Positions 1 to 64,000 of a DNA stretch of 64,000 nt are shown in pieces. This stretch comes from Idiomarinaceae bacterium. GTDB taxonomy: Bacteria; Pseudomonadota; Gammaproteobacteria; Enterobacterales; Alteromonadaceae. Location of the stretch: NCBI GenBank assembly GCA_002685255.1, contig NYWU01000003.1:113116-177115 (forward strand). The letters run 5' to 3'. Position numbers and translations under genes: made by a program. The notes beneath the pieces were generated by a model that made no database searches, was not told the DNA's origin, and saw only the letters and a list, made by a program, of their open reading frames with translations. Positions within the stretch are counted from its first letter, which is position 1; every line of letters begins with the position of its first letter.

Positions 1-137
1 GTGTCTTTTGAGCCAATACCGTCGCGCTCGACCCGCTGGATTGTACGCAAGCTGACACCACATGCGTCAGCGAGTTGTTGTTGCGTCCAGTCCCATTGTG
101 AGCGACAGGCGATTACTTTGTCTTGATTGATACGCAT
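1..137 (-). CDS. Partial XRE-type HTH regulator (N-terminus)
   Basis: The reverse strand reads from an ATG at 137 without a stop to the window edge. The 45 visible residues form a Cro/C1-type helix-turn-helix: a stretch QQQLADACGVS followed by a recognition helix LRTIQRVERDG. It starts three bases after the stop of the membrane-protein gene 141-536 on the same strand, so the two are very likely co-transcribed. Such regulators usually repress their own operon, but the C-terminus lies outside the window, so any sensor domain is unknown. The HTH call is confident; its target is not known. Confidence 0.75.
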   Translation of the reverse strand, partial: MRINQDKVIACRSQWDWTQQQLADACGVSLRTIQRVERDGIGSKD

Positions 138-140
138 AAC

Positions 141-536
141 CTACCCCAGCAACCAAAGCGCCAGCTTTGCGCTCAAAAAGCCAGCCGCCAAACCAATCAC
201 AAAGAACGATAAAATCAGTTTCCATGAGCCTTTTTGGCCCTTTAACGACGATTGCGACTCGGTGCGAACCACATCGTCACCCAACAATAAGTCGCAACGA
301 ATGGTTGATAATAAAAAGCCACCTACATCAAAATGTACTTTAAATGTCTCGTCCTCAATCAAAAATTCGTGAGTGCTTGATAAGCCAAAATTGCGTCGAC
401 TACTTACGCACTCGCCATCAACAAATACTTCTTCTTTCGCTGAAATCCCACTGGCACGTGCTTCAATAACATGCCCTTCGTACTCAAACTTAAATGCAAA
501 ATTTAAGTGTAATTTTTTTAGTAATGACCCTTTCAT
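141..536 (-). CDS. Hypothetical single-pass membrane protein
   Basis: This 131-residue protein is not a family I recognise. Residues 1-100 look soluble and beta-rich (short alternating hydrophobic strands, one Cys in VDGECVSS). One strongly hydrophobic helix lies at about 107-130 at the very C-terminus, so it is probably a tail-anchored or C-terminally anchored membrane protein. It is followed three bases later by the HTH gene at 1-137, suggesting a two-gene operon in which the regulator and membrane protein act together. No signal peptide is seen. Function is unknown. Confidence 0.7.
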   Translation of the reverse strand: MKGSLLKKLHLNFAFKFEYEGHVIEARASGISAKEEVFVDGECVSSRRNFGLSSTHEFLIEDETFKVHFDVGGFLLSTIRCDLLLGDDVVRTESQSSLKGQKGSWKLILSFFVIGLAAGFLSAKLALWLLG

Positions 537-658
537 GTGAAATATCCTTTAATCGCCTTATTGCAGGAAGAACACTAGCAGTCGAATGAGCAGTCGAATG
601 CAGAAGTGCCTACGCCAGGCGCGTGGCAGTCATATGTCAGGCATACGACAGGCCACTG

Positions 659-1735
659 TCACCTTGCTGACACATGCTCATCAAGCACGATGACTTTGGC
701 TTTGAGCGGTATCACTTCAAGCATATTCAAGAAGCGTGTTAGCGCTGAATGTGAAGACACATCGCCCATTCCCCAACTGGCATTACCATAGCCCCACGGA
801 ATCATAACTTGGCACTCGAGTTCATTGGCAGCAGTAATGGCATCCTCAGGCGTCATATGCACATAGCGATACCACTTAGGGCTGGTCGGCGAATAATAGG
901 AAGCAATCGGGAGTAAGCAAACGTCGATTGCACCATAGCGCTCGTGGATATCACGAAAGTGCTCAGAATAGCCGGTGTCACCCGCATAAAATAATGTTTT
1001 ACCTTGACTCTCGATCAACCAACCATTCCATGAAACGCGCTCATTATCTTCATATATAAATGGAACGTAGGTACGACTACTAAAATGATGAGCGGGTAAC
1101 GCGGTAATAGTCGTACCCCGCGTTTGATTACTCAATGTGTCCTCAGAAAACCAACCCATTTCGGTAATATGTGCCCCTATTGCAGGGAATTTTTCCCCCA
1201 TACGCAATGGCACACGATAGCTAGGATGGTCACCTATGGACTCGACATCCGATTTATTAAAGTGATCATAATGCAGGTGGGAGTATAAAACAGCGTCGGC
1301 TTGACTGACCTGTTCAACCGATAAATTCGGCAGATGAGAACGGTACTGACCATTAAACCAAGCGTGCAACCAATTAATAGGCCAATCAAATTCATCAAAA
1401 ACGGGATCGGTGATTATCGTCGCATCACTCGGTGTTTCAATTTGAAAAAGCGCATGCCCGAACCACGTTACTTTAAAGGCTTCATCATATGAAGATTGTA
1501 AATAAGGTCCCGTGTAACGGCAGGCTTCATCAGTGCATTGAATATCGGCACGCTCACGGTAGCAGTCCGTTTCACAGGTAGCAGGATACTGTTTTTCACC
1601 GGGATCTAGGTTTTCAAAACGATGGTCATTCGGATGCTCTATTTGTTGTTCCGAATTAATCACTTGAATAGTATTCGAGGTACACCCGGTAACGAATAAA
1701 ACAATAAAAGAAAAAACAAATAAAACGCGGCTCAT
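659..1735 (-). CDS. MBL-fold hydrolase lipoprotein (NAPE-PLD-like)
   Basis: The 358-residue protein starts with a lipoprotein signal peptide ending in VTGC (Cys18). The metallo-beta-lactamase fold carries the zinc motif SHLHYDHFN (His153, His155, Asp157, His158) and a later FYAGDTGYS strand with a metal-ligand Asp. The layout matches the beta-lactamase superfamily 2 group that includes NAPE-hydrolysing phospholipase D and UlaG-like enzymes. An unusual insert at residues 54-72 carries four cysteines (C-x3-C-x8-C-x4-C), which could form disulfides outside the cytoplasm. Its substrate cannot be told from sequence. It is transcribed alone, downstream of benE on the same strand. Confidence 0.8.
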   Translation of the reverse strand: MSRVLFVFSFIVLFVTGCTSNTIQVINSEQQIEHPNDHRFENLDPGEKQYPATCETDCYRERADIQCTDEACRYTGPYLQSSYDEAFKVTWFGHALFQIETPSDATIITDPVFDEFDWPINWLHAWFNGQYRSHLPNLSVEQVSQADAVLYSHLHYDHFNKSDVESIGDHPSYRVPLRMGEKFPAIGAHITEMGWFSEDTLSNQTRGTTITALPAHHFSSRTYVPFIYEDNERVSWNGWLIESQGKTLFYAGDTGYSEHFRDIHERYGAIDVCLLPIASYYSPTSPKWYRYVHMTPEDAITAANELECQVMIPWGYGNASWGMGDVSSHSALTRFLNMLEVIPLKAKVIVLDEHVSAR

Positions 1736-1809
1736 AGCTGATTATCTGATGATTATTATGCGTTGTATCATCGCACATCACATAATGTTGAGTCATTGTT
1801 AAAATGTAA

Positions 1810-2967
1810 CTAAATACGATGTGTACGTTCAGATAGAAATGCCACGACACAGCCCACTAGCAAACCCCAAAACGCACTACTGATACTAAAAAATGACACA
1901 TCAGCCACAGTAACAATGAACGCGATTGCCGCCGCATAAGCACCTGATGTACTGCTAAAGGCGCGTTGCAGATTCTGCGTAATCACCGGCAATAATGCTA
2001 AGCCAGCCAGCGTGGCCGTTGCCGCTTGCGGCATCATCATGAATAGGCTCACGATAAGTGATCCTGCAAGCCCCATCAGAATATAAAATCCTCCGGCAGC
2101 CACTGCCGCTTTATAGCGCTGCGCCGGATCGGGGTCTGCATCCTCTGTTTGGCAAATCGCCGCGGTAATTGCCGCGAGGTTTATCGCAAAAGCGCCCAGC
2201 GGCGCCAGTAGCAACCCCGCTAAACCGGTGGTTGTGATAAGTGGCGATGTCGGCGGTGCGTAACCATTGGCACGCAGCATCATCACGCCGGGAACGTTTT
2301 GTGAAACCATCGTGACGACACATAACGGAATGCCAACGCCAATGAGCGCAGGCCAGCTGAAGTCGGGCCACACCCAAATCCACTGCGGTGCTTCCACCAT
2401 TAGCGATTGCTCATTAAGCTTGCCCGTAAAAAACGGTAATGTGATAGCCGCCAGCAATAACCACAAAAAGACCCATCGCGGTGTATACGCACGGCAGATA
2501 AAGTAAATGATGATGAGACCACCCGCGATAATAGGAAACGAAATAAGCGCTGGCAGAATTGCACTCACAAACTTAAGAAGTATGCCTGCCAAAATAGCCG
2601 CCGCAACATGACTAGGCACCCATTTCATCATCCGGTCAGCAAGACCACTAACTCCAAACACAACAATCAAACTAGAGGAAAAAACAAAAACCCCGACCGC
2701 CTCAGCCACCGTTAAACCACTGAGTGAGCCAATCAGCAGCGCGATGCCCGGTGTTGACCAAGCCGTCAGTACGGGAGCTTTGTAATATAACGATAAAGCG
2801 ATCGTTGAAATGCCCATCGCCAGCCCAACGGCTAGCAACCAGGCACTTTGCAGTGCGGGCGATGAGTCCAGTTGCGATGCTGCTTCGAGTATCAGTACAA
2901 CAGCACTGCTATAACCGACAAAGACAGCAGTCGCGCCTGCTGATACTTGGCTCAGTAAACGAATCAT
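1810..2967 (-). CDS. benE: BenE-family benzoate/H+ symporter
   Basis: A polytopic inner-membrane protein of 385 residues with about 11-12 hydrophobic segments. The start MIRLLSQVSAG and the motifs FVGYSSAVVLI, STPGIALLIG and TTTGLAGLLLAPLGAFAINLAAITAAICQ are typical of BenE transporters. The family imports benzoate and related aromatic acids, but the real substrate may differ because no aromatic-degradation genes are visible nearby. An in-frame ATG lies upstream at 3006, but it sits inside a palindromic operator, so the ATG at 2967 is preferred. It is divergent from the XRE-cupin regulator at 3074, with two palindromic sites in the shared promoter region. Confidence 0.85.
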   Translation of the reverse strand: MIRLLSQVSAGATAVFVGYSSAVVLILEAASQLDSSPALQSAWLLAVGLAMGISTIALSLYYKAPVLTAWSTPGIALLIGSLSGLTVAEAVGVFVFSSSLIVVFGVSGLADRMMKWVPSHVAAAILAGILLKFVSAILPALISFPIIAGGLIIIYFICRAYTPRWVFLWLLLAAITLPFFTGKLNEQSLMVEAPQWIWVWPDFSWPALIGVGIPLCVVTMVSQNVPGVMMLRANGYAPPTSPLITTTGLAGLLLAPLGAFAINLAAITAAICQTEDADPDPAQRYKAAVAAGGFYILMGLAGSLIVSLFMMMPQAATATLAGLALLPVITQNLQRAFSSTSGAYAAAIAFIVTVADVSFFSISSAFWGLLVGCVVAFLSERTHRI

Positions 2968-2988
2968 GGTGTTTCTTAATGCCCCATA

Positions 2989-3043
2989 GTGCGTTATAAC
3001 GTACAAAGTTAATCATAAGATAACAGCGTGCGTTATAACGCAC
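2989..3043. promoter_or_regulatory. Paired 16-bp palindromic operators
   Basis: Two copies of a 16-bp palindrome lie between benE and the XRE-cupin gene. The copy at 3028-3043 is perfect (GTGCGTTATAACGCAC). The copy at 2989-3004 differs by one base (GTGCGTTATAACGTAC). They are 39 bp apart centre to centre, close to four helical turns. This is the arrangement expected for two repressor dimers binding one face of a divergent promoter, and the adjacent XRE-cupin protein is the obvious ligand. Confidence 0.8.
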
Positions 3044-3073
3044 AAACACTTAACCATAAACATTTGATAAATC

Positions 3074-3598
3074 ATGCAAAATAATCATCACACTGTGGCG
3101 CGCCGATTAAAAAAACTGCGCAAAGATAAGGGTTGGAGCTTAACAGCCTGCGCCGAACATACCGGTGTCAGCAAGGCCATGCTTGGACAAATCGAGCGGC
3201 AAGAGTCCTCGCCCACACTCGCGACGCTTTGGAAGTTGGCTACTGGTTTCAATGTATCTCTGTCATGGTTACTCAACGATGAGCAGCAGCCCATGACATT
3301 TGACTTTGCGCATGAGCGTATTCAAGTCGAGCGTCTGCTGGCATTTGATCCTCAGACCCAGCAAGAGGTGTACAAATTGTGCATGGCTGAAGGGGCACAG
3401 AGCCACTCCGACGCCCACCGCCGCGGCACTTTCGAAACGTTGTATGTACAGTCGGGCAGACTCGATATTGTAGTAGGCGAAACACAGGTAACCATCAAAG
3501 CAGGTGAAGCGTATCGCTTTGACGCCGCCCAACCGCATAGTTACATCAATCGTTATTCAGGTAAAACTGAGTTTGTGGCGGTCATAAATTATAGATAG
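3074..3598 (+). CDS. XRE-cupin transcriptional regulator
   Basis: A 174-residue regulator with an N-terminal Cro/C1 HTH at about 8-62 (KKLRKDKGWSLTACAEHTGVS then GQIERQESSPTLATLWKLA) and a C-terminal cupin barrel at about 100-170 (GTFETLYVQSGRLDIVVG, AGEAYRFDAAQPHSY). This is the common XRE-cupin architecture, where the cupin senses a small molecule and changes DNA binding. It is divergent from benE and very probably controls it through the paired palindromes at 2989-3043. The effector is unknown; an aromatic acid carried by BenE would be a natural guess. Confidence 0.85.
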   Translation: MQNNHHTVARRLKKLRKDKGWSLTACAEHTGVSKAMLGQIERQESSPTLATLWKLATGFNVSLSWLLNDEQQPMTFDFAHERIQVERLLAFDPQTQQEVYKLCMAEGAQSHSDAHRRGTFETLYVQSGRLDIVVGETQVTIKAGEAYRFDAAQPHSYINRYSGKTEFVAVINYR

Positions 3599-3658
3599 TC
3601 GGCTTGCCTCAACCCTGGCATGCCGTATGATAACGAGAGAGAGAACAAGGAGTGATTT

Positions 3659-4108
3659 ATGCCCAAGGCACCGGATGATGCATCGTTAAAATTAGATAAC
3701 CAACTGTGCTTTGCGCTTTACTCCACGTCCCTAGCCATGAATAAGCTGTATAAGCCGCTGCTCGATAAAGTCGATCTGACGTACGTCCAGTATCTCATTA
3801 TGCTGCTGTTGTGGGAGCAAGATGGCATCACCGTGACCCAAGTGAGCCGCAAGCTGTTTCAAGAAAAAGGTGCTCTGAGTCCAGTCGTCAAACGCCTTGA
3901 ACAGCGTGGGTTATTAACTCGACAAGCGAGTGACTCCGATGAACGTCAAAAACACCTCTACCTCACGACAAAGGGTAAACAACTGAAAGATAAAGTTCAG
4001 GGGATTCCTGAGCAAGTTTTTTGCGCATCGCGTTTAGATGCTGATGACGCCCTAACACTCAAACAAACCCTCGAATCATTGCGCAAGCAACTTCATAAGC
4101 TTACTTAG
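3659..4108 (+). CDS. ohrR: OhrR, organic-peroxide-sensing MarR repressor
   Basis: A 149-residue MarR-family winged-helix protein. The N-terminal LDNQLCFALYS places Cys17 where OhrR proteins carry the peroxide-reactive cysteine, and a second Cys at 122 matches the resolving cysteine of the two-Cys (Xanthomonas-type) class. The wing and recognition helix are in VSRKLFQEKGALSPVVKRLE and SDSDERQKHLYLT. A good ribosome site (AAGGAG, six bases before ATG) fixes the start. It lies 116 bp before ohr in the same direction, with a long inverted repeat between. Oxidation by organic hydroperoxides should release the operator and induce ohr. Confidence 0.92.
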   Translation: MPKAPDDASLKLDNQLCFALYSTSLAMNKLYKPLLDKVDLTYVQYLIMLLLWEQDGITVTQVSRKLFQEKGALSPVVKRLEQRGLLTRQASDSDERQKHLYLTTKGKQLKDKVQGIPEQVFCASRLDADDALTLKQTLESLRKQLHKLT

Positions 4109-4145
4109 TCACGCAATCGATAAGTTAGATTACTACGTTCTAATT

Positions 4146-4184
4146 ATTATGTTATCGCAATAACTATTACTGCGATAACATAAT
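4146..4184 (+). promoter_or_regulatory. 14-bp inverted repeat, candidate OhrR operator
   Basis: A perfect inverted repeat: ATTATGTTATCGCA at 4146-4159 and its complement at 4171-4184, separated by 11 bases. It lies in the ohrR-ohr intergenic region, 41 bp upstream of the ohr start. It is AT-rich like known OhrR operators and has no T-run, so an operator is more likely than a terminator. Each arm contains the GTTAT/ATAAC element, which may form two overlapping half-site pairs. Confidence 0.65.
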
Positions 4185-4224
4185 CGTGCAGTCACAGTTA
4201 AGCCAACAATAAGAGGGTTTCATT

Positions 4225-4644
4225 ATGGATATTCTTTACACAGCACGTGCTTCATCGACAGGTGGCCGCGACGGTCAATCAAAATCAGATGATGGACGCT
4301 TAGCCGTTAAGCTTTCTACACCTAAAGCGCTAGGCGGCGCAGGTGGCGAAGGCACTAATCCCGAGCAACTGTTTGCAGCCGGTTACTCTGCTTGCTTTAT
4401 CGGTGCATTAAAATTTGTGAGTGGCCAAGAAAAGGTCAAACTCCCCGAGGACACACAAGTGGATGCCGAAGTCGGTATTGGTCAAATCGAGGGGGGTTTT
4501 GGTATCGCAGTGACCCTTAATGTCGACTTACCGGGACTTGAGCTCGCGCAAGCCGAGCGCATCGTAGAAAAAGCGCATCAAGTCTGTCCTTACTCTAATG
4601 CAACACGCGGCAATATCAGCGTTGATTTAAATGTAACAGTCTAA
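4225..4644 (+). CDS. ohr: Organic hydroperoxide reductase Ohr
   Basis: A 139-residue OsmC/Ohr-family thiol peroxidase that reduces organic hydroperoxides in the cytoplasm. The two catalytic cysteines are Cys57 (AAGYSACF) and Cys121 (VCPYSNATRGN), and the conserved Arg15 (GGRDG) and the Glu in NPEQLF complete the active site. The length is typical of the family. It uses lipoyl-dependent recycling in known cases. It follows ohrR and the inverted-repeat operator and ends just before a strong hairpin. The ohrR-ohr pairing makes the Ohr subgroup much more likely than OsmC. Confidence 0.95.
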   Translation: MDILYTARASSTGGRDGQSKSDDGRLAVKLSTPKALGGAGGEGTNPEQLFAAGYSACFIGALKFVSGQEKVKLPEDTQVDAEVGIGQIEGGFGIAVTLNVDLPGLELAQAERIVEKAHQVCPYSNATRGNISVDLNVTV

Positions 4645-4649
4645 AATAC

Positions 4650-4690
4650 ACAGCTCAGGTCACACTCAATGACCTGAGCTGTTTAAACTT
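4650..4690 (+). terminator. Terminator hairpin after ohr
   Basis: A perfect 13-bp stem (ACAGCTCAGGTCA at 4650-4662 and its complement at 4670-4682) with a 7-base loop follows the ohr stop by five bases. The 3' tail (TTAAACTTT) is only moderately T-rich, but the stem is strong. Confidence 0.75.
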
Positions 4691-4743
4691 TCCCGCCAAA
4701 AACACGTAAGAGAGTACAAGACTCTTTTGTGCGTGCGAGCATC

Positions 4744-5568
4744 ATGAAAACTCAACTATTTACTGGTTATCTGCGCTGTATCATCGGACTACTCTTAATC
4801 ACGCTGTCCATGAGTACCAAGGCTATCTCATCAACCTTTGACCATAGCCACGCGCTACTCAATCAAGTGTTAAATCGCCACGTTGTCGTATTCGATAATC
4901 AACGTAAATCGGCGGTTGATTACCAAGCCATTGCTAAACAACCGAAACGCGTTGATGACTATTTAGCCCATTTATCGGCGGTCACGCCAACGCAGTACGC
5001 GTCTTGGGATTCCGACCAACAATTGGCGTTTTTAATTAATGCCTACAACGCGTTTACCATAAAATTAATTACCGACAATATACAGGCGTTTAATCGGGGG
5101 GAAGCACAGTCTATCCGTGATTTGGGTAGCTTTTTTACGAGTCCGTGGGAGCAGTCGTTTTTTAAATTACTCGGCAAACAACGTAGCTTGGATTGGCTAG
5201 AGCACAAAAAAATTCGCGTCGATTTCAATGAGCCACGCATTCATTTTGCGCTCGTTTGCGCGGCTGTCAGTTGTCCCAAGTTACGCAGTGAGGCCTATCA
5301 GGCTAGTCAATTAAACGAGCAACTCGAAAACCAAACCCGACTGTTTTTAAGTGATCGCGATAAAAATGGTATCGATGAAACAGGGATCTATTTGTCCAAA
5401 ATATTCAAATGGTACGGGGATGACTTCAACGGTATACACACGTTTTTACGTCATTATTCTGATGCACTCACGGACTCTGCGTCTGATGCGAAATCATTGA
5501 CGCATTCAAAATTACCGATTCGGTATACCGACTACAATTGGGCGTTGAACACAACCGGTGTCAATTGA
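4744..5568 (+). CDS. DUF547 family exported protein
   Basis: A 274-residue protein with a signal peptide (hydrophobic core at about 9-24 after the ATG at 4744). The body matches the DUF547 family: QLAFLINAYNAFTIKLI near the middle, then PRIHFALVCAAVSCPKLRSEAY and IYLSKIFKWYGDDF. The Cys in ALVCAAVSCPKL is conserved in the family. DUF547 proteins are exported and of unknown biochemical role. A GTG at 4729 would add five residues; the ATG gives a cleaner signal peptide. It appears to be transcribed alone. Confidence 0.8.
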   Translation: MKTQLFTGYLRCIIGLLLITLSMSTKAISSTFDHSHALLNQVLNRHVVVFDNQRKSAVDYQAIAKQPKRVDDYLAHLSAVTPTQYASWDSDQQLAFLINAYNAFTIKLITDNIQAFNRGEAQSIRDLGSFFTSPWEQSFFKLLGKQRSLDWLEHKKIRVDFNEPRIHFALVCAAVSCPKLRSEAYQASQLNEQLENQTRLFLSDRDKNGIDETGIYLSKIFKWYGDDFNGIHTFLRHYSDALTDSASDAKSLTHSKLPIRYTDYNWALNTTGVN

Positions 5569-5648
5569 CGTCACAAACTTGGTATCACTTTATTTTATAT
5601 GATAAAACATACATTTATAGAATGGTCATTATAATTTAAGAGCAATCA

Positions 5649-6782
5649 ATGTATTTTATTTTTTCAGATTCGGCGTCCGACAGGTTTGAGCGTCTTTGCA
5701 ACCATACCCTTAACCTGACAGTTAAACCGCTGCAGCTTGACTCTGTTGAAAGTCAGCCAAATGCCTGTATCGTGCTTGAATTGAAAAGCTCCATGACTCT
5801 TTTGCTCGATATTTGTGAACACCTCAAGGAGCAGAAGTTTCAAGGCTTAGTTTATGTTCTCTCAGAGGCTTTCGACAAACGACAAGATACTCTGATGCAC
5901 AAAGTATTGACCTCCTATGGGCTCGATGCCTACATCGTGAACGGGCGCGAAAGTACCGAACAAGCACTTGAATGGGTTTGTCGACATAGTACAGACTCAC
6001 GTCAGCGCTCCAAAAAGCCAGATGCTTCTTATGATCAAGATTTGATAGAGGAGCTCGTCACTTCGGGAAAAATGACCGTCTATTATCAAGCTCAGTTTCG
6101 AAGTGACTCACTTGAACTGGTTGCCTTTGAAGCATTAGCCCGATTAATTCACGACGATAAGCCCATTCCACTCAACGAAGTGTTCGACGTGATTCATGAA
6201 CGTGGGCTTTGGACGCATTTAACCCGCTCAACCTTAAGCAACTCATTACAAAATCATCATGCGCTTTTTGCTCGTTACTCCGAGGCTAACCTCGCAGTCA
6301 ACTTGTCAGCAAAGGAGCTTAGCGAAGCCAGTTTTTCTGAGCAATTTAAGGCATTCATGAACGACGCCCCTATCGCTCATCCAAGGCTGATGTTTGAACT
6401 TACCGAAAATGAGCTCTATTCGACTCGCTCGAGTGTTTCAAGAAACCTACTACTCATTAAGGGTAAAGGTGCGCGACTGTCGATAGACGATTATGGAACA
6501 GGACTCTCTAATGCTGCGAGGCTCACCACTGCGCCTTTTGATGAGGTAAAACTCGATAAATCATTTATTCAGAATATTCACGATATCAGCGAACATTCAT
6601 TTGCTAAGTCGACCGCTGAAATAGCCCGTACTTTGCACATGAAAACGGTTGCTGAAGGTGTTGAAGATCAACGTACACTCGACTGCATTCGTGAGTTAGG
6701 TATCGATCAAGTTCAAGGCTTTTTGTTACACAAACCACAGAGCTTTGAACAGCTTATGGAGACAGATATACGCCTTGCCTAA
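5649..6782 (+). CDS. EAL phosphodiesterase with degenerate receiver-like domain
   Basis: The 377-residue protein has a C-terminal EAL domain at about 130-375 with the residues needed for c-di-GMP hydrolysis: FEALARL (Glu161), Asn218, FELTENE (Glu250), the Asp280-Asp281 pair in IDDYGTGLS, KLDKSFI (Lys301), VAEGVED (Glu336) and QGFLL (Gln356). Residues 1-115 look like a response-regulator fold, but where the phospho-acceptor Asp would sit the strand reads CIVLELK, with Glu rather than Asp. It has no membrane segments. It should be an active cytoplasmic c-di-GMP phosphodiesterase whose N-terminus is a pseudo-receiver, possibly locked or used for protein contact. Confidence 0.85.
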   Translation: MYFIFSDSASDRFERLCNHTLNLTVKPLQLDSVESQPNACIVLELKSSMTLLLDICEHLKEQKFQGLVYVLSEAFDKRQDTLMHKVLTSYGLDAYIVNGRESTEQALEWVCRHSTDSRQRSKKPDASYDQDLIEELVTSGKMTVYYQAQFRSDSLELVAFEALARLIHDDKPIPLNEVFDVIHERGLWTHLTRSTLSNSLQNHHALFARYSEANLAVNLSAKELSEASFSEQFKAFMNDAPIAHPRLMFELTENELYSTRSSVSRNLLLIKGKGARLSIDDYGTGLSNAARLTTAPFDEVKLDKSFIQNIHDISEHSFAKSTAEIARTLHMKTVAEGVEDQRTLDCIRELGIDQVQGFLLHKPQSFEQLMETDIRLA

Positions 6783-6859
6783 TGATTAAGTAAGACGTGT
6801 TCGAAACCTTTTGATAGGCTAGTCCCATAATTTAAAACACGCAGCGGTAACTCTTTCGT

Positions 6860-7777
6860 ATGCAAACAATTTTGGGCGCCAGCGGACAAATCGGTATCGA
6901 ACTGGCACGGGCTCTTCACCGTAATTACACCACTGACATTCGTATCGTCAGTCGCAACCCAGCCAAAGTAAATCCAACCGATAGTACCTTGAGTGCAGAC
7001 CTGTTGAATGCCCAACAAACGGCGCGTGCCGTCGAGGGCTCATCAGTCGTCTACCTCACTGCGGGCTTGCCTATGGATACAGAACGCTGGGAGCAACAAT
7101 GGCCCGTGATCATGCGCAATGTCATCGATGCCTGCAAAGCACACGACGCGAAGCTCGTATTTTTTGATAATACTTATATGTATCCGCAAACGGCCGAGCC
7201 TCAAACTGAAGATATTCTCTTCGAGCCTCACGGTAGAAAGGGTCAAGTGCGCGCAGACATCGCCCAAGAGTTAATCTGTGCGCAAACAGAAAAAGATATC
7301 GTTGCGCTGATTGCACGCGCACCGGAATTCTACGGACCCGAGAAAACTCAAAGTATCACTCAGTCGACCCTAATTGAGCCGCTCAAACGCGGTAAAAAGG
7401 CACGGGTCTTTTTAAGGGATGACACACAACGCTCCCTTATCTACACGCCAGACGCCAGTCGCGCCTTGGCACTGCTGGGCAATACGCCCGATGCCTTTGA
7501 CCAAACCTGGCACTTACCTTGTGACGATAACCGTTTAACCTATCGCGGCATGGTTGAAACGATTGAAACGATCACACAAAAGCCCTACCGCTACTCAATA
7601 GTGAAACCTTGGCAACTAAAATTGGCGAGCGTTTTTAGCAAAACGCTGCGCGACGCACAAGAATTAATGCCGCGCTATCAAGTCGATAACGTTTTTATAT
7701 CCGATAAATTCAAGGCGCGATTTCCAGAGTTTTCAATCACCTCTTATCAGGAGGGTCTTAAAGCTTGTTTCGACTAA
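6860..7777 (+). CDS. NAD(P)-binding epimerase/reductase-like protein
   Basis: A 305-residue extended short-chain dehydrogenase-like protein with an N-terminal Rossmann motif GASGQIG (residues 6-12) and the strand VSRNPAK that selects the cofactor. It has FFDNTYMYP in the region where a catalytic Tyr is often found, but no clear YxxxK, as in atypical NmrA/epimerase members. Substrate unknown. It is convergent with the SDR gene at 7785, seven bases apart, and the two share a hairpin between their 3' ends. Confidence 0.75.
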   Translation: MQTILGASGQIGIELARALHRNYTTDIRIVSRNPAKVNPTDSTLSADLLNAQQTARAVEGSSVVYLTAGLPMDTERWEQQWPVIMRNVIDACKAHDAKLVFFDNTYMYPQTAEPQTEDILFEPHGRKGQVRADIAQELICAQTEKDIVALIARAPEFYGPEKTQSITQSTLIEPLKRGKKARVFLRDDTQRSLIYTPDASRALALLGNTPDAFDQTWHLPCDDNRLTYRGMVETIETITQKPYRYSIVKPWQLKLASVFSKTLRDAQELMPRYQVDNVFISDKFKARFPEFSITSYQEGLKACFD

Positions 7778-7784
7778 CTCGCCA

Positions 7785-8543
7785 CTAAAACGGCAAAGGT
7801 AGTTTTGCCGTTCGCCCTCCATCCACAACCAGCACCTGACCTGTAATAAACTCAGCTTGCTCACTCGCAAGAAACGCCACTGCATTACCGATATCCTCGG
7901 GCTTACCGGTTCTTCCTAAAGGATGTTGCGCCAACAACTTTGAACGGGCTTTCGTCGGATTTGTCTGTGAGGCTATATACTTTTCACTCAGCTCCGTATC
8001 TATCCAGCCAGGAGCGACTGCATTACAACGCACTCGATACTGGCCTAAATCCACTGCCATGGCTCGTGTCATGCCATGCACACCTGCTTTTGTTGTAGAG
8101 TAAGCGATATGCTCTGGGTTTGCTGCCACCCCCTCGATAGAGCCAATATTAACAACGCTGGCATTTCTCTTAGCTTTTAACTGTGGCAATAGTGATTTGG
8201 TTAAAAAAACAGGTGCGCGTACGTTTATAATTGCCATACGCTCCCACTCGGCTTCAGTCATATGCTCAAGGCTTTGCTCAAACATCATACCTGCGTTATT
8301 AACTAAAAGATTGGCACCGCCAAAATAGTCCTGCGCAGCCTCTGCTATCGTTTCAGTCGAGCCTAAATCGGATAAATCCACTTCTACCCAAGTCACATTA
8401 AAATTATGCGCAAGTTCATGGTCAAGCACCTTTCGCTGAGCGACAAGCACTTTATATCCCGCATCTAACAACTTTAGCGTGATACCACGACCGATGCCTC
8501 GCCCGCCTCCAGTAACAACGGCAACTTTCTCGTCTGCTTTCAT
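7785..8543 (-). CDS. Classical SDR oxidoreductase
   Basis: A 252-residue classical short-chain dehydrogenase. It has the NAD(P) motif TGGGRGIGRG, the NNAG stretch (NNAGMM), the catalytic Ser in NIGSIEG and the YSTTK active-site motif (YxxxK), then a C-terminal VVDGGRTAKLPLPF. The fold resembles 3-oxoacyl-ACP reductases and glucose dehydrogenases, but neighbours give no hint of a fatty-acid pathway, so the substrate is open. The last codons form half of a hairpin at 7789-7812. Confidence 0.85.
   Translation of the reverse strand: MKADEKVAVVTGGGRGIGRGITLKLLDAGYKVLVAQRKVLDHELAHNFNVTWVEVDLSDLGSTETIAEAAQDYFGGANLLVNNAGMMFEQSLEHMTEAEWERMAIINVRAPVFLTKSLLPQLKAKRNASVVNIGSIEGVAANPEHIAYSTTKAGVHGMTRAMAVDLGQYRVRCNAVAPGWIDTELSEKYIASQTNPTKARSKLLAQHPLGRTGKPEDIGNAVAFLASEQAEFITGQVLVVDGGRTAKLPLPF
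7789..7812. terminator. Shared hairpin between convergent genes
   Basis: AACGGCAAA (7789-7797) pairs perfectly with TTTGCCGTT (7804-7812). The hairpin sits inside the last codons of the SDR gene and just after the epimerase-like gene stop. On the minus strand it is followed by a short T-run overlapping the SDR stop. It may terminate both convergent transcripts. Confidence 0.45.
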
Positions 8544-8616
8544 AGGGAGCCCCAGACTATAAATAAGTACTATTCATTCAAGTTGAGGAAAAGTGATGCG
8601 TCAAATGACTCAGGAA

Positions 8617-8678
8617 GAGAAAAATTCCCCAGCACTTGGCTGGGGAGAACATTAGCCAGGGAGAGAGTTTAGGCCAAT
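8617..8678 (-). ncRNA. Candidate Fur-controlled small RNA
   Basis: No protein is encoded here, yet the minus strand has a complete small transcription unit. A promoter-like pair (TTGCAA and TAACAT, 17 bp apart, at 8713-8685) overlaps a Fur-like box. The expected transcript starts near 8678 and runs about 60 bases through a C/U-rich segment with CUCUCUCCCU to a strong terminator: an 8-bp stem (TCCCCAGC with GCTGGGGA, 8626-8646) followed on the minus strand by five Ts. The architecture is that of a RyhB/PrrF-like iron-responsive sRNA. I do not recognise the sequence as either family. Confidence 0.5.
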
Positions 8679-8684
8679 GACCAT

Positions 8685-8713
8685 ATGTTAATGAAAATGA
8701 TTGTTATTTGCAA
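8685..8713 (-). promoter_or_regulatory. Promoter with Fur-like box
   Basis: On the minus strand, TTGCAA (8713-8708) and TAACAT (8690-8685) are spaced by 17 bp. The spacer and -35 region hold GCAAATAACAATCATTTTC (8711-8693), which matches the 19-bp Fur consensus at 14 positions by my count, with the AATCATT core intact. No protein gene begins within 140 bp downstream; the sRNA candidate does. Confidence 0.5.
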
Positions 8714-8729
8714 TATTTATTTTAGGCAC

Positions 8730-8757
8730 AAAAAAAGGAGCTCGAAAGCTCCCTTTT
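8730..8757 (-). terminator. Rho-independent terminator of the cold-shock gene
   Basis: On the minus strand a stem of GGAGCT and AGCTCC (8752-8747 and 8742-8737) with a four-base loop is followed by seven Ts, 27 bases after the cold-shock gene stop. Confidence 0.85.
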
Positions 8758-8783
8758 GGATAATAGGTACTACTCAGCAGTCG

Positions 8784-8993
8784 TTACAGTACAACGATGT
8801 TTTCTGCTTGAGGACCTTTAGGGCCTTGAGTAATCGCGAACGATACACGTTGACCTTCGTTAAGCGTTTTGAAGCCATCGCCAGTGATTGCACTGAAATG
8901 AGCAAATACGTCAGCGCCGCCTTGCTGCTCGATGAAACCAAAACCTTTTGCTTCGTTAAACCATTTAACTGTGCCGTTTACTGTATTAGACAT
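8784..8993 (-). CDS. CspA-family cold-shock protein
   Basis: A 69-residue single-domain cold-shock protein. Both RNA-binding motifs are present: KGFGFI (RNP1) and VFAHFSAI (RNP2), in a five-strand OB fold ending in PQAENIVVL. It binds single-stranded RNA and DNA and melts mRNA structure. A ribosome site (CAGGA) lies eight bases before the ATG. A long intergenic region upstream (to 9348) may hold the long 5' leader typical of cspA-type mRNAs. A strong terminator follows at 8730-8757. Confidence 0.95.
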
Positions 8994-9348
8994 AATCGTA
9001 ATCCTGATAAAAATAATATATTAAGCCGTCACGACCAATGCCATGAGCGGATGGTGCGGGTAAAAACGGAAATTTAAAACTACAGGACGAAGATTGACTA
9101 CAAGTAATGCGACGTAGAGGAGGTTTAACTAACTTTCTTATCCAACGCCGCCTACAATACGCGAGTTTAAATATTAGTCAACGATTATTTTCAATTTATT
9201 GTAGATACCCACGCATACTTAAAACAAGGAGTCTAAAACGCTAATAAAATCTAAAATCCCTACTACAAATTAATATTGAAACTTCATTCAACCTTTCGAA
9301 TTATGTGTTACTTTCTCTCTAAGCACTTCGTTCTTTAGGGGGAACACC
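8994..9348. other. Intergenic region between csp and PAS-MCP genes
   Basis: These 355 bases hold no convincing ORF. The divergent promoters of the cold-shock gene (minus) and the chemotaxis-type gene (plus) must lie here. A long csp 5' leader is likely by analogy with cspA, but I could not identify a cold-box or a specific fold. The AGG-rich stretch before 9349 (TAGGGGGAACACC) is the ribosome site of the plus-strand gene. Confidence 0.5.
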
Positions 9349-10668
9349 ATGCTAGGATTCAACAACAAGCTAGAGCACTTGAATCAACAACAAGCCAATG
9401 AAATCAGTGCATATAAAGCGATGCGGCAAACAATGAAGGATGCCATGGTCTATTTTGCGCTCGATGCTCAAGGTCGCATTGTAGAGACTGATGAGTCATT
9501 CAAAGCATGTTTAGGACTCGATAGTTCTAAATTATTGAATCAACCGTTATCAGCTTTTATTGCACCAACGGCTAAAAATAAGCCCCACATTCAGCAAATG
9601 ACGCGTGCCATTAAAACGCAGTCACATTGGCACGGTGCTATTCAATTTATTCATGATCAAGGCCACGAGATCTGGATACGCGTGATTCTAGAACCCGAAA
9701 AACTAGGAAACGACTCGCAAATAGCATTTGCGGCCTACGGTTGTGAGCTCACGCATACCATTACAAAGTCGCGAGAAACAGAGGATTTACTCAAAGCCCT
9801 CAACCGCTCATCGGCTGTCATCGAGTTTACGCTTGATGGTCATGTCATCGCCGCAAATGAAAACTTTCTTGATGCTTTGAATTATCGGCTAGACGATATC
9901 GTTGATCAGCACCACCGTGTCTTTTGCAGTGAAGAAGAAGTTCAATCTAAGGATTACAGTCGATTCTGGCAAAAGCTAGCGGCTGGTGAGTTTTTCTCTG
10001 GACGTTTCCAGCGTATTGATAGCTTTGGTAATCCCGTTTGGTTAGAGGCAACCTACAACCCCGTGCATAACGAGGCAGGTGAACTCTACAAAGTGGTTAA
10101 GTTCGCGTCGGTGATCACCGATCAAGTTAAGCGCGAACAAGCCATCGTCGAAACATCCGATATTGCTCATGACGTCTCGACTCAAACAGATAAGCATGCG
10201 CAACAAGGTATGGCTGTTATTCGAGAAACCATTGACGCTATGCGCGTGTTAGCACAAAAAATTGAGCAAACCAGCCACCACATCGCTGAACTTAACACTC
10301 AATCAACGAAAGTCACTGAGTTAGTCGACAGTATCCAAGGCATTGCCGCCCAAACCAACCTCTTGGCACTCAACGCAGCCATTGAAGCAGCACGCGCCGG
10401 AGAGCAAGGACGCGGTTTCGCTGTAGTAGCCGACGAAGTACGTTCATTGGCATCACGCACCAGCACGACCAGCGAAAAAATTATTGATGTGGTGGGTAAA
10501 AATAAAAACCTAACTGAAACGGCCGTCCAGCAAATACAACAAAGTCTGGATGAAGTCGAAAACTCGCTGAGCCTATCGACTCAAGCGAGTAAAGTGATGG
10601 AAGATATTCAATCAGGTGCCAAACACATACTCGATGCCGTCAGTCAATTTAAGAGCAAAGTTACTTAG
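9349..10668 (+). CDS. Soluble PAS-PAS methyl-accepting protein (BdlA-like)
   Basis: A 439-residue cytoplasmic chemoreceptor-type protein without membrane helices. Two PAS domains (about 25-140 and 145-265; the second has [10 protein letters not shown] and [15 protein letters not shown]) precede a methyl-accepting signalling domain with the invariant hairpin [34 protein letters not shown] interrupted here only for length: see residues about 325-365. The order PAS-PAS-MCP and the length resemble Pseudomonas BdlA, which controls biofilm dispersal, so a link to c-di-GMP enzymes in this genome is possible. A very similar protein is encoded at 56115-57419. Its stop overlaps the convergent gene at 10665 by four bases. 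Confidence 0.85.
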
Positions 10669-11363
10669 CACGAGGTTGATGAACACGAAGCGGTGCTCGC
10701 GGCGGTGATGGCTGGCATAATAGCAGCCACCATGACCGCAGCCTCAATAGCGGCCACCGCTTGTTTTGCCGCGGCCGACACCATTTCACCCTTTTCTAGC
10801 TGCTCAATGCGCTTTTTACGCTGTTTCAGTTCTTGCTTGGTGAACACTTGCGGCAACAGCTTAGCGCTGTTGGCTAAAGCGACTAAAATCGCCACACGCG
10901 GTTCAACGTCATCATCACTCATCACAGCACTGCGCATTGCTTCACGTATTTGCTGTTCGGGTTCTGGGTTAAGCTCGGGATAAACGCGTCGCTCAAACAG
11001 CCATAAAACCTTTTCCTTTTCTGCTGCAACGATATGAGCATCCGCCAAACTCTGGGCAACTTTGTGTTTTAAATCTTTAAGTTGGCCTAGCTTTTGTACC
11101 CAATCCTGTAGCTTGCGTTGTCGCTTAGCTACTTTAATTTGGTCCAGCGCTTCATCTAATAACGCATCATCGGTAGTGGAATCATCCATAACCAACACTT
11201 TATTTTTATTATCCGTTTCAATCGCAATACGCTCGCGCATCAAGAGCTCTGACAAAAGTGCGGCTGCGGTTGCATATTCGACATAAGCACCGTTCATGGT
11301 GCCGCGCTCTTCACTTAACGCGAGTAACATAACGGCTTGGTACAGACGAATTGTGTTTGGCAT
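10665..11363 (-). CDS. GOLPH3/GPP34-like protein
   Basis: A 232-residue protein with the features of the GPP34 (GOLPH3/Vps74) family: an N-terminal [12 protein letters not shown], a helical [14 protein letters not shown], and [25 protein letters not shown] in the middle. Eukaryotic members bind phosphoinositides at the Golgi; bacterial members are widespread but their role is unsettled. The C-terminus is odd: a long Ala-rich helix ending in a Ser/Cys tail ([10 protein letters not shown]). It overlaps the convergent PAS-MCP gene by four bases. Family call is good; function is unknown. Confidence 0.75.
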
Positions 11364-11423
11364 ATGTGACCTTAATGATTTTTAATATTGATAATAGCCA
11401 CACTAATTAAAAATAATCAAATA

Positions 11424-12275
11424 TCACTCGCGGAGATTAAAATATGACTGTTCGATAAGTGTGTTGTAAACGCCCTCAATATTTTGGACTCGCCATTCAT
11501 CAAACATAGCTAAGTGCGAGTACTCGTTCAGCGTTAAACTGGCCTGAATAGCTTCTAACGACTGGCCCGCTAGCATGCCATCACGCACACCGTTATAAAG
11601 CGCTTTAAGGTAATTTAGGTAATTAACGACATCATCGCGATCACCTGTTTCCGCATGCGCTCCCACTAATACGTCAAAGGTGGGTTCGTTGAGTACCGCT
11701 TCAGTTGACCGGATCATGCCGTGGATATCATAGCCCGGTAAAGACTTATAGGGCATCCGCCCAAGCACAATCCAGTCGGCCACAAATAAGACATTAGCAG
11801 GCATGAACCGCATACTTATTGAGCCACGACCATTGTTAGGTCCGTAGTAACGCAGTTGCACGTGACTGTCACCAAGATTGACACGTAGTGTGTCGTTAAA
11901 GGTTAACGTTGGTAGCGCCGTGGGAGCTTTGGTCCAAGATAAATCTTCATATGCGTACTGATGCGAGATAACTTCGACCTGTTCATTGGCAAGAACATCG
12001 CCTCCGCGCGTATGGTCAATATGGTTATGGCTATAAATTAGGTATTTTATCGGTTGCTCATAACGTTGCGCTAAAGTGTCTTTTAAATACCGAGCGGCCT
12101 CAGGATTAATCGGATCAGTAACAACAATAGCATCGTCCGTGACCATAAATACTGAATGGTAGTGACCGACTGAGAATCGGTACACGTTATCTTTGATTGG
12201 CTCAATCGAATAGGATTGCTGGGCCATAATCGCCCCGCTAAAAAGCATAAGAAATAAGGGGATTAGACGTTTCAT
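11424..12275 (-). CDS. Exported MBL-fold metallohydrolase
   Basis: A 283-residue protein with a cleavable signal peptide (MKRLIPLFLMLFSGAIMAQQ) and a metallo-beta-lactamase fold. The zinc motif SHNHIDHTRGGD gives His83, His85, Asp87 and His88, and NVLFVADWIVLGRMP supplies the later ligand Asp. It resembles periplasmic MBL hydrolases of unknown substrate, some of which accompany quinoprotein systems, but no such system is near. True beta-lactamase activity cannot be claimed. Transcribed on its own, downstream of the GOLPH3-like gene direction. Confidence 0.8.
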   Translation of the reverse strand: MKRLIPLFLMLFSGAIMAQQSYSIEPIKDNVYRFSVGHYHSVFMVTDDAIVVTDPINPEAARYLKDTLAQRYEQPIKYLIYSHNHIDHTRGGDVLANEQVEVISHQYAYEDLSWTKAPTALPTLTFNDTLRVNLGDSHVQLRYYGPNNGRGSISMRFMPANVLFVADWIVLGRMPYKSLPGYDIHGMIRSTEAVLNEPTFDVLVGAHAETGDRDDVVNYLNYLKALYNGVRDGMLAGQSLEAIQASLTLNEYSHLAMFDEWRVQNIEGVYNTLIEQSYFNLRE

Positions 12276-12355
12276 GTTAGCTCCAGCGCTTTACAAACTC
12301 ATAACTAAGTAAGCGCCTTCGCACTCATGCGGATCACTTTGTCGTCTTATTTTGC

Positions 12356-12766
12356 CTAAAACTCTTTCTTGCGTAGCGCCTTTTTTTGCCCCTGTTGTTT
12401 TTTACTTTTTAAACGCTTTTCTTTTGCTGATCGACTCGGTTTAGTTGCGATGCGCTTTTTCTGCACATAAGACACACTGCGGATTAGGCCGGTCAATTGC
12501 TCAAGCGCCAGCTCTCTGTTGCGCGCTTGGCTGCGCGTCTCCTGAGATTTGATAATCACTTTGCCGCTTTGCGTAATCCGATGATCGGACAACTTTAGTA
12601 AACGCTGCTTATAAAAGTCGGGCAATGAAGATGACTGAATATCAAAGATCAGCTGTGCCGCGGTAGCGACTTTATTGACGTTTTGTCCACCCGCCCCACT
12701 TGAGCGAATAAATTGCCACTCGATTTCGTGCTCAGGGATTTCAACCCGTTGAGATATCTTAATCAT
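12356..12766 (-). CDS. arfB: Ribosome-rescue hydrolase ArfB
   Basis: A 136-residue class-I release-factor-like protein. The GGQ motif (RSSGAGGQNVNKVATA, residues 26-28) hydrolyses peptidyl-tRNA, and the short basic C-terminal tail (RSAKEKRLKSKKQQGQKKALRKK) enters the mRNA channel of stalled ribosomes. The lack of a codon-recognition domain and the tail distinguish ArfB (YaeJ) from release factors. It backs up the tmRNA pathway, which is also in this window (ssrA at 37640-37999). It stands between an MBL gene and a diguanylate cyclase with no obvious functional link. Confidence 0.93.
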   Translation of the reverse strand: MIKISQRVEIPEHEIEWQFIRSSGAGGQNVNKVATAAQLIFDIQSSSLPDFYKQRLLKLSDHRITQSGKVIIKSQETRSQARNRELALEQLTGLIRSVSYVQKKRIATKPSRSAKEKRLKSKKQQGQKKALRKKEF

Positions 12767-12826
12767 TAACTTCTTTCGTATTTGGTTAGAAGTATAAGGT
12801 TAAGCGTCTTTTATCCAAGGCACAAG

Positions 12827-14719
12827 TTACGCGGTAACGACACAATTTTTACCCGCTCTTTTAGCCGCGTAGAGTTGTTTATCAGCACGTCGAATCGCAC
12901 TACGATTATCGTCATCACGCTGGATAGGTGCAGCTCCCATGCTTAAACTTAAACATGAACGATCCGTGTTGGTATAATGATGCGGAATATTCAACTCAAT
13001 CACCTTGTCACGCAACTCGTTAAGTTTGCTTTCAAGGTCATAGGCAGAAGGGACTATCATCGCGAGCTCTTCGCCGCCGTAGCGATACACCTTAAGTGGT
13101 GTATTACTGCGTAGGCACTCTGCTATCTGTTTGATTGCGCTATCGCCCGCCTCATGCCCATAGTTATCATTGTAAGCCTTAAATTCATCAATATCTGCGA
13201 TCATTAAGTGATACGGCTTACCCGACGAGATAGCCGCATTTAAGTCGCGATCAAATGCTCGACGATTAAACAACCCGGTTAAACCATCCATATGGGCTAA
13301 GGCATCAAGCTTTCGATTCGCCTCAGCTAACTCGGCTGTACGCGACTCCACCTCTCGTTCTAGTTCATCTTGCGCTGTAATAAAGCGTGATGCCATGGTT
13401 TGGAACGCCTTCAGCGCTTGTTTAACTTCGCCGCGCGCCTTAATCTTGGTTGTTTTATGGGTTTGCGCCTCGCGATAATTGCGCTGGCCCATCAACGAAG
13501 CCACTTTAGCGACTTCTTGTAAGGGTCGGCTGACTTCGCGTTGAATGAGCCAGTAGCTCATCAGTAGAATTAAAATCACCAGCCCCACGCCTGCACCAAC
13601 AAGCTGTAACGGCAACACGATCGCCTGGTTACGCACCTCAGCAAGTGGATATGTGGTAATGTGCCACCAACCTGGGCCCGGCAACTTATTAACGAATAGC
13701 AACTGACCTTCCACTTCGCCACTCAAAATAGTGGGTGTATCTGAAAAGCCTCTATCAACCACCAACTGACTCAAGCGCTGATACAAAGGTTCATTGTAGG
13801 TTTCTGAGGTGAGTGTCGAACGCGCAATAATAGCGTCCTGTGTGACGTTAGATGCGGCAATCAAGTCACCATTATTGTTTAACACGACATGCTCTGCGTT
13901 GGGGCGTTTCTTTTTAGTTAAATCGCTCACTAAACTACTGAGTACCACATCAAAACTCGCATTCGCGAGATGTTTACCCGCCAGATCGACAGGCTTTTGA
14001 TAAGTAATGGTTAAAACGTCGGCTGAAATATCGTAGTAAAGCCCGGTCCAATTGGGTTTTCGCTCGGGATTATTGACCTGTAATGTCGACCGTACGACCG
14101 AATAATTCGTCATCACCAAATCCTTATCTGCGAGCAGCCCCCACGGTGATTCGGTTGAATACATTAATAAAATATTTTCGGGCATCGAAAAGTGTGAATT
14201 CGACACCTCATTTTGCCAAGCGGGACCAAGTTCATTGAGGGTATATTGCGCCGCAATTACGCGTGTCTTGAGTTCGTCATCCAGCGCAACGTCACGCTTA
14301 CCTAAAAAAGCGCTCAAGTGTTGAAAATACTTACCGCCTGCGATGACGCCCCGATCAAAGCTCGGTTTAAGCCTTAAAACGCCGGGCGAGGTCGCCTCAT
14401 ACCAATCATCAAACTGCTCAATAGGGCGTGACTCATTACGCATCAGTTTGTAATTCGATAGAAACTGCTGTGCAAGAATGTCGCCGTTTTCTTCTACGTG
14501 ATCAAAAAACGCTTCGTTACGCTCAAGCGCAGGGGCCAAATCTTGTTCCAAGAGCCCAATGACACGTTGTCGCGCATCATCATAAGCGACTTGAAAAGTA
14601 ATTACCGACGCAATAACGACAATGGAAATTGCCCAGATACTGATTTTAAACAGCAAGGCATTGGTAAGCTTCTCGCGTTTTTTGATACGTCGGTGTTTTG
14701 TTCGTCTTTCCAAAGTCAT
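12827..14719 (-). CDS. Membrane diguanylate cyclase (sensor-HAMP-GGDEF)
   Basis: A 630-residue signalling protein. A basic N-terminal tail leads to TM1 (about 24-46), a large periplasmic sensor (about 50-375, Cache-like in outline), TM2 (about 378-400), a HAMP-like linker, a short coiled coil (AQDELEREVESRTAELAEANRK) and a C-terminal GGDEF domain. The active-site loop reads RYGGEEL, a functional GGEEF-type variant. The usual inhibitory RxxD five residues upstream is not present (the stretch is NTPLKVYRY), so product inhibition is probably absent. It should make c-di-GMP in response to an external signal. Confidence 0.88.
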   Translation of the reverse strand: MTLERRTKHRRIKKREKLTNALLFKISIWAISIVVIASVITFQVAYDDARQRVIGLLEQDLAPALERNEAFFDHVEENGDILAQQFLSNYKLMRNESRPIEQFDDWYEATSPGVLRLKPSFDRGVIAGGKYFQHLSAFLGKRDVALDDELKTRVIAAQYTLNELGPAWQNEVSNSHFSMPENILLMYSTESPWGLLADKDLVMTNYSVVRSTLQVNNPERKPNWTGLYYDISADVLTITYQKPVDLAGKHLANASFDVVLSSLVSDLTKKKRPNAEHVVLNNNGDLIAASNVTQDAIIARSTLTSETYNEPLYQRLSQLVVDRGFSDTPTILSGEVEGQLLFVNKLPGPGWWHITTYPLAEVRNQAIVLPLQLVGAGVGLVILILLMSYWLIQREVSRPLQEVAKVASLMGQRNYREAQTHKTTKIKARGEVKQALKAFQTMASRFITAQDELEREVESRTAELAEANRKLDALAHMDGLTGLFNRRAFDRDLNAAISSGKPYHLMIADIDEFKAYNDNYGHEAGDSAIKQIAECLRSNTPLKVYRYGGEELAMIVPSAYDLESKLNELRDKVIELNIPHHYTNTDRSCLSLSMGAAPIQRDDDNRSAIRRADKQLYAAKRAGKNCVVTA

Positions 14720-14910
14720 TCGCTATTTTTAATTATAATTGGGCGTGCATGTCTAAACTTTATAATATTTTTTAAGAGCCTTTACTACTGTATCCGTCTG
14801 TTTGTTTTTGTTCACCCATTCATTATTAAAGCATCAAATACAATGCGTTGTTGGTCTCAGTGATGTAGAATATCGACTTCTTATCCCCCGTTTAGGTTGC
14901 CAATTTATAC

Positions 14911-16182
14911 ATGACTTTTTCTGATCTCGGACTTTGCCCTGAAATTCTTAACGCCCTTACACGCCAAGGTTACACCGAACCTACTCCTATACAAGCACAA
15001 GCAATCCCAGCCGTCATGGCCGGTAATGATGTGATGGCAGCGGCTCAAACGGGCACCGGCAAAACTGCAGGCTTTACCTTACCGATTTTAGAAATGCTCA
15101 AAGGCAATGAGCGTGCAAAAGCCAATACCGCGCGCGTTTTGATCCTTACGCCAACACGTGAACTCGCTGCTCAGGTCGGCGAAAGTGTAGCCAACTACGG
15201 TAAAGACTTACCGTTAAGTTACGCTGTTGTCTTTGGTGGTGTAAAAATCAATCCGCAAATGATGAAGCTACGCAAAGGTGTGGATATTCTCGTCGCAACA
15301 CCTGGACGTTTGCTCGACCTTTATCAGCAAAATGCGATTCGCTTTCCACAGCTCGAAACGTTGGTATTAGATGAAGCCGACCGTATGCTTGATATGGGCT
15401 TCATCCATGACATCAAGAAAATCATCAAGTTGCTACCCGCGAAGCGCCAAAACTTGATGTTCTCTGCAACGTTTTCGGATGAGATTCGCAAACTCGCCAA
15501 AAGCTTAGTGAACAATCCCGTAGAAATTTCGGTCGCAGCGCCGAATGCCACCGCTGAACGGATTGAACAAACACTATATGCTGCCGAAAAGGCGCATAAA
15601 CCGCGTATGCTGATGCAGATCTTACGCAATCTCAACTTGCCACAAGTGATTGTATTCTCGCGCACTAAACATGGCGCCAACCGGCTGGTTAAACAACTCG
15701 ATAAAGACGGCTTTTTAGCTGCCGCGATACACGGCAACAAGAGCCAAGGCGCGCGTACCAAGGCATTAAGCGATTTTAAATCAGGTGCGGTGCAAATATT
15801 AGTGGCAACCGACATCGCTGCACGTGGATTAGATATCGAAAAGCTACCCTATGTCATTAACTACGACTTGCCTCAAGTGGCAGAGGATTACGTTCATCGT
15901 ATCGGTCGAACAGGCCGCGCGGGACAAGTCGGTCACGCCATTTCCTTGGTGATGGACGAAGAATTTAGAACACTCAAAGCCATCGAAAAACTGATCGGTC
16001 AGCCCATTGAACGTCGCACGCTTGAGGGGTTTGATGAAGTCGAGCTGACCGGCAAAACACCTCCACCGAAGCGCGAACAACGTCCGCCGCGTAAATCTCG
16101 TGGTGCACCGAGTGACAAACAAAAAAGCCCTGGCCGTGCTAAGCACCGACGCCAGGGCTCGAACAAGTCAAGTCAACGCTAG
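14911..16182 (+). CDS. rhlE: DEAD-box RNA helicase RhlE
   Basis: A 423-residue DEAD-box helicase with all motifs in order: Q motif ([14 protein letters not shown]), AQTGTGKT (motif I), [24 protein letters not shown] (motif II), SATF (motif III), [13 protein letters not shown] and [10 protein letters not shown] (motif VI). The basic C-terminal tail ([13 protein letters not shown]) is typical of RhlE. It remodels RNA during ribosome maturation and decay. Its last 20 codons also form a hairpin that can act as the terminator for the receptor gene on the opposite strand. Confidence 0.92.
16121..16159 (-). terminator. Minus-strand terminator inside the rhlE 3' coding end
   Basis: AGCCCTGGC (16126-16134) pairs with GCCAGGGCT (16151-16159), with an inner GTGCT/AGCAC stem. 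On the minus strand the stem is followed by six Ts (16126-16121), a rho-independent terminator for the receptor gene whose stop is at 16183. It lies wholly within the rhlE ORF. Confidence 0.8.
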
Positions 16183-18339
16183 TTAGAATTGATAACTGAC
16201 CGATGCCGAGTAGTTAGCCGGTGCGCCGTAGAAACCCTGCGCCCAGTACAAGCTATTTAAATACTTCTCATCGGTCACGTTATAACCGTTGACACGCACA
16301 GCAAGTTTATCCGTCACCTGCCAGCTTGCCATCAACCCAAGTAAGCCATAAGACGGCTGGTGCGTCACGATAGTCTCACCTGCATTGTCATAGGCAGGAC
16401 CGACAGTGCCTTGCACACGAGAGGTCGCATCTTTCCACTGATAGGTCGCGCCAACACGTACGTCTGGCAAACTTTGGAACTGATAGGTCAGCGATGTTCT
16501 GAACATCTTTTCAGCCGTGTAATCCTCAACCAATTGATCACCATCAACATCAAACACGGTTGCCGACACTTGACCTTGCAGACCCGTGAAAAGTTCGCCC
16601 GCGAGCTCAAGCTCCACACCTTCGCTAGTAATACCCTCAGCCGCACGATAGACGGGTTCAAGTACGCCCGTTGACGGGTTTTCAGCGTCACCATCACCCA
16701 CCGCGAGGTTCTCTTGTTTAACGTGGAAATAAGCGGCACTCAGGAGTGCTTTATCACCAAACAGGTCGGCTTTAATACCAATTTCTGAGTTCTTACCTGT
16801 CAGGGGTTCCAAACGTTCGAAGTTACGGTTCACCTCAGACTGAGCAAGAAACGTTTCGGTATAAGAGGCGTAAGTGGTAATCGCGTCATTTACCGCATAC
16901 GTCACTCCGACATACGGGATAAACTGCGCGTCATCACGGGACTGATCAACGCCGTAGCCAACACCGTCGGTCTGAAAATCATTGTAGCGACCGCCGAGCA
17001 ATATTTTAAAGTCGTTGGTCAATGCTAATCGTGCTTGCGCGTAAACGGCTTTTTGCGTGTTATCGATAACACTTCCATCCCGTCCATCAGTAAACTCAGG
17101 GAACGGTGTATTACCATCCCAGTCGGCAAGTGAAGGCATAGCAGGGAAGCCATTACCGGTGTGGAAGTCGTACAGAGAAACATCAACATAATCTAAGCGC
17201 GAGTAGTTAGCGCCAACAACGACCTCGTGCAATTGGCCCCAAGCCTCAAAAGTACCATTGGCGTAAACATCAAAGGTATCTTGCTTGTCGTCTAAGTCGT
17301 ACTCACTGCCATACCCGACGAGACCAAGCCCCGTTTCAGGATCCAACCCGAGCTCAGCATCGCCGAGATAGGTGTAAAATAAAAGGCTATCTTCATCGGT
17401 ACGAACGCGGTTATACACTGCACGCAAGTTCCAGTTGTCGGATAATGCTGTTTCAACATCAATAAAGCTGCGGCTTTCGCTTACTTCCCACTGCGACCAA
17501 TCCGCCGCAACGTTGGTAGATTCATCATAATTTGTCGGCGTGCCATCACCGTAATAAAGCGTCAATGCGCCCCACATGTTGCCATCGGTATGGCTCTTAT
17601 GCTCGCTATGACCCACGGTCAACATGGTGTCGTCGGTTAGAGCAAAATCAAAAACACCGTAAAAGACCTTGGTGTCGTTTTCGTAACGGTCAAGATACGA
17701 CTCGCCATTATCCGCCGCTGCAACCACACGACCACGCACACGATCCGACAACTTGCCAGACGCGTCGATTTCTAAACGTTTGTTACTCCAAGAGCCCAGG
17801 CTACCCTCGACACTAATTTGTGTTTCCGAAGTTGGGCGTTTGCGCACCATGTTGACGGTGGCTGCGGGGCTACCGACACCGGTCATAATCCCGTTCGCGC
17901 CATGGATCACTTCAACGCGCTCGTATAAAGCCGTATCAATTCGTCCATGGGTGTTACTGTTCACGAGCGGCAAGCCAACGCCATCAATCTGAAAGTTATT
18001 CAGTTCAAAACCACGCGACGTATAGTAAATACGATCGGTTTCGACATTCTCAACGTTAACCGCTGAAGCACTGTTCAATACGGAGTTGATGTCATCCAGA
18101 CCAAAATCTTTGATTTGCTGCTGGTTAATAACCGTAATCGACTGCGGTGTTTCTTTTATCGTCAAACCGAGCTTCGTCGCACCTTCCGCTGAAGAAGACT
18201 TATAGCCCTCCTGCTTTTCACCAGTGATCTTTAGACGCTCAATCACCTGTTCAGTCTGTTGCGGTTCTTCCGCTACGGCATAGGTGCTTGTTAATGCACT
18301 CATCACGCACACAGCTAACAAAGATTTTTGCATTTTCAT
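16183..18339 (-). CDS. TonB-dependent siderophore receptor
   Basis: A 718-residue outer-membrane receptor. The signal peptide (MKMQKSLLAVCVMSALTSTYAVA) is followed by a TonB-box region, a plug domain (KETPQSITVINQQQIKDFG, YYTSRGFELNNFQIDGVG, GANGIMTGVGSPAATVNMVRKRP) and a 22-strand-type barrel ending in the aromatic YSASVSYQF needed for Bam insertion. The plug resembles hydroxamate/catechol ferri-siderophore receptors such as FpvA/FhuE. The ATG at 18339 follows a GAGG ribosome site, while the longer reading would need a TTG start. A weak Fur-like box lies about 40 bp upstream. Terminator at 16121-16159. Confidence 0.92.
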   Translation of the reverse strand: MKMQKSLLAVCVMSALTSTYAVAEEPQQTEQVIERLKITGEKQEGYKSSSAEGATKLGLTIKETPQSITVINQQQIKDFGLDDINSVLNSASAVNVENVETDRIYYTSRGFELNNFQIDGVGLPLVNSNTHGRIDTALYERVEVIHGANGIMTGVGSPAATVNMVRKRPTSETQISVEGSLGSWSNKRLEIDASGKLSDRVRGRVVAAADNGESYLDRYENDTKVFYGVFDFALTDDTMLTVGHSEHKSHTDGNMWGALTLYYGDGTPTNYDESTNVAADWSQWEVSESRSFIDVETALSDNWNLRAVYNRVRTDEDSLLFYTYLGDAELGLDPETGLGLVGYGSEYDLDDKQDTFDVYANGTFEAWGQLHEVVVGANYSRLDYVDVSLYDFHTGNGFPAMPSLADWDGNTPFPEFTDGRDGSVIDNTQKAVYAQARLALTNDFKILLGGRYNDFQTDGVGYGVDQSRDDAQFIPYVGVTYAVNDAITTYASYTETFLAQSEVNRNFERLEPLTGKNSEIGIKADLFGDKALLSAAYFHVKQENLAVGDGDAENPSTGVLEPVYRAAEGITSEGVELELAGELFTGLQGQVSATVFDVDGDQLVEDYTAEKMFRTSLTYQFQSLPDVRVGATYQWKDATSRVQGTVGPAYDNAGETIVTHQPSYGLLGLMASWQVTDKLAVRVNGYNVTDEKYLNSLYWAQGFYGAPANYSASVSYQF

Positions 18340-18378
18340 GGGGTTCCTCAAAATCAGCCTCGTTTAAGTGCGCATATC

Positions 18379-18397
18379 ATAAATGAAAACGATTCGC
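18379..18397 (-). promoter_or_regulatory. Weak Fur-like box upstream of receptor gene
   Basis: ATAAATGAAAACGATTCGC matches 11 of 19 positions of the Fur consensus by my count, 40 bp upstream of the receptor start. The match is modest, but the gene class makes iron control likely. Confidence 0.4.
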
Positions 18398-18501
18398 GTT
18401 TAAAGTTTAATTTACGTTTTATGCTGTAACGCTTTAAATAGCCAGATTCCGCCTAAAAATGCTATCGTTAGACCAAACTCACGTTGAATCACGCCTGCTA
18501 T

Positions 18502-19110
18502 ATGACAATCGATGGCTTGCCTTACTCACAAGCATGTGAAAACAACAAACAGCCTATTCTCGAGATATTGATCAGTGCTTTAGCCAACAGCCAGCGCGTT
18601 CTTGAAGTCGGCAGCGGCACGGGTCAACACGCGGTGTACTTTGCCGACCACCTGCCCCACTGCACTTGGCAGCCGACGGATCAAGCGCATTATCTGGCAG
18701 GACTGAATCAACGGCTCGATAAACAAGCCCCCTCTAATGTTTTGCCCCCACAAGTCTTTAATGTATTTGAGGATCTGCCCACCGGTGAGTTTGACGCCCT
18801 GTTTACTGCGAACACCTGCCACATTATGCCCGCGGCCGGCGTAGAGCGTTTATTTGCGTTGCTTAGTGCTGAGTTAAGCAGTATTCAAACCGTCTGTATT
18901 TACGGCCCATTCAACGAAGGTGGCGAGTTTACTTCACAGAGCAATCGCGCATTTGATGAAAAACTAAGGACGCGCGACCCCGAGATGGGCATTCGTGACA
19001 AAGAATGGATTCAAGATCTAGCTAGGCAGGCGGGCTTTACCCATGCGCAAAGCCACACCATGCCTGCTAATAATCAACTTTTGGAATTTCACAGAGGTAA
19101 CCTAAGCTGA
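18502..19110 (+). CDS. DUF938 SAM-dependent methyltransferase
   Basis: A 202-residue class-I methyltransferase of the DUF938 family. It opens with LPYSQACENNKQPIL, the family's signature, followed by the SAM-binding VLEVGSGTGQHAVYFA and FDALFTANTCHIMP. A longer reading from a TTG at 18484 exists, but the ATG at 18502 fits the family start. Substrate unknown. It sits between two siderophore-receptor genes; the placement is suggestive, but this family is found in many contexts, so a role in siderophore metabolism should not be assumed. Confidence 0.85.
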   Translation: MTIDGLPYSQACENNKQPILEILISALANSQRVLEVGSGTGQHAVYFADHLPHCTWQPTDQAHYLAGLNQRLDKQAPSNVLPPQVFNVFEDLPTGEFDALFTANTCHIMPAAGVERLFALLSAELSSIQTVCIYGPFNEGGEFTSQSNRAFDEKLRTRDPEMGIRDKEWIQDLARQAGFTHAQSHTMPANNQLLEFHRGNLS

Positions 19111-19143
19111 TTAACCATTAAATATTTCACTTTGCCTATTGAA

Positions 19144-19190
19144 AATAAGAATGATTATCAACTAAAATGAAAAACATAATCATTCTTATT
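19144..19190 (+). promoter_or_regulatory. Inverted pair of Fur-like boxes
   Basis: A perfect 15-bp inverted repeat, AATAAGAATGATTAT at 19144-19158 and ATAATCATTCTTATT at 19176-19190, separated by 17 bases. Each arm contains the AATGATTAT Fur core; the left arm plus three bases gives an 11-base exact match to the consensus centre. It lies 34-81 bp upstream of the receptor start at 19225, where a promoter is expected. Confidence 0.7.
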
Positions 19191-19224
19191 TACTGCTTAT
19201 TTAACGAGTAGGGCAAAATATCTA

Positions 19225-21354
19225 ATGAACATGTTTACTAAAAGCAGCATCGCATTAGCCGTTGCGAGCATCACACTCTCCTCTACCGCGTTCGCGCAAC
19301 AAGACACTGAAACGAAAAACTCAGATCCATCAGAAGACGTTTCTGAACATATTGAAATTACGGGCAGCCCGCTTGATCGCGCAACCACTGCAACCGGTTT
19401 ACCACTTACATTGCGACAAACGCCTCAGTCAATCTCAATTATCGATCGCACCTTTATCGACGGTTTTGCGTTAGACACCGTAGCCGATGTCATGCAGTTT
19501 GCACCGGGCATACAAGCACAACAGGCCGAGACTGACCGCTTTTTCTTCCGCTCGCGGGGCCGTGATGTGACTAACTTCCAGTTTGATGGTGTGCCTATCG
19601 CCTATAACAGTTTCTTTAGCGAAGCGCTCGCGGACTCGGTTATTTTCGAACGTGTTGAAATCGTGCGTGGAGCAACCGGCTTACTGACCGGTGCGGGCGA
19701 ACCCTCCGCTGCCATTAACCTGATTCGTAAGCGTCCAAAAGCCGAAGATGGCGGCTACGCGAGCTTAGGTATTGGTTCATGGAGCAATTACCGCTTTGAA
19801 GCCGATCACTCGCAGACCCTATCAGAGACGGGTAATGTCAAAGCACGTGTCGCAATGGCTTACGAGGAAGGCGACAGCTACGTTGACCTATCAGAAAAAG
19901 AAAACGCACAAATTTATGCGGTAGTAACCGCTGATCTAACCACTCAGACACGCTTAACCGCGGGTGCAGATTACAGTGAACGCAACCCAAAAGGCAGCAT
20001 GTGGGGCGCGCTACCTTTATTTTATTCGGATGGCACCCAAGCAGACGATCTGCCAGTAAGCACCACCACTGCATCTCCTTGGAACCGTTGGGATCGTGAA
20101 AGCACAAACGCGTTCGTACAAGTCGAACACGCCTTTGATAACGGCTGGGATGTTCAGTTTGATGTTGAGCGTCGAGAAGGCAAAATGGATGGCTACCTGC
20201 TCTACTTCTCGGGTTTTCCTGACAAAGAACCCGGCACAGGCCTTGGCACCTCGCCTAACCACTATGTCGCCGACCGTGAACAAACATCCGTGCGATTCTT
20301 AGCATCGGGGCCATTTGAGCTGTTTGGACGTGAGCACCAACTGACCGCAGGCGCCCTGCATTCAAAGCAAACCGTCGATTCGGTATCGTACGGCACGAAT
20401 GATCCTATTGTGGTTCCGAGCATCTTTGACTGGGGCAACGGTGTTGAACCCGTCGATTTTAACCAAACACCGAATTACAGCACCTTCGAGTCATATAAGC
20501 AGCAAGGTGTCTACGCGGCTGCACAACTCAGCCTGACTGACGAACTCACCACCATCATTGGTAATCGCTTAACGACTTACGAAACAACCGTGGAGTCCCC
20601 CTTCTCACCGAGCGACTTCAAGCACTCGGGTGTGAACACCCCGTACTTCGGCATTGTTTACGATATATCGGATATTATCTCGACTTACGCGAGTTACACA
20701 GAGATCTTCAAACCTCAAAGCGCGATTGATGCAAACTTTGAGTTGGTCGGTCCCGTCGAGGGCTCCAACAGCGAAATCGGTATAAAGGGCGACTTCTTTA
20801 ATGAAGCACTCACCGCTAGTTTTGCCGTTTACAAAGTTAAAGAGGATAACTTAGCCATTACTGACCCGGATGCCGCAGAACCATTACCGGGCACCAACAT
20901 TTATCCGTCAATAGGTGTTGCTGGTGCAGAAAGCGAAGGTTATGAGCTTGAACTAAACGGTAAACCCAACGACGCGCTAAACATCTTTGTTAGCTATACG
21001 CACAATGAGTCAACTGATCGTGACGGCTCGGATTATGCCCCGTTCTTGCCCGAAAACATGGTCAAAACGAGCGTACTATTCCAAGCGTCTGATGCGTTAA
21101 AAGTGGGTGTTAACGCGAATTGGCAAAGTGATATCTCAAACCCCGGCATTGGTCCTAATGGGGAGACATTTACTCAGGACAGCTATACCGTGGTTAATGC
21201 AATGGCAAGCTACCAACTGACACCTCAGTGGGACTTAAGCCTCAACGTCAATAACCTGTTTGACGAAAAATATTACTCAAGCATCGATTTTTATAATCAA
21301 GGCTTCTTCGGTGCGGAACGTAATTTTGAGCTGTCGGTGAAGTACGCTTGGTAA
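19225..21354 (+). CDS. TonB-dependent siderophore receptor
   Basis: A 709-residue outer-membrane receptor, a paralogue of the one at 16183-18339. A signal peptide (cleavage near STAFAQ) precedes a plug (RQTPQSISIIDRTFIDGF, FFFRSRGRDVTNFQFDGVP, GATGLLTGAGEPSAAINLIRKRP) and a barrel ending in FELSVKYAW with a terminal aromatic residue. It should import a ferri-siderophore using TonB-ExbBD energy. Two inverted Fur-like boxes upstream point to repression by iron. No siderophore synthesis genes are in the window, so the ligand may be a xenosiderophore. Confidence 0.93.
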   Translation: MNMFTKSSIALAVASITLSSTAFAQQDTETKNSDPSEDVSEHIEITGSPLDRATTATGLPLTLRQTPQSISIIDRTFIDGFALDTVADVMQFAPGIQAQQAETDRFFFRSRGRDVTNFQFDGVPIAYNSFFSEALADSVIFERVEIVRGATGLLTGAGEPSAAINLIRKRPKAEDGGYASLGIGSWSNYRFEADHSQTLSETGNVKARVAMAYEEGDSYVDLSEKENAQIYAVVTADLTTQTRLTAGADYSERNPKGSMWGALPLFYSDGTQADDLPVSTTTASPWNRWDRESTNAFVQVEHAFDNGWDVQFDVERREGKMDGYLLYFSGFPDKEPGTGLGTSPNHYVADREQTSVRFLASGPFELFGREHQLTAGALHSKQTVDSVSYGTNDPIVVPSIFDWGNGVEPVDFNQTPNYSTFESYKQQGVYAAAQLSLTDELTTIIGNRLTTYETTVESPFSPSDFKHSGVNTPYFGIVYDISDIISTYASYTEIFKPQSAIDANFELVGPVEGSNSEIGIKGDFFNEALTASFAVYKVKEDNLAITDPDAAEPLPGTNIYPSIGVAGAESEGYELELNGKPNDALNIFVSYTHNESTDRDGSDYAPFLPENMVKTSVLFQASDALKVGVNANWQSDISNPGIGPNGETFTQDSYTVVNAMASYQLTPQWDLSLNVNNLFDEKYYSSIDFYNQGFFGAERNFELSVKYAW

Positions 21355-21370
21355 GTTATCGTTTTAGTTA

Positions 21371-21406
21371 AAACCGTGCAGTGCGAATTCACACTGCACG
21401 GCTTTC
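21371..21406 (+). terminator. Terminator after receptor gene
   Basis: CCGTGCAGTG (21374-21383) pairs perfectly with CACTGCACGG (21392-21401) across an eight-base loop, 17 bases after the receptor stop, followed by CTTTC. It lies between convergent genes and may serve both. Confidence 0.7.
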
Positions 21407-21423
21407 AACGAGTGAGTAAACAA

Positions 21424-22443
21424 TTAAAACGCTAAACAAATCTTGCCAAAGTGCTTGCCCGACTCTTCGTAACGGAATGCGTCAGCCAGTTCTTCGAGAC
21501 CAAAGGTCTTATCGATAACTGGTTTCACGCCATTGGCCTCGAGCGCACGCACAAAGTCTCTCTGGTCACTGCAACTGCCCACGATAAGTCCCTGCAAACG
21601 CGCTTGCTTTGCCATCAACTTAGCCGTTGGTACTTCACCCGCACTGCCGGTTAACACGCCAATCAACGCGATATGGCCGGCAATCGCGACAGCATTGATC
21701 GACTGCGGTAACGTACCGGGGCCGCCCACCTCAATAACGTGGTCAACACCGCGTCCATCCGTCAGCTTACGAACCGTTTTACCCCACTCTGGGTCTTCTT
21801 TGTAGTTAATAAGATGATCGGCACCCAAAGCTTTATATTTCTCGAGTTTCTCGTTCGACGATGACGTCGCGAACACCGTCGCGCCCAGGCTCTTCGCGAG
21901 CTGGCACGCAAATACCGAAACACCGCCACTACCTAGTACCAACACCGAGTTGCCGGGTTTGATGCCGCCGTCGACGACCAACGCGCGCCAAGCCGTGAGA
22001 CCCGCTGTTGTCAGTGTTGCCGATTCGGCATGGCTATAACCTTTGGGTTGGTGAGTAAAGAAGTGCGCAGGACGCACGACCACTTCACGGGCATACCCAT
22101 CGATGCCATCACCGGGCGTTTGCTTAAAGTCGCCCACGGGCGCTGGACCACTTTGCCAGTAGGGAAAGAACGTTGAAACCACAGGGTCGCCCACAGCAAA
22201 CTCTTCAACACCCTCGCCCACGGCCTCGACAACACCCGCACCGTCTGACATCGGAATGCGCCCATCTTCGGTTGGAATAAACCCAGCGGCAACACCATAG
22301 TCATGAAAATTCAACGAGCTGGCTTTAACCCGCACGCGGATTTCTCCCGCCGCGGGCTGACCCGGGTCGTCCAGTTCAGTAACCTCGATATTATCTAAAC
22401 CAAAAGGGTCTTTGAGTTTTAGCGCCTTAATCTTGTCTGTCAT
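21424..22443 (-). CDS. MDR-family NAD(P)-dependent alcohol dehydrogenase/quinone reductase
   Basis: A 339-residue medium-chain dehydrogenase. The N-terminal catalytic domain has SSLNFHDYGVAAG and ISDGAGVVEAVGEG-like (PMSDGAGVVEAVGEG) motifs; the cofactor domain has LVLGSGGVSVFACQLAK (Rossmann GxGGVS) and TVFATSSSNEKLEKYKALGAD. The Cys ligands of the structural zinc are absent, which fits the quinone-oxidoreductase or zinc-free branch. Substrate unknown. It is convergent with the receptor gene and alone in its unit. Confidence 0.82.
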   Translation of the reverse strand: MTDKIKALKLKDPFGLDNIEVTELDDPGQPAAGEIRVRVKASSLNFHDYGVAAGFIPTEDGRIPMSDGAGVVEAVGEGVEEFAVGDPVVSTFFPYWQSGPAPVGDFKQTPGDGIDGYAREVVVRPAHFFTHQPKGYSHAESATLTTAGLTAWRALVVDGGIKPGNSVLVLGSGGVSVFACQLAKSLGATVFATSSSNEKLEKYKALGADHLINYKEDPEWGKTVRKLTDGRGVDHVIEVGGPGTLPQSINAVAIAGHIALIGVLTGSAGEVPTAKLMAKQARLQGLIVGSCSDQRDFVRALEANGVKPVIDKTFGLEELADAFRYEESGKHFGKICLAF

Positions 22444-22545
22444 CTCTTTAATCCTTTAACTGGGAGCCGTTCTCCATTGTAGTTTTCATCAACTGTATTG
22501 GATCACGAAAATCGCTCAAGGGAGTGACAAATACGTTGCTCAGAT

Positions 22546-23085
22546 TTAGAAGCTCGAACCCGGCTGCTGAAGAAATGCCAACTCCTCAGTGGTTGAGGAA
22601 CGCCCGAGTATCTCATTGCGATGCGGATACCGGCCAAACCTATCAATGATTTCTTTATGTTTTAACTCAAATTTGTAGTTGTTTTCTAATCCTGGCTGGT
22701 CAAACAACGCCACGGCTTGTTCGTGAATTAGAGGAGATTCGCTGTGCATATAAGGCATATACAAAAACGCTTTTTGATCATTAGTTAACAGATCATCAGC
22801 TCCTTGAGCGACCGCCTCTTGGGCTAAAACCAGCGCCATTGCATCTTGACTAAATGCCCGCGCCGAATCACGAAAAATATTACGTGAAAACTGATCCAAC
22901 ATAATAATCTCGGCGAGGCGCCCTTCTGCGCTCTCGCGCCAGCGCCAGCATTCTCCCTGTGCTGCGGCTTTTAGCGTATCGCCAAAGCGTTGCTTGATAG
23001 TATTGTCCAACGTATCACTTTTAGTGAACCAGTCTTTAGGCGTCAGTTCCGAAAACCAAAAGTCGATGACGGTCTGTGGGCTCAT
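22546..23085 (-). CDS. DUF924 family protein
   Basis: A 179-residue helical protein of the DUF924 family: VIDFWFSELTPKDWFTKS at the start, then IIMLDQFSRNIFRDSARAF and FLYMPYMHSESPLIHEQAVALF. The family has a TPR-like all-helical fold and no settled function. The ATG at 23085 is chosen because AGGAG lies seven bases before it; an earlier ATG at 23100 overlaps the AraC stop as ATGA. The pair is one operon with the AraC-type gene upstream. Confidence 0.82.
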   Translation of the reverse strand: MSPQTVIDFWFSELTPKDWFTKSDTLDNTIKQRFGDTLKAAAQGECWRWRESAEGRLAEIIMLDQFSRNIFRDSARAFSQDAMALVLAQEAVAQGADDLLTNDQKAFLYMPYMHSESPLIHEQAVALFDQPGLENNYKFELKHKEIIDRFGRYPHRNEILGRSSTTEELAFLQQPGSSF

Positions 23086-23096
23086 GGTTAAGCTCC

Positions 23097-23972
23097 TCAT
23101 TTAATGGGCAAATACACGTCGGTGATCATTTCACTCTCTGGGACGTCAGGGAAAAAACTTATCCGTTCAAAGTAAATCGGAAAATCTCTGATTTCATAAC
23201 CTGAATCCGCTAGCCATTGCGTGTACAAAAAGTTCACCACAATACCGATCGCGTCATCGCTACCCGTATGTCTCACTCGCGCACATTTGCCTGCAGGAAT
23301 AACACTATCGATAACACCATAGTCATTGGGTTCAGCAGACTGCTCTATGGAGCAACACAGATCAAATCGGTAGTCTTCCGGCGCCGTCGTATTGGGGTCA
23401 TCATACACCAAGTTGAACGTTCGACTCTTACTCGGTGGAAGTCGATTCAGCTTGCGCCACTCAATAAACTTTTGAATCGTTTGTCCCAACCGATTTGGGG
23501 CGCCACGATGTGGCATCACAGCAATTGCAATTTCATCAACCTCAACCACCTCGACATTAAAGTTATCGGTGTTACTCATTATGTTGTTCCTTAGCATTAA
23601 TATGGGGTCGTATTGAGCGTGCCAAGGAGCCCAGTTCGGTGTGTCCCGAAAATCGGACGGGCTTTTGTCAAAATACTTTTTAAACGCCCGCGAAAATGCC
23701 TCGTGACTCTCGTAGCCGTTCGCCAGTGCGATATCCAAAATACTGCCATTTTCTCTATAAGCGAGCTGATAAGCCGCCCGTTTAAGTCGCAGTAGCCGCA
23801 CGATCTTAATCACAGACATCCCAAAGAATGCCGAGCACTGGCGATGAAAATGGTATTTAGACAAATAGGCGTGCTGACATAACGCATTAACGTCAAGATC
23901 GGTATCAAGGTGTGTTTCTATGTAGTTGATCACTTCCAAAAACCGACCTTGATAGTTTGTCATACCGCACAT
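23097..23972 (-). CDS. AraC regulator with GyrI-like ligand domain
   Basis: A 291-residue regulator of the Rob/SoxS-like class. The N-terminal AraC DNA-binding domain at about 10-110 has two HTHs (VNALCQHAYLSKYHFHRQCSAFFG and SILDIALANGYESHEAFSRAFKKYF). A C-terminal GyrI-like domain (about 135-291: VEVVEVDEIAIAVMPHRGAP, IPAGKCARVRHTG) is expected to bind a small hydrophobic molecule. This architecture often controls drug or solvent responses. It overlaps the DUF924 gene by an ATGA junction, so that gene is a probable target or co-product. Confidence 0.88.
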   Translation of the reverse strand: MCGMTNYQGRFLEVINYIETHLDTDLDVNALCQHAYLSKYHFHRQCSAFFGMSVIKIVRLLRLKRAAYQLAYRENGSILDIALANGYESHEAFSRAFKKYFDKSPSDFRDTPNWAPWHAQYDPILMLRNNIMSNTDNFNVEVVEVDEIAIAVMPHRGAPNRLGQTIQKFIEWRKLNRLPPSKSRTFNLVYDDPNTTAPEDYRFDLCCSIEQSAEPNDYGVIDSVIPAGKCARVRHTGSDDAIGIVVNFLYTQWLADSGYEIRDFPIYFERISFFPDVPESEMITDVYLPIK

Positions 23973-24038
23973 TCCCCCCTCAGCAGGTCATCATTAAAAC
24001 CCAACTGAGGTTGTCAGGCTTGATTAAAATTGCTCAAT

Positions 24039-25178
24039 TCACAACGTTCGATTAACACGCTGTTGCCATAGCAGGTTGCCATCTAAACCGTGCAGCGTGA
24101 CACGGTATTCACCCTCATCAAGGTACAGTGGTCTTTTCTTATTGGCTTCCGATAAGACTCGATCAGCCACCACATCAGTACCCGCATAATAGGCTTGTAA
24201 AATGACGGCCGTACTCGGCGGCCAGCTATCCGTATCTGGGAGAAATGCCTCGCCTAGCAATCGTCGAAAGTAACTCGGGTTATCAGCGGGTGCCATGGGC
24301 ACGCGGATTTGGCTATCGACCGGTTGCACACTACCAACATTCAGTACGTTACCATCATTTGAATACGCGTAGGTTGTGGTTGGGCTTTCATCAACCGGTT
24401 CAAAAGCACAAGCGGTGGTATCAATGCTAAAGGTTTCATAACCATAGGTGTTATTCAAAAAATCGCCCAGCACACGATAAGTTGTTGAGTCAGGTCCTCG
24501 CAGCGGCGCTTCCCCGACATGCCCCCAGCCAGCAAACAGCACAAACTTAGCATCCTTGGGCGCTTTCTTAATTTCAGCGACAACATGCTCGGCTTGTTGC
24601 TTATCCCTAAACTCAAAGCGCTCTATAAAGCCTGCATCTTCAGGCGCTAACTTCTCTGCCTCATAACCAAACACCTCAAAACCCAATTCCTCGGCAGTTT
24701 TAATCAAGTTAGACATCATCGGTTCTTGAGAATAAAAGCCATCTTTACTCGTCTCGTTAGGCTCTAACGCCTCAAAACCAATATGAGTGAAACCTTGTGC
24801 TTTGAGCCACGGTAACCATGTCATCGTAAGCGTTCGTGATGCTGGATTAAAGTGGTTCTCGTTGATCATAAAAATCGATTCGTCAGCGAGCATCGACTTT
24901 ACCCTCGCTTCGCCGAAGATTTTTTCATAACCGCCAACGTCATTACAAAATGGCGCGTTAGAAAAACGCTGTATCAAGTCATAGGCTTTATCAGGACGTC
25001 CCATAATCGAGTAGACCTGCGCCAACATTTGAGGTTGCTCAGAAAACTGCGACAAGATGCCGTTCACCTCACCCTTTCTTAACTGCTCAGGAAATTGGTC
25101 GAGCGACACCTCGTTGGCGTTTATTGATGCCGTTAATAAAAAAGGTATGAGAGCCAGAAGTAGCGCTAATTTATTCAT
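24039..25178 (-). CDS. Exported EreA/ChaN-superfamily-like protein
   Basis: A 379-residue protein with a signal peptide (cleavage near SINANE). Conserved blocks resemble the erythromycin-esterase/ChaN/TIKI superfamily: IFMINENHFNPASR, HIGFEALEPN, an acidic ERFEFRDKQQAEHV helix, and FVLFAGWGHVGEAPL, whose Glu/His residues line the metal or active site in relatives. The C-terminal 80 residues look like a small beta domain. The protein is probably periplasmic. I assign only the superfamily; no drug-resistance role is implied. It stands alone. Confidence 0.55.
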   Translation of the reverse strand: MNKLALLLALIPFLLTASINANEVSLDQFPEQLRKGEVNGILSQFSEQPQMLAQVYSIMGRPDKAYDLIQRFSNAPFCNDVGGYEKIFGEARVKSMLADESIFMINENHFNPASRTLTMTWLPWLKAQGFTHIGFEALEPNETSKDGFYSQEPMMSNLIKTAEELGFEVFGYEAEKLAPEDAGFIERFEFRDKQQAEHVVAEIKKAPKDAKFVLFAGWGHVGEAPLRGPDSTTYRVLGDFLNNTYGYETFSIDTTACAFEPVDESPTTTYAYSNDGNVLNVGSVQPVDSQIRVPMAPADNPSYFRRLLGEAFLPDTDSWPPSTAVILQAYYAGTDVVADRVLSEANKKRPLYLDEGEYRVTLHGLDGNLLWQQRVNRTL

Positions 25179-25228
25179 GGTAAAGCCTAGTTTTTTGTTC
25201 TAATCACTATAAACGTATCACGTATCAA

Positions 25229-25594
25229 CTAAACCCAAACATCATTCGCCGCCGTTTTACTATCCTCTTCGTCGCCAGTATTTACCACGCCACGAGGTTC
25301 AATTAATAACACGTGAGCTTCATGCTCAGCATAGGGTTTGTGCTCGACGCCTTTGGGTACGACGTACATTTCACCCTCGGATAACTCAACATGACCATCT
25401 CTAAAGTCAATACGCAGCTTACCCGCAAGCACAATAAAAGTCTCATCAGTATCTTTATGATCATGCCAAACAAAGTCGCCCTGCAGCTTGACCACTTTAA
25501 ATTGATAGTCGTTCATCTCTGCAATGACCTTAGGCGACCACTGTTCGTTAAACAGACCTAGTTTTTCTTTAAAGTTGATAGCGTTGTGTGGCAT
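25229..25594 (-). CDS. Single-domain cupin
   Basis: A 121-residue cupin with both motifs: WHDHKDTDETFIVLAGKLRI (His/Glu metal ligands in the HxH...E pattern) and the second EMYVVPKGVEHKPYA (G...P...H). Small proteins of this kind are often metal-dependent isomerases or oxygenases, or sugar-binding sensors; the substrate is unknown here. The ATG at 25594 is chosen over one ten codons earlier because the upstream part is not cupin-like. No operon partner. Confidence 0.8.
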   Translation of the reverse strand: MPHNAINFKEKLGLFNEQWSPKVIAEMNDYQFKVVKLQGDFVWHDHKDTDETFIVLAGKLRIDFRDGHVELSEGEMYVVPKGVEHKPYAEHEAHVLLIEPRGVVNTGDEEDSKTAANDVWV

Positions 25595-25804
25595 GGGAAC
25601 CCTATTATTTTGCTTAATTCTCAACGAGTAGTATTTCAGAGACCAATAAAAGTAGCTAGCCGTTATTTCAGCATCACATAGCCCAACAATTGAGTTTGAT
25701 ATGTTCTATTTACATTAATGCCAAAGCGTTTATCGCGACTCATGTCGACAAAAAATACAAAACACTACATAATGCTACACTTTGTATATACTCAGGAAAA
25801 TGTA

Positions 25805-26011
25805 ATGGGCATCGTAAAAATATCTGATGAGCTTCACCAGGAAGTTCGCAAAACAAGTTCTGTTATGGAGCGCTCGATAAACGCGCAGGCTGAATTTTGG
25901 ATGAAAATAGGACGATTAGCAGAGCAAAACCCTACCTTGAGTTTTGACGAAATTATCGACCGCCAAATGCGAGCGAACAATTTAACCTCAGAGGTATTAG
26001 CCAGTGACTAG
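25805..26011 (+). CDS. ParD-like protein
   Basis: A 68-residue protein matching the ParD-like family: MGIVKISDELHQEVRKTSSVMERSINAQAEFWMKIGRLAEQ forms a ribbon-helix-helix-like N-terminus (shown here in parts only), then a helical tail. An AGGA ribosome site eight bases before ATG 25805 sets the start; an in-frame upstream ATG would add a nonhomologous leader. It overlaps the second gene, a methionyl aminopeptidase, by eight bases if that gene uses GTG 26004. The pairing recurs in gammaproteobacteria. No RelE/ParE toxin is next to it, so it may regulate map rather than act as an antitoxin. Confidence 0.75.
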   Translation: MGIVKISDELHQEVRKTSSVMERSINAQAEFWMKIGRLAEQNPTLSFDEIIDRQMRANNLTSEVLASD

Positions 26012-26801
26012 CATGATAAAAACAGCCGACGAAATTAGATTGATGCGCGAATCGGGTCAGTTATTGGCGAGCGTTTTTCATGAATTAGATAACTATATAG
26101 AGGCAGGTCTGTCTACTCTCGATATCAACAACTTTGTTGAACATTTTATTGTGGACAGCTTAAAGGCTCGACCGGCCAGTAAAGGACAGTATGGCTACCA
26201 ATTTGTTCTTAACAGCTCCATCAATGAAGTCGTGTGTCACGGTGTCCCATCAAACGCTAAGAGACTAAAAAACGGTGATATCGTCAATATCGATATTACA
26301 CTCGAAAAGAATGGTTATATCGCTGATAGCAGTAAAATGTTCACCATCGGAGACGTATCTACGATAGCGAAACGATTAGTCGATGCAACATACGATGCTA
26401 TGTGGCGAGGCATAGAGACTGTAAAACCAGGCGCGACAACAGGTGATATCGGATTCGCTATTCAACAATACGCGCAAAAACAGGGCTTCAGTGTAGTTCG
26501 GGAGTACTGTGGCCACGGTATTGGTAAAGAGATGCATGAAGAGCCACAAATTCTCCATTTTGGTAAACCCGGCGATGGGCTCGAGCTTAGAGCGGGTATG
26601 ATCTTCACGATAGAGCCAATGATTAATCAAGGGTCTCATAAAACTAAGCTCAAGAAAGATGGCTGGACAGTCGTCACTCGGGACAAAAAATTATCCGCAC
26701 AGTGGGAACATACCGTGCTAGTGACATCGTCAGGCTTTGAGGTGCTTACCTTACGCCAAAATGAGAAGCTACCGCACGCTAATCAACGTAACGAAAATTA
26801 G
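26004..26801 (+). CDS. map: Type I methionyl aminopeptidase (accessory copy)
   Basis: A 265-residue enzyme that removes the initiator methionine. All five metal ligands are in place, at the same numbers as in E. coli MetAP: Asp97, Asp108, His171, Glu204 and Glu235, plus the substrate His79 (VCHGVPSN). The start is either GTG 26004, overlapping the ParD-like stop, or ATG 26013 right after it. A GAGG ribosome site at 25991 favours GTG. As it is not beside rpsB, it is likely a second MetAP of the genome, controlled together with the ParD-like protein. Confidence 0.88.
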   Translation: MTSMIKTADEIRLMRESGQLLASVFHELDNYIEAGLSTLDINNFVEHFIVDSLKARPASKGQYGYQFVLNSSINEVVCHGVPSNAKRLKNGDIVNIDITLEKNGYIADSSKMFTIGDVSTIAKRLVDATYDAMWRGIETVKPGATTGDIGFAIQQYAQKQGFSVVREYCGHGIGKEMHEEPQILHFGKPGDGLELRAGMIFTIEPMINQGSHKTKLKKDGWTVVTRDKKLSAQWEHTVLVTSSGFEVLTLRQNEKLPHANQRNEN

Positions 26802-26811
26802 TCGAGTTACG

Positions 26812-26972
26812 TTATGCCAGCCGAGTCCCATTGGGTACATCCCTATCCACGGTCGACAGAACGACAGAGCCATCAGCTCGATGCAGGCCGGTCACTAAAC
26901 ACTCCAACATCGATAATCGTACCGACACGAATATCGACTTTTTTCAAAATCAGCCCAATTAACAGGTTCCAT
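26812..26972 (-). pseudogene. csaA: csaA remnant (tRNA-binding protein), frameshifted and deleted
   Basis: On the minus strand the frame from ATG 26972 reads MEPVNWADFEK; after a six-A run (one more A than the intact frame needs) it shifts to VDIRVGTIIDVGVF, the CsaA start. A second shift then gives DGSVVLSTVDRDVPNGTRLA and a TAA at 26814-26812, the CsaA C-terminus. The middle of the roughly 110-residue protein is missing. So both ends of csaA survive in 161 bases, with a frameshift and an internal deletion. Known CsaA proteins are small OB-fold tRNA-binding or export-related chaperones. Confidence 0.75.
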
Positions 26973-27020
26973 AACTCGCCCTCAGTGATTTTTCCAAAAC
27001 GCATTAATGTGTGTGGCTAA

Positions 27021-27344
27021 TTACGCATCATTATGTGCTTTTACCAAATGTAGCTTTAAACCACCCGTATATTTAACAACGTAGTTGTACAGCAAAAATA
27101 CGACTGCAAAAGATAGGTAGGCGAGAATAAACATCAGTATCGGGGATAACAGCAGTAGGCCGATTTTCCAAACTAAACCTTGCACGGAAATTGAAATGAT
27201 ATAATCAAAAGAGACGGTCGTCTGAATGCCGAACACGAGAGCAATAAAGCCAAATACTGATATAAATAAATTGATTATCAATGCGACAGCAGCAAGTACT
27301 TTTGCGCTTTGTTTAACGTCGATTTTTTTGAGCTCATACTCCAT
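27021..27344 (-). CDS. Hypothetical small membrane protein
   Basis: A 107-residue protein with a short charged N-terminus and two long hydrophobic helices at about 17-40 and 55-90, the second possibly a hairpin. No motif is recognised. It is preceded by AT-rich DNA with a ribosome site (GAGTTATTATAATGGAG region) and sits between the csaA remnant and a LysR gene. Nothing in the context suggests a role. Confidence 0.6.
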   Translation of the reverse strand: MEYELKKIDVKQSAKVLAAVALIINLFISVFGFIALVFGIQTTVSFDYIISISVQGLVWKIGLLLLSPILMFILAYLSFAVVFLLYNYVVKYTGGLKLHLVKAHNDA

Positions 27345-27470
27345 TATAATAACTCTTTATATTAATGACCTGGTTTCCAAACTATCTGTTTATACATACT
27401 TTGACCAGTTAAAAATCGATAAATCCATTCTCGCGCCAAAGGCGCGAGCTACCCATTGCCATGAGCTGCA

Positions 27471-28367
27471 TCACCCCAACTTTTTTTCCAGGAAATTAAT
27501 CGTTTCATTAACCGCTGAACTGGCATATTGACGGCTCGCAAATAGTAAACTGACCGGCGTAGGCGGTGGCATATAAGCACTTAAGATTTGTTTGAGCTCA
27601 CCACTCGTAATTAAATCAGTCACTGAGTACTGAGGTAAAAAGCCAATACCCAGCCCCTTTTGCGCAGCCTGTCGCGTAGCGCGATTCTCATCACTAAAAA
27701 AGCGCCCTTTTACCGTTATCGGGATCTCTTTTCCAGAGCGATAAAAGCGCCAGCGACAACCTAAAGCCGATGGATTTCGAGGAATACACCAATGCGCCCC
27801 ATGTTCTGCTGCTAACTCCTCGGGCGTACTCGGCTCACCAAACCGCTTGAGGTAACTAGGTGAGGCAACGGCAATATGCTGAACAGGTTGAAGTCGCCGA
27901 TAATACAGCGTCGAGTCGCGCAACTCGCCAAAGCGAATAGCAATGTCGACATCCAGCTCTTTGAATGCAATCACTTCATCAGACAAGGTAAGGTGAATAT
28001 TGAGTTGAGGATAAAGCGATAAGAGCTCTTCGATTTGAGGTGCCAACTGCGCTGCACCAAAGTTGACCGGCGCAGAAATCGAAACCGTGCCTTTGGGTTC
28101 AGATTGATACTCACCCATGTGCTCCTCGGCCAACTGAGCCTCAGACACAATCACCCGACAATGACACAAAAACTGCTCGCCCTCTCCGGTCAGTGACAGT
28201 CGGCGGGTCGTCCGTTTAAGTAACTTAACCCCCAAATGAGCCTCTAAACGGTTAACCGCCTTACTCACCGCGCCTTTAGTAATACCAAGTTGCTCCGCCG
28301 CCCGCGTAAAACTGGCGGCATCAGCAACCGCAGCAAAGGTCGCCATATCCGACAAGCGCTCAAACAT
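27471..28367 (-). CDS. LysR-family regulator
   Basis: A 298-residue LysR-type regulator. The winged HTH covers residues 1-65 (FAAVADAASFTRAAEQLGITKGAVSKAVNRLEAHLGVKLLKRTTRRLSLT, in parts), and the C-terminal effector domain runs from about 90 to 290 with an FGAAQLAPQIEELLSLYP start. It resembles the CrgA/DhcR-like LysR group. It is 18 bp downstream of the Cys-tailed small gene at 28386-28559 on the same strand. A GGAAAC/GTTTCC dyad at 28630-28646 upstream of that gene could be its operator. Confidence 0.87.
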   Translation of the reverse strand: MFERLSDMATFAAVADAASFTRAAEQLGITKGAVSKAVNRLEAHLGVKLLKRTTRRLSLTGEGEQFLCHCRVIVSEAQLAEEHMGEYQSEPKGTVSISAPVNFGAAQLAPQIEELLSLYPQLNIHLTLSDEVIAFKELDVDIAIRFGELRDSTLYYRRLQPVQHIAVASPSYLKRFGEPSTPEELAAEHGAHWCIPRNPSALGCRWRFYRSGKEIPITVKGRFFSDENRATRQAAQKGLGIGFLPQYSVTDLITSGELKQILSAYMPPPTPVSLLFASRQYASSAVNETINFLEKKLG

Positions 28368-28385
28368 TGCGTCTCCTCAATATAT

Positions 28386-28559
28386 TCAGCAACAATCAGC
28401 GCATTTATTTTGCTTACCTCGGCATATCGCATCGTCATAGCCATGCGGCTTAATCATCGGCTGAGGCGGCGTAACATCGACCTTAATATAGCCTTGCGAA
28501 AACATCATACCGCGCGACATCTCACCTAATACGCTGATCAGTTTTTTACGATTAAACAT
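28386..28559 (-). CDS. Small Cys-tailed protein (57 aa)
   Basis: A short gene with a strong ribosome site (AGGAG, eight bases before ATG 28559). It encodes 57 residues beginning MFNRKKLISVLGEMSRGMM and ending in KCADCC. A basic N-terminus, a Pro-rich middle (DVTPPQPMIKPHGYDD) and the final cluster of four cysteines (C at 46, 52, 55, 56) suggest a soluble metal- or thiol-binding peptide. I do not recognise a family. It is followed 18 bases later by the LysR gene, so the two are probably one unit. Confidence 0.65.
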   Translation of the reverse strand: MFNRKKLISVLGEMSRGMMFSQGYIKVDVTPPQPMIKPHGYDDAICRGKQNKCADCC

Positions 28560-28872
28560 AGTTTTGACTCCTGTGATAAGTGACAGGAATCATTTTATTG
28601 TTTAAGTATGAGGGATAAAGTGGGCTTATGGAAACTTATTGTTTCCGGTGGGTGATTAATGGATGGTGAAATTTGGTTTTATCAAAGCTTATCGGGTTTA
28701 CTTATTGTTAGTTGCCGCAACTTAAGTGCTATGCAGCTCAGGGATATCCAACATGAGAACATAGTTGCGAATATTATCAACGAAGATGGTAACACTATCA
28801 AAAATGAAAAATAGCAAATAAAACGCTGTTCGATTAGCACCTTGCACTAAGGCACAAGGTGCTTACTTACCA
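28560..28872. other. Intergenic region upstream of the Cys-tailed gene
   Basis: About 310 bases with no clear gene. A GGAAAC-TTATT-GTTTCC dyad (28630-28646) is a candidate operator for the LysR gene or its partner. A plus-strand ORF of 51 residues (28659-28814, MDGEIWFYQSLSG...) has no good ribosome site and is not called. A GCACCTTG/CAAGGTGC stem (28836-28862) lies after the lipoprotein operon but lacks a T-tail on the minus strand. Confidence 0.5.
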
Positions 28873-29559
28873 TTATTGCGTATTTACCTGTTTATAATAC
28901 TCGTCGTACACAGGGCTATAAGGACCCGGCGGTAGGCCGCGTTGCTGGTTGTAAAAGGTCTGAAAGTTAGCAGTGCGAGTTAACGGCAGATAATTGGGTG
29001 CCGCACGCTCAATCGCGGCGGTTACCGCCATGCTAATCAAGTCAGCCAACGGATTACCGGTGCTGTTCTGATTGTTCGGATTGTAACTCAGTTGTTTACG
29101 TGCCTGCCATAACTCAGCGCCGTCAGCGTTAACCAAACGATACTCGAAATCGACTGTCGTGGTTGTTGTGAGCAACATGTATTGTGATGTCCACTCATGA
29201 ATCGTCACATACAAAACTGTGTCTGCACCAAACATCGTCGCCAGGCTCTCAGGTGGAGCTGCGTGTACTTCTGCCGGCTCGTAATAGCCCTCATTTTCGA
29301 GCAAAGTTTTAACGGTATTCACTGGGAATACATAGTAACCGCGCTCTCCTAGTACCATCGGTAACGTCGCCAACACCGACGTCGGTGCCTGCACATCAAT
29401 GGTTTCGTTATTAACCGGTACTACTAAAATCGAACGCGGTTTTTCCTCATGTAGCGGTTGTAAAAACGCGTTGTCTGGACCCGGTGCTGCACAACCAGCT
29501 AAAGTCACGACAACCACTGTACTGATAACCGCACGAAAAATTTGTTTTAATGACATCAC
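28873..29559 (-). CDS. DUF799 (GNA1162-like) lipoprotein
   Basis: A 228-residue lipoprotein (lipobox VVTLAGC, Cys22) of the DUF799 family, whose best-known member is meningococcal GNA1162. Conserved blocks include KPRSILVVPVNNETIDVQAP, GYYVFPVNTVKTLLE, FGADTVLYVTIHEW and ALIERAAPNYL-like (AAIERAAPNYLPLTR). It is the last gene of a tightly packed four-gene operon in which it overlaps the DUF4810 gene by four bases. In Neisseria the same trio (CsgG-like, DUF4810, DUF799) is clustered, so the proteins probably form one envelope complex. Confidence 0.85.
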   Translation of the reverse strand: MMSLKQIFRAVISTVVVVTLAGCAAPGPDNAFLQPLHEEKPRSILVVPVNNETIDVQAPTSVLATLPMVLGERGYYVFPVNTVKTLLENEGYYEPAEVHAAPPESLATMFGADTVLYVTIHEWTSQYMLLTTTTTVDFEYRLVNADGAELWQARKQLSYNPNNQNSTGNPLADLISMAVTAAIERAAPNYLPLTRTANFQTFYNQQRGLPPGPYSPVYDEYYKQVNTQ

Positions 29560-29909
29560 TGGGTACGCTCCTCAAGGTTATTAATCAGCGTGGTCATTAA
29601 CGCCTCACTTTCGGGCCAATGTTTACGCTCCAACTCGTAAAAAGCAATCGCCTCTTTGGCTTTACCTCGATTAAGCATGAAAGTACCCGCCTCAGCGTAT
29701 AGACCCGGGGCAATGGTTTGTTTGCCGGGCTCATATTCGCGCACAAACACCAAATAATTATCAAGCATTTCTTCTTTTACCGCCGGCTCGTGATAATTGA
29801 CAAATAACGCTTCCTCGTAATTACCCCATTGGTACAAACCGTTGTTACTCGCACAGCCACTTAACAGACCTACCAAGCCAAGCGCCGTTAACAGTTTACG
29901 TTGAATCAT
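29556..29909 (-). CDS. DUF4810 lipoprotein
   Basis: A 117-residue lipoprotein with lipobox GLLSGC (Cys19) and a TPR-like helical body: GNYEEALFVNYHEPAVKEEMLDNYLVF, then AEAGTFMLNRGKAKEAIAFYELERKHWPES. This is the DUF4810 pattern that accompanies CsgG-like and DUF799 proteins. It overlaps both neighbours by four bases, indicating translational coupling in the operon 31206-28873. Probably outer-membrane anchored; role unknown. Confidence 0.82.
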   Translation of the reverse strand: MIQRKLLTALGLVGLLSGCASNNGLYQWGNYEEALFVNYHEPAVKEEMLDNYLVFVREYEPGKQTIAPGLYAEAGTFMLNRGKAKEAIAFYELERKHWPESEALMTTLINNLEERTQ

Positions 29910-30232
29910 TCACCCACCTCCAACTTGTAGCTAGTGCTCTCACCAAAATAATCACGCTTCGAATACAACACAGTAGTGCCATGGCGCACCTCAATAACGT
30001 GCTCACCAATCAGCACAGGCACCGAACTTTCTGGGTAAGCGAATTCAGCTACCGAGCCAAAACGTTGGCCGTCGACGTAAACTTCAGCTTGCTCAGCCTC
30101 AATATTATCGTATTGCCAAACAAAGCTGATTTGGGGACGATCATCAACAACTTGCGTTTCTTGATGCGGTTGATATGCACACGCCGTGGTCAATAAGGAC
30201 AGTGACGCCGCAAATAAGAGTGCTATTTTCAT
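29906..30232 (-). CDS. Small PEGA-like lipoprotein
   Basis: A 108-residue lipoprotein (lipobox LLTTAC, Cys18). The body is a short beta domain, IEAEQAEVYVDGQRFGSVAEFAYPE...VPVLIGEHVIEVRHG, which recalls PEGA-type domains found in surface proteins. It lies between the CsgG-like gene (two bases apart) and DUF4810 (four-base overlap). This gene is the least conserved member of the cluster as I know it; it may replace or add to the Neisseria arrangement. Confidence 0.7.
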   Translation of the reverse strand: MKIALLFAASLSLLTTACAYQPHQETQVVDDRPQISFVWQYDNIEAEQAEVYVDGQRFGSVAEFAYPESSVPVLIGEHVIEVRHGTTVLYSKRDYFGESTSYKLEVGE

Positions 30233-30234
30233 GG

Positions 30235-31206
30235 TTATTCTCCCATCTCGACGACTTTCAGTTCACTAACGTCATGGCCGTCAATGCTACCTTCGGTCAA
30301 CACCCCGAAGGCACCCTGATCAAGCTCGGTACGGCCAAAGGTATCGGCAATTTCCAGCACGCCAACTCGCTTGCCCGGTAAAGTGATAGTACTACCCGTG
30401 GTGCTTGATTTGACCTTTTTACCCTTGGTCATCACCGCAAAGGTCTGACCCTTTTTAACGCCTTGCGCTTCGCCGCCACTAATAAACACCTGGCCATTTT
30501 CAACAGCCAGTACATCGGCAGACCACGGTTTGTCTAACAGCAGCCTAGCCATCTTGGCGACCGCTGCATTAACCGCTGCCCCAATGGCTTTATCGTTGAG
30601 CGAGCCGTCGTAACCGGATACTGAACCAAAGCCCATGGTGCGTGACTGCTCGGTTGACGAGCTGCCGGTGCCGGTAACAGAAGCAACTACTTGACCAGTG
30701 CTGACATCCACTAACCGAATATCAACGGTGGCAGTGGCCTCCTGTTTGGCACTGCTGGATAAGAAACCGCGCTCGCCGGTGGTGGCGCGACCAAATTCTG
30801 TAAGCGATCCAATAACCAATGTATCGACACCAACCATTTCGTCGGGCTTGTTTTGCAACTTAGTTTCGTTTTTCAGCAAGCCCAGATCCTGACGTTCGAA
30901 AATCAGAAAGTTATTGGTATTTACAATGGCCTGACTGAATATGTCCGCAATTTTTTTATCGAACTTACCCTCGTCGGCACCGCGCAATAGTGAGCGGCCA
31001 TAATTGGTTTCGTTGGTTAGGCGACCTACAGCAATTTTACGTTTTAGGGTGACCGCTTCTGGCGCTTGATTTTGCACTTGTTGTTGTGCGGCAGCTTGTG
31101 CAGACTCGTTAACAGCCGGCTTAGCGGGGCTTTGGGTGGGTGACTGTGACGCACAGCCGACCATCAATACCGCTGAAATTGTCAGCGGAAACACTCTCAC
31201 TTTCAT
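30235..31206 (-). CDS. CsgG/HfaB-family outer-membrane lipoprotein
   Basis: A 323-residue lipoprotein. The start ATG at 31206 follows GGAG by five bases; the upstream 39 codons of the frame are not coding. Lipobox LMVGC (Cys16). Then a CsgG-type domain: KIAVGRLTNETNYGRSLL, NFLIFERQDLGLLKNE, LVIGSLTEFGRATTG, ATVDIRLVDVSTGQVVASVTGTGSSS. The C-terminal 90 residues (QVFISGGEAQGVKKGQTFAVMTKG) are an extra domain not found in curli CsgG. No curli genes are near, so curli export is unlikely; it may form a secretion pore or scaffold for the operon's lipoproteins. Confidence 0.85.
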   Translation of the reverse strand: MKVRVFPLTISAVLMVGCASQSPTQSPAKPAVNESAQAAAQQQVQNQAPEAVTLKRKIAVGRLTNETNYGRSLLRGADEGKFDKKIADIFSQAIVNTNNFLIFERQDLGLLKNETKLQNKPDEMVGVDTLVIGSLTEFGRATTGERGFLSSSAKQEATATVDIRLVDVSTGQVVASVTGTGSSSTEQSRTMGFGSVSGYDGSLNDKAIGAAVNAAVAKMARLLLDKPWSADVLAVENGQVFISGGEAQGVKKGQTFAVMTKGKKVKSSTTGSTITLPGKRVGVLEIADTFGRTELDQGAFGVLTEGSIDGHDVSELKVVEMGE

Positions 31207-31308
31207 AAAAACTCCGTTTTGTGGAAATTCCGATAGAATCCCGAAGATCGTAACACAGATGTTATAAATATGTTGTTTTAATATAAGCTTTTTTAACCAA
31301 CTGCTTAA

Positions 31309-31520
31309 ATGGCAAACTGTCATCTAACAACTTCAAACATAAATATTCTAGACTGGTACAGGGAAAGTATTACGGCTGTTAAACATACACCAACAAGAAT
31401 TGTGCACCAGGGAAATAAAGGTAGTAAGACCGGTTGTGGATTCAACACTAAAAAACATTCAAGTCATTGGGTCGACTCACATGAAAAAATTAATTGTGAT
31501 AAAAAGGTTGTAAAAGCTGA
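31309..31520 (+). pseudogene. Small Cys/His-rich gene, frameshifted at an A-run
   Basis: The plus-strand frame from ATG 31309 reads DWYRESITAVKHTPTRIV and then KTGCGFNTKKHSSHWVDSHEKINCDKK. At the AAAAA run (31501-31505) the frame continues as VVKADLV..., but one extra A would give CDKKGCKS and a stop at 31518-31520. The Cys spacing with that shift (C-x2-C-like pair, TGCG and CDKKGC) looks far more regular. Either a single-base deletion, a sequencing error or a programmed slip. No ribosome site is visible upstream of 31309. Low confidence that it is expressed. Confidence 0.4.
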
Positions 31521-31580
31521 CCTTGTCTGGAGTTCTTCAGTTTTTTTCAGAAAGCTCGGTAGTTGAAGTTGTTCCATTGT

Positions 31581-31606
31581 GGCGAGGATATCTTATGATC
31601 CTCGCC
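31581..31606. terminator. Hairpin between convergent units
   Basis: GGCGAGGAT (31581-31589) pairs perfectly with ATCCTCGCC (31598-31606) across an eight-base loop, 15 bases after the stop of the lipoprotein gene at 31622. No T-tail on the minus strand; the plus side has TTAAAATT. It may terminate either direction weakly. Confidence 0.45.
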
Positions 31607-31621
31607 TTAAAATTACGCGCT

Positions 31622-31990
31622 TTAATTTGAACTTAGTCCCGAGCTCACGTCTTGCGTGGTGTCGTTGAACTGATAATTCTTTAGAACGCCATCCTCAGTG
31701 AACCACATTTGTAAGGTTTGAATATCAGAAGTAGCTCCACCCACAAAAGCGCCGACGATAGGGATAAAAGACTCGCCTTTCACCTGAGTTCTACTGAAAA
31801 CGTACATGAAATACGACTCACCTTCAGATGTTATTCCCGCCGATGTCGGCGAGCCTAATTGATTTTTAACTTGATCTTGGGTCGTAACACCCTTTTCCAT
31901 TTGCTTTACAGCAGCCAAATTTATAGGTGTACCGGATGAAGCACAGCCGCCCAAGAACACTATAAAAAACGCCAAAGTTAACCATCTCAT
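31622..31990 (-). CDS. SmpA/BamE-like lipoprotein
   Basis: A 122-residue lipoprotein. ATG 31990 follows GGAGAG by four bases, a better start than the ATG four codons earlier. Lipobox VFLGGC. Residues 25-115 resemble the BamE/SmpA fold: AAVKQMEKGVTTQDQVKNQLGSPTSAG is the typical MTKEQVxxxLGxP helix-turn, followed by a short beta sheet. It is not the housekeeping BamE because of its length and Gly-rich insert FVGGATSDIQT. Role unknown; likely envelope. Confidence 0.7.
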   Translation of the reverse strand: MRWLTLAFFIVFLGGCASSGTPINLAAVKQMEKGVTTQDQVKNQLGSPTSAGITSEGESYFMYVFSRTQVKGESFIPIVGAFVGGATSDIQTLQMWFTEDGVLKNYQFNDTTQDVSSGLSSN

Positions 31991-32180
31991 ATAACTCTCC
32001 ATGTTATTTATTCCCTTATGAGTGAATATTGAGGTTGAATGAATAGAGTTAAAATGTCTAGGACCTTTTTCGCCGAGCTACCTAAAAACGCGATAGTCCC
32101 CTAGGGCGGGGGATTCCGAAAAGCGGTGAGGCCCGGAATCAGAACATGCCCGAAGCACAAAAGGCCAATGAGTGGGCATA

Positions 32181-32210
32181 AAAAAAGCCGCTCAAATGAG
32201 CGGCTTTTTA
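32181..32210 (-). terminator. Original ssrA terminator, displaced by the integrative element
   Basis: GCCGCTCA (32187-32194) pairs with TGAGCGGC (32197-32204), flanked by A-run and T-run, a strong bidirectional rho-independent terminator. It lies seven bases beyond the attL copy of the tmRNA 3' end, exactly where ssrA would have ended before insertion of the 5.4-kb element. Confidence 0.85.
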
Positions 32211-32216
32211 TGGAAT

Positions 32217-32242
32217 TGGTGGAGCTGGCGGGAGTTGAACCC
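32217..32242. repeat. attL copy of tmRNA 3' end
   Basis: These 26 bases (starting TGGTGGAGCTGG, ending GTTGAACCC) are identical to 37640-37665 in ssrA. The bases beyond differ (ATAAATT here, GCGTCC in ssrA). This is the displaced end produced by site-specific integration. Confidence 0.92.
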
Positions 32243-32273
32243 ATAAATTCCCTCGAACAATTATGCGCTTAAG

Positions 32274-32294
32274 GTTTTACATGACATGTAAAAC
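32274..32294. promoter_or_regulatory. 21-bp palindrome upstream of cargo genes
   Basis: GTTTTACATG (32274-32283), one central A, then its complement CATGTAAAAC (32285-32294). It lies 32 bp inside the element and 46 bp before the cargo start. It could be an operator for the cargo or an integrase/Xis arm site. Confidence 0.55.
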
Positions 32295-32340
32295 TGTGTA
32301 AATATCATTCTACATCCAATCATTATATAAGGTATATAAT

Positions 32341-33213
32341 ATGCCGAGAGAAGTAAACCAAGACTTCGACATTAGTATACATTACTCTGGTGAGATTACC
32401 GATAGTCATAAACTAGGTTTGAGAACATATGCAAATACCCTCAAACACTTTTCAGCGGCTGTAGATCGGGCTATTTTAAGCGAATCTCGAGGAAATATTC
32501 ATAAATTTGCGCGAATAACTCACGATGAAAGAGAAGATCTAGAGTTTACAGTCCTAGATCCTGAAGATGGCGGGATTATTCTTAAGTTCTTATCATCGAG
32601 AAATAATCAATTAGCACGAAGAGTAGCCGAGAGAATGGCTAACTATATTAAAGAAGCCTATAACCAAGAACCCCAGGCATCAATAACGCCAAAACAAATT
32701 AGAGAGAAAATAGCAGACTTACAGCAGCAAGAGGAGATCGAGGCAAACGCTCCCCCTGAAGCAGACAATGATTTTGCAAAGAAGGCTATTTGTAGAGAAG
32801 TAAATTCTATATTATCCGAAATTCGAACAGAAGCAGCAGGTCAGAGCTGGCTTGAGTTTGAACTAAAAACCCCTGAACCAGGAAGGGTAGAACGTTTTCA
32901 TTTCGACAGAGCTAAAGCGGAGAGGTTCAACCAGGTTGTTATGAGACGAAATATAGTTGGCCCGTATAGATATACTATAAGGGTAAGAGGACTTGATTTA
33001 GTAAATGAGAAGAAGCCCTACGCAAAATGTTTAGACGTCACTAGCGGGATTTCCAGAACCGTCTACTTTAAAGATGAGGAAGACTTGCAAAAACTTCGGG
33101 ATTATCTTTCAGGAGATGATGCGGTAATGGTGTCTGTGATTGGATTTTCAATAACGGAATTTGGTGTAGTGGACAACTTAGCCGGTGATATTCACTTCAT
33201 CGACGTAGCATAA
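32341..33213 (+). CDS. Cargo protein 1, unknown soluble protein
   Basis: A 290-residue protein of no family I can name. It begins VNQDFDISIHYSGEITDSHKLGLRTYANTLKHFSAAVDRAI, an alpha-beta start, has a Glu/Gln-rich helix at about 118-140 (KQIREKIADLQQQEEIEAN) and a beta-rich end (YTIRVRGLDLVNEKKPYAKCLDV...IHFIDVA). There is no signal peptide or membrane helix. AAGG eight bases before ATG 32341 is the ribosome site. Its stop overlaps the start of the membrane protein (TAATG), so the two are translated together. In the cargo slot of an integrative element, a phage-defence role is a reasonable guess only. Confidence 0.7.
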   Translation: MPREVNQDFDISIHYSGEITDSHKLGLRTYANTLKHFSAAVDRAILSESRGNIHKFARITHDEREDLEFTVLDPEDGGIILKFLSSRNNQLARRVAERMANYIKEAYNQEPQASITPKQIREKIADLQQQEEIEANAPPEADNDFAKKAICREVNSILSEIRTEAAGQSWLEFELKTPEPGRVERFHFDRAKAERFNQVVMRRNIVGPYRYTIRVRGLDLVNEKKPYAKCLDVTSGISRTVYFKDEEDLQKLRDYLSGDDAVMVSVIGFSITEFGVVDNLAGDIHFIDVA

Positions 33214-33872
33214 TGTTTGATACGGTTGAATTATCTAAGTTTAATCGGTTTACAAAAGTAGCCATAAATATTTCATCATGGCTACTGTTTTTTGTTGCTG
33301 TCAGTAATATTTTTGGGAAGGCACAAGAGCAGTATGGGTATTTAGATCCTATAAAGTTTCTTTCTTCATCAAAGCTATCTTACATTTTTAATTTAGATAA
33401 CTCTTTAAACACTAACCTATCCACTGTTGCTCTAATTTTACTATCACTATTTATTTGCTGGGCTATCAAGCTAGTTTTTATCAAGGCTATTCTCTGGGAA
33501 ATCAGAGATGCGCACCTTAAAAAAGAGGGAGTAGTTAATCCCTCGTTATCTAATAACCCATCAAAAAATCAATTGAAACAAAGCTTTTTTAGATCGACTT
33601 TTCTTTACCACTTCACTGGGTTGCTTTCAAATATAATTTTAGCATCGACAATATATATATTTACTTCGAACTTAGCAGATGCTTACGTGTTGTTATCAGA
33701 TTGGCTAGTTTTGTTGGGCATTCTATTCGTAATATTCTGCATACAACTCCCTGCTGCAAGGTCTATATTGACTACCTCAGTATTAGTTTTGGAATCGAGA
33801 AATGATCCTATTTCTAAAGATAATCTAAAAGTAGCTTATAAAACAATAATCGAGGAAATATACAGGCTTTAA
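33213..33872 (+). CDS. Cargo protein 2, four-helix membrane protein
   Basis: A 219-residue inner-membrane protein with about four helices: 18-40 (VAINISSWLLFFVAVSNIFG), 68-95 (STVALILLSLFICWAIKLVF), 130-155 (FTGLLSNIILASTIYIF) and 160-185 (WLVLLGILFVIFCIQLPAA). Between helices 2 and 3 lies a basic cytoplasmic loop (KKEGVVNPSLSNNPSKNQLKQ). No enzyme motif is seen. Its ATG overlaps the stop of cargo protein 1 by one base. A soluble sensor followed by a small membrane effector is the plan of several two-gene defence systems, but nothing here proves that function. Confidence 0.7.
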   Translation: MFDTVELSKFNRFTKVAINISSWLLFFVAVSNIFGKAQEQYGYLDPIKFLSSSKLSYIFNLDNSLNTNLSTVALILLSLFICWAIKLVFIKAILWEIRDAHLKKEGVVNPSLSNNPSKNQLKQSFFRSTFLYHFTGLLSNIILASTIYIFTSNLADAYVLLSDWLVLLGILFVIFCIQLPAARSILTTSVLVLESRNDPISKDNLKVAYKTIIEEIYRL

Positions 33873-33966
33873 GCTCTCATTAACTAACTATAGAGTATTT
33901 AATAACATCAAAAATTAGTTACCTGAATTCAGATAAGGGTAAAGCCCAAATTTTAAACGTAATAGC

Positions 33967-35064
33967 TTATTTTATCCATCGCCCATAGTGCTTATTGAGC
34001 ATTTCTAAATTTCTATGGCCTAGTTGTTTGGCTACCCAAATTGCTGGCATCGATTCAAATGACAGCATAGTAGAAGCATATGTATGCCTGCAAGAGTATG
34101 GCTTTAAATATCTCACGCCTGACATTCTAACAGCTTTAACCCAAAACCTTTCTCTAGGTACTCCTTCATCTTTCCAACGCTTTAAAGTTCTAGGATCAAG
34201 GAATACATATTCTTCATCAGGATCAGGTAAACTACTCTTTTCGGCTTTAATCCTGCTTAAGACTTCTGAAGCATTAGGGTGAAGTTCGTGAGTTCGTCTG
34301 CTACCAACCGTTTTCGTTCCTGCAACTTTACCTTTTACTATAGATTCGCAAATAAAAATGGTTTTACGATTTAAGTCTACATTCTTCCACCTTAATCCAA
34401 TTTGTTCACCAGTACGCAACCCCGTCCAAAATGCGAATTCATAAAAGTCCCTTGCGTAACCCTCTGGCAACGCAGACAGTATTTTTTCACGTTCTTCAGG
34501 TGTAAACGGCTGAACTTCCTCTGTTTGGTGTTTTAAGCGTTTTACCCGCTTCATGGGGTTTTGGTCAATAATATCGTCGTAAACCAAAAAGTCGAACCCC
34601 TGACTCAACAGCGAGTGAACCTCATTGACAGTCTTCGCGCTAATCGTTGCTGTTCGTTGCCACTCTCTAAATGTCGAGGGCGTGAAGTCATTTACAATGA
34701 TTTTTCCAAAATTTGGGATAACGTGGTTATCCATCCGGCCTCGATTGGCTTTCTCAGTACTGAACGCCCAATGTCTGTAACTTTGTTCATACCAACGAGT
34801 CATCATTTGCTCAATGCTCATGTGAGCCGCTTTGTTGTCACTGAGCTGAAAAGCCTGCTTCGACTCTGGAAACTCTTTTACGTAGTCGAACTCACCGAAT
34901 TGGATCATGATTTTGACCCGCTCCAACTTCTGATGGATACGCTTCAAGTTGTCCGATGTTGGCTTAACACGTAACGTTTCTCGGCAACGCTGATGACGAT
35001 ACATAAATTCCATACGTACCGCATTTTTGCCAGCGTAAATACCTTTATATTGAGTCTTTTCCAT
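33967..35064 (-). CDS. int: Tyrosine-recombinase integrase
   Basis: A 365-residue phage-type integrase. An N-terminal arm-binding domain (residues 1-75) and a SAM-like core-binding domain (80-165) precede the catalytic domain with Arg217 (TGLRTGE), Lys251 (GTKTVGSRRTHELHP), Arg326-His327 (PYSCRHTYAS, with Tyr in the usual first His position, as in many phage integrases), His350 (LGHRNLEM) and the nucleophile Tyr360 (HYGRW). It catalyses insertion into ssrA. It is adjacent to the AlpA-like gene on the same strand, a typical int-xis order. Confidence 0.93.
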   Translation of the reverse strand: MEKTQYKGIYAGKNAVRMEFMYRHQRCRETLRVKPTSDNLKRIHQKLERVKIMIQFGEFDYVKEFPESKQAFQLSDNKAAHMSIEQMMTRWYEQSYRHWAFSTEKANRGRMDNHVIPNFGKIIVNDFTPSTFREWQRTATISAKTVNEVHSLLSQGFDFLVYDDIIDQNPMKRVKRLKHQTEEVQPFTPEEREKILSALPEGYARDFYEFAFWTGLRTGEQIGLRWKNVDLNRKTIFICESIVKGKVAGTKTVGSRRTHELHPNASEVLSRIKAEKSSLPDPDEEYVFLDPRTLKRWKDEGVPRERFWVKAVRMSGVRYLKPYSCRHTYASTMLSFESMPAIWVAKQLGHRNLEMLNKHYGRWIK

Positions 35065-35072
35065 AACGAATT

Positions 35073-35255
35073 TTAACCGTTAGTTTCTATCCAACGTTCG
35101 TAAGCTTCAAGGTTAATAAAGTAGCGACCATTCACCTTTTTATATTCTCGTGAAAGCATCCAACGCCCTTTTTGAATGAGCGCATAAACAGCTTTTTGAG
35201 TAAATCCAGTTAGCTCACAGAAATGACCGAGTAATACCCACCGTGGTTGATTCAT
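35073..35255 (-). CDS. AlpA/excisionase-like DNA-binding protein
   Basis: A 60-residue winged-helix protein: WVLLGHFCELTGFTQKAVYALIQKGRWMLSREYKKVNGRYFINLEAYERWIETNG, shown in parts, is the MerR/AlpA-like fold with a helix-turn-helix then a basic wing. It lies between int and the 119-codon gene, overlapping the latter by four bases. It should act as the directionality factor (Xis) or the transcriptional switch of the element. Confidence 0.75.
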   Translation of the reverse strand: MNQPRWVLLGHFCELTGFTQKAVYALIQKGRWMLSREYKKVNGRYFINLEAYERWIETNG

Positions 35256-35596
35256 GATTGAGTTTCCTCCTCATCCAGCTCAGCCTTCCGCTCAACTTTG
35301 TGACGACCCATCACGATATCCCAATACTTACCAATCACTTTAGATGCTCTGTAACCCACATTTCGTGTACTGAGCTCTGTTTCCTCTGGACAGATTTCCT
35401 CATAAGACAAGCCGATAGCTTTTTCATATTTCTTCATCGTATTAGAGCTATGAACCATTCTAAGTACACGCCAGCCATACCGCTGACCAATAACGATAGC
35501 CCCAATAGCCGTTTCGATTGTGCTCACATGCCCTTTAAATTCAGCTATTGAACTCTGTAAGCGAGCGTTTTGTTCATCCGTCAAAAAGTCGAACAT
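35252..35596 (-). CDS. Hypothetical element protein
   Basis: A 114-residue protein of unknown family, largely helical (DEQNARLQSSIAEFKGHVSTIETAIGAIVIGQRYGWRVLRM) with a C-terminal acidic tail ELDEEETQS. ATG 35596 is preferred to a GTG five codons earlier. An array of TAACCT repeats lies directly upstream. It overlaps the AlpA-like gene by four bases. It could be the element's repressor or a replication accessory, but that is a guess. Confidence 0.6.
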   Translation of the reverse strand: MFDFLTDEQNARLQSSIAEFKGHVSTIETAIGAIVIGQRYGWRVLRMVHSSNTMKKYEKAIGLSYEEICPEETELSTRNVGYRASKVIGKYWDIVMGRHKVERKAELDEEETQS

Positions 35597-35602
35597 AATA
35601 GT

Positions 35603-35652
35603 TAACCTCACATTTTATTTAACCTGAAATTAACTATATAACCTCAAATTAA
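35603..35652. repeat. TAACCT repeat array upstream of element gene
   Basis: Three copies of a TAACCT-type repeat at 35603, 35620 and 35639. Two of them share 14 bases with one mismatch (TAACCTGAAATTAA and TAACCTCAAATTAA). They lie immediately before the gene at 35596 and after the 83-codon gene. Spacing is 17 and 19 bp. They probably bind a regulator or initiator of the element. Confidence 0.6.
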
Positions 35653-35681
35653 ATCACTGTCAAACATGAGATTAAACTTTT

Positions 35682-35933
35682 CTACTCTGGAATGTGCTCT
35701 TCTACGTAAGAACCACCTAGCTCTCGACGTGTAAATTGACGTAAACCATCGTGAAACTTGACGACAACTTCAATTTCGTCGTTCATCGCCAATACACCTA
35801 CTATTAATCCAATGTCCTCAAACTTAGGTTGTTCGATACCTGCACGATGGATCGCCATGTGTATCAGTGAGGTTGCTTCTTCTAAGTCAAATTCTAGTTT
35901 TTGAGTATCGTTTAAAACTGGTTTTTGCTTCAT
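35682..35933 (-). CDS. Hypothetical element protein (83 aa)
   Basis: An 83-residue protein with no recognised family. It starts MKQKPVLNDTQKLEFDLEEATSL and ends FTRRELGGSYVEEHIPE, with a mixed helix-strand profile and a hydrophobic core IGLIVGVLAMNDEIEVVVKF. It lies between rep and the 35596 gene on the same strand and is probably in the rep operon. A small replication or control protein is plausible; no evidence for more. Confidence 0.55.
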   Translation of the reverse strand: MKQKPVLNDTQKLEFDLEEATSLIHMAIHRAGIEQPKFEDIGLIVGVLAMNDEIEVVVKFHDGLRQFTRRELGGSYVEEHIPE

Positions 35934-35954
35934 TTTGATGTTCCGTACAGTTAT

Positions 35955-37436
35955 TTACACAAGTCCAAGGTGACCACCGTTTCCTCTGCATGCCGCCCTG
36001 GCGGGCGGCGATGCATCGGACTGCGGTGGTGATGCAATAATTGTCCAGAGCTTAGTGCGCGTCTTTCTCACTTTTCCCGCATAAGCTAAGCCCTTAACCA
36101 CCTTGCTTTTGGGCTCTCCGTAGCGGTTTACGTTTTCTGACTGTCCAGCTTCAATGATTTCACCTGTTGAGCGATTAAAGGACTCTGACTGCTCATAGTA
36201 AGGTTTAATCGTTTGCGTTCTGCTTGAAACACTAACGCCGCCCACCGCTTCACAATAAGTTGCCCAGTTGGATGCATCAGCCGCTAACCTTGCGGGTTCT
36301 ATAATAGGATCGAGGGTTTCATCGCGAAGTCGTCTAAGCTCTCGGTAAACAGTGACACTTGCACCACCAAATTGCTGGAATTGTCTAATGCTATGAGCAC
36401 TTGCCCAAGCTCGGGCGCAGTCGGTGGCATGTCTGCTCACACGCCTGCATCCCTCGCCCTCTGTATCTAAGCCAATCATATTTTTAGCGAGATACTTGGC
36501 TAGGTAGGATGCAGATGAACCTTTAGCGCGATCGATATCGATAAAATCAACTCTGCGTTCTAGTGCGCCGCACTCGTTCGGTGACTCTTGCAGAGCGTAA
36601 TGTTTAATGATCCGTTTTACTTGCTTTAGCTCAGGCTCTTCACAATGAACGATTAAATGCCAATGCGGCGTTCCGTCGTGGTGCGGTTCAACAACCCGCA
36701 TGCCGTATATATTTACGTTGTCTCGCTTAAGTTTTGCCCTAACTCGTCTCCAAACCGTATTGAGGTGCCTTTGACACTCTCTTACCGTTTGACCATCATA
36801 TTTTTGGTTTAAGCTCCCAGAGCGCGAGTAAGTTGCGTGCATATAGGCTGGACAAGTTAACGTTACCATCATCGACGCATGACCATAACGCTCGGCTAGT
36901 TCGTCAAACCCTTTAACCCTTGTAATCCATTCGTAGAACAGGATCTGCTTGTTGGTCGTGTTATGTTCAGAAATTTCTTTTAGTGAAACGCGCTCGCCGT
37001 CTAAACTCTGAATAAAGTGCCGCTCTAAAAATTCGTTGGATTTTTGTTCAGACTCTCTGAAACGACCGTATGTAAGATCGCCGCAATACTTCGCTCTTCG
37101 ATTAGAGACTAAGCCAATGCACCGTTCCAATTCAGATAGTAGCTCTTTACTACGTTTTCTGATTTGGCTTTTCCAGAAACGCATATCACGCACTCTCGTT
37201 TTAATTTCGGTCTCGTTGTAGTGAGATAAATCGAAACCATATCGTTTTGCTTTCGTGTACGAAATTGAAACGGTGAGGAAACGAAATTGAGAGGCCAGCG
37301 TTTCGGCAAGTGATTCGTGTTGGCGTTCGTCGAGCAAGTCGAAACCAAGAAGTGACGAAACCTGTTTAATTGAGCGAAGAAAGTTTTCTGCCGATATGGC
37401 ATCGAAGTAATCGAAATTACGTAAGATGCGATTCAA
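35955..37436 (-). CDS. Rolling-circle replication initiator (GPA-like HUH endonuclease)
   Basis: A 493-residue protein resembling phage gene A/GPA replication endonucleases. The metal-binding HUH motif is GTPHWHLIVH (His258, Trp259, His260), and two Tyr (311 and 315) in YLAKYLAK give the nicking motif. MVTLTCPAYMH marks the earlier conserved strand. It should nick one strand and start rolling-circle synthesis of the excised circle. The start is a TTG (37436) with no close ribosome site; the frame is open upstream with no ATG, GTG or TTG. A stop of a short ORF in another frame overlaps the TTG, so coupling is possible. Confidence 0.85.
   Translation of the reverse strand: MNRILRNFDYFDAISAENFLRSIKQVSSLLGFDLLDERQHESLAETLASQFRFLTVSISYTKAKRYGFDLSHYNETEIKTRVRDMRFWKSQIRKRSKELLSELERCIGLVSNRRAKYCGDLTYGRFRESEQKSNEFLERHFIQSLDGERVSLKEISEHNTTNKQILFYEWITRVKGFDELAERYGHASMMVTLTCPAYMHATYSRSGSLNQKYDGQTVRECQRHLNTVWRRVRAKLKRDNVNIYGMRVVEPHHDGTPHWHLIVHCEEPELKQVKRIIKHYALQESPNECGALERRVDFIDIDRAKGSSASYLAKYLAKNMIGLDTEGEGCRRVSRHATDCARAWASAHSIRQFQQFGGASVTVYRELRRLRDETLDPIIEPARLAADASNWATYCEAVGGVSVSSRTQTIKPYYEQSESFNRSTGEIIEAGQSENVNRYGEPKSKVVKGLAYAGKVRKTRTKLWTIIASPPQSDASPPARAACRGNGGHLGLV
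35974..36029. other. Nested hairpin in rep 3' end
   Basis: CCACCG (35974-35979) and CGGTGG (36024-36029) enclose TGCAT/ATGCA and a perfect GCCGCCC-TGGC-GGGCGGC stem (35992-36009). This is a strong cruciform-forming element in the last codons of rep. Candidates: a terminator for rep, or the single-strand origin of a rolling-circle replicon. Confidence 0.5.
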
Positions 37437-37464
37437 AAAATGAGTTGAGTATGGTGTTGCAAGT

Positions 37465-37523
37465 TCACCAAAATGCTCACCAAAGTTGTCACCCCGTTGG
37501 CAAAAGTTGGCATCAGGTTGGCA
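37465..37523. repeat. Iteron-like repeats upstream of rep
   Basis: Three TCACC repeats at 37465, 37477 and 37489 (exactly 12 bp apart) are followed by three TTGGCA repeats at 37497, 37507 and 37518 (10 and 11 bp apart, about one helical turn). They lie between rep and the tmRNA end. They look like initiator- or repressor-binding iterons and may mark the origin. Confidence 0.65.
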
Positions 37524-37610
37524 AAATGGAGCGTATTTGAGAGCAGTCGAGCGTAATTTACGAACAGAACGCGTGACGCTGGAAAGCTTACCACGCTTGG
37601 GATAGGGAGA

Positions 37611-37631
37611 AGCGGCGCGCGATGCGCCGCT
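37611..37631 (-). terminator. Element-borne hairpin following ssrA
   Basis: AGCGGCGC (37611-37618) pairs with GCGCCGCT (37624-37631) across a five-base loop, nine bases beyond the tmRNA 3' end in the direction of transcription. The tail is CTTCTCCC rather than a T-run, so termination may be partial. Confidence 0.5.
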
Positions 37632-37639
37632 ATATAATG

Positions 37640-37665
37640 TGGTGGAGCTGGCGGGAGTTGAACCC
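37640..37665. repeat. attR (26-bp core in ssrA)
   Basis: The 26 bases shared with 32217-32242. They are the last bases of ssrA, from the T-arm to the CCA end, so the integrated element restores a full-length tmRNA. Confidence 0.92.
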
Positions 37666-37999
37666 GCGTCCGCAATACCTACATCCTCGGTCCTACATGC
37701 TTATTCAGTCTTTTTATTAACCAGCATGACGCCGACTGACAGGCTTCAACTACTGGCGAGTCCGATTAAGTTTAACGCTTCAGCTCCGGACAAAGCATCC
37801 ACGCGAGTCTACCTTAGGTCGAGCCATCCTGATCCAGTCTCGTAGACAAAGCGCTGGGGGACGGGCTTAGCGGGTTATTAAGCCGCTAGAGCGTAGTTGT
37901 CGTCGTTTGCAACTATAACGTTGAGGCTTTTTACGAGGCCAGCCTCACCTCGGCATGCACCTTGGGTTTCGTGTATCCCGTCGAATCCAGATCAGCCCC
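37640..37999 (-). ncRNA. ssrA: tmRNA
   Basis: A 360-base one-piece tmRNA on the minus strand. The 5' end reads GGGGCTGATCTGGATTCGAC, the acceptor/D-arm start of tmRNAs. The tag ORF (37910-37878) encodes ANDDNYALAA then TAA. The 3' end has the T-arm GGGTTCAACTCCCGCC and ends in CTCCACCA. It rescues stalled ribosomes with SmpB; arfB in this window is a backup. The last 26 bases are the attachment site used by the element, and a -10 box lies at 38012-38017. Confidence 0.97.
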
Positions 38000-38011
38000 A
38001 AAGCAAAGTAC

Positions 38012-38017
38012 ATTGTA
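38012..38017 (-). promoter_or_regulatory. ssrA -10 box
   Basis: TACAAT on the minus strand, 12 bases before the mature tmRNA 5' end, consistent with a short leader removed by RNase P. A clear -35 is not seen. Confidence 0.55.
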
Positions 38018-38103
38018 CCTGATTCGCGCGTATTGCGCTATCTCTTAGACAGCGCAACCGCCGAAATATTAAGCACTTAACAAATTTATTTTACTGTGCC
38101 GCG

Positions 38104-38760
38104 TTATGCGGCCATAAACAGCACTTTTTCAACCAGCTTTTTGATGCCTTCATCGGCATCGAGCAGGCATTCTGCCAACATGTATGCCGGTGTAGTGACC
38201 ACGCGGTGAGCGTCATCAACGACGATATCACGCACGCTGCAGTCCACATGCTCGCCGCCCATCTGGCTGTAGGCCTTGGCGGTATCGGCATCAGTGCCGA
38301 TGGTGCCTTTCACGCCTTTACCGTAAACGTGTGGCAGCAATACCGGTGTAATGCACATGTAGCCTGCGGGTTTCTTAGCGTCTTTAAAGGCTTTACCCAC
38401 CGCAAGTACTTCGGCGTTAACGGTTGAGTCGGCGCCTTTCTCGGCAAAGTTACATAGGTTTTTCGCAACGCCAAACCCACCTGGCAGAATCAATGCGTCA
38501 AAGTTCGCCGCGTCGAGTTCTGAAAGTGGCTTGATGTCGCCGCGCGCAATGCGAGCAGACTCGGTCAATACGTTGCGTTGCTCGCCACTGGCTTCGCCTT
38601 TTAGGTGGTCGACAACATGCATTTGTTGCACATCGGGTGCGAATATTGAATATTTAGCGCCCTGCTTCTCTAAGTGCAGCAATGTCAGTACGGCTTCGTT
38701 GACTTCGGCGCCATCAAAGACACCGCAACCTGATAAGATAACCGCTACGTGTTTCATCAT
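38104..38760 (-). CDS. elbB: Isoprenoid biosynthesis glyoxalase ElbB
   Basis: A 218-residue DJ-1/PfpI-family protein of the ElbB group. It begins KHVAVILSGCGVFDGAEVNEAV, has LILPGGFGVAKNLCNFA and the nucleophile Cys in AGYMCITPVLLPH, then VVTTPAYMLAE. ElbB proteins have glyoxalase activity and have been tied to isoprenoid yield. It follows six bases after the OYE gene on the same strand, so the two are one unit; both may handle reactive carbonyl compounds. Confidence 0.92.
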   Translation of the reverse strand: MMKHVAVILSGCGVFDGAEVNEAVLTLLHLEKQGAKYSIFAPDVQQMHVVDHLKGEASGEQRNVLTESARIARGDIKPLSELDAANFDALILPGGFGVAKNLCNFAEKGADSTVNAEVLAVGKAFKDAKKPAGYMCITPVLLPHVYGKGVKGTIGTDADTAKAYSQMGGEHVDCSVRDIVVDDAHRVVTTPAYMLAECLLDADEGIKKLVEKVLFMAA

Positions 38761-38766
38761 TTCTCC

Positions 38767-39879
38767 TTACTTGACGTGCTTATCGTGCTCGTCGCGCCAT
38801 TTCCATTCGTTTTCGAGTGTTGCAATGGGTTGCAACATGGCAAAGTCGAGATCCTCAATGGTTTCCCCTTTCTTTAACCGATGCGGTAAGTCGGGGTTGG
38901 CGAGCGCCTTTTTACCAATAGCGAGCAAACCGTTTTCGTAATGCGCCGCAATATGTTCGTAATTGCTCTCATCAATACCACCATTGACGATAACCGGAAT
39001 GTCGCTAAAGTCTTGCACCACTTCTGCAAGCGTACTGTTACTGCCGTCTTTAAACGGTTTACGGTCAACGCTGGTGTCTGTGGTATGTATATAGTCGACG
39101 CCAGCTTCTTTCAAGCCCTTCACGATACGGATCATACCGTCTTCGCCCTCTGGCCACTGGTAGTCGGGATCGGTCACAGTAATTTGACCCACACGAATGC
39201 CCACGATGAAGTCGTCATCGACGGCTGATTTTGCGGCTTTGACGACCATTTCGACAAACTTCAGCCGTTTTGCCATGCCACCGCCCCACTGATCTTCGCG
39301 CTGGTTAAAGTGGTCGCTTAAAAATTCGTTGAGTAGGTAGCCATTAGCCGCATGCAACTCGATACCGTCGAAACCGGCTTCTTTAGCACGGTTAACGGCG
39401 CCGATGATACCTTGCATGGCAGCATCAAATTCGGTTTCACCCATCGCTTTTGGCTCTTTCCAACCATCGCTCTCGCCATACAGATCGAGCGGTTCGCCTT
39501 TCGGCTTCACTGCGCTCGGTGCGATAGGTTCGTCAGTAAATTCGTTGTGCTGCATTTGTGCACCGGCGTGCATCAATTGAGCAATAAACACGCAGTCGTG
39601 TTTATGAACACGTTCGACGATCTCTTTCCATGCATCGGTTTGAGGTGCATCGGTCAGCCCGGGTTGGTTTTCATAGCCCTGACTCGCTTGCTGGTCGGTG
39701 TAGATACCTTCAGTGATGACCACGCCCCAGCCGCCTTTGGCAAAACGCTCATAATAATCACCCATCAGCTCGGTGGGCTTACCTTTTTTATCCGCACTGG
39801 TGCGGGTCATAGGTGCGACAACAAAACGATTTTCGAGTTTGTGTCCTTTCAGTTCAAAATCATCAAATGCAGAGCTCAT
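38767..39879 (-). CDS. Old yellow enzyme-family NADH:flavin oxidoreductase
   Basis: A 370-residue FMN TIM-barrel enzyme. Blocks include ENRFVVAPMTRTSAD at the start, QLMHAGAQM, ELHAANGYLLNEFLSDHFNQREDQWGG (in parts: the FMN and substrate-binding His-Asn pair), and PVIVNGGID near the end. Such enzymes reduce activated double bonds or nitroesters with NAD(P)H. It is the first gene of an operon with elbB. A NemA- or YqjM-type role is possible; not decided here. Confidence 0.87.
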   Translation of the reverse strand: MSSAFDDFELKGHKLENRFVVAPMTRTSADKKGKPTELMGDYYERFAKGGWGVVITEGIYTDQQASQGYENQPGLTDAPQTDAWKEIVERVHKHDCVFIAQLMHAGAQMQHNEFTDEPIAPSAVKPKGEPLDLYGESDGWKEPKAMGETEFDAAMQGIIGAVNRAKEAGFDGIELHAANGYLLNEFLSDHFNQREDQWGGGMAKRLKFVEMVVKAAKSAVDDDFIVGIRVGQITVTDPDYQWPEGEDGMIRIVKGLKEAGVDYIHTTDTSVDRKPFKDGSNSTLAEVVQDFSDIPVIVNGGIDESNYEHIAAHYENGLLAIGKKALANPDLPHRLKKGETIEDLDFAMLQPIATLENEWKWRDEHDKHVK

Positions 39880-39992
39880 TAGACCTTCCTTATACCAGTG
39901 TTTGTTTCTTATATAGTTAAGGGCTACGCATCTATAAAGTAAAACCGATCAGTTTGAACTTCAATTTAACCTTATCTTAACTGTTCGCCAAA

Positions 39993-40011
39993 CTGTCATC
40001 AAAGCGTCGCA
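39993..40011 (+). promoter_or_regulatory. Weak Pho-box-like site
   Basis: CTGTCATCAAAGCGTCGCA has one perfect Pho-box half (CTGTCAT) and a poor second half, about 70 bp before the anchored exported protein gene. Weak evidence for phosphate control. Confidence 0.25.
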
Positions 40012-40082
40012 CGAGTGCAGTTAAGAGGTCACATAACACGCTTAGCGTAAGAAAGCTTTTTAACCATTGCCAGGAACATTGT

Positions 40083-41903
40083 ATGAGTACAATTAAAACA
40101 AAATATACATTACTTGCCAGCTGTTTAGTCATCGCGCTTTCGGGATGTGCGCTCGAGGGTGACGACGGCGATACCGGTGCGACGGGCGCTCAAGGTCCAC
40201 AAGGCCCCGCAGGTGAAGATGGTCAAAACGCAGCTAACGGAATCTCACTGAGTTTAGTTGCGCGTACGGTCTTAAATCCAGAGGATCCTGAAGGTGCGGC
40301 TGAGATCGTGCAGTACGATACAGCGCGCCAGCAGTTTCTCGCGATTAACAGTGCCGCCGCTACGCCGACGGTTGAAATCATGGATGCCGCAGAGCTTCCG
40401 GCGACAGCGAGCGACAACGCACTTACGCTGGATAATCTTACCAGCACCGCATTAACGCTAGAAACCGACGTTAATGGTAAAACGTTGCAGGGTGCCAATA
40501 GTATCGCCGTCCATGGCGATTGGTTGGCGGTCGCGATGGAGGCGGATCATGGCGTGCGTGGCGAAATCTTGTTTTATGAGTTAGCGCAAGGTACGGCAAC
40601 GTACAGCGGTTCGATCGAGGCGGGCTTTTTACCCGACATGGTCACCTTTACCCCAGATGGCACCCGCGTTCTCGTTGCTAATGAAGGTGAGCCTAATGGC
40701 GACTACTCAGTCGACCCAGAGGGTTCTATTACGGTCATTACACTTGCAGACTCAGGGATCGAGGATGCCACTGTGGCGCAGTTAGATTTTCAGGCTTTTA
40801 ATGGCCAGCAGGCGGATCTCGCAGCGCTGGGTATGCACTTCCCTAACCCGTCGGGTCGCACCATCAATGGTAACCTTATCGAAACCACGGTCGCGCAAGA
40901 TTTAGAGCCTGAATATATCACTGCGACTAACGACCGCGCCTATGTCACGTTACAAGAAAACAACGGCTTGGCAGTGGTTGATTTATCCGATAATTCAATT
41001 GAGATTGTGGGCTTGGGCTTTAAGGATTGGAGCTCGTATCAGATTGACACCATGGAAGATGGTACCGTGAGTTTTGGCCAATATGACAACCTAAAAGGTG
41101 TCTATATGCCTGATTCGATCGCTCATTATCAATGGAACAATGCCACGTTCCTGGTCACCGCTAACGAGGGTGATGCGCGTGAGTATTTCTTTGATGTGGC
41201 GGACGAAGCAGCCTGTACTGCAGCAGGTGGAGAAGACTATGACAGTGACGATGGCTGTCTAGCCTACACTGATGAAGCCCAGGCGCGTGATTTAGATTAT
41301 GCAGCCGGCAGCGAACTCGAAACGTTAGCCGGTGATGACCCTAAAGACGTAAACTTTACAGCCTTTCCTTTGGGTCGCCTTACAGTGACTAAAGCCCTTG
41401 GGGATACCGACAACGATGGCGAATATGAAACGCTATATGCCTATGGCTCACGCTCGTTTACTATTTGGGATCAAAATGGTTTGCCGGTATTTGACAGCGG
41501 TGACGATTTTGAACGGATCACGGCTTCAGTGCATGGCAACGCATTTAACAATAACGACGACGAGAACGAAGGTGACTCGCGTTCTTCAAACAAAGGGCCT
41601 GAACCAGAAGCGTTAACCTTAGGTCAAATCGGTTCTCGTACCTATGCGTTTATCGGCTTGGAACGTATGGGCGGCATCATGGTTTATGATGTAACTAACC
41701 CTTACAACGCCCAGTTCGTTGATTATGTTATCAACCGTGACTTAACGGAAGGCTTATCAGTGGATGACGGTATCGGTGATCTCGCGCCTGAGGGTATGGT
41801 CTTTGTACCTGCCGCCGACAGCGCGACAGGCAAACCGCTGTTGGTGGTCGGTAACGAAGTCAGTGGCAGTGTGTCGGTTTGGCAAATTAGTAGCGTCGAC
41901 TAA
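40083..41903 (+). CDS. Choice-of-anchor I domain lipoprotein
   Basis: A 606-residue lipoprotein (lipobox IALSGC, Cys22) with a short collagen-like stretch right after it (GDTGATGAQGPQGPAG, residues 29-44). The rest is a large beta-propeller-like choice-of-anchor I domain: NSIAVHGDWLAVAMEAD, PDMVTFTPDGTRVLVANEGEPNGDY, YITATNDRAYVTLQENNG, RSFTIWDQNGLPVFDSGDDFE, EGMVFVPA. Related proteins are often annotated as phytase- or alkaline-phosphatase-like. The Gly-X-Y repeat after the lipobox is unusual and may form a surface stalk. Convergent with the C39/GNAT gene, overlapping by four bases. Confidence 0.8.
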   Translation: MSTIKTKYTLLASCLVIALSGCALEGDDGDTGATGAQGPQGPAGEDGQNAANGISLSLVARTVLNPEDPEGAAEIVQYDTARQQFLAINSAAATPTVEIMDAAELPATASDNALTLDNLTSTALTLETDVNGKTLQGANSIAVHGDWLAVAMEADHGVRGEILFYELAQGTATYSGSIEAGFLPDMVTFTPDGTRVLVANEGEPNGDYSVDPEGSITVITLADSGIEDATVAQLDFQAFNGQQADLAALGMHFPNPSGRTINGNLIETTVAQDLEPEYITATNDRAYVTLQENNGLAVVDLSDNSIEIVGLGFKDWSSYQIDTMEDGTVSFGQYDNLKGVYMPDSIAHYQWNNATFLVTANEGDAREYFFDVADEAACTAAGGEDYDSDDGCLAYTDEAQARDLDYAAGSELETLAGDDPKDVNFTAFPLGRLTVTKALGDTDNDGEYETLYAYGSRSFTIWDQNGLPVFDSGDDFERITASVHGNAFNNNDDENEGDSRSSNKGPEPEALTLGQIGSRTYAFIGLERMGGIMVYDVTNPYNAQFVDYVINRDLTEGLSVDDGIGDLAPEGMVFVPAADSATGKPLLVVGNEVSGSVSVWQISSVD

Positions 41904-43033
41904 TCGACGCGCCCCACAATCACGGCGGCCTTTTGTTTACGGCCGCCGAATCCAAACGCCTTGTTAAAGGTCGCTATTGGAATCGGCAAATACTGACGTT
42001 CGGTCGGTGACTCCCAGGGTAAGGTGTCGTAGTCCGGGTCATTGATATAAATAAAGTCATCGTCCGCGGCGCAGATCAACACCCAATGCGGCGCACGTAT
42101 ACCATCAAAATGATAGGTTGAGATGAGCGCGAGTACGAGCCGCCCCTCGCCCAAATCAGCTTTCAGCTCAGCAACACCGTAGTCGCACACATCAATAGCA
42201 ACGCCGTGGCGGTTCAGGTAATCGATATCGGCTTGTTGGATCCGTTGCATGACTTCTTTCTTTTGTTCTTGCCGCACCGAGTCAATAAACAGTGCATCGT
42301 CGGTATTCACCGCAACGCGTACTGACAACCCGCGCTTGAACGCTGCTCGCGCAAGTCCGTGCGGTCCGCAGCCACCATGACCCGAGGTCATATAAATGGT
42401 GGTCGCCTCGCGCCAAATTTCGAGCTCTTCTTGTGAGGCATCCGCGGTCGGACGTCCAAAGTAATCCAGCGCCATCAATAAACTTGCGGGCCCGCAAGTG
42501 AACTCCGTCGACTGTGTCATCATGGGCACGTAGCGCTCGGTTGCGCCGACGCTGTTGTCCTCACCTAGCTCATAGCGCGGTAATAGCTTTTGCAGTATCA
42601 GCGCATCCTGCGATTGACTGGCACTCGGTGGGAAGTAAGCCTCGCGTAGCTCAACTGCACGAAAACCGGCATTAATAAATAACTGTTGTGCGAGTTGGTT
42701 AGACGTTGCAACTTCGGTTCGCAAGAATAAGCTGTGTCGCAGATCGGCTCGATCTTCGGCATGTTGAAGTAACTGTTTTCCGAAACCGCTACCACGAAAT
42801 TGTGGACTTAATACCAGCGCATACAGCCGCGCCAGATTGGTGTTATTACGGAACAACACCACGTAATAGCCCACCACGCGTTTATCGTTGAGCATGACAA
42901 AAAAGTCCGCCGTGTTCGACTCGATAAACCGGCGAAAACTACGCTTGCTGATGGCATCGTCTGGAAAAGTTGCCTTTTCTAATTGCACAACACTATCAAG
43001 ATGGGTGACATTTGCAGGGACAAGGTTCATCAT
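41900..43033 (-). CDS. GNAT acetyltransferase-peptidase C39-like fusion
   Basis: A 377-residue fusion. Residues 1-140 are a RimI-like GNAT domain (PQFRGSGFGKQLLQHAE is the acetyl-CoA loop). Residues 165-377 are a papain-like C39-type domain with Cys180 (FTCGPASLLMALDYFG), a His in APHWVLICAADD and an Asp in NDPDYD. C39 enzymes cleave double-Gly leader peptides, but this domain has no transporter and its substrate is unknown. Such fusions recur in gammaproteobacteria. Its 3' end overlaps the convergent anchor gene. Confidence 0.82.
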   Translation of the reverse strand: MMNLVPANVTHLDSVVQLEKATFPDDAISKRSFRRFIESNTADFFVMLNDKRVVGYYVVLFRNNTNLARLYALVLSPQFRGSGFGKQLLQHAEDRADLRHSLFLRTEVATSNQLAQQLFINAGFRAVELREAYFPPSASQSQDALILQKLLPRYELGEDNSVGATERYVPMMTQSTEFTCGPASLLMALDYFGRPTADASQEELEIWREATTIYMTSGHGGCGPHGLARAAFKRGLSVRVAVNTDDALFIDSVRQEQKKEVMQRIQQADIDYLNRHGVAIDVCDYGVAELKADLGEGRLVLALISTYHFDGIRAPHWVLICAADDDFIYINDPDYDTLPWESPTERQYLPIPIATFNKAFGFGGRKQKAAVIVGRVD

Positions 43034-43179
43034 ACCTGTCTGTGGGTATCCTTAACCGGTGTGGGCATCAGCCCAGAAGAATGCAACAGCGCATCGGCTC
43101 TTGACTATTATCGTACGATCTTTACCCGTTTGAAATGATTATTTGTGTATTTTTTAGCGTCTCTACAAAGGGTTAACCA

Positions 43180-44631
43180 TTGAATATACATGCAACCTTG
43201 CGGCTATTGGCATGGCCGTTTCTTTGGATAGGTAGTATTCAACTCGTGTTCGCATTGCTGTCGATGCTGGTCTTTAGGGATAAAACCTTTAGTCAGTTTT
43301 TAGATGGTTCCCTTATTTGTTTTGCACTGTCGTTGTTGGTTTATTTGCGCTACCGCAAGGGCAATATGGCGCGTTTGTATTATCGCGAGGCACTCGCCTT
43401 TGCCACCATGACATGGTTTTTAATGGGCGTTTTAGGTGCCCTGCCGATCATGTTCATTACTGGCGTCAGCTTTACCGACTCGGTATTTGAGTCGGTCAGC
43501 GCGATGACCACCACAGGTGCTACGATCTTGACCGGGCTCGATCATATGCCCAAAAGCTTCCTGCTGTATCGACAGTTTCTGCAATGGATGGGGGGTTTGG
43601 GTATCGTGATTTTCGTGGTCGCTATTTTGCCCATGCTCAACGTCGGTGGTATGCGCTTGCTTAAGGCGGAAACCCCTGGGCCGATTAAAGACGATAAAAT
43701 TGCCCCTCGTGTCGCCAAAACCAGTCGCTATTTATGGCTGGTTTATTTGTGTTTAACCCTCGCCTGTGCCTTGAGCTATTGGCTTGCCGGTATGAATGCG
43801 TTTGATGCCATCGCTCATTCGTTTTCTACTGTATCTACGGGTGGCTTCTCGCCCTACGACGCCAGTATGGGTCATTTCAATAGTCACACGATTTTGGGCG
43901 TTGCCGATGTGTTCATGGCGCTCGGTGCCATCAGTTTTGCACTGCATCACAAAAACTTTACCGTACGCTCACTTAAAGGTTACTGGCAGGACGAGGAAAC
44001 ACGCTACTTTATCTTAGCGATCCTCACAATTTCCGCCATTTTAACGGCGATGGCGGTGGTCAATCATACCCATCCTTCATTCTGGGTGTCGGTCTCGCAG
44101 GCGGTGTTTCATGTCATTTCGTTTATGACCAGTACCGGCTTTGGCGCCGATGATCTATCCGCGTGGCCTGCCGCTACCGCGGGCTTTTTGATTATTGCGA
44201 GTTATTTAGGTGGCTGTGCCGGCTCGACCGCGGGCGGCAACAAATTCATCCGTAACATTATTACTTTCCGTGCGATAAAACATCATATGTTGCAGGCAAT
44301 TCACCCCAGTGCGGTGATTCATGTGCGCTATCAACATAAAGTGGTTCGTACGCCGGTACTCGCCGCGGTCACCAGTTTCATGTTGTTAGTTGCCATTTGC
44401 ACCATGGTGCTCACGGTTTTACTGATGATGACTGGACTCGACTTTTTCAGTGCCTTTAGTGCTGTCGCAGCATGCATTAACGTACTCGGTCCAGGCTTTG
44501 GCGAAGTGTCGAGCAACTTTATCCCCGTTACCGACACGGGGACCTGGCTACTGACCTTTGCCATGATCTTAGGTCGCTTAGAGTACTTTACCGTACTGAC
44601 CTTGCTATTGCCTAAGTTCTGGCGAGACTAG
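43180..44631 (+). CDS. trkH: TrkH-family potassium uptake protein
   Basis: A 483-residue membrane protein with the four M1-P-M2 repeats of TrkH. Filter loops are visible as SAMTTTGATIL, FSTVSTGGFSP, SFMTSTGFGAD and AACINVLGPGFG. It pairs with TrkA (not in the window) to take up K+, coupled to Na+ or H+. The start is TTG 43180 with AAGGG seven bases upstream; no ATG gives a better start. A terminator follows at 44642. Confidence 0.93.
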   Translation: MNIHATLRLLAWPFLWIGSIQLVFALLSMLVFRDKTFSQFLDGSLICFALSLLVYLRYRKGNMARLYYREALAFATMTWFLMGVLGALPIMFITGVSFTDSVFESVSAMTTTGATILTGLDHMPKSFLLYRQFLQWMGGLGIVIFVVAILPMLNVGGMRLLKAETPGPIKDDKIAPRVAKTSRYLWLVYLCLTLACALSYWLAGMNAFDAIAHSFSTVSTGGFSPYDASMGHFNSHTILGVADVFMALGAISFALHHKNFTVRSLKGYWQDEETRYFILAILTISAILTAMAVVNHTHPSFWVSVSQAVFHVISFMTSTGFGADDLSAWPAATAGFLIIASYLGGCAGSTAGGNKFIRNIITFRAIKHHMLQAIHPSAVIHVRYQHKVVRTPVLAAVTSFMLLVAICTMVLTVLLMMTGLDFFSAFSAVAACINVLGPGFGEVSSNFIPVTDTGTWLLTFAMILGRLEYFTVLTLLLPKFWRD

Positions 44632-44641
44632 TTTTCCGCGT

Positions 44642-44678
44642 AAAACCGCCGATTGGGAGTACCTATTCGGTGGTTTTT
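44642..44678 (+). terminator. Terminator after trkH
   Basis: AAAACCGCCGA (44642-44652) pairs with TCGGTGGTTTT (44667-44677), with one G-T wobble, then more Ts. A rho-independent terminator ten bases after trkH. Confidence 0.8.
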
Positions 44679-44723
44679 CGTGCTAAACTTGCGCGCAAAT
44701 TTTTTGCCGCTTAGGAACTGCTC

Positions 44724-45779
44724 GTGAGTAACAATAAACCCTCTTTAAGCTACAAAGACGCAGGCGTTGATATCGACGCTGGCAACGCGCTTGTTGATCG
44801 TATTAAAGGTGTCACCAAACGGACCAGCCGCCCCGAAGTGATGGGCAATATTGGTGGTTTCGGTGCATTGTGCGAGATTCCTGAAGGCTACAAAAAGCCG
44901 GTATTAGTTTCAGGTACCGATGGCGTGGGCACTAAGCTGCGCTTAGCGATTGATTTAAAACAACACCGCGGCGTAGGCATTGACCTGGTCGCGATGTGTG
45001 TCAACGACCTCATTGTACAGGGTGCTGAGCCGCTGTTCTTCCTCGACTATTATGCAACTGGCAAACTCGACGTTGATGTGGCTGCGGATGTGGTGACCGG
45101 TATTGGCGATGGCTGCGAGCAGTCAGGTTGTGCATTGATTGGCGGCGAAACGGCAGAAATGCCTGGCATGTATGAGCACGGTGATTTTGATTTAGCGGGT
45201 TTCTGTGTTGGTGTTGTCGAAAAGGATGACATCATCGATGGCACTAAAGTTGCCGAAGGTGACGCGCTGATTGCTCTGGCTTCAAGCGGCCCTCACTCCA
45301 ATGGCTATTCGTTAATCCGCAAGATTATTGAAGTCAGCGAAGCGGATTTGGAGTCACACCTCGAGAACCGTACGCTCGCTGAACACTTACTTGAGCCGAC
45401 ACGCATTTACGTGAAGTCAGTGTTAGAACTGATTAAGCAAGTGCCTGTACACGCGTTGTCGCATATCACCGGGGGTGGTTTCTGGGAAAACATTCCACGC
45501 GTACTGCCAAAAGGCGCTAAAGCCGTTATCGACGGTAACAGCTGGGAATGGCCGGTGATCTTTGACTGGTTAAAAGAAAACGGCAATGTCAGCATGCGCG
45601 AAATGTACCGCACCTTTAACTGTGGTGTGGGCATGGTCATCGCAGTACCAAACGCTGAAGCAGAGCGTGCCGTTGAACTACTTAACCAGCTCGGCGAAGA
45701 TGCTTGGGTGATTGGTCGTATTGCAGATGCCGCCGAAAATGACGAGCAAGTTGAGATTTTAGCTGACGAAACCCGCTAG
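44724..45779 (+). CDS. purM: Phosphoribosylformylglycinamidine cyclo-ligase
   Basis: A 351-residue AIR synthetase that turns FGAM into AIR with ATP, the fifth step of purine synthesis. Signatures: [58 protein letters not shown] and [13 protein letters not shown]. Start GTG 44724, with AGGA eight bases upstream. Followed by purN ten bases after its stop, the usual purMN operon. A PurR box was looked for upstream; only a weak match is seen. Confidence 0.97.
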
Positions 45780-45789
45780 TGGACGGCTC

Positions 45790-46431
45790 ATGAAACGTAT
45801 TGTAGTGCTAATTTCGGGCACCGGCTCGAACATGCAAGCCATCGTAGATGCTTGCGAAAAACAACAAGTTAACGGCGAAGTTGTCGCCGTTATCGCTAAC
45901 AAAGACACCGCAAAAGGTCTCGAAAGAGCTGCTGAACGCGGTATCGCTACTCATGCGTTATCGCATAAGGCGTTTGATAGCCGTGAATCGTACGATGCCG
46001 AGTTACAGGCGTTAATTGATACGTATCAACCCGACTTGGTGATTTTAGCGGGCTTTATGCGCATTCTCACGGCGGACTTCACTCGTCACTTTGCCGGTCG
46101 CATGTTGAATATTCATCCGTCTCTATTACCTAAGTACAAAGGCGTCAATACTCATCAACGCGCATTAGATGCCGGCGATAAGGAGCACGGTGTTAGTGTT
46201 CACTTTGTCACTGAAGAGCTTGATGGCGGCCCGGTGATACTCCAGGCAAAAGTACCGGTCTTTGAGGGTGACACGGCCGATGACTTGCAGGCGCGGGTGC
46301 ACGAGCAGGAGCATCGTATTTACCCGTTAGTGGTCAAATGGTTTTGTGATGACCGCCTTGCACTCGGTGCACAAGGCGTTGAACTCGATAATCAGCCGCT
46401 CGGGCCGCACGGTTACGCGAGCGAGGATTAA
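45790..46431 (+). CDS. purN: Phosphoribosylglycinamide formyltransferase
   Basis: A 213-residue GAR transformylase using 10-formyl-THF. It has VLISGTGSNMQAIVDAC (nucleotide/GAR binding), AGFMRILTADF, the catalytic NIHPSLLPKYKG (Asn-His pair) and GVSVHFVTEELDGGPVI. It follows purM closely in one operon. Its stop overlaps the convergent DUF3108 gene by four bases, a common arrangement in this order. Confidence 0.97.
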   Translation: MKRIVVLISGTGSNMQAIVDACEKQQVNGEVVAVIANKDTAKGLERAAERGIATHALSHKAFDSRESYDAELQALIDTYQPDLVILAGFMRILTADFTRHFAGRMLNIHPSLLPKYKGVNTHQRALDAGDKEHGVSVHFVTEELDGGPVILQAKVPVFEGDTADDLQARVHEQEHRIYPLVVKWFCDDRLALGAQGVELDNQPLGPHGYASED

Positions 46432-47162
46432 TCCTCGCTCGACTTCGGATAAGTCACGCCGGTTAATGCCATCGTGGCTTGCTCGTCACCTTCTTTAAAC
46501 TGCTGTAATTGCACCAGTAAGTAGTTCATTTCAGGCGCGAACCAATAGTAGGTCTCACGCTTGTTATTATCCCGCACACGTTCAACTTTAATGGTGTCTA
46601 ACTGACCATAAGGCGTGCTAATAGTCTCTTCACCAATCCGTTGAAAGCGATACGTTTTACTATGGCCCTCTTCATCAATCACTGCATAGCTAAGCGGTTC
46701 ACGTTCAGCGGCAACATCTAAACGGAGCTTCTCGGCGACCGAGCCCTCATCGTATAAAGCACCTTGCCAGTTAATATCTATTGGCTTACCGGACGCTACA
46801 TTCACTGCTTGGTGGGTTTCGGCATCGAAGCTGGCATGAAACGCTCGATCTGAGCCTGTCCCCTCGCGTTTATATTGGAAGTCGATGGGAATAAAGTCTT
46901 GTTCATCATTCACACGGAACACGGATTCCGTCGTGCGCTCATCGGACAGTATAAACCACGAAATATCGGTATGACCGTACAGCTGCCACTCGCCCGCATT
47001 GGTTTGGGTTAAATAACGTTGCCCTTCACCATAGTCGCTTCCACCTCGAGTAATACTGTATTCTGCCTTATAAGGTGCAAGCTCGACGGGCTCTGCCCAA
47101 ACTGCCATACTGGCAAACGATGCAGTGGCTAATACCATTGCGGTCACTAATTTTTTCGCCAT
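46428..47162 (-). CDS. DUF3108 exported protein
   Basis: A 244-residue protein with a signal peptide (cleavage near VWAEPV). The body is the beta-rich DUF3108 domain: PYKAEYSITRGGSDYGEGQRYL, WQLYGHTDISWF, SVFRVNDEQDFIPIDFQYKREG and YYWFAPEMNYLLVQLQQFKEG. The family is periplasmic or outer-membrane associated and of unknown function; it is often found beside purMN, as here. Likely a lone gene facing purN. Confidence 0.85.
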   Translation of the reverse strand: MAKKLVTAMVLATASFASMAVWAEPVELAPYKAEYSITRGGSDYGEGQRYLTQTNAGEWQLYGHTDISWFILSDERTTESVFRVNDEQDFIPIDFQYKREGTGSDRAFHASFDAETHQAVNVASGKPIDINWQGALYDEGSVAEKLRLDVAAEREPLSYAVIDEEGHSKTYRFQRIGEETISTPYGQLDTIKVERVRDNNKRETYYWFAPEMNYLLVQLQQFKEGDEQATMALTGVTYPKSSED

Positions 47163-47242
47163 CGAAGACTCCTTTTAGCCGTTACTCCGTATCAATATAA
47201 CCGCCCTACTGGCAGCTTGCCTGTACACTCTATGACAAAAGA

Positions 47243-47260
47243 TTCAAACAGGTGTTCAAA
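47243..47260 (+). promoter_or_regulatory. PsrA-like site upstream of fadE
   Basis: TTCAAACAGGTGTTCAAA has the TTCAAAC half and a less good second half. Fatty-acid regulators of the PsrA type use such sites in Alteromonadales. Moderate-to-weak match. Confidence 0.35.
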
Positions 47261-47304
47261 TTTTTCTTGAAAAACATAGCCGTCTGATCTAATTTGCACA
47301 TATT

Positions 47305-47319
47305 ACTGGTCAGACCTCT
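47305..47319 (+). promoter_or_regulatory. FadR-like operator upstream of fadE
   Basis: ACTGGTCAGACCTCT matches the FadR consensus ACTGGTCnGACCAGT at 13 of 15 positions and lies 18 bp before the fadE start, where it would block transcription. Confidence 0.7.
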
Positions 47320-47336
47320 AACTTGGAGTGATTTAT

Positions 47337-49799
47337 ATGAGTGTCGCACTTTGGATCATCGCAACCCTCTTGGTTGCCGGTGTATTAACTTACAAACGCG
47401 CCAGCTTGGTTGCCTTTAGCGCAGGCCTTGTGGCGATGTTTGCGGTTGGCAGCATAGCTGGCATTGTTGGCCCTGTACTTTGGGTCATTCTTGCCGTTAT
47501 TTTGGTGCCTTTGAATATTACATCAATCCGTCAGAGCTTACTTACTAAGCCTATTCTAACGGCATTTCGCAAAGTAATGCCAGAAATGTCAGACACTGAG
47601 CGTGATGCGCTTGAAGCGGGTACCGTTTGGTGGGAAGGCGAAGTATTCGGTGGTGACCCTGACTGGAGCAAGCTACACAACATTCCAAAGGCTGAGTTAA
47701 GCGCAGAAGAGAAGGCGTTTTTGGACGGCCCTTGTGAAGAAGTCTGCAAAATGCTCGACGACTGGCAGGTCACGCATGAGCTGACTGACATGCCTGAGCA
47801 TGTGTGGCAGTACCTGAAAGACAACAAGTTCTTTGCCATGATCATCAAAAAAGAATACGGTGGTCTTGAGTTTTCTGCGTATGCGCAGTCACGCGTTTTA
47901 CAGAAGCTAGCTGGCGTCAGTACGGTATTGGCATCCACCGTAGGTGTACCTAACTCATTAGGTCCAGGCGAATTGTTGCAGCATTATGGTACTAAAGAAC
48001 AGCAAGATCATTACTTGCCACGCCTTGCAAAAGGTGACGAGATCCCATGCTTTGGCTTGACCAGTCCTGAAGCAGGCTCTGATGCGGGTGCGATTCCTGA
48101 CTCAGGTGTTATTTGTAAAGGTGAGTGGAACGGCGAAGAAATCGTCGGTATTAAGCTCAACTTCAACAAACGCTATATCACCCTCGCCCCTGTTGCGACT
48201 GTGATCGGTCTTGCCTTTAAAATGTACGACCCAGACGGTTTACTGGGCGACAAGAAAGAACTGGGTATTACCTGTGCGTTGATTCCACGTGATACCGACG
48301 GTGTTGAAATCGGTCGTCGTCACTTCCCGCTTAACGTACCGTTCCAAAACGGTCCGATTCGCGGCACCGATGTATTCGTACCGCTTGATTACATCATTGG
48401 TGGCGCGAAAAACGCAGGTAAGGGCTGGCGTATGCTGGTTGAGTGTTTGTCCGTGGGACGTTGTATTACCCTGCCTTCAAACAGTGCCGGTGGTATCAAA
48501 CAAATGGCATTGGCAACCGGTGCATACTCTCGAATCCGTCGTCAGTTCAAACTGCCTATCGGTAAAATGGAAGGTGTTGAAGAGCCGATGGCACGCATTG
48601 GTGGTAACGCCTACTTAATGGATTCGGTAACAACCTTAGCGACTGCGGGTATCGATTTAGGTGAGAAACCATCGGTTATCTCGGCTATCGCGAAATACCA
48701 CATGACCGAGAAGTTGCGTGCCTGCATGGATGATGCGATGGATATCCACGGTGGTAAAGGTATCTGCTTAGGTCCAAACAACTATTTGGGTCGTGGTTAC
48801 CAAGGCGTACCTGTTGCGATTACCGTTGAGGGTGCCAACATTCTGACTCGTAGCATGATGATTTATGGTCAGGGCGCAATCCGTTGCCATCCTTATGTCC
48901 TTGAGGAAATGAACGCGTCAGCTGAAAGTGGTCCAGAAGCGTTGAACAAATTTGATAAAGCGTTGTTTGGTCACATTGGCTTTGCTGCAAGCAACTTTGT
49001 CCGTTCATTATTCTACGGCTTTGGCGGTCACCGCTTAAGCTCAGTACCTGCGAGCGACTCAAGCAAGCAGTACTATCAGCAAATGAACCGCTTCAGCGCT
49101 AACCTAGCCTTGTTGTCGGACGTTGCGATGGGCATGTACGGCGGTAACCTAAAACGTAAAGAGCGTATCTCTGCACGTTTAGGTGACATGCTGAGTTACT
49201 TGTTCATTGGCTCTGCTGTACTTAAACGCTTCCATGACCAAGGTCGCTTAAAAGAAGATTTACCACTTATGCATTGGGCGATGCAGGATACCTTGTATAA
49301 ACTACAGGAAGCGCAAATCGAATTGTTGCGTAACATGGGTGGCGTGGGTACTGCGATGCGCGCTGTCATGTTCCCATTCGGTCGCATTGCACATCGTCCA
49401 AGCGATAAAGCCGATCATAAAGTGGCACGCATCCTGATGGAGCCAAACGATGTACGTACCCGTTTAGGTGAAGGTCAGTTCTTAAGCCCAGAAGGTCACT
49501 TTGGATTCTTAGAGGAAACCTTAGTCAACATGATTAAGTGCGAGCCATTGCACGCGAAGATCTGTAAAGCGGCTGGCGAACGCTTTAGCTTTACCCAGCT
49601 CGACGCATTGGCAGAGCGCGGTCTTGAATTAGGCGTGATTAACGAGGAAGAAGCTGAGTTAATGAAGCGCACTGAGGAAGGTCGTTTACGCACCATTAAC
49701 GTGGATGACTTTGATCCAGCAGACTTGTTGGCAGGTCAGGCAGCGTTCGATTACGCACTAAAAAACCTGACGGATAAGAAACAAGGTGAAGCTGCTTAA
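47337..49799 (+). CDS. fadE: Acyl-CoA dehydrogenase FadE
   Basis: An 820-residue acyl-CoA dehydrogenase of the FadE type, with a membrane-embedded N-terminus ([19 protein letters not shown] and [12 protein letters not shown]), the catalytic domain ([56 protein letters not shown]) and the C-terminal DUF1974 extension. ATG 47337 is preferred because GGAG lies eight bases before it. It does the first oxidation of beta-oxidation. FadR- and PsrA-like sites upstream predict induction by fatty acids. A bidirectional terminator follows. Confidence 0.94.
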
Positions 49800-49826
49800 G
49801 CAGAGATTCATCGGTTCCTTGATCGT

Positions 49827-49856
49827 AAAAAGGCGCTCAATTGAGCGCCTTTTTTT
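49827..49856. terminator. Bidirectional terminator between fadE and MFS gene
   Basis: AAAAAGGCGCTCAA pairs with TTGAGCGCCTTTTT at 49827-49856, with T-runs on both sides. Confidence 0.9.
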
Positions 49857-49872
49857 ATACCCTTAATCGCGA

Positions 49873-51093
49873 TTAGGTCGCTGACTCCGGCTCTTCATAA
49901 CGCATCAACCGGTACGTAACGACAGCAATAATGCCAGTAGAGCCAATTACCCATGCCATCGCATAGTCGGTTAAGCCGCTGACTGAGTTGACGCCCATAG
50001 AAACTAGGCCTGCAATTAAAAACTGCAAACTCCCTGTCACCGCTGAAGCAGAGCCTGCGCGCTCTTGTTGGTTAGCCAGTGCCCCTGCCATGGCATTGGG
50101 GAAAACTAGGCCCAGCGTGGAGATGTAGGCGAATAACGGCACTAAAATGCCCCATACCGGTGCTTTTACATAGGCAGCAACCGCCATCCCCACTGAAACG
50201 ACCGCTAAAATAGGCAAAGATACGTTAAGAATTTTACGTGTTGGGTAATACTTTAATAGCCATCCGTTAAGCTGCGAAAAACCGATGATACCCACCGCGT
50301 TCGCGCCAAACAGCCAGCTATAAGCTGATGGTGTAAAGTCAAACAGCTCGATGAACATCAATGGCGAGCCTGTGATGTAAGCAAATAAGCCTGCTTGTGC
50401 AATGCCACCTGTCAGTGAGTAGCGCAGAAAGCTACGATCTTTTAAAACGTCCCAATAGGTTCGGCCACTATGTCGCATGCGCACGTCATAGCGACGCCCG
50501 CGGGTTTCAGGCAATACGAGATGAATAACAAAGGCGCACGCAACGCCGAGTACGCTGACAATCCAAAAAATCGCCCGCCAACCAAACCATTCAGTGACAT
50601 AGTTACCAAACAGCGGTGCCAAAATAGGCGCCACACCCATCACTAAAATCAAAAAGGAAAATACGCGCGCAGAAGCCTGCGGTGTGTAGAGATCACGCAC
50701 CACGGCACGAGCAATGACAATACCGGCACAAGCGCCAATCGCTTGGAAAAAGCGCAGCACGATTAACCATTCGATGTCAGGTGCCCAAGCACAGGCAATG
50801 GAAGTCACAACATAGATGGCGAGGCCAATATACAGCGGCTTTTTACGACCAAATTTATCCGTCGCCGTGCCGTAGAGTAACTGACCAATGAACAAGCCAA
50901 AAAAGAACGCGCTGAGCGAGAGCTCAACGCGATGTGTATCGGTTTGATAGTCTGCCGCAATTGCCGTAAATGCCGGCAAATACATGTCGATGGAAAGCGG
51001 CGCGAAAGCTGTCAGCAACGCAAGAATAATAACTACAAAATCGAATCGTGCTGAATCAGATACGGTAAAGGAATCGCGCTGCGTTCCACTCAT
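49873..51093 (-). CDS. Bcr/CflA-family multidrug efflux MFS transporter
   Basis: A 406-residue inner-membrane transporter with 12 helices and the Bcr/CflA start LLTAFAPLSIDMYLPAFTAIAADY. The loop KFGRKKPLYIGLA is the motif-A region (G-x-x-x-D-R-x-G-R-R variant) and ATDKFGRKK marks it. These proteins export drugs or metabolites such as amino acids. Downstream of the nucleotidase gene in direction; no functional link is seen. Specificity unknown. Confidence 0.88.
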   Translation of the reverse strand: MSGTQRDSFTVSDSARFDFVVIILALLTAFAPLSIDMYLPAFTAIAADYQTDTHRVELSLSAFFFGLFIGQLLYGTATDKFGRKKPLYIGLAIYVVTSIACAWAPDIEWLIVLRFFQAIGACAGIVIARAVVRDLYTPQASARVFSFLILVMGVAPILAPLFGNYVTEWFGWRAIFWIVSVLGVACAFVIHLVLPETRGRRYDVRMRHSGRTYWDVLKDRSFLRYSLTGGIAQAGLFAYITGSPLMFIELFDFTPSAYSWLFGANAVGIIGFSQLNGWLLKYYPTRKILNVSLPILAVVSVGMAVAAYVKAPVWGILVPLFAYISTLGLVFPNAMAGALANQQERAGSASAVTGSLQFLIAGLVSMGVNSVSGLTDYAMAWVIGSTGIIAVVTYRLMRYEEPESAT

Positions 51094-51103
51094 GTGTTCA
51101 CTC

Positions 51104-52879
51104 CTATTCTTTTACGGGTACAAACTCCTGCGTAGCAAACTGTGTTGGTCGCTTGAGTTGATCAAATTGGCGCACATAGTCCGCGAAGGCTTGTGCATAG
51201 TCGATACCGGTATTGTGGGCTCGACCCCGGTCAGACAACGTTAAAAAGGTTTTATAGCCACTTTGTCCACCAGCAATGTAACTATTAGTCACCACGCGAT
51301 AGGTATCCCGTGGTCTTACAGCTTTCCACGTTTGCTGCTCGTCATCCCACACTTTGATGTCGGAAATACGGTCTCCAAAGCCTTGCTGTAAGTTAATTGA
51401 GTACTGAATGTTCGCACCGTAAGGATAGGCACCGATATTATCGTCACCCGTTACGGCAAAATTCAGAGCCTCTTCCAAGACTTGCTTTAACTCAGAACCA
51501 CTGATCTCGATCGTCATCAACGTATTGCCGTACGGTAATAACTTGTATGCATCACCTACGGTAAAGGTGCCTGGCTCGATATCGCCACGTGACCCATCAC
51601 CGTTTTGAATCGCAAAATCAGCGTCAGGCGCTGCGGCTAAGAATGATTCGGCAATTAAACGTTGCAAGCCTGAACTTTGTTGCTGCCCACACTCGGCACG
51701 ACGTGGTGTGCCAATGGGTTGCGTACAAATGCGCTGTGGCACCTTAGCTAAGACTTCATTGGCAAACGCGTCAATCTGTTGTTGGTACGTATCCAACCAC
51801 GCTTGCTGCTGTGTATCGGGTTCTATGCGCGTAAAAACGCCCGATTGGTCCAACGCATCAAGTACCGGCTGTACGGTCGTTACTGCGCCCGCCTTGGGCT
51901 GTACATCAGAGCCAATCAAATAGTGCGGACGCCCCGAGCAACTTGCCACCCGATCACCATCAAAGGTGACGTGTAGCTCACCGACTACCTGGCTGTATTT
52001 ATACGCATGCGCGATACAAACCGGATCGCCTTCCGCGTTGGTCACCTGCGTTGGGTAAGCACCGTCGGCATCGATACCGAACGCGCTAAAATCCCCGAGC
52101 AAAGTGTGCGAATCACCACCAATAATAACATCCACGCCCGGCAACTTGCCGGCGAAGTCGATATCATTTTGGTATTGCACATGCGTTAATAGAATAATCT
52201 TTTCAATACCCTGCGCCTGCAGTGCCGCAACGCTACGCTGAGCAGCGGCTAATTCATCGGTTAACCGTGTGGTTTTATCCGGGTGCGAGGTTTGCATAGT
52301 GCGCTGGGCGATGGTTAAACCAACCAGCCCAAGCGACTGCCCATTACGCTGAATAATCGTATAAGGCTGAAAAGAATCCGTTGCCGTTTGCGGTGTTAAC
52401 GGCGAAACACCAATTTCGGGTTCAATATTGGCGGACAACTTCGCGGTATTACAGCGCGTCGTTCCAAGCTGATCTAAAAAGGTTTTTAATCCAGCATCCC
52501 CGGTATCAAATTCATGATTCCCAATGGTGAACGCATCAAAGCAGGTATCGTTCATAAAGCGCGCATCGGCGGCGCTACCCAAGCGTTTGAAAAACACGCT
52601 ACCGGTAATGGCATCGCCCGCATGTAATGTCAGAACGTTTTGGTTGTTCTGTCTAATCTGGTCAATCATCGCCGTCATACGCGGGAAGCCACCCGTTTCG
52701 ACTTGCCACGCCTGCCCTGCCCAATCAAAGCTTAATTCGCTCGGAGCTAGGTGCGAGTGATGATCGTTAATATGTGCAATAGTCAATTCAAAAGGCTTCG
52801 GCGCCACGGGTTGTTGCGGCGTAGAAGCGCAGGCACCCAACAAAGTAAGCGCCAGCGACGAAATTACAACCTGTTTCAT
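51104..52879 (-). CDS. Bifunctional UDP-sugar hydrolase/5'-nucleotidase lipoprotein
   Basis: A 591-residue periplasmic-type lipoprotein (lipobox LLGAC, Cys17). The metallophosphatase domain has IAHINDHHSHLAP, LHAGDAITGSVFF, FTIGNHEFDTGDAG and VIIGGDSHTLLG; the C-terminal 5'-nucleotidase domain covers about 400-590. It can dephosphorylate nucleotides outside the cytoplasm for scavenging. It overlaps the 2OG-oxygenase-like gene by four bases (ATGA junction), so they are one operon. Confidence 0.88.
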   Translation of the reverse strand: MKQVVISSLALTLLGACASTPQQPVAPKPFELTIAHINDHHSHLAPSELSFDWAGQAWQVETGGFPRMTAMIDQIRQNNQNVLTLHAGDAITGSVFFKRLGSAADARFMNDTCFDAFTIGNHEFDTGDAGLKTFLDQLGTTRCNTAKLSANIEPEIGVSPLTPQTATDSFQPYTIIQRNGQSLGLVGLTIAQRTMQTSHPDKTTRLTDELAAAQRSVAALQAQGIEKIILLTHVQYQNDIDFAGKLPGVDVIIGGDSHTLLGDFSAFGIDADGAYPTQVTNAEGDPVCIAHAYKYSQVVGELHVTFDGDRVASCSGRPHYLIGSDVQPKAGAVTTVQPVLDALDQSGVFTRIEPDTQQQAWLDTYQQQIDAFANEVLAKVPQRICTQPIGTPRRAECGQQQSSGLQRLIAESFLAAAPDADFAIQNGDGSRGDIEPGTFTVGDAYKLLPYGNTLMTIEISGSELKQVLEEALNFAVTGDDNIGAYPYGANIQYSINLQQGFGDRISDIKVWDDEQQTWKAVRPRDTYRVVTNSYIAGGQSGYKTFLTLSDRGRAHNTGIDYAQAFADYVRQFDQLKRPTQFATQEFVPVKE

Positions 52880-53820
52880 TTTATCAAACCTATTTCGCGT
52901 AACCGTTCCATCAGATAGTCATCCGCGGTAATAGGTTCATCTTTTTGTGGATTTTCTTCAGAAATACATGATTCCAACGGTGTAATCATTACATCAGGAT
53001 TAAAATGCAAAAAGAACGGAATCGAATAACGCGATTTAGCGCTGTAAGGCATCGGTGGGTTCACCACGCGGTGAGTTGTTGACGGCAACTGGTGGTTAGT
53101 GAGTCGTTGCAGCATGTCACCCACGTTACAAATAATAGCGCCTTCAATAATGGTGACCGGCACCCAGGTACCGTCCTTCGCCAATACTTCAAGCCCAGGT
53201 TCACGCGAGCCCACCAACAACGTCAGCACGTTGATATCCTCATGCGCACCAGCGCGCACCGACGGTGTCCCTTCATCGATAATCGGTGGGTAGTGCAGCG
53301 GACGAAGGATTGAATTACCCAAGTTGACTTTGTCGCGAAAGAAATCTCGCGGCTGGTCTAAAAACACAGCTAACGCGTCTAATACCTTGTTGCCTAGTTT
53401 ATCAAGCTCTTGATAGATCAACGTCATATCGCGCTTAAACTCAGGCATTTCCTCGGGCCACACGTTGGGTAACAACTGTGGATATGGCGGCTCGCCTTCC
53501 AGCTCACGCCCCACGTGCCAGAACTCTTTTAAATCGACATGTTTTGCATCTTTTGCAATCTCGGTACCAAACGGCGTATAACCCCGTGCACCCCCTTCTC
53601 CTGGTCGGTGATATTTCATTTTCACGTCTTCGGGCAGTGCGAATAGCTCACGGCAAGTATCCAGAGCTCGTTCAATCAACTGTGTATCAACACCATGATT
53701 TGTCAGCGCAATAAATCCATATTCTTCGTAGCCGTTACCGACATCCTTAGTAAATGCTTGAAAATCTTCGTCGTAACGACGCATATCCACGTGGGGAATT
53801 GAGTGATTAGTTGATTGCAT
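52876..53820 (-). CDS. 2-oxoglutarate/Fe(II)-dependent oxygenase (IPNS-like)
   Basis: A 314-residue enzyme of the isopenicillin-N-synthase-like family. Fe ligands HxD (AHEDINVL) and the distal His (STTHRVVNP), then RYSIPFF (the Arg-x-Ser that binds 2-oxoglutarate). The start is the DIOX_N domain (FIALTNHGVDTQLIERALDTCRELFALP). Substrate unknown. Its last bases overlap the nucleotidase start, so it may act on a nucleoside-derived compound, but that is inference only. Confidence 0.87.
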   Translation of the reverse strand: MQSTNHSIPHVDMRRYDEDFQAFTKDVGNGYEEYGFIALTNHGVDTQLIERALDTCRELFALPEDVKMKYHRPGEGGARGYTPFGTEIAKDAKHVDLKEFWHVGRELEGEPPYPQLLPNVWPEEMPEFKRDMTLIYQELDKLGNKVLDALAVFLDQPRDFFRDKVNLGNSILRPLHYPPIIDEGTPSVRAGAHEDINVLTLLVGSREPGLEVLAKDGTWVPVTIIEGAIICNVGDMLQRLTNHQLPSTTHRVVNPPMPYSAKSRYSIPFFLHFNPDVMITPLESCISEENPQKDEPITADDYLMERLREIGLIK

Positions 53821-53886
53821 GGGTACATCCGTAAATTGTCGAAAAACAGCAAAACAAAAGGCTGTATAGTTTAAAAAGAAACCGCT

Positions 53887-54453
53887 TTAATCACAAGCGT
53901 TGAGGGCTTCACGTACCGGTCTAAAACTGCGTCGATGAATGACACATGGCCCATGTAGCTTCAGTAATTCAAGGTGACGCGCGGTGCCGTAGGCTTTGTG
54001 GCGATCGAACTCATACTGTGGGTAGGTTTGGTGCCACTCCAGCATTTGTCGATCCCGTTCAACTTTTGCGAGTATTGATGCCGCAGCGATGGTCGGTTCA
54101 CTGGCGTCACCGCCCACGACAGCGCGCGCTGGCACGGCGAGGTCAGGTACACGATTGCCATCCACAAGCACCTCACTCGGGGCTTCTGGCAGCGCTTCCA
54201 CTGCACGCTTCATCGCCAGCATTGACGCCCACAGAATATTGAGTTGGTCAATTTCGTCGACATCACTTTGTGCGATACTCCAATACAGCGCCTTTGCTTT
54301 TATCTCTTCACTCAAGCGCTCGCGTTTTTTTGCGCTCAACTTTTTAGAGTCATTGAGTCCCTCGATCGGCTGTTCGGGGTCTAAAATAACAGCAGCGGCT
54401 ACAACAGGTCCTGCGATTGGGCCACGCCCTGCTTCATCTACTCCACAAATCAT
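53887..54453 (-). CDS. rnhB: Ribonuclease HII
   Basis: A 188-residue RNase HII that removes ribonucleotides from DNA. The DEAGRGP motif ([16 protein letters not shown]) with Asp6-Glu7, Asp in VLVDGNRVP and the C-terminal Asp region ([11 protein letters not shown]) form the active site. The length is typical. It stands alone between the oxygenase and AbgT genes. Confidence 0.95.
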
Positions 54454-54546
54454 CGCGTAAAGTCTCTACCTTCGTTTTTTAACACTGTGATAACATTTTC
54501 CACAGCATTTTTAATTTAACCATTCTAACTTTAATAAGAGGATACC

Positions 54547-56118
54547 ATGAGCGATTCTGAAACGCCTACGCCTACGGCCAAACAGTCGCCGAATACATTG
54601 CTGAATCGATTCCTAGATGGCATCGAAAAAGTCGGTAATAAGCTACCGGACCCGGCAGTGATGTTCTTTGGCTTACTGATTATTGTTGCCTTTGTTTCGT
54701 GGGGGCTTTCGTATGTCGACTTTGCCGAACGCCACCCCGTCACCGGTGATGCCATCTCTATCACCAATTTATTAGCGAGCGATCAACTGACCTCGTTCCT
54801 CACGGGTATGGTCAATACCTTTATGACCTTTGCGCCACTCGGCGTGGTCTTAGTCGCCATGTTAGGTGTCGGGGTAGCAGAACGCTCGGGCTTTATTAAC
54901 GTGGGTATCAAATTGATGCTGCGTGTTACACCCAAAATGCTGTTAACCCCCATGCTTATTTTGGTTGCAATAGTCAGTCACACTGCTGTAGATGCGGGTT
55001 ATGTGTTAGTTATCCCGTTAGGCGGTGTTATTTTCTACGCAGCGGGACGTCATCCACTAGCGGGTATCGCAGCCGCATTTGCCGGTGTCTCAGGGGGCTT
55101 TAGCGCGAACTTTGTGCCCTCGGCGATTGATCCCTTACTGCAAGGCTTTACCGAGAGCGCTGCACAGATTATTGATCCTTCAGTACAACTGAACCCACTT
55201 AACAACTATGCATTCACTGCCGCCTCTTCACTGGTGGTCGTTGCTATTGGTTGGTTTTTAACGGACAAAGTCATTGAGCCACGCCTTAAAAATGTGCCCA
55301 TTGATGGCGACCAAGAGGATATGCCGCAACTTGATGATGTCACGCCGCAAGATAAAAAAGCGTTTAAAACCGCGGTGATCACCATGCTCGCGGGTGCCGC
55401 CCTGCTGACCTATCTTGCAGTCATAGACCAGTCACCACTCGCCGACAGCGAGGGCAACCTTGCCAGTGTCACGGCGCCTATATTTGGCATGATTGTACCG
55501 CTGATTTTCTTGTTCTTCGTGGTACCAGGCATTGTGCACGGCTTTGTCGCGAAAACCTTTACTAACTCACAGGATGTCATCAAGGCGATGTCGACCGCGA
55601 TGGAAGGTATGGCGTACTACATTGTCATGGCATTCTTCTGCGCGCTGTTTATTAAAGCATTCGGCGATTCACAGCTAGGTACGTTGCTGTCCGTCAAAGG
55701 TGCCACCTTCCTCGCTTCATTGGAGTTGTCTGGTGGGGTGACCATGGTGGGTATTGTTTTTCTAGTGGCGTTTATCAACCTGTTTGTTGGCTCATCATCC
55801 GCTAAATGGGCGCTGATTTCGCCGATTTTAGTACCGATGTTGATGCAACTCGGTTACTCGCCTGATTTGACGCAGGCCGCCTATCGAGTCGGGGATTCAA
55901 GCAGTAACATTATTACGCCGTTATTGCCCTACTTCCCACTGATCGTGTTGTACTGTCAGCGCTATGTTAAGAGTACGGGCATTGGTACCTTAGTCTCCAT
56001 GATGCTACCGTACTCGATTGCGTTACTGGTTATTTGGTCTATTTTCTTGGTCCTTTACTGGACACTCGGCATTCCGCTGGGCTTTGGCTCAAGCTACGCT
56101 TACCCAGCAGCCGGCTAA
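54547..56118 (+). CDS. AbgT-family transporter
   Basis: A 523-residue membrane transporter with about 11-13 helices and the AbgT signature: [62 protein letters not shown] and [18 protein letters not shown]. Known members move p-aminobenzoyl-glutamate or export sulfonamide-like antimetabolites. No abgAB hydrolase is adjacent. Its 3' end overlaps the convergent chemotaxis-type gene by four bases. Confidence 0.9.
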
Positions 56119-57419
56119 TGACCCACGTTCAAGCGGGCGACAGCGTTCACTACGTTGTTCGCCCCTTGATCAATTTCCTCCATAATGGCACGAATCTCCT
56201 GCATCTGTTCTTCGCCGGTTTGCGCGACCTGCTGGATCGCCGCCATATTTTCAGAAATTCGGGCAGAAACGCCCTCACTCATGGTCATCACTTGACTGAT
56301 CTCAGCCGTTGCCTGCGTTGTCCGGTTTGCCAACTGCCGCACTTCGTCCGCCACCACAGCAAAGCCCCGTCCATGTTCACCGGCACGCGCAGCCTCAATC
56401 GCCGCATTCAGTGCTAACAGGTTGGTTTGATCAGCAAGACCATTAATGGTTTTTACCGTTTCACTGATTTTAACCGACTGCGACTTGAGTTCTTGCACCA
56501 CCGCATCGGCTTGTTCACTCCGTTTGACGATGTCCGCTGCCGTATTCGCATTACGTTGAATACCTTTCATTGCATCTTTAACAATATGCGCCGTTTGTAG
56601 CGAAGTACTCTGAGCGATTTCAGCCGCTTCTTCAGCCTGCTGCGAAGCAACGGCTTGCTCGGTTATATCGGTCGCAAACTTAATAATCGATTGCACTGTG
56701 CCGGTTTCATCTTTAATCGGATTATAGGTCGCTTCTAAATAAATATTCTCGCCATTTTTGCGATTACGTTTAAACTGACCGGCTTCAAACTGACCTTGGC
56801 TCAACTTTTGCCAAAAGTCAGGATGTTTTTGATAGAAACTGTCATCACAGAATATTCGATGATGTTTACCCTGAATATCCTCGAGTCGATAACCCATGGT
56901 TCGGCAAAAGTTATCATTTGCCCACAACACGTGACCTTGGGTATCAAACTCAATGGCCGCCATCGAACGGCTAATCGCCTCGGTAATCGAACGTTGTCGA
57001 TTAAGCTGCGCCACCTCGGCGGTGACATCCGAAGCAATTTTCATAATACGATTCACACGCCCCTGAGCATCACGCACGGGAAAGTATGTCGCCTCTAACC
57101 ACAGTTCTTCACCTGTCGGACGTCGACGCTTAAACCGGCCTTTTTTCGCAATACCCTGGGCGAGATCACGCCAAAACTGGCGGTAATCATCCGAAGAAGC
57201 AAGCTCGCTATCACAGAACTGTCGATGGTGACGTCCGACGATAGCCTCTAATGAACACTGCATCGCGCCTAAAAACACACTGTTAGCATCAATGACGTCA
57301 CCTGCTGGGGTAAAATCGATGCGTGCGACGTGGTTATCAATTGCGTCAAATGTCGACTGTAGCTGCGAAGCAACTTGCTGTGCTGCTTCAAGCTGTTGTT
57401 TTAATTGCCGATTAAACAT
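56115..57419 (-). CDS. Soluble PAS-PAS methyl-accepting protein (BdlA-like)
   Basis: A 434-residue cytoplasmic chemoreceptor-type protein, paralogous to 9349-10668. Two PAS domains (about 20-135 and 140-260; HHRQFCDSE and HHRIFCDDS with [23 protein letters not shown]) and a methyl-accepting domain with [18 protein letters not shown] and [13 protein letters not shown]. No membrane helices. GGAGG six bases before ATG 57419 fixes the start. The PAS cysteines recur in both copies and could bind a cofactor or sense redox. A BdlA-like role in biofilm dispersal is inferred from domain order. Confidence 0.86.
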
Positions 57420-57498
57420 ACTTTCCTCCGGCATTTTAGAGTATGCACTCTAAAATTTGTTACTACCAATCCTTACAACTAAGTGATGGGTTTATCTC

Positions 57499-57915
57499 TT
57501 AAGCTTTGGATGGATTAAAGGTGATTTCCCATAGGTGGCCATCAGGGTCTTTAAAGTAGGCACCGTAGCAATGCCAAGGTTGCCAATGGGGTGGCTTGAT
57601 GGATTCTGCAAAGGCATGCATCGCACGATCAAATAAGGCTTCCACCGCAGCTTCCGATTCCACATTAAGGCTTTGCATCGTGGTACCCATGCAAGGCGAG
57701 TGGACGCTATTGATCTCTAGTTGGCGATTAAAGCTCTCGCGTGGCCAAAGTGCAATTTTTACGTTCCCCTGCGGCGAAAAAAATGCCACTTGAGTGTCAT
57801 CTTCTCGATTACCTTGCAAGCCTTTATTAGGCCAATCAAATACTTGATTGTAAAACTCAAAACTTCGATTGAGGTCATCGACAACCAAAGTAATGACACT
57901 TAAATATCCACTCAT
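57499..57915 (-). CDS. VOC-superfamily (glyoxalase-like) protein
   Basis: A 138-residue vicinal-oxygen-chelate protein with two beta-alpha-beta-beta-beta modules: the first VVDDLNRSFEFYNQVFDWP, the last HWQPWHCYGAYFKDPDGHLWEITFNPS. A metal Glu/His set is only partly visible, so it may be a binding protein or an enzyme. Similar proteins detoxify methylglyoxal or bind antibiotics. No neighbour clarifies it. Confidence 0.8.
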   Translation of the reverse strand: MSGYLSVITLVVDDLNRSFEFYNQVFDWPNKGLQGNREDDTQVAFFSPQGNVKIALWPRESFNRQLEINSVHSPCMGTTMQSLNVESEAAVEALFDRAMHAFAESIKPPHWQPWHCYGAYFKDPDGHLWEITFNPSKA

Positions 57916-58012
57916 ACGACCTTTTAAACTCCATTTAAACTAAGCTAGGCACTCACCCCAAAGTGCGCTATTCTCCGCGCCAATCACTTGATTTGCACTA
58001 AAGGGGGAGATA

Positions 58013-58906
58013 ATGGAAAACGACAAAAAGGCGTTTCTTTATGCACTTTCCGCTGTGTTGCTATGGTCTACGGTAGCAACCGCCTTCAAGATCACGCTTA
58101 ACTACCTCTCCCCCCTGCAAATGGTGACCGCTGCGAGTGCCGTTTCATGCCTCGTACTGACCCTCGTTGCATTCATTCAAGGTAAGCAAGCGCAACTTTT
58201 GCTTGAGCTGCGCCGGATGCCTCTTTACTACCTTTTAATTGGTGTGCTCAACCCCACGGTGTACTACTTAGTGTTGTTCGAGGCCTACTCGTTGCTTCCC
58301 GCATCGGAGGCTCAACCGCTCAATTATACCTGGGCCATTGCGCTCACATTTATGGCAGCGGTATTACTTAAACAAAAAATTCGTAAGCGGGATTGGTTTG
58401 CCAGCGCCTTGGGCTATTTAGGTGTGCTGGTGATTGCGACGCGTGGCGATATTATAGGACTTTCATTCAGTAATCTAGAGGGCGTTTTATGGGCACTACT
58501 ATCGACCTTTCTTTGGGCCTTATACTGGATTATCAATACCAAACGTAACGCTGATTCGGTCGTACAGTTAGTGCTTGCTTTCGGTTTATCGCTTCCGTTC
58601 TTGTGGGTAGCATCAGTATGGTTTGACGATTGGAGCGGGATCCCATGGCAAGGATGGCTGGCAGTGAGCTATGTCGGCTTATTTGAAATGGGTATTACGT
58701 TCTTGCTGTGGATGAGCGCAATGAAAACCGCAACCAATACATCACTTATTAGTAATTTGATATTTTTATCGCCGTTTATTTCGCTGATTTTACTCAACCA
58801 AATCATTGGCGAAACCATACACATGAGCACTATCGCTGGCTTAGTGCTGATTATCACCGGGTTAGTCTTTCAGCGCATTCGCATTAAAAAGAAATCCCTT
58901 GGTTAA
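58013..58906 (+). CDS. EamA-family DMT transporter
   Basis: A 297-residue inner-membrane protein with ten helices in two EamA repeats; it starts KKAFLYALSAVLLWSTVATAFKITL. GGGGG eight bases before ATG 58013 is the ribosome site. Members of this family export metabolites such as amino acids. A bidirectional terminator separates it from bkdB. Confidence 0.87.
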   Translation: MENDKKAFLYALSAVLLWSTVATAFKITLNYLSPLQMVTAASAVSCLVLTLVAFIQGKQAQLLLELRRMPLYYLLIGVLNPTVYYLVLFEAYSLLPASEAQPLNYTWAIALTFMAAVLLKQKIRKRDWFASALGYLGVLVIATRGDIIGLSFSNLEGVLWALLSTFLWALYWIINTKRNADSVVQLVLAFGLSLPFLWVASVWFDDWSGIPWQGWLAVSYVGLFEMGITFLLWMSAMKTATNTSLISNLIFLSPFISLILLNQIIGETIHMSTIAGLVLIITGLVFQRIRIKKKSLG

Positions 58907-58914
58907 TGACCATT

Positions 58915-58944
58915 AAAAAAGGCGCTCTGTGGAGCGCCTTTTTT
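58915..58944. terminator. Bidirectional terminator between eamA-like and bkdB genes
   Basis: GGCGCTC (58921-58927) pairs with GAGCGCC (58932-58938), with A-run before and T-run after, so it can stop both convergent units. Confidence 0.92.
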
Positions 58945-58957
58945 CTAGTCAGTCCCG

Positions 58958-60505
58958 TTAGACCATATTCACCAGCATGCTGGTGGGATCTTCAAGAAAC
59001 TCTTGCCAACGCTTATTAAAGCGCGCGATGGTGCCGCCATCGATAATACGGTGGTCGCCTGACCAGCTCACCGTCATCATCTTACGTGCAACCACTTGAC
59101 CATTCGCATCAAAACGTGGCAACTCTTGTACTTTACCTAATGCGACAATCGCTGCTTCCGGCTTATTAATAATCGGCGTTGCCACCGTGCCGCCAATAAC
59201 ACCGATGTTTGAAATGCTGATGGTACCGCCTTTCATATCGGCTTGTGGTACTTTGCCCTCGCGTGCCGCTTGGGTCAGACGTGTCACTTCATTTGCCACA
59301 TCAATAATACTCTTGTTTTGTACCTGTTTTACATTAGGTACCAACAAGCCGATTTTGGTATCAACCGCCATGCCGATATTGTGGTCGTCAAAATAAGTGA
59401 CTTCCGTGCAATCATCGTTGACCTGCGCGTTCATGATCGGGAACTCTTTCAGCGCCAATGACAGCGCCTTAATAAAGAACGGCATCACCGTAAGGCGAAC
59501 ACCTTGTTCTTTATATTGCTCTTTGAGTTTTTCACGCAATGCAATCAAGTTCGTCAGGTCAAACTCGTCCGAGTAAGTGAAGTGCGGAATGGTACTGACA
59601 GAGTTCATCATCTGCTTCGCCATCGCCGCTTTCACACCACGGATTGCTTCGGTACGCGTACCACCGCTCTGCTGTGCAGGAGTCTTCGTTTGCTGTTGTG
59701 TACTCGCTTGTGGTGCTAACTTATCACCCGCGACAAAGTCTTTAATGTCTTGTTTTAACACTCGACCTTTTTTACCCGAACCTGGCACGTCCGCGATGTT
59801 AATGCTATTTTCACGCGCTAAACGACGCACCGCAGGACTCGCGACGGCCTTACCTTGACGTGCTGGCTGCGCAGGTTCTGCACCGCCATCTGCCGACTGG
59901 CTTGGGGTATTCTTCTGTTGCGCTTGCGCTGAATCTTTAGCCTGCTTGCTTGGTTCAACACCACCCGCAGGTTGCAGCGCGAATAACGGTTTATGAACCT
60001 CAGCGATATCACCTTTCTTGTGATAAAGCTTAACCACTTTGCCGTCTTCTTTAGCCGGGATTTCAACTGTTGCTTTGTCAGTCATGACTTCGACAACGGG
60101 CTGATCTTCTTTGACCTCATCGCCTTCGCTGACGAGCCACTCAACGATTTCGCATTCCACGATACCTTCGCCGATATCCGGCAGGATGAAATCAGTGGTT
60201 TCAGCATCATCCGAAGAAGCAGGTGCAGCATCGTCAGATGCCGGCGCAGCATCATCAGAAGCATCACCTTCGGCGTTGATGCGGAACAACGGCTCATGAA
60301 CTTTTGCGATATCGCCTTTCTGGTAATACAGCTTCTCAACAACGCCATCATCCTTCGCAGGAATTTCAACCATCGCCTTGTCGGTCATTACTTCAACAAC
60401 CGGCTGGTCTTCTTTTACGGTATCGCCTTCGGCTACAAGCCATTCAACAATTTCACACTCGACGATGCCTTCACCAATATCCGGCAGAATAAAATCTTTA
60501 CTCAT
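58958..60505 (-). CDS. bkdB: Branched-chain 2-oxoacid dehydrogenase E2 (two lipoyl domains)
   Basis: A 515-residue dihydrolipoyl acyltransferase. Two N-terminal lipoyl domains have their lipoyl lysines at Lys43 (MTDKAMVE) and Lys144 (MTDKATVE); they are nearly identical, so a recent duplication is likely. A peripheral subunit-binding domain (about 222-258: ASPAVRRLARENSINIADVPGSG) precedes the catalytic domain with WSGDHRIIDGGT. It sits third in the E1alpha-E1beta-E2 operon. Ala/Asp-rich linkers are typical. E3 is not in the window. Confidence 0.93.
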   Translation of the reverse strand: MSKDFILPDIGEGIVECEIVEWLVAEGDTVKEDQPVVEVMTDKAMVEIPAKDDGVVEKLYYQKGDIAKVHEPLFRINAEGDASDDAAPASDDAAPASSDDAETTDFILPDIGEGIVECEIVEWLVSEGDEVKEDQPVVEVMTDKATVEIPAKEDGKVVKLYHKKGDIAEVHKPLFALQPAGGVEPSKQAKDSAQAQQKNTPSQSADGGAEPAQPARQGKAVASPAVRRLARENSINIADVPGSGKKGRVLKQDIKDFVAGDKLAPQASTQQQTKTPAQQSGGTRTEAIRGVKAAMAKQMMNSVSTIPHFTYSDEFDLTNLIALREKLKEQYKEQGVRLTVMPFFIKALSLALKEFPIMNAQVNDDCTEVTYFDDHNIGMAVDTKIGLLVPNVKQVQNKSIIDVANEVTRLTQAAREGKVPQADMKGGTISISNIGVIGGTVATPIINKPEAAIVALGKVQELPRFDANGQVVARKMMTVSWSGDHRIIDGGTIARFNKRWQEFLEDPTSMLVNMV

Positions 60506-60516
60506 GACATTGACCC

Positions 60517-61494
60517 TTAGTAGTTCATCGTGCGTTTAATGGCTTCGTAGATCTTCAGATGATCCGCCATATATTCTTTCTCATGGCACAATGGATAAGG
60601 AACATCCAAACCACACACGCGCGCAATCGGCGATTCGAGATACAGGAAACATTTATCTTGTACTGTCGCTGCAATTTCGCTCGCAAAGCCGCTGGTTATC
60701 GGCGCTTCTTGGCTGATAACTAAGCGTCCCGTTTTCAACACTGACTCAGTGACGGTCTTTACGTCCCACGGCAAAATCGTGCGCAGATCGATGATTTCAC
60801 ATGAAACACCGTCTTTCTCAGCAAGTTCAGCCGCTTTTTCAGTCATTTCCATTTGAGCGCCCCACGCGAGTAGCGTGATGTCAGCGCCTTCTTTAACCAC
60901 CTCAGCTTGACCGAGAGGAATCGTGTACTCTTCCTCGGGTACATCACCGGTTGAAGCACGGTATAAGCGCTTAGGCTCCATGAACAGAACTGGGTTGGGG
61001 TCAAAGATACTGCTCAGCAATAACCCTTTGGCTTCGTATGGGTTACGTGGCATGACGATTTTTAGCCCCGGCGTATGTGCAAAATAGGCTTCCGGAGATT
61101 GCGAGTGATAGTGACCCCCTGCAATACCACCTCCATACGGCGTACGAATCGTTAAACCACCGACGTTAAACTCGTTACCTGAGCGATAGCGGAATTTAGC
61201 TGATTCGTTAACGATTTGGTCAAACGCTGGGAAGATATAATCGCCGAACTGGATTTCTGCAACGGCGTAACTACCTTGTGATGCCAAGCCATTCGCGAAA
61301 CCAATAATGCCCTGCTCAACGAGCGGCGTATTAAAGTTACGGTGTTTACCATATTTCTCAGTTAAGCCTGAGGTCGCGCGGAATACACCACCGAAGCCAC
61401 CAGTGTCTTCACCGAAGCTATATACGTTGTCGTGCTTAGCCATCGCCAGGTCTAAGGCGCTGTTGATGGCTTGTAGTAAATTCATTTTAGCCAT
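60517..61494 (-). CDS. bkdA2: Branched-chain 2-oxoacid dehydrogenase E1 beta
   Basis: A 325-residue E1 beta subunit: [27 protein letters not shown] (residues 18-45, TPP side), [27 protein letters not shown] and [25 protein letters not shown]-like ([15 protein letters not shown]). It pairs with E1 alpha to decarboxylate branched-chain 2-oxoacids. Its start overlaps the E1 alpha stop by one base (TAATG), and it is 11 bp from bkdB, so the three subunits are one operon. Confidence 0.92.
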
Positions 61495-62681
61495 TAGTCC
61501 AGTCTCCCCGACGTTTTCGGATAGGCATCCGGATATTTGCGAATGTGTTCTTTAAGTTCTTCAAGCTGTTCTTTTAGCAACTCATTCGGTTGGTCATAAA
61601 CGTCATTGATAAGTTCATCAATGTGAGGAGCTGGCACTTTCTCGGCTTCTTTCAGTGCTGCTAAAACGCTGGCTTTAACTTTCTCATGCTGACTGGTGAT
61701 GTGCTCTTCGGTCAACCAACCTTCGTTCAGCATCCACTTTTGCAGACGTTCAAGCGGATCTTTCACCTTCCACTCGTCTTCTTCATCACGTGTACGGTAG
61801 CCAGTCGGATCATCTGAGGTTGAGTGACCCGACATACGATAAGACATCGCCTCGATTAATACCGGCTCATCTTCTTCAACGGCGAGACGACGTGCTTCTT
61901 GGGTTGCTTTCAACACAGCAAACACATCATTACCGTCGACACGGATAGTTTTGATGCCGTAACCAATACCGCGAGGTGCAATACCGTCGCCGCCGTATTG
62001 CTCACCTTGAGACGGTGTAGAAATTGCGTAACCGTTATTTCGGCAGAAGAAGATCACGGGGACTTTATAAACTGATGCCATGTTCAGTGCAGCGTGGAAA
62101 TCACCCTCAGAGGCAGCACCTTCGCCGAAGTAGCAAATAGTACATTTGCCGGTTTTATCCATTTTTTGGCCAAACGCGTAACCGGTCGCCTGTGGAATCT
62201 GAGTACCCAGTGGCGAACTGATAGTCATGAAGTTAAGCTCACGACACCCATAGTGAACCGGCATCTGACGCCCTTTACCGAGATCTTGTTCATTTGAGAA
62301 CAACTGGTTCATGAACTGTTCAACAGTAAATCCACGATAAGCCAGCGCGCCTTGCTCACGGTACTGACCCATGATCATATCGCCTTGGTCTAACGCCGCC
62401 GCTGAAGCCACGCTTTCAGCTTCCTCGCCACGCGAAGCCAGGTAAAAGCTAATACGACCTTGGCGTTGTGCGGCAATCATGCGTTCGTCCAAGGTACGGA
62501 TGAACAACATGGTGTCATGAATTTTAACGATGAGATCCTTATCGTACTCTGGCATCTCAACGCCTTTATGTAAGCTGCCGTCTTCTTTAAGAAGCTGCAA
62601 CATGGGAATAGTTACTGAGTCACTGTCAAACCACTGTGACTGGGTCACTATCTCTGTATTGTGTTTTTTATCCTTGGCCAT
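61494..62681 (-). CDS. bkdA1: Branched-chain 2-oxoacid dehydrogenase E1 alpha
   Basis: A 395-residue E1 alpha subunit. The TPP motif is [36 protein letters not shown] (in parts), with [16 protein letters not shown] and [15 protein letters not shown] (phosphorylation-loop region) in the usual order. It catalyses the first step of valine, leucine and isoleucine catabolism. First gene of the bkd operon. A LiuR-like palindrome lies about 50 bp upstream, suggesting induction by branched-chain amino acids. Confidence 0.93.
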
Positions 62682-62725
62682 AACCTTCTCTTTCGGTTTT
62701 AAGCAGGGTGTAAAGTTGCCGCTAC

Positions 62726-62741
62726 TTTACCTTTACGTAAA
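62726..62741 (-). promoter_or_regulatory. LiuR-like palindrome upstream of bkd operon
   Basis: TTTACCTTTACGTAAA is an imperfect 16-bp palindrome, with a perfect CTTTACGTAAAG inside it. It resembles the LiuR-type site used to control branched-chain amino-acid degradation in Alteromonadales. It lies 45-60 bp upstream of bkdA1. Confidence 0.55.
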
Positions 62742-62755
62742 GTGTCATGCAAACA

Positions 62756-62780
62756 GCCCACGGGAGAATATCCAGTGGGC
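62756..62780 (-). terminator. Weak terminator hairpin after astE
   Basis: GCCCAC (62756-62761) pairs with GTGGGC (62775-62780) with a 13-base loop, then TGTTTGC on the minus strand. It separates astE from the bkd promoter. A weak terminator only. Confidence 0.4.
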
Positions 62781-62826
62781 CTAGTGTAAATGGAAACGAA
62801 CAGTTTTAACAAATATTATGCGGAGA

Positions 62827-63861
62827 TTAGACCAGCTCGAGTGATTCTGTCGGCACTCGGATTACGGTCAACAAAGCGCGTTGCCCCAATGCCACCTGCG
62901 CATTAGGGAAAATAATGTGTTCGCCATCATGCTTTGCGTAAATATTTTCACCACCATCAACCGCTAATAGGTCGCCTTTATCAAAAGCGGTAAAGTTAGC
63001 TACGTCATCGGCGAAATTAAGTTCAAATTCTTCGTGTTGACGATTAATCGTCTGTGCTTCAGCAAACATAAAGTGCTGTTCTGGTTCAAACTCAGGGAAA
63101 CTGAGCGCTTGCTCCCCGACTAAACGGCGCAACGTATCTTCTGCCGCTTGAAAATCCGCTCGATTATTCTCGCCAAATTTTTTCACTTTACCCAGCTCAA
63201 CGGTAAATGCCTGAGCCCCGAAATTGTTATATGAAAAATAGGAGAATGTTGTGGTCGGCTGCTGGTTTAATAAAATGGTATCAACGCCACAAGCGAGCAA
63301 AAATTGCAGTTGTTCACGGTGATATGGCTGACCATTGGTAAATGGATGAACGGCAAATTTTTCGCGCTTCGAGTCACGAATCGCCGTGTGAAGATCATAG
63401 TGATAACGGCGACGCTCCCCCTTTGGGGCCGATGCATAAAAACGCTCGCAATAACCTTCAATTTCTTTCGCACGCTCGCGTTCTTTGTTTTGTTTATCGC
63501 CTTGGCTATGCGCACCGCTAAATAAACGGTTCATATTTTCTTCGACAAACCGCTGTTCAATATTAATTGAAGCCGGGTTTGCAATTAGAAACAGAACGCG
63601 ATGAGCGACTGTCTGCTTACCCGAAATAATGTCCTGAATAATATCGCTGCAAATTTCAATCGGTGCGGTTTCGTTACCATGGACAGCACAGGATAAAATA
63701 ATATCTTTGTCGCCAGTATGCTTCGGTTCAACAACCAGCACGCCACTGTCCCAAACCGTTAATTGAGTACCGTTATCTAGTGTTTTCTGAAATTGTTCGG
63801 GGTAGCCCCACTCATGTTCTCGAGTCCAGTTAAGAAAATTGCTAAACACTTGGTCCACCAT
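62827..63861 (-). CDS. astE: Succinylglutamate desuccinylase AstE
   Basis: A 344-residue zinc aminoacylase-type enzyme that releases glutamate from succinylglutamate, the last step of the AST arginine pathway. Zinc ligands are seen in SCAVHGNETAP (His61, Glu64) and in HYDLHTAIRDSK (His). The fold matches AstE/aspartoacylase. No other ast genes are in the window; a partial gene ends one base before its start, so it is probably downstream of another gene in one unit. Confidence 0.92.
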   Translation of the reverse strand: MVDQVFSNFLNWTREHEWGYPEQFQKTLDNGTQLTVWDSGVLVVEPKHTGDKDIILSCAVHGNETAPIEICSDIIQDIISGKQTVAHRVLFLIANPASINIEQRFVEENMNRLFSGAHSQGDKQNKERERAKEIEGYCERFYASAPKGERRRYHYDLHTAIRDSKREKFAVHPFTNGQPYHREQLQFLLACGVDTILLNQQPTTTFSYFSYNNFGAQAFTVELGKVKKFGENNRADFQAAEDTLRRLVGEQALSFPEFEPEQHFMFAEAQTINRQHEEFELNFADDVANFTAFDKGDLLAVDGGENIYAKHDGEHIIFPNAQVALGQRALLTVIRVPTESLELV

Positions 63862-63862
63862 C

Positions 63863-64000
63863 TTACTCCTTCACTTTTTTCCCGGGGACAAACCCTTTGG
63901 TCGCTAGCAAATCACGTAATACCCGTGATTTATATTCACGCCGGTACAGTACCCAGACGACGATGGCGCTTGATATCACCAGCATCACAGGGTGCAAAAA
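63863..64000 (-). CDS. Partial membrane protein (C-terminus)
   Basis: The minus strand carries the last 45 codons of a gene that continues past the window. They encode one hydrophobic helix (VMLVISSAIVVWVLY) and a basic tail RREYKSRVLRDLLATKGFVPGKKVKE. The stop is one base before astE starts, so it may be in the same operon. The family cannot be told. Confidence 0.65.
   Translation of the reverse strand, partial: FLHPVMLVISSAIVVWVLYRREYKSRVLRDLLATKGFVPGKKVKE

Follow-up and report, generated by a model that had tools for sequence, protein, structure and literature searches.

A stop/start-coupled gene pair in a small ssrA-inserted element of an Idiomarinaceae bacterium is a candidate two-protein anti-phage module

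The stretch of DNA analysed here, hereafter called the window, is 64,000 nucleotides long and comes from an Idiomarinaceae bacterium. It contains a 5.4-kb element that is inserted in ssrA, the tmRNA gene, and is bounded by perfect 26-bp direct repeats. Two genes, A and B, form the cargo of this element and lie on the plus strand, opposite to its five backbone genes on the minus strand. The features are as follows.

32217..32242, no strand: distal copy of the att repeat, 26 bp, a copy of the ssrA 3′ end and a perfect direct repeat with 37640-37665
32274..32294, no strand: perfect 10-bp inverted repeat with a 1-base centre, a candidate operator upstream of A
32281..32308, plus strand: highest-scoring promoter-like site ahead of A (10 of 12), a consensus match only
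32341..33213, plus strand: gene A, a soluble 290-aa protein matching PHROG 28486, with predicted N-terminal alpha/beta, helical middle and OB-like C-terminal parts
33213..33872, plus strand: gene B, a small membrane protein of 219 aa, the start of which shares 1 base with the stop of A
33967..35064, minus strand: tyrosine integrase (PF00589, E 8.8e-19; PF12167, E 7.1e-16)
35073..35255, minus strand: excisionase/AlpA-like small protein (phrog_539 excisionase, E 1.5e-11; PADLOC mad1, E 1.4e-4)
35252..35611, minus strand: 119-aa backbone protein without a family match; its counterpart in the sister element L070 (see below) starts later (114 aa)
35682..35933, minus strand: 83-aa backbone protein without a family match under E 0.05; the same protein is present in L070
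35955..37436, minus strand: P2 gpA-type replication endonuclease (PF05840 Phage_GPA, E 8.2e-60; phrog_91, E 8.5e-125)
37640..37665, no strand: att repeat copy within the tmRNA gene end, paired with 32217-32242
37640..37999, minus strand: tmRNA gene (ssrA), the integration site (ARAGORN)

The integrase, the position at ssrA and the flanking repeats of the ssrA 3′ end identify the element as a tmRNA integrative island. The P4-type primase, delta and psu genes that define a P4-like satellite are absent from its five backbone genes. Two tandem 21-bp repeats that are 81% alike (37482-37523) lie in the gap from the replication gene to the att site and are possibly binding sites for the integrase or the Rep protein.

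Genes A and B meet in the motif TAATG, where the ORF coordinates and the sequence place the stop codon of A and the start codon of B with one base in common. Their GC contents are 40.3% and 32.4%, respectively, as compared to 47.1% for the window. Both observations bear out an earlier sequence-only reading of this DNA, which had described an AT-rich two-gene cargo with a one-base overlap. Upstream of A, the final base of the inverted repeat is located 46 bases before the ATG, and the repeat covers the first hexamer of the promoter-like site. Such an inverted repeat turned up in 5 of 3000 versions of the 98-base interval shuffled by single bases, and the whole window has 11. The region scanned holds seven promoter-like sites, against 7.1 expected. 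Since the inverted repeat was spotted post hoc and the number of promoter-like sites is at the chance level, the two features are only suggestive. On the minus strand, four terminator-like sites lie within A and B (32417-33544) versus 1.2 expected, and they could stop transcription entering from the other genes of the element. Elsewhere in the window (25718-26801), a small ORF overlaps a methionine-aminopeptidase-like ORF, an arrangement that we take to resemble a known antitoxin-like/MetAP gene pair.

Does the pair occupy an exchangeable position? Matches to the window integrase at E 0.001 or better are present in 16 of the 19 genomes of the genus, and only the integrase of one congener, G1299, is close to it (85% identical); the other matches are 40% identical or less. 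The sister element in G1299, L070, has the same backbone order, lies at ssrA and has 29-bp repeats. In its slot, which extends from the integrase to the far repeat, a single gene encoding a 312-aa protein (L070:8639-9577) replaces A-B. The earlier claim of a variable slot in an integrative element is thus supported by this one comparison. The 312-aa protein has two hydrophobic N-terminal segments and no PADLOC match, and it is a further candidate defence gene of the slot. We considered it as a form of B and dropped this idea at an hhalign probability of 0.2%. Directly after the sister element, L070:9818-13224 encodes an integrase that by eye is of the P4 type, together with an AAA-ATPase that matches PADLOC AriA (E 8.9e-26), and islands therefore seem to be stacked in tandem at ssrA. 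The gpA-type replication gene is of a widespread type, with matches in 44 of the 147 family genomes sampled, the best other being 43% identical; G1299, with its near-identical replication gene, is not among the genomes listed in this sample.

How widespread are the relatives of A? With the genome of the window counted, they occur in two of 394 genomes of the order when searched by sequence, in two of 369 genomes of the class by the PHROG profile (and in none of 14 controls), in three of 398 genomes of the phylum by a seven-row profile, and in one of the 19 genomes of the genus. Searches of the orders to which two known carriers belong gave 2 of 54 and 2 of 174 genomes, those carriers included. 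The search of genome contigs yielded three loci, and the scans of IMG/VR with A or A profiles yielded four different contigs in all. When the pair of one of these, L009, was used as a DNA query, 25 of 5426 E. coli genomes matched, 24 of them covering 80% or more of the query.

The pair is therefore rare and scattered. By our own grouping there are twelve carriers of A, namely the window, E. coli, L009, Buttiauxella, Lonsdalea, Marinospirillum (L010), two types of P2-like prophage and four further genomes (G465, G1053, G1104 and G1222), and not all of them are independent cases: the copies in L009, E. coli and Buttiauxella are close to one another, as are Marinospirillum and G1104, and also L019 and G1222. 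Aligned with eight other A proteins, the window A has 19-31% identity to them. A tblastn search with the window A found nothing in phages and plasmids. The Buttiauxella A gave 4 and 11 records in phages and plasmids at E about 3, which we took as chance, while the L019 A found nothing in phages and the L010 A nothing in plasmids. Neither the window A nor the window B, each searched alone, found anything in IMG/VR. The window B and the L009 B found nothing in phages, and in 295 genomes of the order the window B was present in its own genome only.

In all twelve carriers, a gene for a small membrane protein is located directly 3′ of A on the same strand. The sequence-only reading had named a failure of the two genes to co-occur in other genomes, or homologues with housekeeping or replication roles, as evidence that would speak against it. 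The former is contradicted by these twelve pairs, in one of which B is truncated, and none of the latter was seen. Ten of the twelve A/B junctions share one base and two are separated by two bases, with the overlap in L010 possibly amounting to four bases. The B proteins are 209-224 aa long, apart from the truncated 97-aa B of Lonsdalea. Among the 11 full-length B proteins, the hydrophobic segments over the threshold number four in six, three in three and two in two, and the window B belongs to those with three (residues 16-34, 72-90 and 159-177).

No sequence homology between the window B and the other B proteins could be detected. Against a B-family profile of nine relatives, it ranks 42nd among the 412 ORFs of the window and 101st among 502 sequences (500 shuffles, the real B and the reversed B), and the hhalign probability of its relation to the B family is 0.4%. 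It has the same length as the family, and its membrane segments are at similar places. Among the relatives B diverges faster than A (between L010 and L009, A is 44% and B 22% identical), and this divergence alone could account for the dissimilarity of the window B. Alternatively, the window B may have been replaced by another membrane protein. In the window, A is thus supported by homologues, and B by its place, size and coupling, without sequence homologues.

Either gene can be damaged while its partner is intact. In two E. coli copies A is broken and B is intact, and in another E. coli copy and in Lonsdalea B is truncated and A is intact. Sequencing errors or silent copies could account for some of these single-gene losses. 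The losses on both sides suggest that neither A nor B is lethal alone, as in a conditional system.

Next, we compared the two proteins with known families. Neither has a match above the cut-off in Pfam, NCBIfam or PADLOC, and neither is matched by the PADLOC (2023) models at E up to 1. For four relatives each of A and B, the sole PADLOC match at E up to 0.1 is that of one A to PtuB (E 0.013). No named system in the 2023 PADLOC set, Pfam or NCBIfam covers A or B. The window A matches PHROG 28486 over residues 11-290 (E 1.6e-43), as do all nine A rows scanned, including that of the window. All nine scanned relatives of B match PHROG 31922, a set outside which the B proteins of G465 and Lonsdalea stand, and the window B does not match it at E up to 1. 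Both PHROGs are without an assigned function in the database. The impression that the pair belongs to no known family accordingly holds in these libraries, with the functionless PHROG 28486 as the home of A.

The A rows also have weaker likenesses, to LAPAL_fam (NF053583) in eight of nine (E up to 1, best 6e-5), to DUF7946 (PF25678) in five of nine (E up to 0.5, best 7.4e-5) and to phrog_3243 in six of nine (E up to 0.1, best 2.3e-5). In the window A the LAPAL match (residues 11-47) and the phrog_3243 match (residues 7-47) are N-terminal. The window A scores 15 bits, whereas the LAPAL model requires 60, and thus lies outside NF053583, and it is likewise unmatched by DUF7946 at E up to 0.5. Across 56 genomes NF053583 gave two weak matches, neither over the cut-off, and one of 14 controls exceeded it. 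The libraries give no tested function for DUF7946, LAPAL_fam or phrog_3243, and we found no literature on LAPAL or on DUF7946/DUF7947. No catalytic motif was recognised in the pair, and sequence searches for relatives among the solved structures yielded nothing convincing (best E 0.23 and 0.34).

The structure prediction proposed along with the sequence-only reading provided models of A and of the L009 B. The AlphaFold model of A has a mean pLDDT of 67.7 and a pTM of 0.64. In this model, the order of the C-terminal strands (three strands, a helix and two strands) fits an OB fold, which in many proteins serves to bind nucleic acid or nucleotides. Foldseek found no PDB entry matching A at E 0.001 or below. 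Its best matches, with low TM-scores, are eIF5A and the OB-type regions of LysRS, and these agree with an OB-like C-terminal part of A. In BFVD, three viral proteins match the model of A over most of its length (E 7.7e-9 to 3.4e-8, TM-scores 0.34 to 0.53); two of them are uncharacterised, and one is labelled DUF6575 (E 2e-8, TM-score 0.41). The fold that A may share with this phage protein is no more than a lead. A DUF6575 domain is reported in a validated defence system (PMC9519451), and the PF20215 profile had no match in 61 genomes and 14 controls. The model of the L009 B (pLDDT 75.4, pTM 0.67) consists of four long, potentially membrane-spanning helices, and all of its PDB matches have E above 1. 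The description of B as a four-helix protein therefore suits the L009 model and the six relatives with four segments, but not the window B with its three.

Where does the pair reside in the other carriers? Of the 25 E. coli regions, six were inspected. Five of these have the pair, or a damaged version of it, in the psu-int interval of a P4-like satellite integrated at ssrA, and the sixth is a remnant. From the similarity to genes annotated in E. coli, we judge L009 to be another P4-like satellite and the Buttiauxella copy to be a satellite remnant. The psu-int interval of P4-like satellites is an experimentally established reservoir and hotspot of defence genes (PMC9122126). As only seven of the 19 hotspot gene sets cloned in that study (that of P4 itself and 18 others) were protective, the position by itself is no proof of defence.

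In two different P2-like prophages, the pair is located between gpA-type and portal-type genes (phage genes named by eye). This gap is presumably the tin region of P2. SLATT_4 and PDC-S31 genes lie beside the pair in one of the prophages. Directly after A-B in a P2-like prophage, L023:7550-8596 encodes a protein of 348 aa that carries a bacterial SH3 domain at its C-terminus and has no PADLOC match. In G465, the pair is embedded in an array (L007:2300-6794) where a 103-nt repeat occurs four times, with one more partial copy. We take this array to consist of integron cassettes, and a PDC-S42 gene (PADLOC E 3.8e-120) lies about 150 bases upstream of the pair. We also considered this PDC-S42 protein as a cousin of A and dropped the idea (hhalign probability 0.1%). 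In G1222, a TIR-TM gene (PADLOC E 7.9e-10), whose Pfam TIR_2 match is below the cut-off, lies about 100 bases upstream of the pair. In G1053, a NERD+UvrD gene (PADLOC E 1.7e-165) lies 11 bases upstream. In G1104, an OLD gene (PADLOC E 2.7e-60) lies about 4.5 kb away, with a DUF2971 gene near. Ten neighbouring genes picked by eye as defence-like were scanned, and seven have a PADLOC match while three have none. In total, nine of the eleven carriers other than the window have the pair in a known hotspot position or near a gene with a PADLOC match (P4 slot, three; P2-type slot, two; PADLOC-positive neighbour, four). In Lonsdalea and Marinospirillum, no defence context was seen by eye. Homologous pairs, the search for which had been suggested at the outset, are thus found in other mobile elements, namely P4-like satellites, P2-like prophages and a cassette-like array.

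The gene order, the stop/start coupling, the cargo position and the recurrence in defence contexts are established here. With these in hand we infer a role in phage defence, in which A would sense infection and B would act on the membrane. Specifically, we propose that A-B is an anti-phage module, in which A serves as the sensor or relay and B as the membrane effector of an abortive infection, and assign this reading a probability of roughly 0.6. The contexts and the recurrence of the pair partly support the possible new phage-defence system that the sequence-only reading had envisaged; the window B is not demonstrably homologous to the other B proteins.

In the proposed mechanism, A and B are probably produced from one transcript by coupled translation in matched amounts. 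A would be a cytosolic sensor or switch, with an OB-like C-terminal part, that detects or relays the infection. B would be a small helical effector of the inner membrane that damages or depolarises the membrane once A has detected the infection. The membrane damage would then stop phage production, resulting in abortive infection. We further entertain, as a tentative idea, that A is a reusable sensor of mobile elements, composed of a DUF7946/LAPAL-like N-terminal part and an OB-like barrel, whose translation is coupled to that of exchangeable or fast-changing membrane effectors; in the window, the sensor would have been retained and the effector replaced or altered past recognition.

Could the pair instead exclude superinfecting phages? 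In that case, B in the inner membrane would keep the DNA of related phages from entering the cell, A would be its partner or its regulator, and no cell death would be needed. B is indeed a small membrane protein, and the carriers include satellites and P2-like prophages, which gain from shutting out competitors. However, the TIR, NERD-UvrD and OLD neighbourhoods are without phage genes (by eye) and fit general defence better, and an obligate soluble partner of 290 aa is unusual for exclusion proteins. We therefore consider exclusion unlikely, although it is the strongest of the alternatives. A toxin-antitoxin or addiction module, in which one product is toxic, the other neutralises it and the element is thereby stabilised, is less probable still. 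A exceeds the size of typical antitoxins, which are smaller, and natural copies exist with A broken or with B truncated, either one singly. In its favour, the two genes are small, coupled and carried on mobile elements, and gop and beta of P4, in the same slot, are likely such a pair (PMC9122126). Least probable is an accessory cargo that serves the element or the host in another way, for example in helper-phage interaction, DNA packaging or transport. A is weakly like the NCBIfam family LAPAL, named a putative phage structural protein, but misses its cut-off by far, and the pair also occurs within a cassette-like array and at chromosomal loci without phage genes (by eye).

If the anti-phage reading is true, A-B is an uncharacterised two-protein module that recurs across Gammaproteobacteria in satellites, in prophages and in a cassette-like array, and the small gpA-replicating element at ssrA is a carrier of defence genes. 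The pair is directly testable in E. coli, because natural copies are present in its P4-like satellites. Within the main texts of the literature we found no published test of the pair and no paper on its E. coli accessions, and the pair was not seen in the passages of DefensePredictor (PMC13092281) that were searched. It may already stand in supplementary tables as an untested hotspot arrangement.

How does the pair compare with the known systems? The defence systems of the P4 psu-int and P2-type hotspots (Rousset 2022, PMC9122126) have the slot and the compact cassette form in common with it, and some of the systems validated there combine a soluble protein with a membrane protein (a HAD-like hydrolase with a TM protein, and an RT-nitrilase with a TM protein). 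The difference is that A and B are without the Pfam or PADLOC domains of those hotspot systems. As for the element, the IntY/AlpA islands inserted in the tmRNA gene often have defence cargo (PMC12595487) and resemble the window element in the tmRNA end, the direct repeats, the tyrosine integrase and the AlpA-like gene. The window element differs from these islands in its size of just 5.4 kb, its gpA-type replication gene and its host group. The PICMI satellites of Vibrionaceae (PMC10803314) are located at fis and have a primase, in contrast to the ssrA site and the gpA-type gene of the window element. The PICMIs are minimal like the window element, with an integrase, an AlpA-like regulator and a replication gene, and they have a slot where defence genes occur.
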